Shown: piece by piece, positions 1 through 45,692 of the stretch | Numbering within the stretch: position 1 is the first letter of the stretch | Layout of the letters: each line of letters opens with the position of its first letter | Assembly: GCA_009909085.1 (NCBI GenBank) | Contig: JAAANX010000038.1 | Location: 1-45,692, forward strand | Direction of reading: 5' to 3' | Origin: Cyanobacteria bacterium GSL.Bin1 | GTDB taxonomy: Bacteria > Cyanobacteriota > Cyanobacteriia > Cyanobacteriales > Rubidibacteraceae | Length of the DNA stretch: 45,692 bases | Notes under the pieces: model-generated | Database searches by the model: none | The model's input: only the letters and a program-made list of their open reading frames with translations | What the model was told of the DNA's origin: nothing | Program-made: the position numbers and the translations under genes

Positions 1-111
1 ATGCTGGCTTCGACAGATTTCAAGAAGCTGATTTAACTCTTCATAACTAATCCCCAGTAAACGTTTAACTTGCTTTGGATTTTTTTGAATGTAACTCCAA
101 GTATATTTCAT
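1..111 (-). CDS. Transposase N-terminal fragment, cut by window edge
   Basis: Reading from the ATG at 111 towards the window edge gives 37 residues that begin MKYTWSYIQKNPKQVKRLLG and continue with ISYEELNQLLE. This looks like the N-terminal helix-turn-helix lead of cyanobacterial IS5-like DDE transposases, in which an 'NP...KRLLGI' segment precedes the HTH. No catalytic residue is visible because the rest lies outside the window. The family assignment is inference from pattern memory. It could also be a relic, since neither terminal repeat nor C-terminus can be inspected. Confidence 0.55.
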   Translation of the reverse strand, partial: MKYTWSYIQKNPKQVKRLLGISYEELNQLLEICRSQH

Positions 112-176
112 CGCACACCACCCAAATTTTGTTTCAATCTTACCATGTTATTGCTATTATGGAGATGTCTAATAAA

Positions 177-563
177 TTATTGTTCTTGACTTTCATAAGT
201 AAAGAAATTTTGAAAAATCCCGATTGTTTTAAATCGATAGCTTGGCAATCCTGCCATTAAAGATAAATTCGTTTCATAAATACTAAATAAAAAATAGTTG
301 TGCCTCTCGGTTGATTGAGCAATCATCTCTTGGAGAGGTTTCTGTCCACTATCAACTAAATTATTACATTGACGTTCTAGAAAATCTCCTAACGTTTGCG
401 GGGCATCAGCACAAACTTCTTCTTTCAGGTAAGTGCCCATTTTTTCAGCAGCATATTCTTGATAAGCTTGACGGCGGGGGTTTGTAATTGCCATTGCACT
501 TCCGACACCAATAACAGCAATACTACTAATAAGAATGCTAATTTTCCAAGGCTTGAGTTTCAT
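177..563 (-). CDS. DUF4359-like exported or membrane-anchored protein
   Basis: A protein of 128 aa with a short basic N-terminus and one hydrophobic segment (about residues 7-25, ILISSIAVIGVGSAMAI) followed by NPRRQAYQEYAAEKM. This layout resembles the small cyanobacterial DUF4359 family, whose function is unknown. The segment may be a signal peptide or an uncleaved anchor. Three cysteines follow it. An ATG four codons upstream (575) is possible, but GGAG lies at a good distance before the ATG at 563, so that start was chosen. It is transcribed away from the tRNA gene, and no operon partner is visible. Confidence 0.7.
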   Translation of the reverse strand: MKLKPWKISILISSIAVIGVGSAMAITNPRRQAYQEYAAEKMGTYLKEEVCADAPQTLGDFLERQCNNLVDSGQKPLQEMIAQSTERHNYFLFSIYETNLSLMAGLPSYRFKTIGIFQNFFTYESQEQ

Positions 564-583
564 ACCAATCTCCATAAAGTGGG

Positions 584-614
584 TTGACGTTACTTGTGTT
601 TCCTATGTTAAGAT
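584..614 (+). promoter_or_regulatory. Possible sigma70-type promoter of tRNA-His
   Basis: TTGACG (584-589) and TAAGAT (609-614) are separated by 19 bases, about 18 bases before the tRNA. The spacing is slightly long, so this is a weak prediction. Confidence 0.35.
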
Positions 615-631
615 ACTACGTGTTAAGTAAT

Positions 632-705
632 GGCGAGCGTAGCCAAGTGGTTAAGGCAGCGGATTGTGGTTCCGCCATTCGTGGGTTCGAGTCCCATCGT
701 TCGCC
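632..705 (+). tRNA. tRNA-His (GTG anticodon)
   Basis: The sequence folds into a full cloverleaf. The acceptor strands are 633-639 and 698-704, with one G-U pair. G632 supplies the extra 5' G(-1) typical of histidine tRNA and can pair with discriminator C705. The anticodon loop is TTGTGGT within a GCGGA/TCCGC stem, giving anticodon GTG. The T arm is GTGGG-TTCGAGT-CCCAT. CCA is not encoded, which is common in cyanobacteria. A TTTTT run (707-711) follows directly and may end the transcript. Confidence 0.97.
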
Positions 706-831
706 CTTTTTAGAAGTACATTGTGGCCAGAGTTCATACAATACTTGCCGGAAAGATAGGCTTGTTCCTAACCCTGAAAAACCGATTAAAAGAGAGCTTC
801 TAAGAAAACCTTTCTGCTCATTGTGCATAAG

Positions 832-2307
832 TCATCTCTTCTTCCGTTGCCATGAGTTAATGGGATCAAAATCAGTGCCACTGACACCGGCAAAATTAGC
901 GGCAGTGCTTCCCACATCTTGCTGAGAAATCGCAATACTACAACCAGAAGTGTTAGACGAATGGACTTCTTTCACCCAAGCCGAACCTTTCACTTGCGCC
1001 TGAGAAATTTTCAGATCGGCATCAGGGGCAAAAACAAAACCACTGATTAGTGTCGTATCGCTAATATCAATGATCTCAGTATGGTTGCTTCCCCCATAAT
1101 TCGGATTCCCTTCTGGGTTGCCAAACTCGGCACTTCCATAAATGGCAACCTTACTAGCATCACTTGGATGGCCAATATAGGTAGTAACATTATTGGTCGT
1201 TCCCACACAGCTTGAAGTAGGAGCGCCAGTTGAATTAGCAGTCCCTGACATTGTGACATTCCCTTGTAAATAAATAGCAACTGTTGTCCCCGGCGGAGGA
1301 TTGATCAAAATCTGAGCATTACTGAGTTTAATTGAATCAGATCCTTGAAAAAAATAATTATAGACCTTGTCATCGGGGACATCGCCGGTACTACTATTAA
1401 AACTGCCGCAGTTATTGCTTAGTCCTGATACCAGCAAATTTGAACTTTGATCTGCTCTTTGGCTGTCGGGAATCCTGGGCAGCATTATGTAACAGTCTGA
1501 TGCATCCAGGCTAGTCAAGTTATACCTTACACTGGGGAGGTTAGGCAGTGCAGGGATCTTGCTGCCACTTTCAGTAATGGCAGGGTCGCCGCCGGCTGGA
1601 AACTCAAGAGTTCCCGGTGCAGTCAGCTTACTGGCACTTAGCTTTGAAGGATCACTTGGTAGAGATCCCTCTAAACAGATATCGGCTTTAATCGAAGCGT
1701 TGGTGGCAATATCTGCTGGCGGATCGACCTTATCAGCTAACCATAATCCGGGAACTCCTGCTGAACTGGAATCAATTTCAATCGGCAATGTCACTTCCAG
1801 AACGGTAACGGCACTTGAACTAGGACTTTCGCGTCCTTCTATCTTCAGAATTCCTGTGTTGTTATTAACTTGATAGTTTAAAATTCTGTATTGACCTTTG
1901 CTGAAACTGATCCAGGCTTGGTCATCATTGGTGGGATCAGCATCTACCATTTTTTTGGCTGCACTCACCCAATTGACCACTGAGGTCGCAGCAGTCGTTT
2001 GTGAACAAGCATCGGAGTCAGAAGTGGTGATGCTTGCTGCTGTTTCTGGCCAATTCGCTAAATTTTTATCAACGAATACTGGAAATCGATTCAAATAAGA
2101 CAGGGTCTCAACAATACCCGCTTCTGTCAGCGAGAGACTCTGTGACGATTGTTGCCGTATGACTGTAGTTTCCCGATCTCTTTGGGAAGTCCTAAATAAT
2201 GTCATTCCCACGACAATCATAATTAATCCGATCCCAGTAATTAACGGGATAACAAAGCCTCGGTTGTTGCCGTAACCAATTAGGATAAACTTTAATTTAG
2301 AATTCAT
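832..2307 (-). CDS. PilX/HpsA-like minor pilin
   Basis: A 491-aa protein with a short leader and the type IV pilin-like hydrophobic helix at about residues 16-38 (RGFVIPLITGIGLIMIVVG). The helix is followed by the amphipathic 'SLSLTEAGIVETLSYLNRFP' stretch typical of PilX-like proteins. The long, Ser/Asn/Gly-rich head has six or more cysteines and predicted beta structure. It lacks the Glu5 of major pilins. It is the last gene of a minus-strand operon after PilV-, FimT- and PilW-type genes, with a 111-base gap before it. It probably sits at the tip of a pilus or pseudopilus. The N-terminus also resembles the much larger HpsA at 18673. The precise class (PilX versus HpsA-like) is uncertain. 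Confidence 0.75.
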   Translation of the reverse strand: MNSKLKFILIGYGNNRGFVIPLITGIGLIMIVVGMTLFRTSQRDRETTVIRQQSSQSLSLTEAGIVETLSYLNRFPVFVDKNLANWPETAASITTSDSDACSQTTAATSVVNWVSAAKKMVDADPTNDDQAWISFSKGQYRILNYQVNNNTGILKIEGRESPSSSAVTVLEVTLPIEIDSSSAGVPGLWLADKVDPPADIATNASIKADICLEGSLPSDPSKLSASKLTAPGTLEFPAGGDPAITESGSKIPALPNLPSVRYNLTSLDASDCYIMLPRIPDSQRADQSSNLLVSGLSNNCGSFNSSTGDVPDDKVYNYFFQGSDSIKLSNAQILINPPPGTTVAIYLQGNVTMSGTANSTGAPTSSCVGTTNNVTTYIGHPSDASKVAIYGSAEFGNPEGNPNYGGSNHTEIIDISDTTLISGFVFAPDADLKISQAQVKGSAWVKEVHSSNTSGCSIAISQQDVGSTAANFAGVSGTDFDPINSWQRKKR

Positions 2308-2418
2308 AGCACGAATTAGCTATCCTAAATTGTCCAATTTAGAATACGTTTGCATTGTGACACGAAATAATATTGTTGACATCAGTGCCAAACACTTAAT
2401 TTAGTGTCATTGACTCAA

Positions 2419-3318
2419 TCAATTACTGCGGGTAGACGCTCTCGCTCTTATTGTGTAGTTTTTGCTGGATGTGTCTTCTAAATCTCCAATTAGAGTGATT
2501 GTCGCTTCTCTTCCATCGTTTTGTACACAGGTGTAAACGCCGCCATTAACTCCCTCATTGCCATTGAGCGTTTCATTGGCATTACAGTTGGGCGGAGGAG
2601 CAGTATCAGCAATGCGATCAGCCAACATATTTCCGGACCAAGTACTTACTACCCCAACTGGATCACCCATTGAGACAGCTTGGGATAAGTTAGATCCGAG
2701 ATTAAGCGTAGTTACACCAGAGGCAGTAGCTACACTACTGACCGTATAGGTGCCTGCACTGCCAATTCTTACTGTATCGCTGCTTGCAAAATCGCAACTG
2801 GGTGAGGGAACGGTTACGGAACTATCGCCACTAGCGGCATCGCTATCAAGGGAGCTGAGCTTGCGATAAGTGCCATCAGCGCAAAAATTGGGACCCCAGC
2901 GCTTCAAAACGCGAGGACCTTGCCAAGGAGTTGCTGCGGGCTCTGTATAGTAAATAATCCTTTCGGGGACACCGGGAACTTGTAGAATTAATACACACGC
3001 CAAATCATCACTGGTATCAGTGCAATCTTCAGTAAAACTGGGCGCATCCGTAGCGGTGCTAATGCTACTATCCGCGGCAATTGCTTCAGCCATTTTGATT
3101 TCTTCAGCAATAAAGTCTGCTGCGCGATTCAGTTCACTGCGTCGTTGGGTTTCTTTTTCTGCTTCTTTGCTCTCTTGCAAAAGATAAGTCATGCCAACAT
3201 TCAAACCGGCAACGACAATGCCTGTAATCACTAAGCTGGCTAGGAGTTCAACGAGGGTAAATCCCTGATTGGTCGTCTTAGTTCGTATTGCAATTGGCTG
3301 CGGTCGGGCTGTTAACAT
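2419..3318 (-). CDS. PilW-type minor pilin with shared beta module
   Basis: A 299-aa protein with a prepilin peptidase site and pilin helix, NQG^FTLVELLASLVITGIV (about residues 17-35), including Glu5 of the mature form. The region after the helix (RRSELNRAADFIAEEIKMAE) matches the PilW/HpsC pattern. Residues 151-227 hold a module with the core VRIGSAGTYTV that is also present in the PilV-type protein of the same operon. Its start overlaps the preceding FimT-like gene by 41 bases, which suggests translational coupling. It is likely an inner-membrane-anchored minor pilin or pseudopilin. The cargo is unknown. Confidence 0.8.
   Translation of the reverse strand: MLTARPQPIAIRTKTTNQGFTLVELLASLVITGIVVAGLNVGMTYLLQESKEAEKETQRRSELNRAADFIAEEIKMAEAIAADSSISTATDAPSFTEDCTDTSDDLACVLILQVPGVPERIIYYTEPAATPWQGPRVLKRWGPNFCADGTYRKLSSLDSDAASGDSSVTVPSPSCDFASSDTVRIGSAGTYTVSSVATASGVTTLNLGSNLSQAVSMGDPVGVVSTWSGNMLADRIADTAPPPNCNANETLNGNEGVNGGVYTCVQNDGREATITLIGDLEDTSSKNYTIRARASTRSN
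2638..2868 (-). other. Shared beta-rich module, copy in PilW-type protein
   Basis: This stretch encodes about 77 residues (151-227) starting YRKLSSL, with SGDSSVTV, the core VRIGSAGTYTV and LGSNLSQAVS. The same order of motifs is found at 4107-4334 in the PilV-type gene. The DNA has diverged, so the duplication is not recent. Confidence 0.8.
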
Positions 3319-3802
3319 CGCCGGTATAATCTCCTGTTCTAATTATTCCTAAGGGGCTAGACATCACTAAACATTTTTTGTTGTGGTTATCGGGAGCGTT
3401 TTCAATAAAAAAAACAAGGGTTCCTGAACTACCAATGGTATTTGTTCCTCGGAAAGAAAACGCCACTTCGTTACTAGGGGCATCGGTACTCAAACCAACT
3501 CTTGAGGAAAAATCAGGCTCGATCAAACAACTACCTCTAATTTCGTTGCTATTACTTTGATCAATTTCAGCGATGCAAGTTTGGCTTTGTCTAACTGCAT
3601 CATCGCGGGATTGTTGCAGGGCTCCCTGAGCTTTAGCCAGAGCATCTTTGACTTGTACATTGTTATACCAAGTGAGGAGGCTCGGTGCCGATATCGCAGC
3701 AAGAATTCCCACCATGACAGTAATAATAATTACTTCGAGAAGCGTAAAGCCTTGCACAGTACTAATAGAAGCCTTTTTCGGATTAACAGTCAAATGACGC
3801 AT
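3278..3802 (-). CDS. FimT/GspH-type pseudopilin
   Basis: A protein of about 174 aa with the prepilin motif QG^FTLLEVIIITVMVGILAA followed by ISAPSLLTWYNNVQVKDALAKAQGALQQSRDDAVRQSQ, the classic N-terminus of FimT/GspH minor pilins. The C-terminal half has predicted beta strands and paired cysteines (residues 76 and 91 of the 174). The ATG at 3802 overlaps the end of the PilV-type gene by 20 bases. A further in-frame ATG at 3820 overlaps by 38, and neither has a clear ribosome site, so coupling to the upstream gene is likely. It probably initiates assembly with the neighbouring minor pilins. Confidence 0.8.
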   Translation of the reverse strand: MRHLTVNPKKASISTVQGFTLLEVIIITVMVGILAAISAPSLLTWYNNVQVKDALAKAQGALQQSRDDAVRQSQTCIAEIDQSNSNEIRGSCLIEPDFSSRVGLSTDAPSNEVAFSFRGTNTIGSSGTLVFFIENAPDNHNKKCLVMSSPLGIIRTGDYTGDVNSPTAANCNTN

Positions 3803-4544
3803 AAGGAATAATCTCAGCATAGTTTTCAGTTAAAAGGGCATCTTCTTTGGCAGTGGTTGAGGCAGATGAAAACTCATTTTGCGATAGGTCATACACGGCA
3901 TATTCCACAGTAAGAACATCATAAGGCTCTTGATTTTTGGGACTGAGACGAATTTGTATGGTGTAGTTGTATCCTGACTTAACGCCAGTTTGTTCATAAG
4001 TGAGGGTACTATCTCCAGTTTGAGCCGAACCGCTGCCATAACGGGTACGAGTATGCAGGAAATCTCGAAATTGATCGGCATATCCTGAGTCGCGATCAGG
4101 TGCATTACAGTAGGCTATTGCTGCTACAGTTTTCTCAGCTGCAACACTTTGAGATAAATTTGAGTCAAGAGTAAGAGTAGGAGGAGTAGAACTCTTATCA
4201 ACACTGTTAACTGTATAGGTACCAGCACTCCCGATTCTGACTTCATCATTACTGGCAAAATAACTGCTAGAGGAATTAATGGTAATGGTATTGTCACCAG
4301 AATTGGCATTACTGGCTAAGGAATTCCGTTTATAGTTAGTACTTTCATTCCTAACAATCTCTAAGTCTTCTTCGATCAGTTTTACTGCTTCACTTTCCTT
4401 GAGAGCTTTGGATTTCAGCAATGCCGCCATGACAATCGTTTGCAGCATAACCAGAGTAAAAGTTGTTGCCATAAGAATGCCAACAATTGTTTCCAGGAGA
4501 GATAAACCTTCTTCTGGGTTGGCTGGGTTGAGTTTAGTTCTCAT
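3783..4544 (-). CDS. PilV-type minor pilin with shared beta module
   Basis: A 253-aa protein with the prepilin helix EEG^LSLLETIVGILMATTF (about residues 11-30) and the PilV-like continuation LLKSKALKESEAVKLIEEDLEIVRNE. Residues 71-146 carry the beta module with the core VRIGSAGTYTV that is shared with the PilW-type protein two genes downstream. The rest of the head (DQFRDFLHTRTRYG...) resembles other cyanobacterial PilV/HpsB heads only loosely. Its start overlaps the end of the small ORF at 4534-4764 by 11 bases, and its own end overlaps the FimT-type gene. Confidence 0.78.
   Translation of the reverse strand: MRTKLNPANPEEGLSLLETIVGILMATTFTLVMLQTIVMAALLKSKALKESEAVKLIEEDLEIVRNESTNYKRNSLASNANSGDNTITINSSSSYFASNDEVRIGSAGTYTVNSVDKSSTPPTLTLDSNLSQSVAAEKTVAAIAYCNAPDRDSGYADQFRDFLHTRTRYGSGSAQTGDSTLTYEQTGVKSGYNYTIQIRLSPKNQEPYDVLTVEYAVYDLSQNEFSSASTTAKEDALLTENYAEIIPYASFDC
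4107..4334 (-). other. Shared beta-rich module, copy in PilV-type protein
   Basis: Encodes about 76 residues (71-146) starting YKRNSLA, with SGDNTITI, VRIGSAGTYTV and LDSNLSQSVA. It can be aligned over nearly its full length to residues 151-227 of the PilW-type protein. Sequence outside the module is not similar between the two proteins. Confidence 0.8.
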
Positions 4545-4764
4545 GATTGTTGAGACCTCTAATTAAGTAACATAGATGTGCAAATGAGGAATTATTTTGC
4601 TTAACGTTGCCAAGTCTCGGTTGCGATCTTCTGTTGCATCGTAAAACCATCATGGTTAGACCCAGACTGGTGACTAGGAGTAAGACAAAGCCGCGATCGC
4701 GCTGCTGAGGCGGTAAGTTATATCGAGTGAGGGTGAGAGAGAAGCGAAAGATTTGAGAATTCAT
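4534..4764 (-). pseudogene. Truncated PilX-like pilin start, probably frameshifted
   Basis: The first 40 residues (MNSQIFRFSLTLTRY..., then RGFVLLLVTSLGLTMMV) match the layout of the PilX-like protein at 832-2307, which starts MNSKLKF and has RGFVIPLITGIGLIMIV. After MMV the reading frame turns into basic residues that do not look like a pilin. A +1 frame continues DGFTMQQKIATETWQR and then stops, which fits the normal PilX continuation better. This suggests a frameshift and loss of the head domain. The ORF still overlaps the PilV-type start by 11 bases, so it may be translated as a leader. It could alternatively be a real tiny pilin. Confidence 0.5.
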
Positions 4765-4866
4765 CGTTTACCGATACTAGTGAAGTATAAGGATTAGAAC
4801 TTTAATCTGTAACTCTACTAAATTATGTGATTATTATAATTTATTATTGTGATATAAATCAATATA

Positions 4867-4887
4867 AGGGCTAATTTTTTGAGCCCT
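4867..4887. promoter_or_regulatory. Small inverted repeat between divergent genes
   Basis: AGGGCT and AGCCCT enclose a T-rich 9-base loop, in the 270-base gap between the pilin operon (minus) and the M16 peptidase (plus). It may be an operator or part of a leader. Nothing else distinct was seen in this AT-rich gap. Confidence 0.3.
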
Positions 4888-5034
4888 AACCCAAGTAAGT
4901 TCTGCTCTTCCTTCCGAATTCTCCACCTGTGTAGAACAGAACTAAATTATTCCCACAAAGATTGTGTCTGTAAGAAGAATTCTGGCAACGGATCGCTAAG
5001 ATTGAAGTAATGCTCACTGTAATTCAACCAACGC

Positions 5035-6312
5035 ATGACAACGACTGCTCTTAATACCCCAACAATCCATCAACCGAGTAATGGCTTAACGATTATTGCT
5101 GAACAAATTCCCGTCGAAGCGGTTAACCTAAATATTTGGTTTCAAGTGGGTTCTGCGGTAGAACCCGATGCAATCAACGGGATGGCTCATTTTCTAGAAC
5201 ACATGATGTTTAAGGGAACCCCGAACCTCGATCCTGGAGAGTTCGACCGTTTAGTCGAACAGCGCGGGGGAGTGATGAATGCAGCGACCAGTCAAGATTA
5301 TACCCACTATTACATTACGACGACACCGCAAGATTTTGCTGAACTGGCTCCGTTGCAGCTGGAGTTAGTGAGTAACCCCAGTCTCCCGGAAGACGAGTTT
5401 ATGCGGGAAAAAAAGGTGGTTTTAGAAGAAATTCGCCGGAGTGAGGATAATAGCAGGCGTCGAACCTACGCTCGCGCGATGGAGACGTGTTTTGAGTTGC
5501 TTCCCTACCGCCGTCCGGTTTTAGGTCCAGCAGAGGTCATTTCGGAAGTCACCCCACAGCAGATGCGCGAATTTCATCGTCAGTGGTATTATCCCCAAAC
5601 CATGACGGTGAGCGCAGTGGGAAATTTGCCCGTTGAGACGCTAATTGATACAGTTACGGAGGCGTGGGATAAAATTGCTCCCCAATGTTATGCTCCCTCT
5701 CCAACCCCTCTCTCCTTCCCCGAACCAGAAGCCCCCTTTTCTGAGATCGTGCGCCGTGCTTACACTGATCCTCAACTCCAACAAGCCCGGCTTGTCATGC
5801 TGTGGCGCGTTCCCGGTTTAAATGATTTGCAAGAAACTTATGCCTTAGATGTTTTAGCAGCAATTTTGGGTCAGGGCAAAGCGTCTCGTTTGTTCCGCCA
5901 ACTTCGAGAAGAAGAAAAATTAGTCAGCGCGATCGCGGCAGGAAATTCCAGTCAAAAATTACAAGGATATTTTTCGGTTTCAGCCCGTTTACCTGTAGAA
6001 AACTTGGAGAAGGTTGAAACTGCAATTCAGGAGCAAATTCGACAATTACAAGAAGAACCCGTTAGTGGTAGCGATTTAAAGCGGATTCAAACTAAAATTG
6101 CCAACCACTATATTTTTGAGAATGAAAAACCCAGCGATCGCGCTAATCTTTATGGTTATTTCTTCTCCCAATTAGGAGACCTCAAGCCAGCATTTAATTA
6201 TCCTGAAATTATCCGTCATTTGACTCCAGAAGAGATTCAACAGGCAGCCCAACGTTATCTTTCTCCTGATGCTTATGGGATTGTAACCTTATCTCCACCC
6301 TCCTCACATTAA
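5035..6312 (+). CDS. M16 family zinc peptidase
   Basis: A 425-aa protein with the inverted zinc motif HXXEH at residues 52-56 (HFLEHMMFKGT) and a downstream acidic segment (VVLEEIRRSEDNSRR) that should provide the third zinc ligand. The C-terminal half has the R/Y-type M16 inactive domain pattern (LRQLREEEKLVSAI, YFSVSARLP). Length is normal for a bacterial processing-protease subunit. Cyanobacteria often carry two such genes side by side, but only one is seen here. The substrate is unknown. A strong hairpin follows, so transcription probably ends with this gene. Confidence 0.92.
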   Translation: MTTTALNTPTIHQPSNGLTIIAEQIPVEAVNLNIWFQVGSAVEPDAINGMAHFLEHMMFKGTPNLDPGEFDRLVEQRGGVMNAATSQDYTHYYITTTPQDFAELAPLQLELVSNPSLPEDEFMREKKVVLEEIRRSEDNSRRRTYARAMETCFELLPYRRPVLGPAEVISEVTPQQMREFHRQWYYPQTMTVSAVGNLPVETLIDTVTEAWDKIAPQCYAPSPTPLSFPEPEAPFSEIVRRAYTDPQLQQARLVMLWRVPGLNDLQETYALDVLAAILGQGKASRLFRQLREEEKLVSAIAAGNSSQKLQGYFSVSARLPVENLEKVETAIQEQIRQLQEEPVSGSDLKRIQTKIANHYIFENEKPSDRANLYGYFFSQLGDLKPAFNYPEIIRHLTPEEIQQAAQRYLSPDAYGIVTLSPPSSH

Positions 6313-6318
6313 TGAAAA

Positions 6319-6368
6319 ATGCGATTGATTCTGCTAGCAATGCTAACGGCTCAATCGCATAGCTTTTT
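6319..6368. terminator. Rho-independent terminator, probably bidirectional
   Basis: A perfect 10-base stem (ATGCGATTGA at 6319-6328 with TCAATCGCAT at 6351-6360) is followed by AGCTTTTT on plus and preceded by AAAAA. It can therefore end both the M16 transcript and the converging small membrane protein transcript. Confidence 0.85.
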
Positions 6369-6388
6369 GTTATGAATACTGGCAAACT

Positions 6389-6781
6389 TTAACCGCCAAA
6401 AAGGGTACCAATCAGGCCAATGACTAATCCAATCACAACAAAAATGATCGCAATAATTAAAATCCAATATTGAAAGCCGTAGAGTTTTCGTAATTCTCCT
6501 AAAGCACCCATCAGATTTTCAATATCTCTACCTTCGGTATCAACAATCAATTGAAAAGACTTAGCGGCTTTGATTGTCCAAAAACCAATAATTCCCTGAA
6601 CAACACCTTGCACTAACGCTGTAAATCCCCCTCTTGTAATGGCAATCAACCCGGAAATTGCACTAATTATCCCGACAGCAATGAGGAAATAGGCTACAAA
6701 TTTCATTGTTGAGGCAAGATTTTGGATTAATTCATTTTGAGAATTATTAAATTCATATTCTTGAGAAAATTCTGAGGTCAT
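6389..6781 (-). CDS. Small membrane protein, possibly DUF5362-like
   Basis: A 130-aa protein with three or four hydrophobic segments: about residues 26-48 (MKFVAYFLIAVGIISAISGLI), a Gly/Val-rich hairpin at 50-70, and a strong C-terminal helix at 104-128 (WILIIAIIFVVIGLVIGLIG). A conserved-looking amphipathic loop (VDTEGRDIENLMGALGELRKLY) lies before the last helix. It resembles small DUF5362 proteins, but this is from memory and uncertain. A hairpin shared with the ilvC downstream region overlaps its ribosome-site area. No function can be assigned. Confidence 0.6.
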   Translation of the reverse strand: MTSEFSQEYEFNNSQNELIQNLASTMKFVAYFLIAVGIISAISGLIAITRGGFTALVQGVVQGIIGFWTIKAAKSFQLIVDTEGRDIENLMGALGELRKLYGFQYWILIIAIIFVVIGLVIGLIGTLFGG

Positions 6782-6925
6782 GACTGTCTACCTATAACTA
6801 AGAAGTCGCTTAAATTATAGGTTGATCAGCCATTAATTAGGAAAAAAATTAACGCTTCTTCAACCCGCTAAACATTTTAATCAATTTCATCTAAGATCAT
6901 GATTCAGATCAGCTGCTTTTTCCTC
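6782..6925 (-). pseudogene. Decayed copy of ilvC 3' end and downstream region
   Basis: Bases 6782-6875 align with 7653-7747, which covers the last codons of ilvC and the hairpin after it. The shared order is GACTGTC, ACCTATAA, TTATAGGT, ATCAGCCATT, AAAAATTAAC, then TTCAACC and CTAAACAT. On the minus strand the relic still reads MFSGLKKR-stop where ilvC reads MFSWLKKG-stop. A further piece (6898-6920) resembles an internal ilvC segment at about 8484. The coding frame upstream is lost. The left boundary is approximate. Confidence 0.6.
6790..6822 (-). promoter_or_regulatory. Hairpin in the leader of the small membrane protein
   Basis: ACCTATAA and TTATAGGT (8 bp, perfect) lie 9 bases ahead of the start codon at 6781. 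The only purine-rich ribosome site, AGGT, is inside one arm, so folding could hide it. The same hairpin exists after ilvC (7661-7696). Confidence 0.4.
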
Positions 6926-6955
6926 TTGAACGATCTGAACCAGAAAGGAGTGGCA

Positions 6956-7561
6956 CTAGGCAGGCATAACATCATCTAATCGTAACTCTAATTCGGGAAA
7001 AAGGGAGGAAGCAATCAAATCTCCTAAACGATATTGTTCTTGCTGATAAATCCCATTAACTAAGTAGCAGATGGTAAAAGTCGGTTGTTTAGGACTGCCG
7101 ATAAACTGTACTCCCCCTAACCCTCGAAAATCAATAATCCAATATTCCGGAATATTGAGAAAAGCATATTCTTCTACTTTTCTGGCATAATCATCTTGCC
7201 AATTACCACTCACCACTTCTGCCACTAATTGAATCGTACTGCCATTACAAATGACAGGTTCTTTTTCCCACAATGGTTCTTGATGAAGTTGCGCTTTATC
7301 TAAGACAACAGTATCGGGACGAAGGGCAGTTGCTTCTGCGCAGAGGGGTTTAATTAAGCAGGTTTTTGGAACTAACCAATTGTAATGATTACGAAAAATT
7401 TCTAAATAAATTCTACCTGCGATACTGCCAGCAACTTCTTCATGAGGTCCCGTTGGTTCCATATCCCGCAGTTCTCCATCAATGAGTTCATAACGGGTAT
7501 TATCTCGATATTGGGCGAGAAATTCCTCGAAAGTCAGTGCTGATGTTGAAGTATAATTCAT
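6956..7561 (-). CDS. Uma2 family endonuclease-like protein (DUF820)
   Basis: A 201-aa protein showing the whole Uma2 pattern: FEEFLAQYRDNTRYELIDGEL at the N-terminus, the central RPDTVVLD, the acidic VAEVVSGNWQDDYARKVEEY and PEYWIIDFRG. The D...E-V...K arrangement matches the PD-(D/E)XK-like core of the family. Uma2 genes are very numerous in cyanobacteria, and their role is not settled. The gene stands between two related copies of the ilvC downstream sequence, which suggests it arrived or moved with a local duplication. No good ribosome site was seen. Confidence 0.9.
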   Translation of the reverse strand: MNYTSTSALTFEEFLAQYRDNTRYELIDGELRDMEPTGPHEEVAGSIAGRIYLEIFRNHYNWLVPKTCLIKPLCAEATALRPDTVVLDKAQLHQEPLWEKEPVICNGSTIQLVAEVVSGNWQDDYARKVEEYAFLNIPEYWIIDFRGLGGVQFIGSPKQPTFTICYLVNGIYQQEQYRLGDLIASSLFPELELRLDDVMPA

Positions 7562-7660
7562 CGCTAAGAGGGTGAATCAGGTTTAATCTCATATTTCTCA
7601 GGAAAACTCCTAGTTCTAAATATAAGCGTTGCAGATCAGCGCATTGGATATGATGACTGT

Positions 7661-7696
7661 CACCTATAATCTAAGAAACCCCTTCAGTTATAGGTG
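7661..7696 (-). terminator. Hairpin downstream of ilvC
   Basis: CACCTATAA (7661-7669) and TTATAGGTG (7688-7696) form a 9-bp stem starting 26 bases after the ilvC stop. No U-run follows on the minus strand, so it may act as an RNA end stabiliser rather than a classical terminator. Confidence 0.45.
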
Positions 7697-7721
7697 CATC
7701 AGCCATTCACTGCTAGAAAAA

Positions 7722-8732
<1,011 letters not shown>

Positions 8733-8806
8733 TTATCCTTTGTCTATCCTTGGTTGTAAGTCTTCTATCGTATCCTATAAGCGCGATCCACTACAAGGAA
8801 CAACAA

Positions 8807-8834
8807 TTGATAATTAATAATTAACAATTAATCA
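8807..8834 (+). repeat. Heptamer array, four units
   Basis: TTGATAA, TTAATAA, TTAACAA and TTAATCA follow one another in the gap between divergent ilvC and the glycosyltransferase. It resembles the short tandemly repeated heptamers known from cyanobacterial intergenic DNA, and recalls the TTRGTCA arrays elsewhere in this window. Confidence 0.6.
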
Positions 8835-8864
8835 TGAAGTTTAAACCGATTGCCAATCATTCAT

Positions 8865-9782
8865 ATGTTTTTCAGCATTATTATTCCAACTTATAATCGG
8901 AAACCAATTTTAGAAAAGTGTATTTCTGCCCTGGAAAAACAAGTGATCACTGATTCCAACTTAGTCACTGGATATGAAATTATTATTGTTGATGACGGGT
9001 CAACAGATGATACAATTCCTTGGTTAAAAGTATCCTCCTTTCCTCATGTCCGTTGGCTTGAACAAGCCCACCAAGGTCCCGCGATCGCGCGGAATTTAGG
9101 TATAAAAAAAGCCAAAGGTGACTTCATTATTTTTATCGATAGTGATTTAGTCGTCACAGAAAACTTTATTCAAGCCCATGCCAATTGCTTAAACCAAAGT
9201 GACGAATCTAGTTTTACTTATGGACGAGTGATTAACACTGCAAACTTTGATCATCCCACGGCTGAACCCTATAAAATAACTGACTTTTCTGCTGCTTATT
9301 TTGCTACGGGAAATGTTGCCATTCATCGTCAATGGTTGGAACAAGCCGGTTTATTTGATCCCCAATTTCAACTCTATGGTTGGGAAGATTTAGAACTGGG
9401 AGTGCGGCTGAAAAAACTCGGTTTAAAACTGGTCAAATGTCCTGAGGCTGTTGGATATCATTGGCATCCACCCTTCAATTTAGACCAAATCCCTCAGTTG
9501 ATTGATCAAGAAATTCAACGGGGAAAAATGGGTGTTTTATTCTACCAAAAACATCCTACTTGGGAAGTCAAAATGATGATCCAAATGACCTTATTTCATC
9601 GTTTGCTATGGGGTATTCTCTCGTTAGGCGGAAATTTAAATGAAAAAACGATGCGCCCCCTCTTACAATGGTTAATTGATCATGGCAGATCACAACTGGC
9701 TTTGGAAATTGCACGCATTTTCCTGAATTGGTACAATGTGCAAGCAGTATATCAACAGAAGCAAGTGATAGATAGTCATTAA
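8865..9782 (+). CDS. Family 2 glycosyltransferase
   Basis: A 305-aa GT-A fold glycosyltransferase. It has the start FFSIIIPTYNRKPILEKC, nucleotide-binding VDDGSTDDT, the DXD-like metal site IDSDLVV and the acceptor-side motif YGWEDLELGVRLKKLG. These are the landmarks of GT2 enzymes that transfer sugars to lipids, proteins or growing polysaccharides. There is no membrane segment, so it should act at the cytoplasmic face. The ATG at 8865 fits the family start. A TTG five codons upstream is also in frame. It stands alone, and its acceptor cannot be predicted. Confidence 0.9.
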   Translation: MFFSIIIPTYNRKPILEKCISALEKQVITDSNLVTGYEIIIVDDGSTDDTIPWLKVSSFPHVRWLEQAHQGPAIARNLGIKKAKGDFIIFIDSDLVVTENFIQAHANCLNQSDESSFTYGRVINTANFDHPTAEPYKITDFSAAYFATGNVAIHRQWLEQAGLFDPQFQLYGWEDLELGVRLKKLGLKLVKCPEAVGYHWHPPFNLDQIPQLIDQEIQRGKMGVLFYQKHPTWEVKMMIQMTLFHRLLWGILSLGGNLNEKTMRPLLQWLIDHGRSQLALEIARIFLNWYNVQAVYQQKQVIDSH

Positions 9783-9881
9783 ATCTGACTTGCTTTATCA
9801 CTCAAAATTCCCTTCGTTTTTTTGGAATTAGAAAAATTAAATAAAAATTAAAAAATAATTAGTTATTCTGATTAAATATCC

Positions 9882-9909
9882 TTGACTTTTAAGCAAATAT
9901 CAATAGTAT
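9882..9909 (+). promoter_or_regulatory. Predicted promoter of the LEA-like gene
   Basis: TTGACT (9882-9887) and TAGTAT (9904-9909) are 16 bases apart and lie about 40 bases ahead of the start codon, leaving room for a short leader with GAGGA before the ATG. Confidence 0.5.
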
Positions 9910-9950
9910 TGAGAGTGAAAGCCAGACTGAGCTTATGTGAGGATTAAATA

Positions 9951-10316
9951 ATGATTCTAAGAATGATTAAACAAATTGGACTAATTATTTTCTGCTGCGG
10001 ATTAATTGCATTTTCTAGCGCCTTTGGGTTAGCGACTAGCGCGATCGCTGCACCGGGACCCCTAGCAGCAATGGAAGACATGGCTGATGATGCAACGACG
10101 CAAATGGAAGAAACGGCAGAAGATGCTCAAGAAGCGGTAGAAGAAGGAGTTGAAGACGCTACGGAAAAAGCTAGCGAAGCCAAAGAAACGATTGAAGACA
10201 AAGCTCAAGAAGGAATGGAAAAAACCAAAGAAGCAGCAGACAAAGCCGCTTCTGAAGCCAAAGAAGGTGGCGAAGGGATTATTGATAAAGTGAAAAGTTT
10301 ATTTACGGGTGAATAA
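9951..10316 (+). CDS. Exported LEA-like, Ala/Glu/Lys-rich helical protein
   Basis: A 121-aa protein with a signal peptide (residues 1 to about 34, ending ATSAIAA) and then a low-complexity region built of Ala, Glu, Lys, Asp and Thr. Motifs such as EETAEDAQEAVEEG, EKASEAKETIEDKAQEG and DKAASEAKEGGEG follow the 11-residue rhythm of group 3 LEA proteins, predicting an amphipathic or disordered helix. Such proteins protect membranes and proteins during drying or salt stress in other organisms. Export to the periplasm is inferred. GAGGA precedes the ATG. A convergent hairpin separates it from ggpS. It could instead be an apolipoprotein-like or YtxH-like helix. Confidence 0.65.
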   Translation: MILRMIKQIGLIIFCCGLIAFSSAFGLATSAIAAPGPLAAMEDMADDATTQMEETAEDAQEAVEEGVEDATEKASEAKETIEDKAQEGMEKTKEAADKAASEAKEGGEGIIDKVKSLFTGE

Positions 10317-10341
10317 ACAAATCAACTACTCTGATCTTTAA

Positions 10342-10382
10342 GAGAACTCAACTCCCCCCTGATATTTGGGGGGGGAATTCTC
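10342..10382. terminator. Hairpin between convergent LEA-like gene and ggpS
   Basis: A run of six C (10354-10359) faces a run of eight G (10368-10375), and the flanks GAGAA and TTCTC can extend the stem. There is no clear T run, so efficiency is uncertain, but its position between two gene ends supports termination in both directions. Confidence 0.6.
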
Positions 10383-10401
10383 TATGACTAGAAATTAAGC
10401 A

Positions 10402-11916
10402 TTAGACAGTACTCGGTTGTTGAGCAATATTCTTTTCCATTTCTTTGAACTTTTGGAAGAGATGATCGCCCCAATAGGCGACATCATATTGACTAACCGT
10501 TTTATACATTTTCTCCATCCGTTGCTCTTGTTCAGCTTGCGGCATATCCAATGCCTTATCAATGGCATCATCCATGCGATCCATAGAATAGGGATTGGTT
10601 AAAATCGCTTCTGGTAATTCCACTGCCGCCCCGACAAACTCAGACAGAATCAAGGTTCCCCCTTTTCCTTCCCGCGCAATAACATATTCTTTGGCAACCA
10701 GGTTGAGGCCATCCCGCAAGGGGGTTGTCCAACAGACATCTGCCGCGCGATAATAGCACATTAAATCATCAAATGGAATGGGCTGGGTAAAGAGCATAAT
10801 GGGAATCCACTCAAAGGTGGCAAAGCGTCCATTAATTTCACCCACCAACTGCTCAATCAAGTTTTGCGCTTCTTCATACACTCGCATCCCACTTGCTGGT
10901 GCCACGCAAGTGACCATCATATTTACTTTACCCTGTAATTCAGGACGGCGTTCTAATAGGCGACCGTAAGCTTCCAGCATTTCTCGTACACCTTTGACAT
11001 AATCGACTCTTCCTGCCGACATAATTAACTTGCGTCCCTGCAGGCGTTCTAAAATTTCTTGATACCGTTGTTGCGTTTCTGGCTTATCTAAGTTGTTTGA
11101 GATCTGTTGTGGGTTGGTTCCCACAGGAAACGCATCGATGTTGACCAGCCGATCGCGCCACCGCAATTGAGTTGTCATCTCTGGTTCGGCTAACGCTGTT
11201 CCTACTGGTGTAATATGTTGTGGAACCGGACCTTTATGAACGACTTCCACTGAGCGTAAACTCCGCGCCACATTTACAAAGTTTTCCGAATAGCGAGGGA
11301 TGTGGAAACCCACAATATTACAGCACAGCAGGCTATCAATAATTTCTTCCCGCCAGGGCAGAATATTAAATATATCTACTGAGGGGAAGGGAGTGTGATG
11401 GAAAAAGGCAATTTTCGCGTTGGGTTTAATCTGGCGGATGTAATGAGGGACAAGCCAGAGATTATAATCATGCACCCAAATTAACGCATCATCTGCTGCC
11501 TCTTCACAAGCCGCTTCAGCAAATAAACGATTCACTTCATGAAAATTTTCCCAATCGGAAGTTTCATAGGTAAAATGGTAGGGAAAAGAGTGTAAAATCG
11601 GCCAAAATGCTTCTTTAGAAGTAATGTGATAGAAGTCTCTAACTTGATCCGGGGTTAAAGCAATGCGCCGCACATTATAGTTGCCCCCATCTTCAATTTC
11701 ATCGACTGGAATCCGTGCTTTAAACTCAGCATTATCTTTTGATTTTACTTCTTTCCAAGCGACCCAAGTCCCTTGATTGACATTAGAAAAAAATCCCTTT
11801 AACGTCGGAACAATACCGTTTGGACTCTTTTTTGCTTTGTAATGAATGACCCCATCTTCATCCATCACTTCATCATAAGGTTGACGATGATAGAGAATTA
11901 CCAAAGAAGATTTCAT
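10402..11916 (-). CDS. ggpS: Glucosylglycerol-phosphate synthase
   Basis: A 504-aa family 20 glycosyltransferase that joins glucose from ADP-glucose to glycerol-3-phosphate, the first step to the osmolyte glucosylglycerol. The start MKSSLVILYHRQPYDE and the segment HTPFPSVDIFNILPWREEI fit GgpS better than trehalose-phosphate synthase. SAGRVDYVKGV and LRDGLNLVAKEYV are the donor-site motifs. The ATG at 11916 has a strong site (AGGAGGTAA). The frame stays open upstream to 12042, but those residues are not family-like. Regulation by salt is known in relatives, but no operator is recognised here. The phosphatase partner is not in the window. Confidence 0.92.
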   Translation of the reverse strand: MKSSLVILYHRQPYDEVMDEDGVIHYKAKKSPNGIVPTLKGFFSNVNQGTWVAWKEVKSKDNAEFKARIPVDEIEDGGNYNVRRIALTPDQVRDFYHITSKEAFWPILHSFPYHFTYETSDWENFHEVNRLFAEAACEEAADDALIWVHDYNLWLVPHYIRQIKPNAKIAFFHHTPFPSVDIFNILPWREEIIDSLLCCNIVGFHIPRYSENFVNVARSLRSVEVVHKGPVPQHITPVGTALAEPEMTTQLRWRDRLVNIDAFPVGTNPQQISNNLDKPETQQRYQEILERLQGRKLIMSAGRVDYVKGVREMLEAYGRLLERRPELQGKVNMMVTCVAPASGMRVYEEAQNLIEQLVGEINGRFATFEWIPIMLFTQPIPFDDLMCYYRAADVCWTTPLRDGLNLVAKEYVIAREGKGGTLILSEFVGAAVELPEAILTNPYSMDRMDDAIDKALDMPQAEQEQRMEKMYKTVSQYDVAYWGDHLFQKFKEMEKNIAQQPSTV

Positions 11917-12245
11917 AGAGTTACCTCCTACTTGAAGCGTAAATTTATATAGTCTCTGTATTTTTATTCCGTTCTGATCCAGATTAAAATAACAAAGATA
12001 AAGATTAGCATAAACCTTAACATAGACTCCGCCTGTTCTCACCGACCTAACGATAGAATGTGAAAAAGATTAAAAACTATCTAATCGTAATTTGATAGTT
12101 GCAGGAGTGGCAATACAAACAGCTTGATCGCTTTTCAGAGAATCGCCTCAGTCTCAGGTAGAATTAGTAGATCGAGCAACCAAACTTTGTATGATGAAGA
12201 GAGAATATTAAAGCGTTACTATCAAGGACAATTGTCTCTCACTGT
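11917..12245. other. Divergent intergenic region, ggpS and RMD1-like gene
   Basis: This gap of 329 bases should hold the promoters of both flanking genes. It is AT-rich with no repeat, RNA fold or clear operator that I could support. Confidence 0.4.
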
Positions 12246-13067
12246 ATGCAAACCCTAGCATTTCCAACAGCAAAAACCGATACGATTCAAACACAAGCCC
12301 TATTTATTGGTGAAGCAATCGATTGTCGTTCTCTAGAAAAAGATTATGAATGCATTGCCACTTTGCCTTTTGTCGTCAAAGTTGGCGCAACAGGAGTTGC
12401 CGTTCTTTTTCCTTATGGTGTGGTTGTTTTATTTGGGCTCAGTCAAGAAGAAGAAACTCAATTTCTCAAAAACTTAGCAGGATATGTCAGTGAACCATTT
12501 CCTGATCCAGAGATGGAAAGCGTTGAAATCAAACTCAACCCGGAAAAAAGTGAGCGAGTTAAAAATGGCATTCTTTACTTAAATAAATACAGCATTGAAC
12601 ATTTACAAATTGTTGCTGATATTTTAGGGAAAACCGTTGTTTTAGCCCATTATGAAACTAAGCTTGCTTCAGTTTTTGACCAAGTCGAACCCTTTACGGC
12701 AAGTTTACAAAAAAATTACCAACTGACCCGTCCAGGAAAAGAATTACTCCATGAACTAGGCAGTACCTTTCTCTTTCAATACAAAATGGTAGCACGAGTG
12801 GAAATTATTGATAAGCCGGAACTTTTATGGGAAGTACCAGAACTAGAAAATCTTTATTTACGTCTTGAAGATGAATATGAAATCAAAGAACGTCATCATG
12901 CCTTAGAACGAAAATTAGATTTAATTTATCGTACATCCCAAACTGTTCTGGAACTGATGGAACATAAGACGAGTTTAAGAGTGGAATGGTATATTGTCAT
13001 TCTCATTGTGGTGGAAATTGTGTTGTCAGTTTATGAACTCTTTATTCGCGATTTATTGTTGAATTAG
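12246..13067 (+). CDS. RMD1/DUF155 family protein
   Basis: A 273-aa protein with the DUF155 pattern: FVVKVGATGVAVLFPYGVVVLFG in the first third, the helical DKPELLWEVPELENLYLRLEDEYEIKERH, and a final LIYRTSQTVLELMEHKTSLRVEWYIVILIVVEIVLS. The last part includes one C-terminal membrane helix (about residues 248-266). Relatives include yeast RMD1 and human RMND1, a mitochondrial inner-membrane protein needed for translation. The bacterial role is unknown. Length is typical. The stop codon lies within the first unit of a heptamer repeat. Confidence 0.88.
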   Translation: MQTLAFPTAKTDTIQTQALFIGEAIDCRSLEKDYECIATLPFVVKVGATGVAVLFPYGVVVLFGLSQEEETQFLKNLAGYVSEPFPDPEMESVEIKLNPEKSERVKNGILYLNKYSIEHLQIVADILGKTVVLAHYETKLASVFDQVEPFTASLQKNYQLTRPGKELLHELGSTFLFQYKMVARVEIIDKPELLWEVPELENLYLRLEDEYEIKERHHALERKLDLIYRTSQTVLELMEHKTSLRVEWYIVILIVVEIVLSVYELFIRDLLLN

Positions 13068-13084
13068 TCATTAGTCATTGGTAA
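13064..13084 (+). repeat. Short heptamer array at a gene end
   Basis: TTAGTCA, TTAGTCA, then the imperfect TTGGTAA. The first unit contains the TAG stop of the preceding gene. The units match the longer arrays at 34530 and 35568. Confidence 0.6.
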
Positions 13085-13112
13085 CCGATTTATAAAAAAT
13101 AAATAAAGAATC

Positions 13113-14348
13113 ATGCGTGTAGTCGTCATTGGTGGTGGTGCGGCCGGTTTTTTTGCTGCGATTACTTGTGCCAGCGTCACCCCAGAAACGGAAGTCATTT
13201 TGCTCGAAGCCGGGAAACAGCCCTTAGGGAAAGTACGGATTTCTGGCGGCGGGAGATGCAATGTCACCCATCATTGTTTTGATCCCAGATTGCTGGTTCA
13301 AGCTTATCCTCGTGGGGGAAAAGCCTTGCGGGGGGCGTTTACGCGCTTTCAACCTCAAGATACGGTCAGTTGGTTTGAAAGCCGAGGGGTTCCTTTAAAA
13401 ACAGAAGCCGATGGACGGATGTTTCCTGTTAGCGATAACTCTGAAACGATTATTAATTGTTTAGTGAAAGAGGCAAAAGTCCAAGGTGTGAAAGTAAAAA
13501 CTGGGGTGAAAGTGCAGTGGGTCAGTTATGAAAAAGGACGATTTATGATTGAGTTAAAAAATGGCGATTATTTGAGCAGCGATCGCGCTCTTTTAGCAAC
13601 AGGAAGTCAACGTCTTGCTTATCAATGGCTGACCCAATTGGGTCACAAAATAATCCCGCCCATCCCTTCTCTGTTTACCTTTAATATTCAAGACGAACGA
13701 TTCGCTGATTTAGCCGGGATTAGTGTGGCAAATGTCGCGGTACAATTAGCAGTTAAAGGAAAAGAAAGCTATCGACAAACCGGACAACTTTTAATCACCC
13801 ATTGGGGATTAAGCGGACCAGCTGTTTTGAAGTTATCCGCTTATGGGGCAAGAGTTTTACATGACCATCGTTACCAAATGGGCTTATTCATCAACTGGTT
13901 GCCCAAGGAAAATTTAGAAACCATTAGAGAAAAATTATTGGCGCAAAAAGAAGCAACCCCTCGCCGCCAAGTCACCAACTTTTCTCCGGTTATGATTCCC
14001 CGTCGTCTCTGGGAAAAACTCGCGATCGCGTCAGGAATTTCTAACACTCAACGCTGGGCAGAAGTATCGAAAAAACAAATGACTGCTTTTGCTAAAGAAT
14101 TAACCCAAGGTCACTTTCACATTCAGGGCAAAGGGGTTTTCAAAGAAGAATTTGTCACCTGTGGCGGGGTTGATTTAAAGGAAGTGAATTTTAAGACCAT
14201 GGAAAGTAAGTTAGTGCCTGGACTTTACTTTGCCGGCGAAATCTTAGATATTGATGGCATAACCGGTGGTTTTAATTTCCAAAATGCTTGGACAACAGGC
14301 TGGTTAGCAGGACAAGCCATGGGAGAACGAGGTGATGAAGTTCAGTGA
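13113..14348 (+). CDS. HI0933/YhiN-type FAD-dependent flavoprotein
   Basis: A 411-aa protein with an N-terminal FAD-binding motif (VVVIGGGAAGFFAA, residues 3-16), then GKVRISGGGRCNVTHH, the fingerprint of the HI0933 family (also called aminoacetone oxidase-like or YhiN). The C-terminal ELTQGHFHIQGKG and YFAGEILDIDGITGGFN close the FAD site. The true substrate of these flavoproteins is not established. Its end overlaps lpxD by 14 bases, which suggests co-translation. Confidence 0.9.
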   Translation: MRVVVIGGGAAGFFAAITCASVTPETEVILLEAGKQPLGKVRISGGGRCNVTHHCFDPRLLVQAYPRGGKALRGAFTRFQPQDTVSWFESRGVPLKTEADGRMFPVSDNSETIINCLVKEAKVQGVKVKTGVKVQWVSYEKGRFMIELKNGDYLSSDRALLATGSQRLAYQWLTQLGHKIIPPIPSLFTFNIQDERFADLAGISVANVAVQLAVKGKESYRQTGQLLITHWGLSGPAVLKLSAYGARVLHDHRYQMGLFINWLPKENLETIREKLLAQKEATPRRQVTNFSPVMIPRRLWEKLAIASGISNTQRWAEVSKKQMTAFAKELTQGHFHIQGKGVFKEEFVTCGGVDLKEVNFKTMESKLVPGLYFAGEILDIDGITGGFNFQNAWTTGWLAGQAMGERGDEVQ

Positions 14349-15360
14349 AATTGTTAAAAAGCTAGAAAAAATAACAACCATAACCGTTAACGTCAACAGT
14401 GATCCGGAGATTAAAGGACTCAGCGCCATTGATCAGGCCAGGGGGAATACGCTTTCTTACATTGAGGGCAGTCGCTTTGCCGACTACATTAACCAAACCT
14501 CAGCCAGTGCCTTAATTTTACCTGAGGATGAAACCCTACAAGCGCAGGCGAACGCCAACGGAATCCCTTGGATCGCGAGTCCTTCCCCTCGTTTACTCTT
14601 TGCTCGTGTCATTGATCTGTTTTATCAACCCTTTCAGCCTACCCCAGATATTCATCCCAGTGCAGTGATTGATCCCTCAGCGGTCATTCAAGAAAATGTT
14701 TATATTGGTCCGAATGTGGTCATTTATCCCCATGTCACCATTGGCAGTGGCGTTTGCATTTATGGCAATGTGGTGATTTATCCGGATGTGGTAATTCGCG
14801 ATCGCGCAGTCTTACACGCCAACTGTACCATTCATGAGCGCACTCAGATTGGCAAAGATTGCATGATCCATAGTGGTGCCGTAATCGGTGGTGAAGGATT
14901 TGGCTTTGTTCCCACCGCACAAGGTTGGTACAAGATGCAGCAATCGGGTTGCGTGGTGCTAGAAGAAGGCGTTGAAGTCGGTTCTAATAGTACGATTGAT
15001 CGCCCGGCAGTGGGAGAAACCCGGGTTGGACGCAATACTAAGTTAGATGATGGGGTGCATATTGGACACGGTTGCCAAATTGGGGAAAATTGTGCTTTTG
15101 CCGGACAAGTTGCTCTAGCCGGCGGTGTAAAAGTGGGTAATTCTGTTTTATTAGGCGGACAAACCGGAATTGTCAATCAAGTCGTGATCGGCGATGGGGC
15201 GCGGGTAACGGCTCAATCCGGTGTGACTCGCGATGTGAAGCCGGGAGAAGTGGTGTCGGGTTCACCAGCAGTGGCTAATGCGATTTATCTCAAGTCCAGC
15301 GCCATTTATAAACGACTACCGGAGATGTATCGCACCTTTAAACGTCTGGTCAGACCATAA
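14335..15360 (+). CDS. lpxD: UDP-3-O-acylglucosamine N-acyltransferase
   Basis: A 341-aa enzyme of lipid A synthesis that adds a hydroxyacyl chain to the 2-amino group of UDP-3-O-acylglucosamine. There is an N-terminal uridine-binding domain, then many hexapeptide repeats (IDPSAVIQENVYIGPNVVI onward) forming a left-handed beta helix. HIGHGCQIG contains the usual catalytic histidine. The C-terminal SGSPAVANAIYLKSSAIYKRLPEMYRTFKRL is typical. The ATG at 14335 follows GAGAACGAGG. A GTG one codon earlier was rejected. Other lipid A genes are not in the window. Confidence 0.95.
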   Translation: MKFSEIVKKLEKITTITVNVNSDPEIKGLSAIDQARGNTLSYIEGSRFADYINQTSASALILPEDETLQAQANANGIPWIASPSPRLLFARVIDLFYQPFQPTPDIHPSAVIDPSAVIQENVYIGPNVVIYPHVTIGSGVCIYGNVVIYPDVVIRDRAVLHANCTIHERTQIGKDCMIHSGAVIGGEGFGFVPTAQGWYKMQQSGCVVLEEGVEVGSNSTIDRPAVGETRVGRNTKLDDGVHIGHGCQIGENCAFAGQVALAGGVKVGNSVLLGGQTGIVNQVVIGDGARVTAQSGVTRDVKPGEVVSGSPAVANAIYLKSSAIYKRLPEMYRTFKRLVRP

Positions 15361-15366
15361 CCCCTT

Positions 15367-16395
15367 TTATTGTGCTACATCGAGCCATTGCTGAAACTGC
15401 TGTTCGTGTTCAGCCACCCAATTTTCCGCATGACGACGAATGTCACTGGCGCTGTCTTCTCCGTCACGTAGCAATTGATTTTGGGCGCTAACATCAGCAA
15501 TGGGAATTTGCACCTGTTCCATAAACGCGATCGCAGCCGGATGAGATTGGGCAAACTCTTGATTAGCAAGAATCATAATTTCATCAGTGACAAAGCCTAA
15601 ATTTTTTCCTTGGTAAGTCGTATCCGGATTTGGGCTGCTGGTGCTTTTTTCCGGTAGGGTCGTATAAGGGACTTCTAGCCATGCCACATCTTCACCGGGG
15701 ACAAGTCTACTGCTGGTCCAGAGAGGGGTCCAAGTGTAGTATAAAATCGGCTTCTCTTGTTGATAGCGAGCAATCACATCTGCCATCAGAGCAAAATATT
15801 TACCGCTTTCGTGTTCTACGGTGGAGGTTAAATTGTAGGCAGCGAGGTGGTGGTTAATAATCGTTTCACAGCCCCAACCGGCATTACAGCCTACGAGATT
15901 GGCTTTCCCATCGTCATCGGTATCGAAAATTTTAGCAATTTCCGGGTCTTGGAGTTGCTCTAAATTCGTAATATTATGCTTTTGTGCTGTGGCGCGATCA
16001 ATGAGATAGCCCTGCACCGCATTATCAACAATGACACCCACTTTTGCCAATTTTTCGTCACCCCCACTATTTTCATAGAATTTGCGTCCTAATTGTTGCC
16101 AGTGGGCTGCAGTGTAATCGAGTCCTCCTGCTGCAAGATCCGTGTGCATTAAGGCGGGTTCTAACTCTCGCATCCGCCCGATTTCATAACCTAATTGTTC
16201 TAAGCCAATATTGACAATTTCAGTTTGAAAGCGCTCTTCTAGAGAAACATAAGTGGGGGTCACTTTAACGCCTGTACCCGGAAGATTAGGACGTTTTTGC
16301 TCCTGAACAGAAGAATTTTGGCAACTATTGAGTGCTACGCCAGTGAATACGGTACTAAGTGTCAAAAAAAGGAAAAAAGTGATTTTTCGCAGCAT
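15367..16395 (-). CDS. proX: ProX-like glycine betaine-binding lipoprotein
   Basis: A substrate-binding protein of about 342 aa. It has a signal sequence with a lipobox (ALNSC), then the ProX/OpuAC fold with LEQLGYEIGRMRELEP, LVGCNAGWGCE and PILYYTWTPLWTSSRL. The aromatic residues in the latter are in the usual betaine cage region. It would capture glycine betaine or proline betaine for an ABC importer. No ATPase or permease gene lies beside it, which is unusual. The ATG at 16395 gives a normal signal peptide. A GTG four codons upstream is possible. Confidence 0.88.
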   Translation of the reverse strand: MLRKITFFLFLTLSTVFTGVALNSCQNSSVQEQKRPNLPGTGVKVTPTYVSLEERFQTEIVNIGLEQLGYEIGRMRELEPALMHTDLAAGGLDYTAAHWQQLGRKFYENSGGDEKLAKVGVIVDNAVQGYLIDRATAQKHNITNLEQLQDPEIAKIFDTDDDGKANLVGCNAGWGCETIINHHLAAYNLTSTVEHESGKYFALMADVIARYQQEKPILYYTWTPLWTSSRLVPGEDVAWLEVPYTTLPEKSTSSPNPDTTYQGKNLGFVTDEIMILANQEFAQSHPAAIAFMEQVQIPIADVSAQNQLLRDGEDSASDIRRHAENWVAEHEQQFQQWLDVAQ

Positions 16396-16468
16396 GAAAT
16401 GGGGCACAATGACAATACAAAGCGACAGGTCAGACGCTATTTAATACAGTGTATCGGATGAGGCAATC

Positions 16469-17560
16469 ATGTTTGAGGATATTGCGAGCGCGATCGCGCA
16501 ACAAGACTATACCACTGCCGCTCAATTAATTGACACTTGCAAACAAGAATATCCCCACCATCCTTGGCTGACCTTCTATACGGCACAAGTTGACGCTGCA
16601 CAAGGGAATCTGGAAATTGCTGAAAAAGCCTATCAAAAGCTATTGCAGGAGTGTAGTAATCGTAAACTGCTCTCTCAAACCCGAGAAGCCCTCCGTCATT
16701 TAGAAACAGCACAAACGGAACGGGGAAAAGACGCCATTACCGAAGCCCTTGCCCAACCCGGCGGACAAGATCCTGCGGTTTTTATTCTCAGTGCGATTTC
16801 TGCTACAGAGAAACAACAAGCAGCGCCGATTTTGGCAAAAACCTTTCACCTTGATCCTTATAATGCGCGGCTACAACTCCCCAGTCGTGGGTGGCGCTTG
16901 TTCCGCCTTGGGGCAATGGGAGAATTGCTCTACTACAGTAAAGTCTTGCAAAATCGCAACATTCCTTGCTTTTGTACCCCTCTCAATGCCCTCGATACCC
17001 TCAATGTGTTTCAAGTGCAATATTTACGCAGCGAAGGGAATCAGGTGAGTGCCCGTTGTTCCAATGATCAAGGTCAAGAAGGAACCTTAACCTTTCAGTG
17101 GTCAGAGGTACAGCAGCAAGTCCAGGGGCGTCTTCCGATTTTTGAGGAAGTGGTCACCACCGATGCCAGGCGCAAGCTGAAACGGAAAACCGAAACGTTA
17201 GATTACGTGCAGTTTTGTGATTTACACTTACTGCACCGACGTACCCTTCTTCGCTTGTGTGACCAACAGTATCAATTTCAACAGAATGCCCCCCTGAGTC
17301 AAACGATTCAAAAAGGAGAAACCCTGCGCCGCAATTGGTTACAACTGCTAGCTTACTTAGAAGAAAAAATGCCTGGGATTCAGCGGTGGCATGATTTTAC
17401 CTCCTTTGGCGAAGGCGCGATCGCGTTCCCCCAAATGTTACAGCGCCTTACCTCCCACATTGATCTCAAACGACGTCATGAAACCAGTTGGGATGCTGCA
17501 TTTCAACTCTACAGCGGTCTGGTCTTTTTTAAGGGAGAAAGCGATCTAAAGCAGCCTTAA
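16469..17560 (+). CDS. TPR-like repeat protein, conserved in cyanobacteria
   Basis: A 363-aa soluble protein whose first 100 residues are paired helices of the TPR type (DYTTAAQLIDTCKQEYPHHPWLTFYTAQVDAAQGNLEIAEKAYQKLLQ). The middle part (RLQLPSRGWRLFRLGAMGELLYYSKVLQ) and the C-terminal helical part (LDYVQFCDLHLLHRRTLLRLCDQQ) are not assigned to a domain I know. It has no signal peptide. A role in protein interaction is inferred from the repeats. Its 3' end overlaps the antisense metal sensor gene by 32 bases. Confidence 0.75.
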   Translation: MFEDIASAIAQQDYTTAAQLIDTCKQEYPHHPWLTFYTAQVDAAQGNLEIAEKAYQKLLQECSNRKLLSQTREALRHLETAQTERGKDAITEALAQPGGQDPAVFILSAISATEKQQAAPILAKTFHLDPYNARLQLPSRGWRLFRLGAMGELLYYSKVLQNRNIPCFCTPLNALDTLNVFQVQYLRSEGNQVSARCSNDQGQEGTLTFQWSEVQQQVQGRLPIFEEVVTTDARRKLKRKTETLDYVQFCDLHLLHRRTLLRLCDQQYQFQQNAPLSQTIQKGETLRRNWLQLLAYLEEKMPGIQRWHDFTSFGEGAIAFPQMLQRLTSHIDLKRRHETSWDAAFQLYSGLVFFKGESDLKQP

Positions 17561-17882
17561 GTTCTTCCAATTCCGTATCAATATTGCCTTCTTTAGAAGC
17601 ACGAGTAATACACTCACTCAAATGTTCATCTAAAATCATCCGCGCCACGCGGTCTAATGCCCCTCTCACCGCAGCAATTTGCATCAAGACTTCTGGGCAA
17701 GGACGACTTTCCGAAACCATCGTTTTGACGCCTCGAATATGTCCTTCTAAGCGCGAGAGACGATTGACGATGCGCCGCAGCGACTCTTCACTGTGGACAT
17801 GAGGATGACTTTCAAAATCCGAGTGCGGGTGAGAATGAGAACTTGCGTTATTTTGAGCTTGCGGAGCAGCGTTTTCAGTCAA
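17529..17882 (-). CDS. inrS: InrS-like nickel sensor, CsoR family repressor
   Basis: A 117-aa all-helical CsoR/RcnR family regulator that should bind DNA without metal and release it on binding nickel. The core is LRRIVNRLSRLEGHIRGVKTM, then PCPEVLMQIAAVRGALDRVAR and DEHLSECI. The residues His30, Cys62, His87 and Cys91 match the Synechocystis InrS ligands His21, Cys53, His78 and Cys82 with a constant offset of nine. The N-terminal tail is very His-rich (about residues 14-31). The expected target, an nrsD-type nickel exporter, is not in the window. A copper CsoR is less likely given the tail. Confidence 0.85.
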   Translation of the reverse strand: MTENAAPQAQNNASSHSHPHSDFESHPHVHSEESLRRIVNRLSRLEGHIRGVKTMVSESRPCPEVLMQIAAVRGALDRVARMILDEHLSECITRASKEGNIDTELEELKAALDRFLP

Positions 17883-17926
17883 TGTGGGTTCGACTCCAAT
17901 TTCGACGACAATCCTATTAATCCAGT

Positions 17927-18235
17927 TTAACGTGAGGGGGAAGAGTCAGCGGTGCGCCAAATCCACCAAGCCGCAGCACAAAGGGTCGTATTTCCTAATA
18001 AAGTGGTACCCGCTTGCATAATCACAAGCCAGTCTAAAGCTTCGGCGTTATCAAACAGATGCCAAGTGACGGCACACATGGCACTGATCAGCGCTGGAAA
18101 CATTGCCAGCGAGAGTCCCCACCATTTTTTTTGCCCGGTCATTTCTCCGTAGCGCCAGATTAACCAAATTGCCAAGATCCATTCGGCAACACTCGAAATA
18201 TGAACAATCCAAGTGGGAATTGAAAGTGCGTGCAT
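17927..18235 (-). CDS. ycf49: Ycf49/DUF2499 family membrane protein
   Basis: A 102-aa protein with three hydrophobic helices (about residues 8-27, 38-58, 68-92) and Trp-rich motifs IPTWIVHISSVAEWILAIWLIWRYG and AAAWWIWR. It matches the DUF2499/Ycf49 family, found in cyanobacteria and some plastids, with function unknown. It lies 44 bases ahead of the InrS-like gene on the same strand and may share a transcript. Confidence 0.9.
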   Translation of the reverse strand: MHALSIPTWIVHISSVAEWILAIWLIWRYGEMTGQKKWWGLSLAMFPALISAMCAVTWHLFDNAEALDWLVIMQAGTTLLGNTTLCAAAWWIWRTADSSPSR

Positions 18236-18268
18236 AAATTAATCACTTATGGTTCGTTTTGCATCCTT

Positions 18269-18329
18269 TACCATCCTAATTGCTTAGGGCGATCTCTTAG
18301 CAGCGATTGTCGCCTTAGGGGGGATGGTA
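18269..18329. promoter_or_regulatory. Interrupted palindrome upstream of ycf49
   Basis: TACCATCC (18269-18276) pairs perfectly with GGATGGTA (18322-18329), and the interior carries further complementary pieces (TTAGGGCGA with TCGCC and TTAG). It lies in the 437-base gap between ycf49 and hpsA and could be a leader RNA fold for ycf49 or an operator. The rest of the gap is AT-rich. Confidence 0.4.
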
Positions 18330-18575
18330 ACCGGATTTGGTATAATTTTTTATTTTTGTTTATAATCACATATATTTTTCTGCTTTAAAACACAATTTTG
18401 CATTAATATAGATTATAAAGTTCTGTGGCTTAAATCCAAAAAGTGAAACCATTATCGTTTCCTGATCTAACGGCAAAGAGCATCCCCTTTCTGGTGACTG
18501 TCGCCTGTCACGCAATGAGATGTACTTCGCGATTCCGTGTTAATGCCGTGGCTCATATCAATAAAAGTATATTAG

Positions 18576-18598
18576 CTTAACCCGTAAAATAGGTTAAG
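18576..18598. promoter_or_regulatory. Operator-like inverted repeat upstream of hpsA
   Basis: CTTAACC (18576-18582) and GGTTAAG (18592-18598) are perfect inverted halves with a 9-base AT-rich spacer, 74 bases ahead of the hpsA start. The spacing fits two helical turns between centres, as for a dimeric regulator. The factor is unknown. Confidence 0.35.
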
Positions 18599-18672
18599 TT
18601 TATTCACTTAAAAATCTTTATTACTGAAATTGGATTGATTCACTTTTATCAAGAAAAGTTTCTCTAAGAGCA

Positions 18673-21600
18673 ATGCCCAACCATCAACCGTCACCCAAAC
18701 TGATCCGCCGACTAAGCTTGTCCTTTCAGGCTCTGTTGCGCGCTATCTATAACTTTCTAAGAAAAGTAATCTTTTTATTTCTCCGCTCTCGATTACAAAA
18801 TAAGGCAAAGTCTAAACACAAGAAAAATTTACTTCAAAACACTCCTCGTCTAGCAAAAGCGGGGTTTGTTTTACCGACAACGGTTTTAGTCTTGTTAGTT
18901 GTCGCTCTCTTTGCCGGTGCCCTCATTTCTCGAACGGGAGATCGCGCCGAAGATGTCATCCGTTCTCGAGAATCAGAACGGATTGATAGTATTGCAGCAC
19001 CAGCAGTAGAGCGCGCAAAAGCAAAGTTGGAATACATTTTTAACCGCGACCCGAGATTTCCCGCTGGGGTACCGTCAGAAAGCTTGGTCCGAGATATGAT
19101 GTTATACATTGATACCTCTGACTTAGATTTAATCTCAGATGGGAGTGGCGGCAACGAGGCTGACCCTTATACATTGCCGAATGAAACTCGGATTGATCTC
19201 GATGGTGACGGTAATGACGACAATGCTTGGAGATATGAAACTGACTTAGATGGAGATGGCACCACAGAAGTTGTGGCTTACTCCATTTTAATGAATAGTG
19301 GGGTGGATGGAAATGGTGATGGCGATATCGAGTCAGGAGATGCAGCAGATGTCGGCTATTGGAGTAGTGACAGCGATAAAGCCGCCAATCTCATTACTCG
19401 CACAGGACCCCTCAGTATCAGAGCTTCAGAAGGGGTTTCCAGCGATTGTCAGATTCCGACTTTAGAAGACGAACAAGGATGGTTTGCCGTGGATGCGACC
19501 TCCGTTCGTAACAATTTCCAGGTTAACGTTTTTGTTGAAAATAAAAATCAAGCCAATAAAACCGTTACTGCTTTAGAGTTTCAGCAGGATCGACAATTAG
19601 ACAAAGGAAATAAATTTGGCGTCTGGTTTCGCTATGACTTGTTAATTCACCCGGGTCCTCCGTTCCGATTAAATGGAGCCATCCACACCGATGGTAATCT
19701 CTTTACCTGGAATAGTGATGTCAACTTCTACCTTGTAAGTTCTCCAGACTCCTGCATTTATTCTGAAGATGCCAATATTATTGAAATCACTCAAATTCAG
19801 GAGGGCGATGATGTTTTATTCCAAGGGCAGGCCATTGCTAATGGAACAGAAAGAGTTGATTTATATGATCCTAACTCTCCCGACACAGGTAATGACTTTA
19901 AACCCAGCAATGACTCAGTAAAGGGAACTCCCAATCAAAACACAGGGATTTACAAATATAGTCTTGATCCTTTAGTTCTGTTTACTGAAGATCAATTAGT
20001 GTCCAGAGATAATCAAAAAAGTGATGGAAGTTACGATACCTCAGTCAGAGATCCGAACTGGAACACCTCCAATCTATCAACCCGGATCAGAAATGATGTC
20101 TCGCTTAAGCCCTATGTTGATGACTTATACCGTGCCGATGACCGCTGGGGACCCAAACCCAAGTACGGTAAAGAAGAAAATGTCACGATTGCCAAGCTCA
20201 GTAATGGCTTTGATGAAAATGGCGATTTAATTGAAGCGAGCGATTCAACCGACCTTAATATCGATACTTTACTGGGTTTGAATCCTCCCGATGAATTTCC
20301 CCAAGAAGTAGGGTTAGATGGCTACTGGGAACGGCGTGCTTATACCCAAGGGTTACGAGTCATTGTTGGACAGCGTCTCGAATTAGGGAATGCGTCTAAC
20401 TGGACGCTCGCAGAAGATAGAAACACAGATGGTGATCTCTATGATTCTGATGAGGCGGATCCGCTCTATCCCATTATCAATAACAGCAGTAGCCGAACCT
20501 ATGAACGGAGACAACTTAAGACCCTCCAGGATAATTTAGCTGCCGTGCAAGCAACGACGGTTTACCATTATCAGCATGAAGATGGAGGTTTCCCCCTTGC
20601 TACCCTTGCCACTACTGTCCACCCCGGAACAGAAATAACAGTTGAAGATAGCACCACATTTAACCAACAAAATATTGGGGGAACTGACTTTATCATCACC
20701 AACTTCTTGGAAGGGCAAGGAACCAACGGTTGGGAATTTGAACCGCCCGGTAGCGTTGACGGTGACCTTGTTACCACACAAGCTGACTTTGCAGACTTAA
20801 TTGACATTGACACTACCACCACCCCACCCACAAAAACCCCACTGCGTCTTGCTCTGGAAAACTTGGCTTATTTTGCCGGTGACCCTGATGGGGAATTTCC
20901 TCCAAAACAAGAAAATGGTGGTAATATTGTCCACCCCTATCCCAACTTAACGATGTGGGGGGATTATTCCAACCTCCGTCGCGCCCTCGACAGTGGTGAG
21001 GACTTTGATGACCTGAGCATTGCGGATCAAACAACGATTATTAATGCTGCTGCTAACTTAGGAATGCTGGCTTACAACATTGAGTTAGAAGAAGCAATCT
21101 ACAACGAAGAAATTGCTAATTTAACTAGTGCTGTTTCTAATTCGGAGGTTAACTTTGGCGAAGCAATTACCAAAGCAGTTTCTGGGCCGAATAATAAACT
21201 GATTTATGAATACATTACAAATGATGACATCTTGAATGATGATCGAACTGATAATGATGTGTTAGTGAGTTCCGCTAACGGAAGTGATAAAGTCAAAGAC
21301 CCAGCAGCATACGCTGGAGGAACTCCAACTGAAGCAGAATTGACTGAATACTTTTCTTTATTTACTCCAGAGCAATATATTCAAGCCTTCAATTTAGCTC
21401 CTGGCGGAGGAACAGTGAATCTATCCCTGCTGGAAGAGTTTGCAAAGGCAGCAACTGGTCAAACTCAACCTTTCCCTCAAATTGAACGCGATCGCGAATT
21501 TGGCTTTAAGCCCGGTTTACCCTCTGCAGGAGGCAATTCACAGTGGAATCCAGTTACTGGGATTTCTGAAAATCCAGCTTATTATCTAACTGAAGATTCA

Positions 21601-23505
21601 ACCGGATTAGATATTCCCATTGTTACCGGTTGCGACCCTGACATCTTTGATCCGGTTGTGGTTGGTTCAGGGGGTGGTTTGACTGAGAAAAAAGTCGGAC
21701 TCGCTTTAGCAGCTTGTGATGAATCCTTGGGTCAAAGCGCGCCTCCTCTGTATCCTTCCCTGTACTATCTCTTCCCAGTTGCTGATCATGCTCATGACGG
21801 TGGACTGAATGCGCGTCAACCCAATGAAGATTACAACAATAACGGAACTCTTGATACTGTTGATGAAATCGATATCGACGGTGATGGCGTATTTGGTGGA
21901 ATTGATGACCTCAATGGCAATGGCGTTCAAGAGACTGGCATTAGCGAAGACCTCAATGGAAATGGTGTTCTGGATGCGGAACCCTATATTGTAGATTCCT
22001 ATATCTTTGATCGCCCCAGTAGCGATGGGGTGAATTGGAACTTCACTTACCGAGTGATTGCTGATGCTAACGGTAACGAGGAAGAAGATGGCACTGAAGA
22101 TAGCATTGGCGAAATTGCCCTCCCCCCGAAAGCCAGTGTAAGCGATTTTGTATTACCCACAGCAAGTAGTGGTGACTTCGATATCAATAATCAGATTACT
22201 GACTCTAGCGGAGGTAACACTTATGTTTCTTTACTTGATAAGGGAATGTATAACGGTCGTCAGCAAATGGCAGTGCGCCACATGAACCTTGATTTAGCCT
22301 TACTCAAAGACGATATTGCTGCTGGCGGTGAACCCTGGATTCCCAACTCAGGGATTGTTTATGCGTTCCGAGAAGATGCCATCCGTGAAGATGGTATTGC
22401 CCGACCTCGTGCGACAGACTGGGGAAGCTGTAATGAAGACGATAAAATCACTGATGGTGATTGTGCCATGGATCCTACAGTGCCCCGTGATCCGCCTAAA
22501 AACGATGAAAATGGCGTTAGTGCCAAGCCAGTTGATTATGCAACTGACCCCGACCGTCGTCCCCATGCTTTCCGATTAGCGAATGGTGCCGATCTGGGTC
22601 GCGACACTACAGACCGTGGATTATCTTTCATTACCGATAACCCAGTTGCAATGTTAGGCGACTTCAACCTTCATACAAAAGAGGAATTCACAGAAAAACT
22701 GAACATCAACAATTACAACAACTTCTACAGTCGCTCTAACCTTGAGACTGGTTTTGCCAGAGCGGGTAGCGACCAGTGGCGACCGACTGAAATCCTATCT
22801 GATGCGATTACCATTCTGTCTAATAACTACTGTGATGGCGTTATTGAAAATGCCATTGAAGGCAATGACAAGGGCTGTGGAAGTGGTCAAACATCGTCTT
22901 ATCGGGATACTAAGTTAGACCCAGATAATGGCAAAAATTGGATTCGCAGCATTCCAGGCGACGATGAGTCACCCATTAAGTTGGATCGCGATGGCAAAAT
23001 TCTCTATGATGACGGAGGGACAATCAAGCAATATGATGATCTCAAAGGTAAAAATGGTAAGCAAGGACTGAATAATGCCAGTGAAACCACAATAAACACC
23101 GTTTTTGTCAGTGGATTAACCCCCACCCGAGAAGGAGAAAGCTATGGTGGCTTGCATAACTTCCCCCGCTTTAATGAAAATTGGGGTGGCACTAACTTAA
23201 TTATCAGTGGCTCTTTTGTTCAGCTCAACTTTAGTACCTACGACACGGCCAGCTATGACCATGAAGATACATTTGAAAGCGATCCAACTCCTGGTAATGG
23301 TGAGGTGATTCCATACTATAGAGCTCCGAACCGGAGATGGGGATATGATGTTGGCTTGCAGTACAATCCGCCAGGACCGATTGTTGAGCGTTTACTCTCT
23401 CAGTCCGGCTTACGGAGTGAAATTTATCAAGAAATCGAAGCCAGCGACCCCTACATTCAACAACTGTGTAAAGCGGCAACCAGTAACTCTCAGACCTGTC
23501 AATAA
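18673..23505 (+). CDS. hpsA: HpsA-like giant pseudopilin-associated protein
   Basis: A 1610-aa protein. A long basic N-terminal extension (residues 1-62) is followed by the pilin-like helix AGFVLPTTVLVLLVVALFAG (63-82) and AAPAVERAKAKLEYIF, the signature of HpsA from the hormogonium polysaccharide locus of Nostoc punctiforme. The exported part is acidic and rich in Asp and Asn. Acidic loops like those of calcium-binding proteins cluster at residues about 172-225 (DLDGDGNDD, VDGNGDGD) and 1050-1110 (DYNNNGTLD, DIDGDGVFG, DLNGNGVLD). The C-terminal YYRAPNRRWGYDVG is typical of the family. It leads an operon with three pseudopilins, probably acting in polysaccharide or protein export. Confidence 0.88.
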   Translation: MPNHQPSPKLIRRLSLSFQALLRAIYNFLRKVIFLFLRSRLQNKAKSKHKKNLLQNTPRLAKAGFVLPTTVLVLLVVALFAGALISRTGDRAEDVIRSRESERIDSIAAPAVERAKAKLEYIFNRDPRFPAGVPSESLVRDMMLYIDTSDLDLISDGSGGNEADPYTLPNETRIDLDGDGNDDNAWRYETDLDGDGTTEVVAYSILMNSGVDGNGDGDIESGDAADVGYWSSDSDKAANLITRTGPLSIRASEGVSSDCQIPTLEDEQGWFAVDATSVRNNFQVNVFVENKNQANKTVTALEFQQDRQLDKGNKFGVWFRYDLLIHPGPPFRLNGAIHTDGNLFTWNSDVNFYLVSSPDSCIYSEDANIIEITQIQEGDDVLFQGQAIANGTERVDLYDPNSPDTGNDFKPSNDSVKGTPNQNTGIYKYSLDPLVLFTEDQLVSRDNQKSDGSYDTSVRDPNWNTSNLSTRIRNDVSLKPYVDDLYRADDRWGPKPKYGKEENVTIAKLSNGFDENGDLIEASDSTDLNIDTLLGLNPPDEFPQEVGLDGYWERRAYTQGLRVIVGQRLELGNASNWTLAEDRNTDGDLYDSDEADPLYPIINNSSSRTYERRQLKTLQDNLAAVQATTVYHYQHEDGGFPLATLATTVHPGTEITVEDSTTFNQQNIGGTDFIITNFLEGQGTNGWEFEPPGSVDGDLVTTQADFADLIDIDTTTTPPTKTPLRLALENLAYFAGDPDGEFPPKQENGGNIVHPYPNLTMWGDYSNLRRALDSGEDFDDLSIADQTTIINAAANLGMLAYNIELEEAIYNEEIANLTSAVSNSEVNFGEAITKAVSGPNNKLIYEYITNDDILNDDRTDNDVLVSSANGSDKVKDPAAYAGGTPTEAELTEYFSLFTPEQYIQAFNLAPGGGTVNLSLLEEFAKAATGQTQPFPQIERDREFGFKPGLPSAGGNSQWNPVTGISENPAYYLTEDSTGLDIPIVTGCDPDIFDPVVVGSGGGLTEKKVGLALAACDESLGQSAPPLYPSLYYLFPVADHAHDGGLNARQPNEDYNNNGTLDTVDEIDIDGDGVFGGIDDLNGNGVQETGISEDLNGNGVLDAEPYIVDSYIFDRPSSDGVNWNFTYRVIADANGNEEEDGTEDSIGEIALPPKASVSDFVLPTASSGDFDINNQITDSSGGNTYVSLLDKGMYNGRQQMAVRHMNLDLALLKDDIAAGGEPWIPNSGIVYAFREDAIREDGIARPRATDWGSCNEDDKITDGDCAMDPTVPRDPPKNDENGVSAKPVDYATDPDRRPHAFRLANGADLGRDTTDRGLSFITDNPVAMLGDFNLHTKEEFTEKLNINNYNNFYSRSNLETGFARAGSDQWRPTEILSDAITILSNNYCDGVIENAIEGNDKGCGSGQTSSYRDTKLDPDNGKNWIRSIPGDDESPIKLDRDGKILYDDGGTIKQYDDLKGKNGKQGLNNASETTINTVFVSGLTPTREGESYGGLHNFPRFNENWGGTNLIISGSFVQLNFSTYDTASYDHEDTFESDPTPGNGEVIPYYRAPNRRWGYDVGLQYNPPGPIVERLLSQSGLRSEIYQEIEASDPYIQQLCKAATSNSQTCQ

Positions 23506-23513
23506 GGAGCATC

Positions 23514-24212
23514 ATGAAACCTCAATTTTCCCTATGGCTGGGATTACAGTTTAATCACCAACCGTCTTCCCAAAAAGGGCTAACACTTGTGGAATCTCTA
23601 GCCGCACTAGTGATTACCACCATTGCTCTGACTGCGGTTGCCCCTCCTCTGTTATTTTCAGCAGCAACCCGGGTACAAAGTCGTAATATCAAGCAAGCAC
23701 AAGCGGTTGCTCGCCAAGAACTTGATCGAGTAAGAGCCATTTTCACCCGTGAGGAGGGACTTTCTCCCAGCAAGCAAGACGGGAATGTTCCGCCAAAATC
23801 AAGCACTTCTCCCCTCCATCAAACCAATGGACCAGAAACACTCACGGCTGACCGCTCTAAATTAACGGACCCCAAAAAAGCCCTAACCTTAGATGTCGAT
23901 GGGGATAATGACATTGATGTTTTTGTCCAGTTAATTCGGGATGAAGGGGCTTGTTTTACATCGGGTCGAGCCGAAGATCAGTTAGCTGTTTTTGAGATGG
24001 GAGTGAGAGTCTACGATATTGCTGCGAAAGAGAATTTGGGTAATTTAAAAACCACAGTTGCTTCTTCCAACCTCACTCAGGGGTTAGGACAACGAACGAC
24101 TAATCCCATTGCAGTTGCTTATACCGAAATCAGCCGGAGTGACTTAAAACTGTCTCTCACTGAATATCAAAAATATCTTTCTGGTACATCAGGCAGTAAC
24201 TGTCCCAGTTAA
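23514..24212 (+). CDS. hpsB: HpsB-like PilV-type pseudopilin
   Basis: A 232-aa protein with the prepilin helix KG^LTLVESLAALVITTIALTAV (about residues 22-42), followed by FSAATRVQSRNIKQAQAVARQELDRVRAIF. It fits HpsB (PilV-like) by sequence and by its place directly after hpsA. The start has a good site (AAGGAG) eight bases after the hpsA stop. The head contains one acidic loop (LDVDGDNDIDVFV) reminiscent of calcium-binding repeats and a cysteine pair. It probably joins a short periplasmic pseudopilus. Confidence 0.85.
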   Translation: MKPQFSLWLGLQFNHQPSSQKGLTLVESLAALVITTIALTAVAPPLLFSAATRVQSRNIKQAQAVARQELDRVRAIFTREEGLSPSKQDGNVPPKSSTSPLHQTNGPETLTADRSKLTDPKKALTLDVDGDNDIDVFVQLIRDEGACFTSGRAEDQLAVFEMGVRVYDIAAKENLGNLKTTVASSNLTQGLGQRTTNPIAVAYTEISRSDLKLSLTEYQKYLSGTSGSNCPS

Positions 24213-24271
24213 ACCCAATAGACATAATTATAGTGCTTAAATTTACCTTGTGATAATGAGCCGATTGAGCC

Positions 24272-25384
24272 ATGATAAACGTCCATCGCTTAAAAACTTA
24301 CTTCGCCAATCAATTGCATTTCCAGAAAGTGGCAAATCGCGCCAAGGGTTTTACCCTGACTGAATTACTCGTCACCATTGTCATTGGTGGAGTCATTGTT
24401 TCGAGCATAACAGCCCTCCTCACTGATGTTGTCCGTGCCAACCAACAAGAAAAAGTACGGACGGCAACGCAGCAAGATATGGAACGCGCATTGGAATTTA
24501 TTGAAAGTGACTTAAAAAATGCAACTTATATCTACACGGGAGACGAACTTCGTAACAAACGCGGCGATCTGAAATCCGTTGCGTCTCATTTAGACGTTAA
24601 TCAGGATTATCACATTGTTCTTGCTTTCTGGAAGCCAGAAACAATTCCTTATTCCCCCGCAGGAGCAAAAATTCCTTTGCAATGTGACGATGGTTCAGGG
24701 GGATTAAACAGTAAATTGAATTCAACTGACACTACTCTTGAAGAATGCACCGATTTGCAAGTCGAACGACGGACTTATACTTTAGTGGCTTATCTTCAGG
24801 ATACCAATCCGACCGATACTTGGAGCGGTCGGTCTATCATTCGGCGGTACGAGTTGCGGAAGTATGATACCAATACCAGTGAAACTTATACAAGCAACTC
24901 GCAAAAATACCTGAAACTGACGCTTAATGACGGTTATGTTGACCCAGTGAAAAAAGCAGATGACTTTTGGAACTGGCCCTATGATAGTGAAGATGTAGAC
25001 TTACAGTCATCGAAACCCACTATTAATGGCAATACAAGTGACGTTTTAGTAGATTTTGTTGACGATCCGAGCAACGATACAGGCAATCTACCCACCTGTT
25101 TAGATGAAAGTGGGGGCACTGATACCAATGGCAATGGCACTATAGATGTTTATAGCCGCACACCAGCAGCGAATCAATCAAAAAGTTTCTTTGCTTGTGT
25201 AAGAGAAAGTAGCCTCGATGGAGATGTGAGCGAGGGGAACCAAGACGTCATTCTCTATCTGCGCGGTAATCCTGACGGTCGCTCGGGATACAACATTAAA
25301 ACCAGTGATTCTTATACTCCCTTACCCACTTTAAGTAGCCAAGTATTAGTGCGAGGAGTCGTTGATAAGTACTTTGATAACTAA
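24272..25384 (+). CDS. hpsC: HpsC-like PilW-type pseudopilin
   Basis: A 370-aa protein with prepilin motif KG^FTLTELLVTIVIGGVIVSS (about residues 25-44), then QQEKVRTATQQDMERALEFIESDLKNATYIY, the PilW/HpsC pattern. The head has four or more cysteines and an acidic loop (TDTNGNGTIDVY). It follows hpsB after 59 bases and precedes the fourth pseudopilin by 20. This order is the same as in the Nostoc hps cluster. No export ATPase or platform protein is in the window, so it probably shares the general type IV pilus machine. Confidence 0.85.
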   Translation: MINVHRLKTYFANQLHFQKVANRAKGFTLTELLVTIVIGGVIVSSITALLTDVVRANQQEKVRTATQQDMERALEFIESDLKNATYIYTGDELRNKRGDLKSVASHLDVNQDYHIVLAFWKPETIPYSPAGAKIPLQCDDGSGGLNSKLNSTDTTLEECTDLQVERRTYTLVAYLQDTNPTDTWSGRSIIRRYELRKYDTNTSETYTSNSQKYLKLTLNDGYVDPVKKADDFWNWPYDSEDVDLQSSKPTINGNTSDVLVDFVDDPSNDTGNLPTCLDESGGTDTNGNGTIDVYSRTPAANQSKSFFACVRESSLDGDVSEGNQDVILYLRGNPDGRSGYNIKTSDSYTPLPTLSSQVLVRGVVDKYFDN

Positions 25385-25404
25385 GCGAGGAAGGGAAATC
25401 GTTA

Positions 25405-25965
25405 ATGTTTAATTCACTGCCGAAGAAAAGTTCTATTCAGGGATTTACCCTTTTAGAAGTTTTAGCCATTACCGTTATTATTGGCATTTTAGCAGGCATT
25501 GCTGCGCCTAGTTGGTTTGGGTTTATGCAACGGCAAAGGCTGAACACAGCTCAAGATGAAGTTTTTCGTGCTATACAACAAGCCCAACAAAAAGCTCGGC
25601 AAGAAAGTACCAGTTGGCAAGTGAGTTTCCGAGAAGCGACGGTTGATGGCGAAACCGTTGTGCAATGGCGCACTGAAGAAGAGATTGACGCCGATCCTGA
25701 TCCTTTTCTCAATAACGTTACAGGCGGGTGGAATAGCTTAGATTCACGGATCAATTTAGGTAAAATCAATTTTGAAAGCGATAATGCTAGCTCACCAACA
25801 GCTTGGCGCATCCAGTTTGATTACAAAGGTAGAGCCTTGGGTGATGATGGGTTCTATCAAGGTACAATTGTTCTCTCAGCCGAGAATATTTCAGATAAAC
25901 GATGTGTTATTATTTCTGACCTTTTAGGAACGCTTCGCGAAGCGAAAGATGAGGAGTGCAGTTAA
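25405..25965 (+). CDS. GspH/FimT-type pseudopilin, HpsD-like position
   Basis: A 186-aa protein with the prepilin motif QG^FTLLEVLAITVIIGILAG (about residues 11-30) and then IAAPSWFGFMQRQRLNTAQDEVFRAIQQAQQKARQES, the GspH/FimT pattern. The head ends with a typical CVIISDLLGTLREA and a final cysteine. It is the last gene of the hps-like operon, in the place of hpsD. I give no symbol because the HpsD family was not checked. A GAGGAAGGG site precedes the ATG. Confidence 0.85.
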   Translation: MFNSLPKKSSIQGFTLLEVLAITVIIGILAGIAAPSWFGFMQRQRLNTAQDEVFRAIQQAQQKARQESTSWQVSFREATVDGETVVQWRTEEEIDADPDPFLNNVTGGWNSLDSRINLGKINFESDNASSPTAWRIQFDYKGRALGDDGFYQGTIVLSAENISDKRCVIISDLLGTLREAKDEECS

Positions 25966-26031
25966 ATTTAGGGATCATCCTCTTCTTAAGCTAAAGGTCT
26001 GTTGTTTGCTCGCAATGGTACAGTTCACCTC

Positions 26032-26877
26032 TTAATATTGATGCCAGGGCATGGTGATCAGAGGGGTCAATGCCCAAACCAGTTCTCTGCCTAAATGGAT
26101 GAGTGGGGGAGTAGTGACCTCTTCTTGATTGATTAAGGCTTCAATGCGCTCTTCGAGGCGAGTTTTAGTTGCAGGACAACTCAAGGCGGCGCAACCGACA
26201 TCGGGATATTGCACTGTAAACTTGGCAACCGTTACTAAAGATTCTGCCAGCACAATCGGATCAACAGTTTGCGCAGCTTTCCAATCCGCACGCAGTTCTC
26301 GTAACAGCAGTAATTCTTCCCAAAGTGGTTGGCTTTGCGGCAACCAAGCGGTCATCCGATAAAGCCAACCTAGCCAGAAGAAGCAAAAGGTATCGCGGTA
26401 ATAGACATGGGCTTGTTCGTGAGCAATGACGGCTTCTAGCTGCTGGGAATTAAGAATCGACAGTAATCCTTCACTGATGACGAGTTGCGAATGCCACCAG
26501 CCAATTTGGGCGCTATAAGGAACAGCAATTGGCAGCACTTGCGCCGGATAACCGGCAACAATAGTATGAGAAGTTTGAGGCAGGTGTTCGCGCGATCGCG
26601 CTCCTTGATAAAATTGCCAAAGTAAAGCACTCAGCGCAAAACAGCCAAAGAGGATGGTCAGCCCATAACTGAAGTGACCATTTTCCAGCCCTAACATTTT
26701 GCCATGAGTGCCCATGACTAAAACCGACATTGCCGTCATCAGCAGCAAAAGCGGCGGAAAAAGAAAATAAAAGAGGGTGCGTTCCCAGCGTTGGCGATAG
26801 TCAGAGGCATCGGGCGACCACAGCCAACGGATGATGACTGCCCCCAATAACGCCATTACAATCATTACCGTGTGCAT
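26032..26877 (-). CDS. petP: M56 family membrane metalloprotease, PetP-like
   Basis: A 281-aa protein with membrane helices near residues 1-20, 35-57, 70-90 and about 164-180, and a zinc site HEQAH (153-157) in LEAVIAHEQAHVYYRDTFCFFWLG. This is the BlaR1/MecR1 peptidase fold without the penicillin-binding sensor. It is coupled to the repressor gene upstream (TAATG overlap). In Synechocystis a BlaI/M56 pair, PetR and PetP, degrades the repressor on copper and so switches plastocyanin and cytochrome c6. Assignment to that pair is by layout and family. Confidence 0.78.
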   Translation of the reverse strand: MHTVMIVMALLGAVIIRWLWSPDASDYRQRWERTLFYFLFPPLLLLMTAMSVLVMGTHGKMLGLENGHFSYGLTILFGCFALSALLWQFYQGARSREHLPQTSHTIVAGYPAQVLPIAVPYSAQIGWWHSQLVISEGLLSILNSQQLEAVIAHEQAHVYYRDTFCFFWLGWLYRMTAWLPQSQPLWEELLLLRELRADWKAAQTVDPIVLAESLVTVAKFTVQYPDVGCAALSCPATKTRLEERIEALINQEEVTTPPLIHLGRELVWALTPLITMPWHQY

Positions 26878-27299
26878 TATTGCTGTTCCTCCCGCCGTTG
26901 ACGAATCGCTCTTAACCTCAGCGCGATCGCGTCGAGTTGTTCTAAACTGGCTGTATCAAGTCGATCAGCAAAAGACGCCACTAAATCGGGATCACTCACC
27001 GCTAAAAACTGATTCAGTTGCTCATACGCCTTCAGCGCCTGGGCTTCCTCCCGAGACAGGGTTGCTTGCCAATAAAATACCCGTCTTTGTTTATGACATT
27101 TGAGCCACCCTTTCTGGGTGAGCCGTTGTAAAACGGTTGTCACGGAAGTGTAAGCTAATTCTCGGTCCGGATTGCTCAAAATTCGTTCATGAATCGCTTT
27201 GACGCTGGCGCAACCTAACTCCCAAACTATGTCTAAAATTTCTTGTTCTAACCATCCTAAGGATAACTTTTTGGGACGTTCCGGCGGTAAAGGAGTCAT
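26877..27299 (-). CDS. petR: BlaI/MecI/CopY family repressor, PetR-like
   Basis: A 140-aa regulator with an N-terminal winged helix (LGWLEQEILDIVWELGCASVKAIHERIL, then AYTSVTTVLQRLTQKGWL) and a helical C-terminal dimer domain (YEQLNQFLAVSDPDLVASFADRL). The bond cut by the partner protease in BlaI-type proteins lies between the two domains. The next gene on the strand is the M56 protease, so this is a sensor-protease/repressor unit. In cyanobacteria the best-known such pair controls petE and petJ in response to copper. Neither target is in the window. Confidence 0.8.
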   Translation of the reverse strand: MTPLPPERPKKLSLGWLEQEILDIVWELGCASVKAIHERILSNPDRELAYTSVTTVLQRLTQKGWLKCHKQRRVFYWQATLSREEAQALKAYEQLNQFLAVSDPDLVASFADRLDTASLEQLDAIALRLRAIRQRREEQQ

Positions 27300-27453
27300 T
27301 CGTCTGTACAGATTTTTTAAAAAGAATTTTATTCTTTATCTTCTAGCATTTCCTAGAAAAATTTGTCAAAGATGAGCGCTTTAGGCAAGCGCCAATTTTG
27401 ATGATAGGATCTCATTTACATCACAATTTTAAATTCGTGTTAAAAGAGTCGAG

Positions 27454-28456
27454 ATGGCACAGACAATATTTTTCAATGCTTTACGGGAAGCGACTGATGA
27501 AGAAATGGCGCGAGATGATACCGTTTTTGTTCTCGGCGAAGATGTCGGTTCTCGGCGAAGATGTCGGTCATTATGGCGGATCCTATAAAGTGACGAAAGA
27601 CCTTTACAAAAAATATGGCGAGCTGCGTTTATTAGATACGCCGATTGCCGAAAATAGCTTTACAGGAATGGCAGTGGGCGCAGCAATGAGCGGGTTACGT
27701 CCTATTGTCGAAGGCATGAACATGGGCTTTTTACTGCTGGCGTTTAACCAAATTGCTAATAATGCCGGGATGTTGCGCTACACTTCCGGTGGTAATTTTA
27801 AAATCCCTCTGGTGATTCGCGGACCCGGTGGCGTCGGCCGCCAGTTGGGGGCTGAACACTCGCAACGGTTAGAGGCGTATTTTCAAGCGGTTCCCGGTCT
27901 AAAAATTGTGGCTTGTTCAACCGCATATAATGCGAAAGGATTGCTTAAAAGCGCGATTCGTGATAATAATCCTGTTCTTTTTTTTGAGCATGTCTTGCTC
28001 TATAACTTAAAAGAAGATTTACCCGAAGGAGAATATTGGCTGCCGTTAGATCAAGCAGAACTCGTTCGTCCGGGAAAAGATGTTACCATTCTCACTTACT
28101 CTCGAATGCGGCACCATGTTCTGCAAGCACTCAAACCTTTAGAAGAGCAAGGCTTCGATCCCGAAGTGATTGACTTAATTTCCCTCAAACCTCTCGACAT
28201 GGAAACGATTAGTGAGTCGGTGCGGAAAACCCATCGGGTGATTATTGTGGAAGAATGTATGAGAACCGGGGGCATTGGTGCCGAATTAACCGCTCGCATT
28301 AATGATGAATTGTTTGATGAACTGGATGCACCGGTGGTGCGTTTATCGTCTCAAGATATTCCCACCCCCTACAATGGAACCTTAGAACGCTATACCATTG
28401 TGCAGCCGCAAGACATTATTTCCGCTGTGGAAGACATGATGGCTTTGAAGGTGTAA
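27454..28456 (+). CDS. pdhB: Pyruvate dehydrogenase E1 beta, frame broken by 19-bp duplication
   Basis: This encodes the beta chain of the thiamine-diphosphate E1 component that turns pyruvate into acetyl units. From the ATG at 27454 the product reads [20 protein letters not shown] and FVLGEDVG, then shifts and stops at 27586-27588 after 44 residues. The rest ([17 protein letters not shown] onward, including [17 protein letters not shown]) is in another frame to 28456. A perfect 19-bp tandem duplication at 27529-27566 causes the shift. Without one copy the gene encodes exactly 327 aa, a normal length. A secondary ATG at 27542 could give a 304-aa shortened protein. Sequencing or assembly error must be considered. 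Confidence 0.88.
27529..27568 (+). repeat. Tandem 19-bp duplication inside pdhB
   Basis: GTTCTCGGCGAAGATGTCG occurs twice back to back (27529-27547, 27548-27566), with two more bases of periodicity. Adding 19 bases shifts the reading frame by one. Confidence 0.95.
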
Positions 28457-28467
28457 GGGCAGAACTG

Positions 28468-29874
28468 ATGCAACAACAGCGAACAACGATCGCGCTCATT
28501 TTTTTCCTGATTATCGGTGCTCTGGTAGCACTGGTCCAACTTTCTGTGCCCCTGGGGTTAGATTTAAGAGGCGGGGCGCAACTGACCATTCAGGTCAAAC
28601 CCACGGAAGAAATTCAACAAATTACGCCCGACCGCCTAAAAGCGGTGAAGCGGGTGATTCAAAATCGCGTCAATGGCTTAGGCGTCTCGGAACCGATTGT
28701 GCAAACGGTAGGGGGTGATCAAATTTCGGTGCAGTTACCAGGCGTGAGTGACCCTGCCCAAGCCGAACGAGTACTGGGTGGAACCGCTCGCTTGGAATTT
28801 CGGGCGCAACAACCCAACACCGAACAGGAATTTCAATCCGCGTTTTTACAGCGTCAGCAGCTGCGCACCCAGTTAGAGGAGTTGCGACAAAATCCCGACG
28901 CAAATGCCGAAGCCATTGCAGAAACTACAGCAGAGTTAAAAGAAGTCAATGGCGCGATCGCGCAGTCGTTTTCTCCGGCTCAACTCACGGGCAATACCTT
29001 ACAAGATGCTCGCGCCCAACCCCTTTCCAGCGGCGATAACTGGCAAGTGGCGATTCGATTTGACCAAGAAGGGGCAAGCCAATTTGCTGAATTAACCCAA
29101 AATATTGCCGGTACCGGTCGCGGCTTAGGCATTTTCCTCGATGATGTGCTGGTTAGCGCGCCCACTGTCGGTCCCGAATATGCCGATAATGGCATTACCG
29201 GTGGCAGTGCAGTTATTACCGGCGGTTTTAGTATCCAAGAAGCCCAAGACTTAGCGATTCAATTACGCGGGGGGGCACTGCCCTTACCGGTGGAAATTGT
29301 GGAAAATCGCACGGTTGGTGCGACCCTGGGTCAAGAAAGCATTGAACGCAGTATTTATGCCGCCCTCTCAGGCTTAGTATTGGTTTTAGTGTTCATGGCG
29401 GTTTACTACCGTTTACCCGGCTTAATTGCCGATTTAGCCCTGGCAATTTATGCCTTACTCACCTTCGCGGCTTATGTTTTAATTGGCGTCACGCTCACCT
29501 TACCGGGGATTGCAGGGTTTATCCTCAGTATTGGTATGGCAGTGGATGCCAATGTCCTCATTTTTGAACGCACCCGCGAGGAACTCCGCGCCGGCAAAAC
29601 GCTGTATCGGGGAGTAGAATCGGGATTTTATCGCGCTTTTTCCAGTATTCTCGATAGCAATGTCACCACACTCATTGCTTGTGCGGCTCTGTTTTGGTTA
29701 GGGTCAGGGTTAGTCAAAGGCTTTGCTGTTACCCTCGCGATCGGTGTTTTAGTGAGCTTATTTACAGCGCTCACCTGTACCCGCACCTTTCTCCTTGTTG
29801 CTGTGTTAGGGTTCCCCTCGGTGCGTAAAAAACCGGAATTATTCTGTCCCAATTTGGTGGTGTCGGCAAAATGA
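28468..29874 (+). CDS. secD: Protein translocase subunit SecD
   Basis: A 468-aa inner- or thylakoid-membrane protein that uses the proton gradient to help Sec-dependent export. An N-terminal helix (residues 8-28) is followed by [15 protein letters not shown], the large periplasmic domain, and a C-terminal RND-type bundle of about five helices (from [15 protein letters not shown]), with the motif [19 protein letters not shown]. It starts 11 bases after pdhB and overlaps secF by four bases (ATGA), so the genes are co-translated. Confidence 0.96.
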
Positions 29875-30821
29875 AACTCAAGGTAATCAAACAACGGTAT
29901 TTTTGGTGGACCGTTTCCGCCTTTGCTTTCGTCCTTTCCCTACTGGCGATGATCATTTCTTATACGCAATTTGATGCCCCCTTGCGTCCGAGTATTGATT
30001 TTGTTGGGGGAACCCGTTTGCAGTTAGAACAAGATTGTTCAATTCCGAATAATTGCGATCAGCCCATTGAGGTGAACCAAGTTCGGGAGATCCTGACCGA
30101 ACAAGGATTCCCTGAAGCCAGCATTCAAGTGGTGGGAGAAGCGCGGCAAGGGCTGTCAATTCGCACCCGTAACTTAGATGTGGACGAACGCACGCAACTA
30201 CAAAGTGCCTTAACCGAAGCAGTGGGGCAATTTGATCCCAAAACCACGAAAATTGACACCGTGGGTCCCACCATTGGTCAAGAACTATTTACATCCGGGA
30301 TCTTAGCGTTGCTAGTGTCATTTTTTGGGATTATTGTTTATCTCAGCATTCGCTTTCGCCTCGATTATGCTGTCTTTGCCATTTTTGCCCTATTTCATGA
30401 TGCTTTAATTACCTCCGGTGTTTTTGCGATCTTAGGCTTAGTAGCTGGCGTGGAAGTAGATAGTTTATTTTTAGTTGCCCTGTTAACGATTATTGGTTTT
30501 TCGGTGAATGATACGGTTGTGATTTATGACCGGATTCGGGAAACGAGGCAGATGGAACCAGAAGTGGACATGAATCAAGTGGTGGATGATGCGGTGAATC
30601 AGACTTTGACCCGTTCCATTAATACCACGTTAACCACAGTGTTGCCATTACTTGCTATCTTATTATTTGGAGGGGATACCTTAAAAGAATTTGCTTTGGC
30701 TTTAATTATTGGCTTCATTTTAGGGGCATATTCGAGTATTTTCTTAGCCAGTACCCTCTTGGCTTGGTGGGAAGAACGACAAGCAACCCCAGAACCTGAA
30801 CCGTCCAATGAGCAAGTGTAA
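29871..30821 (+). CDS. secF: Protein translocase subunit SecF
   Basis: A 316-aa partner of SecD. It begins with a helix (residues 10-30), then [14 protein letters not shown], a small periplasmic domain, and a bundle of helices with [15 protein letters not shown] and [18 protein letters not shown], all landmark motifs. The protein is of normal length. Its ATG lies within the end of secD. Confidence 0.96.
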
Positions 30822-30835
30822 GTGATTTTCAAGTT

Positions 30836-31210
30836 TTGGCAGTTGATGATTCAGAATTAGGGATTCAGATGCAACGACTGCACCAGCTGACTGTTTTCAG
30901 TCGTTGGGTGTTGATTGTTCTCTCTTGGGCGATTACCTTACCGATTGTCTTCTGGCAGCTAAGGGAAGAAATTGCTTTGATCCGTTCTCACTTTACAATG
31001 GCTGCCGTGCGCTATGCCTTGGTGTTTAACCCCGGTTACGCGATCGCGCTCAGTTGGTGTCTTGGCATTACTACTGCCGTCTTATTGTGGCAAAGTAGTA
31101 ATATTCTGTTTGGCTTTTCCGAACGTTACCGCCAGGAACTGGAAAAGCGAGTCCGACGCATCCGGAGAAAAGGGAAATCTCATCTGCTGTGGCGTTGGGT
31201 CATGCGTTAA
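30836..31210 (+). CDS. Small two-helix membrane protein after SecDF
   Basis: A protein with two clear membrane helices (WVLIVLSWAITLPIVFW and YAIALSWCLGITTAVLLW), a short loop, and a basic C-terminus (ELEKRVRRIRRKGKSHLLWRW). The TTG at 30836 gives 124 aa. An ATG at 30869 (113 aa) has AGGG before it and may be the true start. It follows secF by 14 bases and probably shares its transcript. I do not recognise a named family, and a link to protein export is only positional. The stop codon overlaps that of convergent mobA. Confidence 0.65.
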   Translation: MAVDDSELGIQMQRLHQLTVFSRWVLIVLSWAITLPIVFWQLREEIALIRSHFTMAAVRYALVFNPGYAIALSWCLGITTAVLLWQSSNILFGFSERYRQELEKRVRRIRRKGKSHLLWRWVMR

Positions 31211-31836
31211 GTCTCGGGTGTGGGGGCGGAAATTTGTTGCCAATCGGCTGGAGTATTACAGTTAAACAAGGTAGCACGATCGCGCACGGTTAATTCTTGG
31301 ACGGGATGCCGGTCTAAAAAGCCTTGAAATGAGCGTTTTCCTGCCGCTAAATAGGTGGCAAATAAGGCGGAACACTGGTCACGATAAAACCCCGCTAACG
31401 GTTCCCAGCCTTGAGGCGATTTGGGTAAAAGTGCAACCTTTTCTGCAGTTACTCCCTCTATCTGCCGACACCAGAATTCTAGTTCCGAGACGGTCAGTTT
31501 GGGTAAATCACAGGCTAGCGCTAAAATCCAGGGAGTTTGCACAACTTGTAAGCCCTGGTATAGCCCCACTAAAGGTCCATGAGGGATTGTCTCCTTTGAG
31601 GACACCGTTTCTGGAATAAGCTGACAGCCGGGAGGAAGTATATCTTGATAACGCTCTCCCCAAGGGGTAACAATATAAACCTGCGGGGTGAGGGTTTGGG
31701 CTAACTGACAGGTGCGTTGCAGAAGCGGCGTTCCTGCCACTGTCATTAAAGCTTTATCTTCTCCCATGCGCTGACTTTGTCCGCCAGCAAGAATAATGGT
31801 GCTGAGATGATTTTCCCGGGAAGAGGCAATAGACAT
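31207..31836 (-). CDS. mobA: Molybdenum cofactor guanylyltransferase
   Basis: A 209-aa nucleotidyltransferase that adds GMP to molybdopterin. The N-terminal STIILAGGQSQRMGEDKALM is the GTP-binding signature with its catalytic lysine. The sequence then has WILALACDLPKLT (metal-binding Asp) and GWEPLAGFYR. The C-terminal LFNCNTPADW is typical. The start is separated from glcE by 41 bases, so both promoters must be compact. In cyanobacteria the cofactor serves nitrate reductase. Confidence 0.92.
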   Translation of the reverse strand: MSIASSRENHLSTIILAGGQSQRMGEDKALMTVAGTPLLQRTCQLAQTLTPQVYIVTPWGERYQDILPPGCQLIPETVSSKETIPHGPLVGLYQGLQVVQTPWILALACDLPKLTVSELEFWCRQIEGVTAEKVALLPKSPQGWEPLAGFYRDQCSALFATYLAAGKRSFQGFLDRHPVQELTVRDRATLFNCNTPADWQQISAPTPET

Positions 31837-31877
31837 GAGACACTAGAAAAAAACGTTAAACATCAGCCAATAGACTT

Positions 31878-33161
31878 ATGAGTCAAGATTTTAGCGCGGT
31901 TAGGCAGCAATTGGAAACGCTGATCACCTCACAGCAAGTTAGTTATGAACCGCAGTGGCAACCCGCACCCCAGTTACCGGCAAAGCCCTTAGTTATCCCA
32001 AAAACAGAAGCAGCGGTGGGGAAAGTGTGCGCGATCGCGCAGCAAAATCAGCGTTCAATCGTTCCTTGTGGCAATGGGACTAAACTCACCTGGGGCGGAT
32101 TTCCCCCTCAGTTTGACTTCTACCTTAGCACCCGTCACCTCAACCAAATCGTTGATCATGCCGTGGGTGACTTAACCGTGACGGTGCAAGCTGGCATCAC
32201 TCTCGCCCAATTGCAAGAAAAACTTCACCAAAGCAATCAGTTTCTACCACTTGATCCAGCCGATCCCGAAACCGCAACCCTCGGCGGCATTGTTGCCACT
32301 GCAGACGCGGGCAGTTGGCGAGAACGTTATGGTGGAGTTAGAGACTTACTCATTGGCATTTCCTTTGTTCGCGCCGATGGGGAAATCGCCAAAGCGGGAG
32401 GACGGGTTGTGAAAAATGTTGCCGGATACGACTTAATGAAACTCCTGACGGGATCTTATGGCACCCTTGGTCTGATCACCCAACTTACCTTCCGTACTTA
32501 TCCGTTACCACCGGCGTCTGCAACCCTTGTTTTAACGGGCGATACGGATGCCATTACACAAGTTGCCCAAACCCTTCGCAATTCCACCTTAACGCCCACC
32601 CGTGCCGATTTATTATCTCCTGCTGTTAGCGAGAAACTCAACTTAGGAAAAGGCTTAGGCTTCATTATTCAATGGGAAACGATTATCGAAAGTATTAATC
32701 AACAAATTGAAGAACTGAACCAGATTGCAAAATCATTTTCCCTGACAATAACCCGTTACCAAGGGGAGAATGAAAACTTATTATGGGATCAATTGAAATC
32801 TTTAACTTCTGTCCCTGGCAATAATAACCAAATTACTTGTAAATTCGGCTTATTACCCACTGCAAACTGTCAATTTTTCTCAGAACTCCCCCCTGACAGT
32901 TACGCTATCATTCATAATAAGAGCGGTTTAGGTAAACTAATTTTATTTGAAGATTTATCATTATCCACTCTGCAATCAATTCGCAATTACTGTGAAAAGA
33001 ATCAGGGGTTTATGACCCTTCTTTCTGCTCCTAAAACGATTAAAGAACAAATCGAGCCTTGGGGATATTCTGGTAATGCATTAGCCATAATGAAAAAGAT
33101 TAAACAAGAATTTGACCCCAATAATCAGTTTAATCCGAACCGTTTTGTAGGTGGAATTTAA
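31878..33161 (+). CDS. glcE: Glycolate dehydrogenase FAD-binding subunit GlcE
   Basis: A 427-aa PCMH-type FAD-binding protein with VIPKTEAAVGKVCAIAQQ, the FAD loop PCGNGTKLTWGG and DPETATLGGIVATADAGSWRERYGGVRD. The C-terminus FDPNNQFNPNRFVGGI is the family end. With GlcF (next gene, 20 bases later) and GlcD (not in this window) it oxidises glycolate from photorespiration. It is shorter than GlcD, in keeping with GlcE. Confidence 0.88.
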   Translation: MSQDFSAVRQQLETLITSQQVSYEPQWQPAPQLPAKPLVIPKTEAAVGKVCAIAQQNQRSIVPCGNGTKLTWGGFPPQFDFYLSTRHLNQIVDHAVGDLTVTVQAGITLAQLQEKLHQSNQFLPLDPADPETATLGGIVATADAGSWRERYGGVRDLLIGISFVRADGEIAKAGGRVVKNVAGYDLMKLLTGSYGTLGLITQLTFRTYPLPPASATLVLTGDTDAITQVAQTLRNSTLTPTRADLLSPAVSEKLNLGKGLGFIIQWETIIESINQQIEELNQIAKSFSLTITRYQGENENLLWDQLKSLTSVPGNNNQITCKFGLLPTANCQFFSELPPDSYAIIHNKSGLGKLILFEDLSLSTLQSIRNYCEKNQGFMTLLSAPKTIKEQIEPWGYSGNALAIMKKIKQEFDPNNQFNPNRFVGGI

Positions 33162-33181
33162 AGCAATTTTTAACTTTAAAA

Positions 33182-34525
33182 ATGACAGAAAAAGAAGCAA
33201 ACTTAGATAATTTTATCAAGCCAGCAACTGGATTTGACGAAAAAAAACCGCCGCAACCCGAACTGGTTGATGACTGTGTTCATTGTGGCTTTTGTTTATC
33301 CACTTGTCCCAGTTATCGGGTGATTGGCAAAGAAATGGATTCCCCACGAGGACGCATTTACCTCATGGATGCGATTAATAAAGGGGAAGCCGAGTTAGAT
33401 GAAGCAACGGCACAACATTTTGACTCTTGTTTAGGGTGCTTGGCTTGTGTGACCACTTGTCCCTCCGATGTCCAATATGACAAACTGATTGCTGCGACTC
33501 GTCCGCAAGTGGAACGGAATTATCCTCGTAACCTGTTAGATCAACTGTATCGCCAGTTGATTTTTAAGTTATTTCCTTATCCCCAGCGGTTACGTCCACT
33601 GTTGGTTCCCCTATTCGCTTATCAGAAATTAGGCTTACCAAACCTAGTCCGGAAAACAGGGCTACTGAAACGGATTTCTCCTCGTTTAGCGGCAATGGAG
33701 TCGATTTTACCGGAAATTACAGCGCGATCGTTCCAAGATAATTTTCCAGATGTAATTCCTGCGCAGGGGAAAAAACGGTATCGCGTGGGGGTAATTTTAG
33801 GGTGTGTGCAACGTCTCTTTTTCTCCCCAGTGAATGAAGCGACCGTTAGAGTGTTAACTGCCAATGGTTGCGAAGTTGTGATCCCGAAAAGCCAAGGGTG
33901 CTGTTCTGCTTTACCCGCCCACCAAGGGCAAGAACAACAAGCACAAGCCTTAGCCAAACAAATGATTGATAGTTTTGAGGGAACTGATGTCGATGCCGTG
34001 ATTATTAATGCTGCCGGTTGTGGACATACCTTAAAAGAATATGGACATATTTTAGAAGATGATCCCGACTACAAAGACAAAGCAAAAGATTTCGCCAATA
34101 ATGTAAAAGACGTGCAAGAATTTCTTGCCGAAGTAGGATTAACCACTCCCCTTTCTCCTGTGCAAGATGAGCCCTTAGACATCGTTTATCAAGACGCCTG
34201 TCACTTATTACATGGACAACAAATTAGCCTCCAACCCCGGCAACTTTTAAAGCAAATTCCGAACCTGACCTTACATGAACCGGTTGATGCGGCGCTGTGT
34301 TGTGGTAGCGCTGGGGTTTATAATATGCTCCAACCCCAAGTTGCCGAAGAATTAGGTGAGAAGAAAGCCAATAATCTCCTTAACACCGGCGCAAAAATGA
34401 TTGTTTCTTCTAATCCAGGTTGTTCTTTACAGATTCAAAAACATCTCCATCAACAAGGAAAAACGGTTCCTCTGCTTCACCCGATGCAATTATTGGATTA
34501 TTCGATTCAGGGCATTAGGTTGTGA
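33182..34525 (+). CDS. glcF: Glycolate dehydrogenase iron-sulfur subunit GlcF
   Basis: A 447-aa protein with two 4Fe-4S clusters: Cys32, 35, 38, 42 (CVHCGFCLSTCP) and Cys83, 86, 89, 93 (CLGCLACVTTCP). Two CCG domains follow (GCVQRLFFSPVN, SQGCCSALPAHQGQ; DACHLLHGQQIS, ALCCGSAGVYN). This matches GlcF, which carries electrons from the flavin subunits to quinones. It shares an operon with glcE. A heptamer repeat array starts five bases after the stop codon. Confidence 0.93.
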   Translation: MTEKEANLDNFIKPATGFDEKKPPQPELVDDCVHCGFCLSTCPSYRVIGKEMDSPRGRIYLMDAINKGEAELDEATAQHFDSCLGCLACVTTCPSDVQYDKLIAATRPQVERNYPRNLLDQLYRQLIFKLFPYPQRLRPLLVPLFAYQKLGLPNLVRKTGLLKRISPRLAAMESILPEITARSFQDNFPDVIPAQGKKRYRVGVILGCVQRLFFSPVNEATVRVLTANGCEVVIPKSQGCCSALPAHQGQEQQAQALAKQMIDSFEGTDVDAVIINAAGCGHTLKEYGHILEDDPDYKDKAKDFANNVKDVQEFLAEVGLTTPLSPVQDEPLDIVYQDACHLLHGQQISLQPRQLLKQIPNLTLHEPVDAALCCGSAGVYNMLQPQVAEELGEKKANNLLNTGAKMIVSSNPGCSLQIQKHLHQQGKTVPLLHPMQLLDYSIQGIRL

Positions 34526-34529
34526 TTGA

Positions 34530-34578
34530 TTAGTCATTGGTCATTGGTCATTAGTCATTAGTCATTGGTCATTGGTCA
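34530..34578 (+). repeat. Heptamer array, seven units of TTRGTCA
   Basis: Seven units (TTAGTCA, TTGGTCA, TTGGTCA, TTAGTCA, TTAGTCA, TTGGTCA, TTGGTCA) stand directly downstream of glcF. They resemble the short tandem repeats known in cyanobacteria. The complementary array at 35568 is in the opposite orientation, with ilvN between them. Confidence 0.85.
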
Positions 34579-34702
34579 TCAAAGATTCACCTTGTCACCT
34601 TGTCTCCTTGTCTTTAGGGACTTGCCTGCAAACCGATTGCTTGTTCAAGTAGCGCTATCCCAAGGGCAAAGGACAAAGGACGAAAAACCAATGACAAATT
34701 GA

Positions 34703-35233
34703 TTATGGCTGACTGGGAACTGTTTCCACTAACTTGAGATATTCTGTATTCACTCCCGAATCGCGGGTTAAGGTAATTTTTCCGGTACGGGCGAGTTCCC
34801 GAATGCCAAACTTACTCAGCATTTGGATAATTGCCACCATTTTTCCGGGATCGCCAACCACTTCTAGGGTGAGGGAGTCTTCTGAAATGTCCACCACTCG
34901 GGCGCGGAACACTTGAGCAAGTTCAATCACTTCCGCTCGCCCGGATGCCGTTGCATTTACTTTGATCAGCATCAGTTCCCGTTCGACACAAGGAACTTGG
35001 GTTACATCTTGCACTTTCAGGACATTAATTAACTTGTAGAGTTGTTTCGTTAACTGTTCAATGGTGCGATCATCGCCGGGAACCACCATCGTAATCCGAG
35101 AAATACCCTCTTTTTCTGCGGGTCCCACGGCAAGACTTTCAATGTTGTAGCCTCGTCTTGCAAATAAACCAGCAATGCGGGTTAGTACCCCTGCTTCGTC
35201 TTCCACCAAAACGGATAACGTATGTTTAAGCAT
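34703..35233 (-). CDS. ilvN: Acetolactate synthase small (regulatory) subunit
   Basis: A 176-aa protein with the N-terminal ACT domain ([35 protein letters not shown]) and the C-terminal ALS_ss_C domain ([20 protein letters not shown]). It activates the catalytic subunit and confers valine feedback. Residues Gly14 and Asn28 in the ACT domain, usual for valine binding, are conserved in the pattern (EAGVL, GYNIE). The large subunit is not in the window. Also known as ilvH in some annotations. Confidence 0.95.
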
Positions 35234-35390
35234 CAGTCGCTAACTTAGAACAATTGAGATGGATGGGAGATTGACAGTGGACTCAGAAGATTCACTCTTA
35301 AGCCCACTGCAATCATCGGTGAGTACCTATCATAGCAAGAACTTTCCCCTCCCTGATCCGAAGTGAGTTAATCTGTCTGGGTGGTTAGAC

Positions 35391-35574
35391 TTAAGCCCGG
35401 AGAAAAGCACCAATGCCTTCGGCTTGCTGTAATTGTTCTCGGGCCTCTCCTTTCACTAATTCTCTCACTTAAGGTCGAGTGACGATCTGGGGTTTGTTCA
35501 ATTTCTTCTTGCAGCGATCGCAGCTGATTTTTGGCAACCGTCACAAAGCCCTGATTCAAGTAAGTAATGACCAA
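35391..35574 (-). pseudogene. Gene relic with frameshift between ilvN and hpf
   Basis: One frame reads NQGFVTVAKNQLRSLQEEIEQTP, which has protein-like composition and a HIP1 site. It then degrades. In a neighbouring frame, after one stop, it continues VRELVKGEAREQLQQAEGIG and AFLRA, again protein-like, up to the TAA at 35391-35393. Together these look like the end of a gene broken by at least one indel. The apparent start lies inside a heptamer repeat. The family is not recognised. The 372-base gap around it holds nothing else clear. Confidence 0.4.
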
Positions 35575-35609
35575 TGACCAATGACCAATGACTAATGACT
35601 AATGACTAA
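35568..35609 (-). repeat. Heptamer array, six units, inverted to 34530 array
   Basis: On plus it reads three TGACCAA then three TGACTAA, the reverse complement of TTGGTCA/TTAGTCA. The last unit overlaps the stop codon of the hpf gene (35606-35608). Confidence 0.85.
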
Positions 35610-35950
35610 TGCTGTTTGACCTCATTACGCTGGCGTTCCGTCAATTCCAGCAGTTGACGGCGGGCCGCTTTAAACGCATCTTTAATCAGAGGCTGCAACG
35701 CTTCGTATTGACGGTTTTTACCAGAATTTTTATCCACGGCGATTTCGTGACCCCGCTTAACGGTTAAGTCGATACGGACTCGATACGGGGAACCCGTTTC
35801 TGGGTTTTCATGTTCTTTTTCAATGGCAACCCGACAGCTATTGATATGGTCACAGACTTTTTCCAGTTTCTCGACTTGTTCTCGTACTAAAGTGTCAATC
35901 GTTTCGCTTTTGGTCAGGTTGCGGTGAGTAATTTCTAAAGGGAGTTCCAT
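35606..35950 (-). CDS. hpf: Short ribosome hibernation factor (HPF/RaiA family)
   Basis: A 114-aa protein with the HPF/RaiA fold: PLEITHRNLTKSETIDTLVREQVEKLEKVCDHINSC at the start, RVRIDLTVKRGHEIAV in the middle, and helix DAFKAARRQLLELTER. It would bind the 30S decoding region in stationary or dark conditions. It lacks the C-terminal dimerisation domain of long HPF (LrtA) that is usual in cyanobacteria, so it may be an additional short form. The stop codon lies in a repeat array. Confidence 0.8.
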   Translation of the reverse strand: MELPLEITHRNLTKSETIDTLVREQVEKLEKVCDHINSCRVAIEKEHENPETGSPYRVRIDLTVKRGHEIAVDKNSGKNRQYEALQPLIKDAFKAARRQLLELTERQRNEVKQH

Positions 35951-36173
35951 AGGGCTGTCCTCATCTCCTGTTGAGCCAGAAACACACTGATAGCAAAGTA
36001 CTTGGCAGGCTCGTATCTATAAATTCCTTTGTGTCCTTCGTATCTTTGTGGTGAATCCAAACACTTCCTTGTAATACACGTCTAAACCAGCAGACTTATT
36101 CCATATGCGACGACAATCAACGAATTTATCCTTCACTTTAAAATTTAACAAGTGGGTCTGCTCCCTACTTTTA

Positions 36174-36216
36174 CGGATAGCCGAAATTCTTGCCAAGGAG
36201 GGGTAACGGCTATCCG
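36174..36216 (-). terminator. Perfect 10-bp hairpin after the Ycf23-like gene
   Basis: CGGATAGCCG (36174-36183) pairs with CGGCTATCCG (36207-36216) over a 23-base loop, starting 11 bases after the stop of the minus-strand gene. There is no clear U run, so it may stabilise the RNA end or stop transcription weakly. Confidence 0.55.
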
Positions 36217-36227
36217 CCCAGAAACGA

Positions 36228-36980
36228 TTAAGAAGGGACAACCCGACGCCGTTGAACCGTTGCCAGGGCTTCCACTAAACTGCGCACCGTTGCCACCATC
36301 GCTACTTCATCATCGAGTTGATTAATGGCAGAACCGACACCGACACCGGAAGCACCCGCCGCGATCGCCATGGGAACTGTGACACTGGATAAGCCAGAAG
36401 CGCATAAAACAGGCACAAAAACGGCTTGGGAAATACTAGCTGCCGCCGCTAAAGTGGGAGTCGCTTTTTCAATCAATCCCAGCATTCCCCCATGAGTGGG
36501 ACTGCTACTGGTTCCGCCTTCGGTTTGAATAATATCAGCACCCGCTTCCACCAACTGCATTGCCAGTTCGACTTGTTCATCTAAAGGCAAAATATGAGGA
36601 ACCGTTACCGACAGCGTAATCGTTGGCAGTAACTGACGTGTTTGTCGGGTTAACGCTAAAACTTCTGCTGCTTCAAAGCGTCGCCCTTGGGCATAAAAGG
36701 TGTCGAAGTTACCAATTTCAATTAAATCTGCCCCCGCTTCTACACAGGGCAAAAAAGCCTCTGGATCAACTGCCGATACGCAAACCGGAAGAGACGTGAG
36801 GTCTTTTGCCATCTTCACTAATTCAGCATCTGCAGCAATATCCACAAACGTTGCCCCACCAGCACTGGCAGCTTTAATGACTTGGGCAACCTTGGCGCGA
36901 TCAAAATTATTCAACCCACTAATTACTTTCAGGACATCCTGATGCTGAAATGCTCCTTCTAAATTCGGGTGCATAGTCAT
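36228..36980 (-). CDS. ycf23: DUF561/Ycf23 family TIM-barrel protein
   Basis: A 250-aa protein that looks like a TIM barrel, with KVISGLNNFDRAKVAQVIKAASAGGATFVDIAA, PVCVSAVDPEAFLPCVEAGADLIEIGNFD, GADIIQTEGGTSSSPTHGG and PVLCASGLSSVTVPMAIAAGASGVGVG. The Gly-rich loops resemble phosphate-binding sites of such barrels. The family is found in cyanobacteria and plastids, and its reaction is unknown. The first ATG has AAGGA ten bases before it. A second ATG two codons later is possible. Confidence 0.9.
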   Translation of the reverse strand: MTMHPNLEGAFQHQDVLKVISGLNNFDRAKVAQVIKAASAGGATFVDIAADAELVKMAKDLTSLPVCVSAVDPEAFLPCVEAGADLIEIGNFDTFYAQGRRFEAAEVLALTRQTRQLLPTITLSVTVPHILPLDEQVELAMQLVEAGADIIQTEGGTSSSPTHGGMLGLIEKATPTLAAAASISQAVFVPVLCASGLSSVTVPMAIAAGASGVGVGSAINQLDDEVAMVATVRSLVEALATVQRRRVVPS

Positions 36981-37308
36981 TGTTGAATTTTCCTTAAAAT
37001 CTCTTAATCTGGAGAGCCATTATAGCTGATTCTTGTTACTCATCGAACCGCGTAATTCTGTTCTCTCTTCCCCTTACTTATCAAAAAAGTGTGTTTTTGT
37101 CTTTTCCTTTACAGGATCGTTACATTACCACCTGAGAAATAATCGTTACGGTTCTACTTGCATCAGGAAATTGAGCGCTTTTCGCAAACATTACTATTTG
37201 CAAACTCTCATTAAATCTTCTTACAAAGCTGGCAACTCCGGAAATGGTTTCGGTTTAATGAAAACAAAGAAGCAGAGTGTATTTTTTCAGAAATAAATTA
37301 AGGGTACC
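36981..37308. other. Intergenic region, 328 bases
   Basis: AT-rich spacing between divergent genes. Reading frames in it lack family-like composition and I see no clear RNA fold or repeat. Confidence 0.3.
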
Positions 37309-37623
37309 ATGAAGCGATATCCACAACTCACCCGATTAATTTGGAATTATTATCGAGAAAATAAGTCCGAATCCCAACAATTGAAAATCTTAGGAAATTG
37401 CAAAGTCAATCGGCGTTGGGGTGATTTTCGGATTAACTGCCCAAATTCGGAATTGGCGAATGCAGTCTGCGATTTAATTCCTTTATTAGAACTGCCAATT
37501 ATTAAGTTACGTTTAGCAAAACGCATTAAAATTTTAGTTGAAGGGCGTTTGTTTCGTTCAGTTGCCGTCGGCTCTCAACACCTGAGTCCGGCGGATGCGA
37601 GGAAGTTTTTAACAAACTATTGA
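37309..37623 (+). CDS. Small basic protein of unknown function
   Basis: A 104-aa protein (MKRYPQLTRLIWNYYRENKSE...) with an unusual number of basic residues, one small CKVNRRWGDFRINCPN element and a helical C-terminus (SPADARKFLTNY). The coding pattern looks real and the start is preceded by AGGGTACC. I do not recognise the family, and no neighbour gives a hint. A TTGACC/GGTCAA palindrome overlaps the stop codon. Nucleic-acid binding is only suggested by charge. Confidence 0.55.
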   Translation: MKRYPQLTRLIWNYYRENKSESQQLKILGNCKVNRRWGDFRINCPNSELANAVCDLIPLLELPIIKLRLAKRIKILVEGRLFRSVAVGSQHLSPADARKFLTNY

Positions 37624-37697
37624 CCAACGGTCAAAGCCGGCACCTTCTTGAACAGAAGACGTAATCTTTGACGCCTGTCAAGAAATCTGTTTTAGTA

Positions 37698-37731
37698 TAA
37701 AAAAGAGAGTAATCGGGCAAGATCACTCTCT
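37698..37731 (-). terminator. Rho-independent terminator of doxX-like gene
   Basis: On the minus strand AGAGAGT (with a further three pairs past a mismatch) and ACTCTCT enclose a short loop and are followed by TTTTTT (37698-37703), a textbook terminator about 30 bases after the gene end. Confidence 0.88.
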
Positions 37732-37760
37732 CATTCAGTTATCTAAGTAGCGGTTAGAAG

Positions 37761-38306
37761 CTATTTAGAAGCAACTTTTTCTTCGATATTCTCAGTAGCC
37801 TGTTGAGCATCTTGGCGGATCTGTTCAGGCTGCTGTTCTTCAGAGAGGACTTGCGCGCTAAGCCAACTGCTAATGAAGGTGTCAACGGAGAATAAGCCAC
37901 CCCCATTAATGAGGAAGAAGAGGAAGCAGCTGGCATAAATGGATGAGAGTTCTAAATAGGGAATACTGAAACCGGCAACTAAGATATGGTGATACATGGC
38001 GATTGCCATTGTCCCAACTAAACCCAGTGCAGCCGGGCGCGTCAGTAACCCTAAGGCAACCAAGGGGGCCCCGATCAATTCAGTGTAGGCAGCAACATAA
38101 CTGAAGAAGATCGGAAAAGGTAGTCCAATCACTTCTACGTAAGCCGTTGCAAAGCTTTCAATGTCAGATAGTTTATCGAGTCCGTTGTGAATCATCATCA
38201 CACCCACAACGACTCGCAGAATTGCCCAAACAGACTGGGACCAATAGTTAGCGCTGAAGTTAGAGCGCAAGAGTTTTGATGATAAATCAAGTGCTTTTTG
38301 AACCAT
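37761..38306 (-). CDS. DoxX family membrane protein
   Basis: A 181-aa protein with four hydrophobic helices and the DoxX motifs VWAILRVVVGVMMIHNGLDKL, FSYVAAYTELIGAPLVALGLLTRPAAL and MAIAMYHH. DoxX proteins are small quinone-linked or redox-associated membrane proteins with poorly defined roles. The acidic C-terminus (about residues 152-181) lacks similarity to the core. It has its own terminator and no operon partner. Confidence 0.88.
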   Translation of the reverse strand: MVQKALDLSSKLLRSNFSANYWSQSVWAILRVVVGVMMIHNGLDKLSDIESFATAYVEVIGLPFPIFFSYVAAYTELIGAPLVALGLLTRPAALGLVGTMAIAMYHHILVAGFSIPYLELSSIYASCFLFFLINGGGLFSVDTFISSWLSAQVLSEEQQPEQIRQDAQQATENIEEKVASK

Positions 38307-38668
38307 TATGTTTTATATTTTTCCTGAAGTAGCTCGTGCATGGGATTAAGCTCAATGAAGAGTAAATGCAAGTTGAGGCGGTAATTTTCTCCCCCCTGAA
38401 AACAAAGAATAGGACTTTCGATTTTTGTCCTTTCCAGCAAAGAAGCCTTCCATTAGGGGAGACGTACGCTTTAACTGGCATATATTGCTGTGAAATAAAT
38501 TTTTCTTTTACTCTTCTTTTACAAATATAAAGTAAAACTAAATAAATCGCAATAAAACTTAGTAAATAGAATTGACTTTTCTCAGAATTTTTTCTTCCCT
38601 TGAACTTACTCACAGCTTGCTAAACTGAGGAAAGCCCATCACACCCTTATTTATGTGGAGGAGAAACC
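38307..38668. other. Divergent intergenic region before vanY-like operon
   Basis: This 362-base gap should hold promoters for the doxX-like gene (minus) and the vanY-like operon (plus). It is AT-rich. No repeat, known riboswitch or strong fold was seen. Confidence 0.3.
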
Positions 38669-39469
38669 TTGTCTGTTGGGAATAATCAACCCTCTCCTGA
38701 TGAAATTCCAGAAGCCTTGAGAGATGTCACTCCCATTGTCAAAACCAAACGGAATCGTTTCTGGCTTTGGCTGGGAACTGGTGTAGGCTTAGCCATAGTC
38801 GGTGCAATGATTGGAGTCTATCTCTGGAATGAAAATTCAAACCTGAGAGTGGCCTCTACCCCACAAGTGCTAGAAAACCTGACATCACAACCAGAAAAAA
38901 AGAACGAGACAGCGCAAACCGAACAAGAAGCGTTATCCTCAAAAGCCGTCCTCCAAGAAAGCCGTCCTGATTTATTGGGGCATTTGCCTTATGAAGCGGC
39001 ATCTCCGGAAACTTTAACGCCCGTTACCGCTGATGGTCGCATTCAGTTGAAAACCCCTGCTGCGGAAGACTTTTTGCAGATGCAAGCGGATGCTCGGCGG
39101 GAAGGAGTGTTGTTAGTCCCTTTATCAGGGTTTCGTTCTCTTGCCCAGCAAGAAGACCTCTTTTTTGGGGTGAAAGCGCAACGGCGGCAAAGAACAACGG
39201 AACGAGCGGAAGTGAGTGCCCCCCCAGGATATAGCGAACATCATACGGGTTATGCCATTGATATTGGTGATGGGAAAGCCCCCGCCACTCATGTGGAAAA
39301 AAGTTTTGCTGAAACGGAAGCCTTTGCTTGGTTAGAAGCGAATGCAGCCCGCTACAACTTTGAATTGTCTTTTCCAGAAGAGAATGCGCAGGGAATTAGT
39401 TATGAACCTTGGCATTGGCGCTATGTTGGTAATCAAGAAAGCTTAGAAATTTTTTATAAAAACCAATAA
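38669..39469 (+). CDS. VanY-like D,D-carboxypeptidase (M15B)
   Basis: A 266-aa membrane-anchored peptidase. A cytoplasmic stub, one helix (residues about 30-50, WLWLGTGVGLAIVGAMIGVYLW), a Gln/Glu-rich linker and a C-terminal zinc domain. SGFRSLAQQEDLF, GYSEHHTGYAIDIGDG and YEPWHWRYVG provide His, Asp and His ligands of the M15B type. It should trim D-alanine from peptidoglycan stems. The start is a TTG after GGAGGAGAAACC. The next gene follows two bases after the stop. Confidence 0.88.
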   Translation: MSVGNNQPSPDEIPEALRDVTPIVKTKRNRFWLWLGTGVGLAIVGAMIGVYLWNENSNLRVASTPQVLENLTSQPEKKNETAQTEQEALSSKAVLQESRPDLLGHLPYEAASPETLTPVTADGRIQLKTPAAEDFLQMQADARREGVLLVPLSGFRSLAQQEDLFFGVKAQRRQRTTERAEVSAPPGYSEHHTGYAIDIGDGKAPATHVEKSFAETEAFAWLEANAARYNFELSFPEENAQGISYEPWHWRYVGNQESLEIFYKNQ

Positions 39470-39471
39470 CA

Positions 39472-40134
39472 ATGAGTGATGTTAATTTAGAGCAGTTATC
39501 TCAGCAGCTGGAAAGTTCCAGTCAGCGCGATCGCATGGTGGCCTTAGCGCGGCTGAGAGATGTTGATCCCGAACAAGCGGTTCCCCTGATTAAAAAAGTT
39601 TTATATGATAAAAGTTTGCAGATTCGTTCAATGGCTGTGTTTGCTTTGGGAGTAAAACCAACCGCAGAGTCTTTTCCGCTGCTTTTGGAATGTCTTGAAG
39701 ATGAGGATTATGGGATTCGGGCGGATGCCGCAGGGGCAATGGGCTATTTGCAAGATCAACGGGCTTTTGAGCCTTTGGTACGGTTATTTTATGAAGATAC
39801 CAACTGGTTGGTACGATTTAGTGCAGCGGTCTCTTTAGGTAATCTCAAAAATCCAGAAGCGAAGCAAGTGTTGCTAGAAGCCCTCAATAGTGAAGAAGTG
39901 GTTTTACAACAAGCCGCGATCGCGGCTTTGGGAGAAATTAAAAGTAGCGATGCGATTGAAGAAATGTTACGCTTCGCCCAATCTGAAGATTGGCTGGTGC
40001 GTCAACGCCTCGCCGAAGCCCTCGGCAACTTTGCCACTGATCAAAGTATCTCCGCCCTGAATTACTTAAAGAAAGATAGCCACCCCCAAGTGAGCAAAGC
40101 AGCAACGATTTCTTTAGAAAAACTTGCCAATTAA
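39472..40134 (+). CDS. nblB: HEAT-repeat protein, NblB-like
   Basis: A 220-aa protein made of five or six HEAT-like repeats (QIRSMAVFALGVK, YGIRADAAGAMGYL, WLVRFSAAVSLGNL, VLQQAAIAALGEI, WLVRQRLAEALGNF). Size and sequence fit NblB, which acts in phycobilisome breakdown and is related to the CpcE/PecE bilin lyases. The next gene encodes a phycobiliprotein lyase, which supports a phycobilisome role. A different HEAT protein of the CpcE family cannot be fully excluded. Confidence 0.75.
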   Translation: MSDVNLEQLSQQLESSSQRDRMVALARLRDVDPEQAVPLIKKVLYDKSLQIRSMAVFALGVKPTAESFPLLLECLEDEDYGIRADAAGAMGYLQDQRAFEPLVRLFYEDTNWLVRFSAAVSLGNLKNPEAKQVLLEALNSEEVVLQQAAIAALGEIKSSDAIEEMLRFAQSEDWLVRQRLAEALGNFATDQSISALNYLKKDSHPQVSKAATISLEKLAN

Positions 40135-40150
40135 CTCAATTTTAGAAACG

Positions 40151-40684
40151 ATGATTGATATTAAAACTTTTTTTGAACAAAGTGAAGGCAAATGGTTTAC
40201 CCAACGGACTCAGTATAATCTGGCGCAAAACAAAGTCGAAAATGGTCAAGCTGAATTAACGGTCGAGTTATTGTCACTAGAAGATGGCGCGATCGCGGAT
40301 CTCTATGAACAAGTAGCTCGTCAACTGAGTGATCAAACCGCAACCGATTTATCTCATGGTGCTGGGGCAAGAATTAGTTGGGATGCTGATAGCCAAAAAG
40401 GCAGTAATTTAATTCTTTTGATTGCCGATGATACACAGCAACAGCAGGGAAAACTGATTCAAAAAACAATAAGTGGTGACTCTATTCCCACTGTCGGTCG
40501 CTTTACGCTTGGAGAAGATGAAGCCTTAACGCTATCTACCACTGCTCAAACAAACAGCATTATTAAAGAACGACTGTGGTTTGCTCATCCGAACTTACGC
40601 CTGCGCACGGTTTGGCAAGAAAATGAAACCGGACATCAAGGATGGGTTATGTTTTATTCTGAAATTCGCCGCATCACAAGTTAA
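40151..40684 (+). CDS. cpcS: CpcS/CpeS-type phycobiliprotein lyase
   Basis: A 177-aa lipocalin-like protein that attaches bilins to cysteine 84 of phycobiliprotein subunits. The start MIDIKTFFEQSEGKWFTQRT and the central GRFTLGEDEALTLSTTAQT followed by KERLWFAHPNLRLRT are family hallmarks. The acidic insert in the middle is variable in the family. The ATG at 40151 fits the family start better than a TTG at 40124. It lies 16 bases after the NblB-like gene. The 3' end overlaps a convergent gene by four bases. Confidence 0.9.
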   Translation: MIDIKTFFEQSEGKWFTQRTQYNLAQNKVENGQAELTVELLSLEDGAIADLYEQVARQLSDQTATDLSHGAGARISWDADSQKGSNLILLIADDTQQQQGKLIQKTISGDSIPTVGRFTLGEDEALTLSTTAQTNSIIKERLWFAHPNLRLRTVWQENETGHQGWVMFYSEIRRITS

Positions 40685-41163
40685 TTCGCTTCTGAATTGG
40701 CAACTGCTTTCAGTTTTGAGTAAACCTGAGATTGATCGAGTAAGGGGGTAAAGCGGTCAATACTCAAGGAAGGTTCACGTGCTTCTTCTTCATCTTCGAT
40801 GACGGTTTCTGCCTCCAATTCTTCTTCAATTTCTGGTTCCGGTTCAGATATGGGGGAAGAATTTCTTCCTCTGTTTTCAACTGCAATAGAAACTTCGCGT
40901 AATGCTTTCGGTAGTCGATGACAAATTAACTGTTCAAACTCGTGAGTAAAGTGAAACTTGGGTTGACCCCGATGTTCCCAAAGGTTGAGAATGTGCTCCA
41001 CCGAAATTGTTTTATATCGTCCTAAATAGAGGGCTTCGATAATGGCTAAGCGAATCCAAGAAGCATCATATTCCTCTAACCAACGTGCTGCCAAGGTTTG
41101 CGATGTTTCTCCATCAAGTTCAAAACCATAGTTTTCAATTAAAACTTCAATCAGCTGTTCCAT
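40681..41163 (-). CDS. Conserved-looking cyanobacterial protein of unknown function
   Basis: A 160-aa protein. The first 80 residues are helical (LIEVLIENYGFELDGETSQTLAARWLEEYDASWIRLAIIEALYLGRYKTISVEHILNLWEHRG) and resemble small helix-rich adaptor or DNA-associated domains. The rest has a Glu-rich acidic stretch (residues 108-130) and the short end LDQSQVYSKLKAVAN. I do not recognise the family. It converges on cpcS with overlapping stops. Confidence 0.65.
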   Translation of the reverse strand: MEQLIEVLIENYGFELDGETSQTLAARWLEEYDASWIRLAIIEALYLGRYKTISVEHILNLWEHRGQPKFHFTHEFEQLICHRLPKALREVSIAVENRGRNSSPISEPEPEIEEELEAETVIEDEEEAREPSLSIDRFTPLLDQSQVYSKLKAVANSEAN

Positions 41164-41210
41164 GACTACCCTAACCCAAGGAAGTAATAGTTTCTCGATC
41201 AGTATATCAG

Positions 41211-41242
41211 TAATAATACGTAACTGTAATAATACGTAACTG
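41211..41242. repeat. Perfect 16-bp tandem duplication
   Basis: TAATAATACGTAACTG occurs twice back to back (41211-41226, 41227-41242) in the 180-base gap upstream of the unknown minus-strand gene. Confidence 0.9.
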
Positions 41243-41343
41243 TTTTCGTTTGTTAGTATTTTATTTTACCTATTATACCTGTAGTTTACTGATCTCTCCC
41301 AAATTCATCAAGCGATATTCTTCACATGAGTCAATGATGCTTG

Positions 41344-42855
41344 CTAGAAGGTCACTGTCATCCTCATCGTACTAGTCAGAATATCAGCTTCTCTTCGATT
41401 TTGATTCGGATTGAGATGCCAAATAATTCCTGGGGTAAGCGTAACCTGGTCACTCACTTGCCACTTGTAAAAACCTTCTAAATGCCAAGGAATCTGATTT
41501 TCTATGCCAGATTGGTTTTCTAAATAACCCAGATAGGGTTGAGCACCGACAATAATTCCCCCTAAATTATCTGTATGACCCAAGTCTGGAAAAATGATTG
41601 AAACCGCATAATTCCAAATTTCTCCGTCACCTTCACCTAGCGCCTTCACATCTGTGTAGCCAAAGCGACCCCCAAAGGCGAGTTTAGAATTAGCTTGCCA
41701 AAACACTTCCATCCCGTAGGCATTAGTCACTGTGGGAAATTGGGCTAGAATATCATTCACGACTGCGGTCCCCACAATCGTCTCTCCTTCAGAAAGTCCA
41801 TCGCTAAAACCAAAGTCTCCTTCTTGAAAATAGCTATGGAGATAATTCACGCCAAAAGAAAGATTGTCGGTCGCCTTCCACTTTAAACGCAGCCCTGTAC
41901 TATAAGAACCATTCCCGAAGCCGGTTTCTGGATCCTGTGCATCTGAAGTATAGTATCCTACTCCTACGTGCAGGAGATCATGGAGATAATGAGAAATCGC
42001 AACGCCAGTTCCACCGCCTAAACTCAGAATGGGGTTGCGTTGAGCAAAGGTCGAAAGGGTTGTGGTTCCAGCGTTATCATCTTCCAAAAAGGGATTAACT
42101 GCAGGGGTATTATAATCTGCATGCTGTCCCCCTTTTGCCGTTAACAAGGTACGCGTATTCTCACTCAGTGGGAAGCGATAACTGAGCTTACTCAGAATTA
42201 GCGTGTTATCTGTGTTACCACGCCATTGCTGGGTTTGAGTTAGTTCACTGGTCCCATTGGCTAAATTAGGAGTGATGCTATTCCCAGCTGTCAAACGAGT
42301 GAGGAGTGAGTCGCGACCGGTAAAGCTCGTCTTAAAATCAAGGCGCGATCGCGCTTGCCCAACAATGCCTGTTTCTTCTCCACTTTGAGCACTATGGGTA
42401 ACCGCTAAATTCACCACGCCCTGTAATTTAGTGGTGGTTGAAAACTGAGTAATTTCTAACTCTCGCACGAGCGCTGTTACACCATCCACTCGCCCTCGCA
42501 AAATCGACAGTTCTCGTGCAAATTCTGTTTGTAGTCGCTGGATAATCGGTTGTTCTTCTAAGCGAATCTTAATCTCCAATTGACCAATACAATGATTGAG
42601 TAAAGCGGCAAATTCATAACGACTCACCGCCTGCTCACCGCGAAAAGTTTGATCCGGATATCCGGCAACACATTGGTATTGTCTTTGCAAGGCTTGTAAC
42701 GCAGAAAATGCCCAGTGGCTCGTCTCAATATCTTTTAAATCAGTAACAGGTATCACAGGTGGCGCTAGAGTGGAATTGGGTTGAGCTTGCGCCGTGGATA
42801 CCTTCACCATTAACGGAAGGGCGAGGGTGAGTAAAAGCAGAGGGTAACGGTACAT
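41344..42855 (-). CDS. SLH-domain porin (OprB/iron uptake porin type)
   Basis: A 503-aa outer-membrane protein. A signal peptide (to about residue 25, ending STAQAQ) is followed by one SLH domain (TSHWAFSALQALQRQYQCVAGYPDQTFRGEQAVSRYEFAALLNHCI, about 45-90), a coiled coil (about 95-130) and a beta barrel of alternating hydrophobic strands. The last residues end in Phe. The SLH domain would anchor it to peptidoglycan. Cyanobacterial relatives act as general or iron-related porins. It starts 317 bases from bchE, divergently. Confidence 0.92.
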   Translation of the reverse strand: MYRYPLLLLTLALPLMVKVSTAQAQPNSTLAPPVIPVTDLKDIETSHWAFSALQALQRQYQCVAGYPDQTFRGEQAVSRYEFAALLNHCIGQLEIKIRLEEQPIIQRLQTEFARELSILRGRVDGVTALVRELEITQFSTTTKLQGVVNLAVTHSAQSGEETGIVGQARSRLDFKTSFTGRDSLLTRLTAGNSITPNLANGTSELTQTQQWRGNTDNTLILSKLSYRFPLSENTRTLLTAKGGQHADYNTPAVNPFLEDDNAGTTTLSTFAQRNPILSLGGGTGVAISHYLHDLLHVGVGYYTSDAQDPETGFGNGSYSTGLRLKWKATDNLSFGVNYLHSYFQEGDFGFSDGLSEGETIVGTAVVNDILAQFPTVTNAYGMEVFWQANSKLAFGGRFGYTDVKALGEGDGEIWNYAVSIIFPDLGHTDNLGGIIVGAQPYLGYLENQSGIENQIPWHLEGFYKWQVSDQVTLTPGIIWHLNPNQNRREADILTSTMRMTVTF

Positions 42856-42943
42856 AGCAGGGGATGAGTCCTCACAACGTGGAAATCTTGGGCAGGGTTT
42901 AGGTTAGCTAGTGTCATTTCTGATATTACCCTTAGCATTATTT

Positions 42944-42985
42944 CCGATCAGAAGCGTAAAGAATTTCAACAATCACGCTGATCGG
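42944..42985. promoter_or_regulatory. Inverted repeat between porin and bchE-like gene
   Basis: CCGATCA (42944-42950) and TGATCGG (42979-42985) are perfect arms, with GCGT and ACGC inside adding four pairs. It lies 57 bases upstream of the predicted bchE -35 box and may serve as an operator. The rest of the 317-base gap is AT-rich. Confidence 0.35.
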
Positions 42986-43041
42986 CAATTGTGCCGTGGC
43001 ACTATTTTTTTAAACTAGGTAACAATTTCAGAGAAGAGCTC

Positions 43042-43070
43042 TTGACACCATTTTTTAAGTAATTTACTTT
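43042..43070 (+). promoter_or_regulatory. Predicted promoter of the bchE-like gene
   Basis: TTGACA (43042-43047) and TACTTT (43065-43070) are 17 bases apart. The -35 box is a consensus match. About 100 bases of leader remain before the ATG. Confidence 0.55.
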
Positions 43071-43172
43071 ATAGTTATTTAGTTTTTTTTAAATCAAGTC
43101 TTAACAAGAGATGGCGTGAGGGTGTGTTGAAAAATCACACCGGCTTTAACCGTCTCAAGGAGGAATAATAGA

Positions 43173-44741
43173 ATGCGCATTTTGATGATTCAACCCAATT
43201 ACCATGCCGGTGGTGCCGAAATTGCCGGAAATTGGCCGCCAAGTTGGGTTCCTTATGTGGGGGGTGCCCTGAAGCAAGCTGGGTTCACCAATGTCCGATT
43301 TGTAGATGCAATGAGTCAAAACATCTCGGATGAGGTGTTAGCGCAGATTATCGAAACGAATCAGCCAGATGTTGTCTTGGCAACTGCCATTACCCCGATG
43401 ATTTACCAGTCGGAAACAACGCTGAAAATTGCGAAGGACGTTTGTCCGAATGTGGTTACGGTAATGGGCGGAATTCATCCCACCTATATGTATGCCGAAG
43501 TTCTCAATGAAGCACCATGGGTGGATTATATTATTCGGGGAGAGGGGGAAGAAATCACTGTTAATTTGCTAAGCGCGATTGCGCTTGGAACCGATCAAAC
43601 GGATCGCGCTGAAATTAACGGCATTGCCTTCTTAGACAACGGGGAAGTGGTCGCCACCCCTGCCCATCCTCCGATTAAAAATTTGGATACGCTCAGCCCC
43701 GACTGGAGTCTTTTAGAATGGGAACATTATATCTATACGCCCCTGAATGTCCGAGTAGCGGTTCCCAATTATGCCAGAGGATGCCCCTTCCGGTGTCGCT
43801 TCTGTTCCCAGTGGCGGTTCTGGCGGAAATATCGATCGCGCACCCCAGAAAAATTTGTGGATGAAATCGAGACCCTAGTGAAAGACTACAAGGTCGGTTT
43901 CTTTATTCTGGCAGATGAAGAACCCACCATTAACCGTTCTCGTTTCATTGCCCTTTGTGAAGAACTGATTGAGCGCAACTTAGGAGTTCATTGGGGGATT
44001 AATACCCGTGTAACCGACGTTTTACGAGATGAAGAACTCTTGCCCCTCTACCGCAAAGCAGGCTTAGTTCACGTTTCTCTAGGCACTGAAGCGGCAGCAC
44101 AGTTAAACTTAAATCTTTTCCGGAAAGAAACGACCATTGAAGATAACAAACGGGCGGTGCAGTTACTGAAGAAAAACGGAATTGTTGCCGAAGCGCAGTT
44201 TATTATGGGGCTAGAAAACGAAACCCCAGAAACCATCGAAGAAACCTATCGCATGGCACTTGATTGGAATCCTGATATGGTGAACTGGAATATGTTTACT
44301 CCTTGGCCCTTTTCTGATTTATTCCAAGATCTCGGCGATCGCGTGGAAGTGCGAGACTATTCCCAATATAATTTTGTCACCCCGATTATGAAGCCCGATC
44401 ATATGGAACGGGAAGAGGTTTTGAAAGGAGTTTTGCGCAACTATGCTCGTTTCTATATGCGGAAAACTCTCGAATACTGGTTTGCCCGTGATCCCTTCAA
44501 ACGGAAATACTTACTCGGCTGCTTGAAAGCCTTTGCCAAAACAACTCTGAATAAGCGCTTCTATAATCTCGGTCGTGTCAAATACAAAGGCTTACAGACC
44601 AATATCGATCTCGGCTTTGATGAATCGAAAGTTTTTACTCGCGAAGAGTTAGCGCAACGGAAACGGGAACATCCTGAGTTAGAAGCCGATATGAGTTTTG
44701 CGGGAACGGTCTCCGGCAATCAAAACTCCTCTCAGCAGTAA
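43173..44741 (+). CDS. bchE: Oxygen-independent Mg-protoporphyrin ester cyclase (BchE/ChlE)
   Basis: A 522-aa cobalamin-binding radical SAM protein. The N-terminus ([25 protein letters not shown], then [14 protein letters not shown]) is the B12-binding fold of BchE-type proteins, and [13 protein letters not shown] holds Cys204, Cys208 and Cys211 for the 4Fe-4S cluster (CX3CX2C). It should form the fifth ring of chlorophyll under low oxygen, with oxygen from water. Cyanobacterial ChlE was shown to work this way in Leptolyngbya. The ribosome site is AAGGAGGA. Other radical SAM methylthio or hopanoid enzymes of the class are possible but fit less well. Confidence 0.8.
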
Positions 44742-44801
44742 GCTGGAAATACTGGAAAATATTGCTTAGGAAAAGAGCATGGATGCATTCAGGTAATTAT
44801 T

Positions 44802-45368
44802 GTGGAGTCGGATGAAGCTACTCGCATCCAACTGAGAACCGAGTTGCGCCAACAAGCGGGGATTGAAATTGCCAGTGAAGCGACCAATGGGGAAACGGGA
44901 TTGGTTTTATTGGAATCGATTCCTGTTGATCTCGCAATCGCGCCCATGATCCTATCGGATATGGATGGGGTCACCTTTACTCAGAAGGTGCGCCAGTTAC
45001 AAGCAGAAGATGAGGAACTGACCTTTAAAGTTTTATTGCGTTGTTCCCTCCAATCAGAAAAACAGGTAATTGCTGCCTTTGCTGCGGGTGCGGAAGCCTA
45101 TTGTCGGGATGATTTGAGCATTGCTGAATTAGCCAAGAAGGTGAAAACCACTCATGAACAGGGACTTGCCTTTGATAGCGCGATCGCGCAAGTGATCCAA
45201 AACTACGCCACCGAATTAGAGTTGAACGACGCGGATCAAAACCTCCTTAAGGAAATGGCACAAGGGGCTTCCCAAGCGGATCTGTGTGAAGCCATCACCC
45301 AACTGCGGACACATTTGCAAAGCAGCGATCGTGTCCACTCTGCTTTAAACGCCTTACGCACCGGTTAG
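44802..45368 (+). CDS. Receiver-HTH-like protein lacking the phospho-acceptor Asp
   Basis: A 188-aa protein with a receiver-like domain (VESDEATRIQLRTELRQQAGIEIASEATNG, about residues 1-110). Where response regulators have Asp followed by the LPDMDG-type loop it reads APMILSDMDG, with Pro in the Asp position. The conserved Lys is replaced (YCRDD). The C-terminal part (LNDADQNLLKEMAQGASQADLCEAI) resembles a worn LuxR-type helix-turn-helix. It follows bchE by 60 bases. The GTG start may miss the first strand: upstream codons in frame read IQVII but lack an ATG. Confidence 0.7.
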   Translation: MESDEATRIQLRTELRQQAGIEIASEATNGETGLVLLESIPVDLAIAPMILSDMDGVTFTQKVRQLQAEDEELTFKVLLRCSLQSEKQVIAAFAAGAEAYCRDDLSIAELAKKVKTTHEQGLAFDSAIAQVIQNYATELELNDADQNLLKEMAQGASQADLCEAITQLRTHLQSSDRVHSALNALRTG

Positions 45369-45461
45369 CTTAACTCAAACAAGCCCTGTGTTGTACCGAA
45401 GGTGAGTGTTGGGACGGGGCTTTCTTTCGTCTCATTTTTTTCTTTCAATATAAACCCTTTT

Positions 45462-45572
45462 TTAAAGTTTTGAAAAATGACGATACAAGTTAGCAAAAAA
45501 GCCTTCTGGAGAAATCCACTTCTCCCAAATTTTGCGACAGCTATACTGCAAATCGACAAATTCTTGAGGTGT
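45462..45572 (-). pseudogene. Remnant of a gene next to an IS end
   Basis: On the minus strand, right after the IS-like end, codons read TPQEFVDLQYSCRKIWEKWI and SPEGFFANLYRHFSKL-stop, which looks like authentic protein but has no start here. It may be the remaining part of a gene cut by the insertion. Weak similarity to the start of cyanobacterial globin-like segments was considered but is not supported. In another frame the region reads on for about 40 codons without clear family signs. Confidence 0.4.
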
Positions 45573-45692
45573 TGACACTCCCCCGGCTAAAGCGCGGGGG
45601 ATTCTTGGTTCATCGAGGCTGCTTGCTCTGACAGAACGGATTCTACCAGAGTAGAGGCTGCTTCTCCCCAAGCGTGAGTTCCGACGTGCCCC
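45572..45692 (-). mobile_element. Right end of an IS200/IS605-type element with hairpin
   Basis: The tail of a tnpB gene (next feature) meets the hairpin CCCCCG(45580-45585)...CGGGGG(45595-45600), with GC/GC pairs in the loop, followed by GTGTCAAC on the minus strand. This arrangement, with the stop codon inside the hairpin loop, is common at the 3' end of cyanobacterial tnpB elements, where the guide (omega) RNA is also made. The exact end was not mapped. Confidence 0.6.
45587..45691 (-). CDS. tnpB: TnpB C-terminal end, cut by window edge
   Basis: Thirty-four residues to the TAG at 45587-45589 (GHVGTHAWGEAASTLV, then ESVLSEQAASMNQESPAL). This matches the usual disordered C-terminal tail of cyanobacterial TnpB proteins, the RNA-guided nuclease encoded by IS200/IS605-type elements. 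The catalytic RuvC residues and zinc ribbon lie beyond the window. The identification rests on the tail plus the hairpin. Confidence 0.65.
   Translation of the reverse strand, partial: GHVGTHAWGEAASTLVESVLSEQAASMNQESPAL

Follow-up and report, generated by a model that had tools for sequence, protein, structure and literature searches.

The window analysed here is the whole of contig 38 (45,692 nucleotides) of a draft assembly that comprises 4.82 Mb in 210 contigs and is rated 100% complete. Inside its pdhB gene, a 19-bp unit, GTTCTCGGCGAAGATGTCG, stands in two back-to-back copies at 27529-27566, beginning 75 bases into the coding sequence (Table 1). The copies are perfect, as a sequence-only reading of this DNA had described them, and the full array at 27529-27568 comes to 2.1 copies with 100% matches and an edge homology of 2 bp. 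No further match to the unit with up to 3 mismatches was found elsewhere in the window, where 0 were expected from 100 shuffles. Alignment with seven relatives showed a single native stretch in each, with 1 base in 19 different between G001 and the unit in the window. Hence, the inserted letters repeat a stretch native to pdhB.

Translation from the family-type start runs into a stop after 44 codons, and the window's pdhB therefore holds no single open frame from this start through both transketolase-type domains. With one copy removed, the gene would encode 327 aa, which follows from the coordinates (1003 - 19 = 984 nt, or 327 codons and a stop). An ATG inside the first copy opens a frame of 304 aa, which scores 359.9 bits against NCBIfam NF006667 (PdhB, E1 beta) and lies above the curated cut-off of 321. 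Thus the identity of the gene, the early stop, the restored length and the internal start were all called correctly from the letters alone. The mechanical 352-aa frame from a TTG was absent from that earlier account. In the comparison with the PdhB family (pyruvate dehydrogenase E1 component subunit beta, NF006667 / PRK09212), 302 residues of the window's protein match relatives at 85-95%, whereas the extra 19 bp put the first 24 residues into a different frame.

Table 1. Positions of the duplications and reading frames. Coordinates without a contig handle refer to the window.
Feature	Position	Strand	Evidence and remarks
19-bp unit, copy 1	27529..27547	+	Tandem-repeat and motif search
19-bp unit, copy 2, identical to copy 1	27548..27566	+	Tandem-repeat and motif search; 27567-27568 are the unit's first two bases again
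pdhB 5' part, family frame, 44 codons then TAA at 27586-27588	27454..27588	+	Frame translation; family-type start in 108/109 other-genome loci
pdhB frame still open, 304 aa, ATG inside copy 1	27542..28456	+	NCBIfam PRK09212; Pfam Transket_pyr (only from profile position 25) and Transketolase_C
Mechanical 352-aa frame from TTG 27398, first 48 codons outside the PdhB frame	27398..28456	+	ORF list
Second two-copy array, 16-bp unit	41210..41243	none	Between listed ORFs 40681-41163 and 41344-42855
C23 duplication, 23 bp, GDSL hydrolase	C23:723-770 (L135)		Only first part with Pfam match, GDSL 1-80 of 178
C52 duplication, 47 bp, glycosyltransferase	C52:1400-1493 (L144)		Only first part with Pfam match, Glyco_tran_28_C
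C82 duplication, 40 bp, ABC transporter	C82:2497-2577 (L218)		Both frames match one domain, ABC_tran 1-73 and 85-137

Matches to pdhB were obtained in 60 of 60 genomes searched. From 29 loci of this search and 80 of the 508 matches in a collection, 109 pdhB loci of other genomes were read; the two sets overlap, and they hold 103 distinct sequences. The 19-bp duplication occurred in 0 of these 109 loci, and repeats with units of 8-39 bp were likewise absent from this site in all 109, one locus (L026) having a 7-bp one. The family-type start was complete in 108 of the 109. The exception, G002 (locus L008), belongs to the same genus as the window's genome; there, a T run at about the sixth or seventh codon of pdhB is one base short and breaks the frame, and the first remaining in-frame ATG stands at about codon 18 in the family numbering. 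Loss of one T from a T run is a typical sequencing error. Moreover, no match to pyruvate:ferredoxin oxidoreductase (PFOR) was found in G002, so that a true loss of pdhB would leave this genome with neither enzyme. The frame break in G002 is probably a sequencing error, and it suggests that sequence errors do affect pdhB in public genomes.

These observations bear on the possibility that translation starts at the ATG at 27542 and yields a functional shorter PdhB of 304 aa. The frame is open and shows long-term purifying selection, and G002, which also has no intact family-start frame, would be a second member of the genus in need of an internal start. However, the Pfam match from position 25 and the solved E1 beta chains 3exe_B and 1w85_B, which align with the 304-aa protein from their residue 25, indicate that this form has lost about the first 24 residues of the pyrimidine-binding Transket_pyr domain, and both the start and the N-terminal segment are conserved in 108 of 109 loci. 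In addition, the ATG sits within the repeat, where no strong ribosome-binding site can be seen, and the break in G002 is of the kind that sequencing error typically leaves. We therefore consider a working shorter protein unlikely. A wider form of the same idea is that PdhB of this genus dispenses with its conserved N-terminus and family start. In two genomes out of six, the window's and G002, different lesions break the frame before the same point; internal initiation might restore both genes, as might slippage while they are expressed (the break of G002 lies in a T run), and only the window's genome would have PFOR in reserve. This wider form appears very improbable.

Downstream of the break, 302 of 302 codons align to relatives without a further lesion, and amino-acid identity to G001 is 95%. 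In comparisons with seven relatives, dN/dS of this part was 0.020-0.039, an average that is blind to a very recent loss of constraint. Low dN/dS and 302 lesion-free codons together mean that the break is recent or not real, and they rule out a long-standing pseudogene. The duplication is thus private and very recent, or it is not real.

Reversible slippage between one and two copies, which would turn the pyruvate dehydrogenase (PDH) complex on and off, is a further candidate explanation. As in tandem-repeat contingency loci of phase variation, the copy number of the pdhB repeat sets the frame; slippage or recombination could, in principle, remove a copy of a 19-bp repeat again, which changes the length and so shifts the frame. 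Variation of tandem-repeat copy number within populations has been reported elsewhere, for promoter repeats (PMC12817950). However, with the repeat in 0 of 109 other loci there is nothing that selection has maintained, no secondary structure beyond chance was found at the repeat (fold z-score 0.47), and PDH is a housekeeping enzyme. Known contingency loci carry repeat-rich tracts, quite unlike a mere pair of copies with 2-bp edges. A slippage switch at this site is accordingly a highly improbable reading.

The sequence-only reading had called for a search for an intact pdhB elsewhere in the genome. None was found in the 4.82-Mb assembly, either by DNA search, which matched only the locus itself, or by protein search. 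A weak protein match in C93 (29% identity, in a 651-aa frame) was rejected as a second pdhB and is probably a DXS-type enzyme. PDH E1 alpha has an intact gene in C102 (470.8 bits), and a full-length PFOR is encoded at C186:22270-25767 (1849.6 bits, no stops). Full-length PFOR was present in the window's genome and in G001, and searches of the four other genus genomes, one of them only 85% complete, gave none. The earlier statement that pdhB is normally essential was therefore too hard for this genome, since an intact PFOR softens the puzzle. It does not remove it: in Synechocystis, PDH could not be deleted although PFOR is present, while PFOR itself could be (PMC8887894). Hence, PFOR alone is no sure bypass.

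That the sequenced DNA truly carried a tandem duplication of very recent origin, inactivating the affected copy of the gene, is the second likeliest explanation, and we regard it as a serious possibility that falls short of the favoured one. Such an allele might occupy some of the chromosome copies, occur in a mixed culture, or be fixed with PFOR as a partial bypass. Cyanobacteria have many chromosome copies, so that a broken pdhB could persist beside intact ones. A fresh mutation would also look perfect, private and two-copy with 2 bp of edge homology, and the locus lies mid-way in a large contig. The intact PFOR fits this explanation, as does the intact E1 alpha gene, which is expected of a new lesion. 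On the other side, a fixed loss is unlikely given the Synechocystis result, no second allele shows in the assembly, and splits of this kind affect three other genes within about a quarter of the genome, which is many for fresh mutations.

The most likely reading, to which we would give roughly an even chance, is that the duplication is an error in the draft consensus or assembly and absent from the organism's working pdhB. The likely route would be a join of two sequence ends that shared about 19-21 bp, in which the shared stretch was kept from both ends instead of being merged, and would so appear twice. An error would leave the relatives' loci without the extra copy, as was observed, but a fresh mutation would do so equally. 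Support for an error also comes from the intact remainder of pdhB, the single pdhB in an assembly rated complete, and the other two-copy duplications that split genes; the repeated 19-mer described below and the frame break in G002 were also counted in its favour. Against it stands the position of pdhB in the middle of a 45.7-kb contig rather than in a small one.

Other duplications were surveyed in 80 stretches of the assembly (1,217,701 bases with 2,681 N, about a quarter of the genome), counting perfect tandem repeats with a unit of at least 12 bp. An array was flagged when its unit was not a multiple of three and omission of one copy opened a frame that reached 300 nt or more and gained at least 150 nt. 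This rule flagged three gene-splitting two-copy duplications, in contigs C23, C52 and C82. It missed pdhB because an overlapping frame was longer, and pdhB was added by eye. The extra 47 bp of C52 are absent from the G001 orthologue; a single copy among genus relatives was sought for the other two as well, with no relative found for C23 and only short matches for C82. In C82, the ABC transporter frame (L218:2513-4198) continues without a frame change into a segment that matches a DDE transposase domain, and given this transposase-like piece the gene may be a real pseudogene. Edge homology was 0-2 bp in all four duplications. Their unit lengths differ (19, 23, 40 and 47 bp), and thus no single assembler word length explains all of them.

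The same rule was applied to about 1.2 Mb of control sequence, of which a few kb are counted twice. It flagged 0 cases in G001 and 1 in G004 (400,000 bases each), 1 in 111,785 bases of the relatives' loci (29) and 0 in 305,630 bases of the collection loci (80). Both control cases were low-complexity, heptamer-like arrays and were dropped by eye. At equal lengths, the assembly and the controls therefore compare as 3 versus 2 by rule and as 4 versus 0 after hand curation; the latter reaches only about 0.06 (one-sided) with pdhB as the seed of the search, and the contrast is not significant. An excess of frame-splitting duplications over controls is hence suggestive at best. The contigs C23, C52 and C82 are all 4.5-6.3 kb long, a size class that makes up 5.4% of the sampled bases. 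Chance would give this concentration in small contigs with a probability of 0.00015 for the three others and 0.0006 for at least three of four with pdhB, at a 6.5-kb cut that was chosen post hoc; at a 20-kb cut, the values were 0.039 for the three others and 0.116 for all four. A genome-wide excess of tandem arrays was rejected, as the opposite was seen: perfect arrays with a unit of at least 12 bp number 17 per Mb in the sample of this genome, while two complete relatives have 43 and 170 per Mb.

The exact 19-mer of the pdhB duplication has one further occurrence in the genome, at C178:4768 (L176) in a TnpB-like gene, and the stretch shared by the two genes is exactly 19 bases. For a random 19-mer, such a match has chance odds of about 0.1-0.2%, as scaled from the share of window 19-mers that recur in a 570-kb sample, and the find was made post hoc. 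The repeated word could have misled an assembler join at pdhB. A general k-mer join artefact was ruled out, because the other three units have at most 13 bases in common with the rest of the sampled sequence.

The tandem duplication noticed earlier at 41211 had been taken as a sign that such duplications do occur in this genome. The array is real, but it lends little support to this view: it is intergenic and breaks no listed ORF, and arrays are rarer here than in the relatives. No further copy of its 17-mer with up to 1 mismatch was found in the genome. The window also contains, at 34529-34579 and 35565-35611, arrays of one 7-bp word (ATTGGTC or its reverse complement), about 1 kb apart and in opposite orientation. 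They resemble cyanobacterial heptamer repeats.

Compared with false tandem duplications made by assembly or consensus error, the pdhB case is similar in being perfect, two-copy, private and blind to frame, in a draft of 210 contigs with more cases in small contigs; it differs in that the locus is in a large contig. In our literature search, no description of such an artefact in bacterial drafts was found, and the string 'duplicat' occurs 0 times in the available part of PMC5596377. What was found on false duplications deals with the genomes of vertebrates (PMC9516828, PMC8081667). The options that the sequence-only reading had offered for the break were the right list. Among them, error and a recent or mixed allele are favoured, whereas the switch and the shorter protein are disfavoured by the 0 of 109 loci and by the other gene-splitting duplications here. 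All remaining explanations together carry almost no weight.

The duplication in pdhB looks more like a draft-genome error or a very recent stray mutation than like a working feature. If it is an error, it matters for annotation only: pdhB would be listed as broken or shortened, and a lost pathway may be inferred. Caution would then also be due for the frame-breaking duplications of C23, C52 and C82 in the same assembly. If it is real, it would provide a natural test of whether a cyanobacterium with PFOR tolerates a broken PDH complex.
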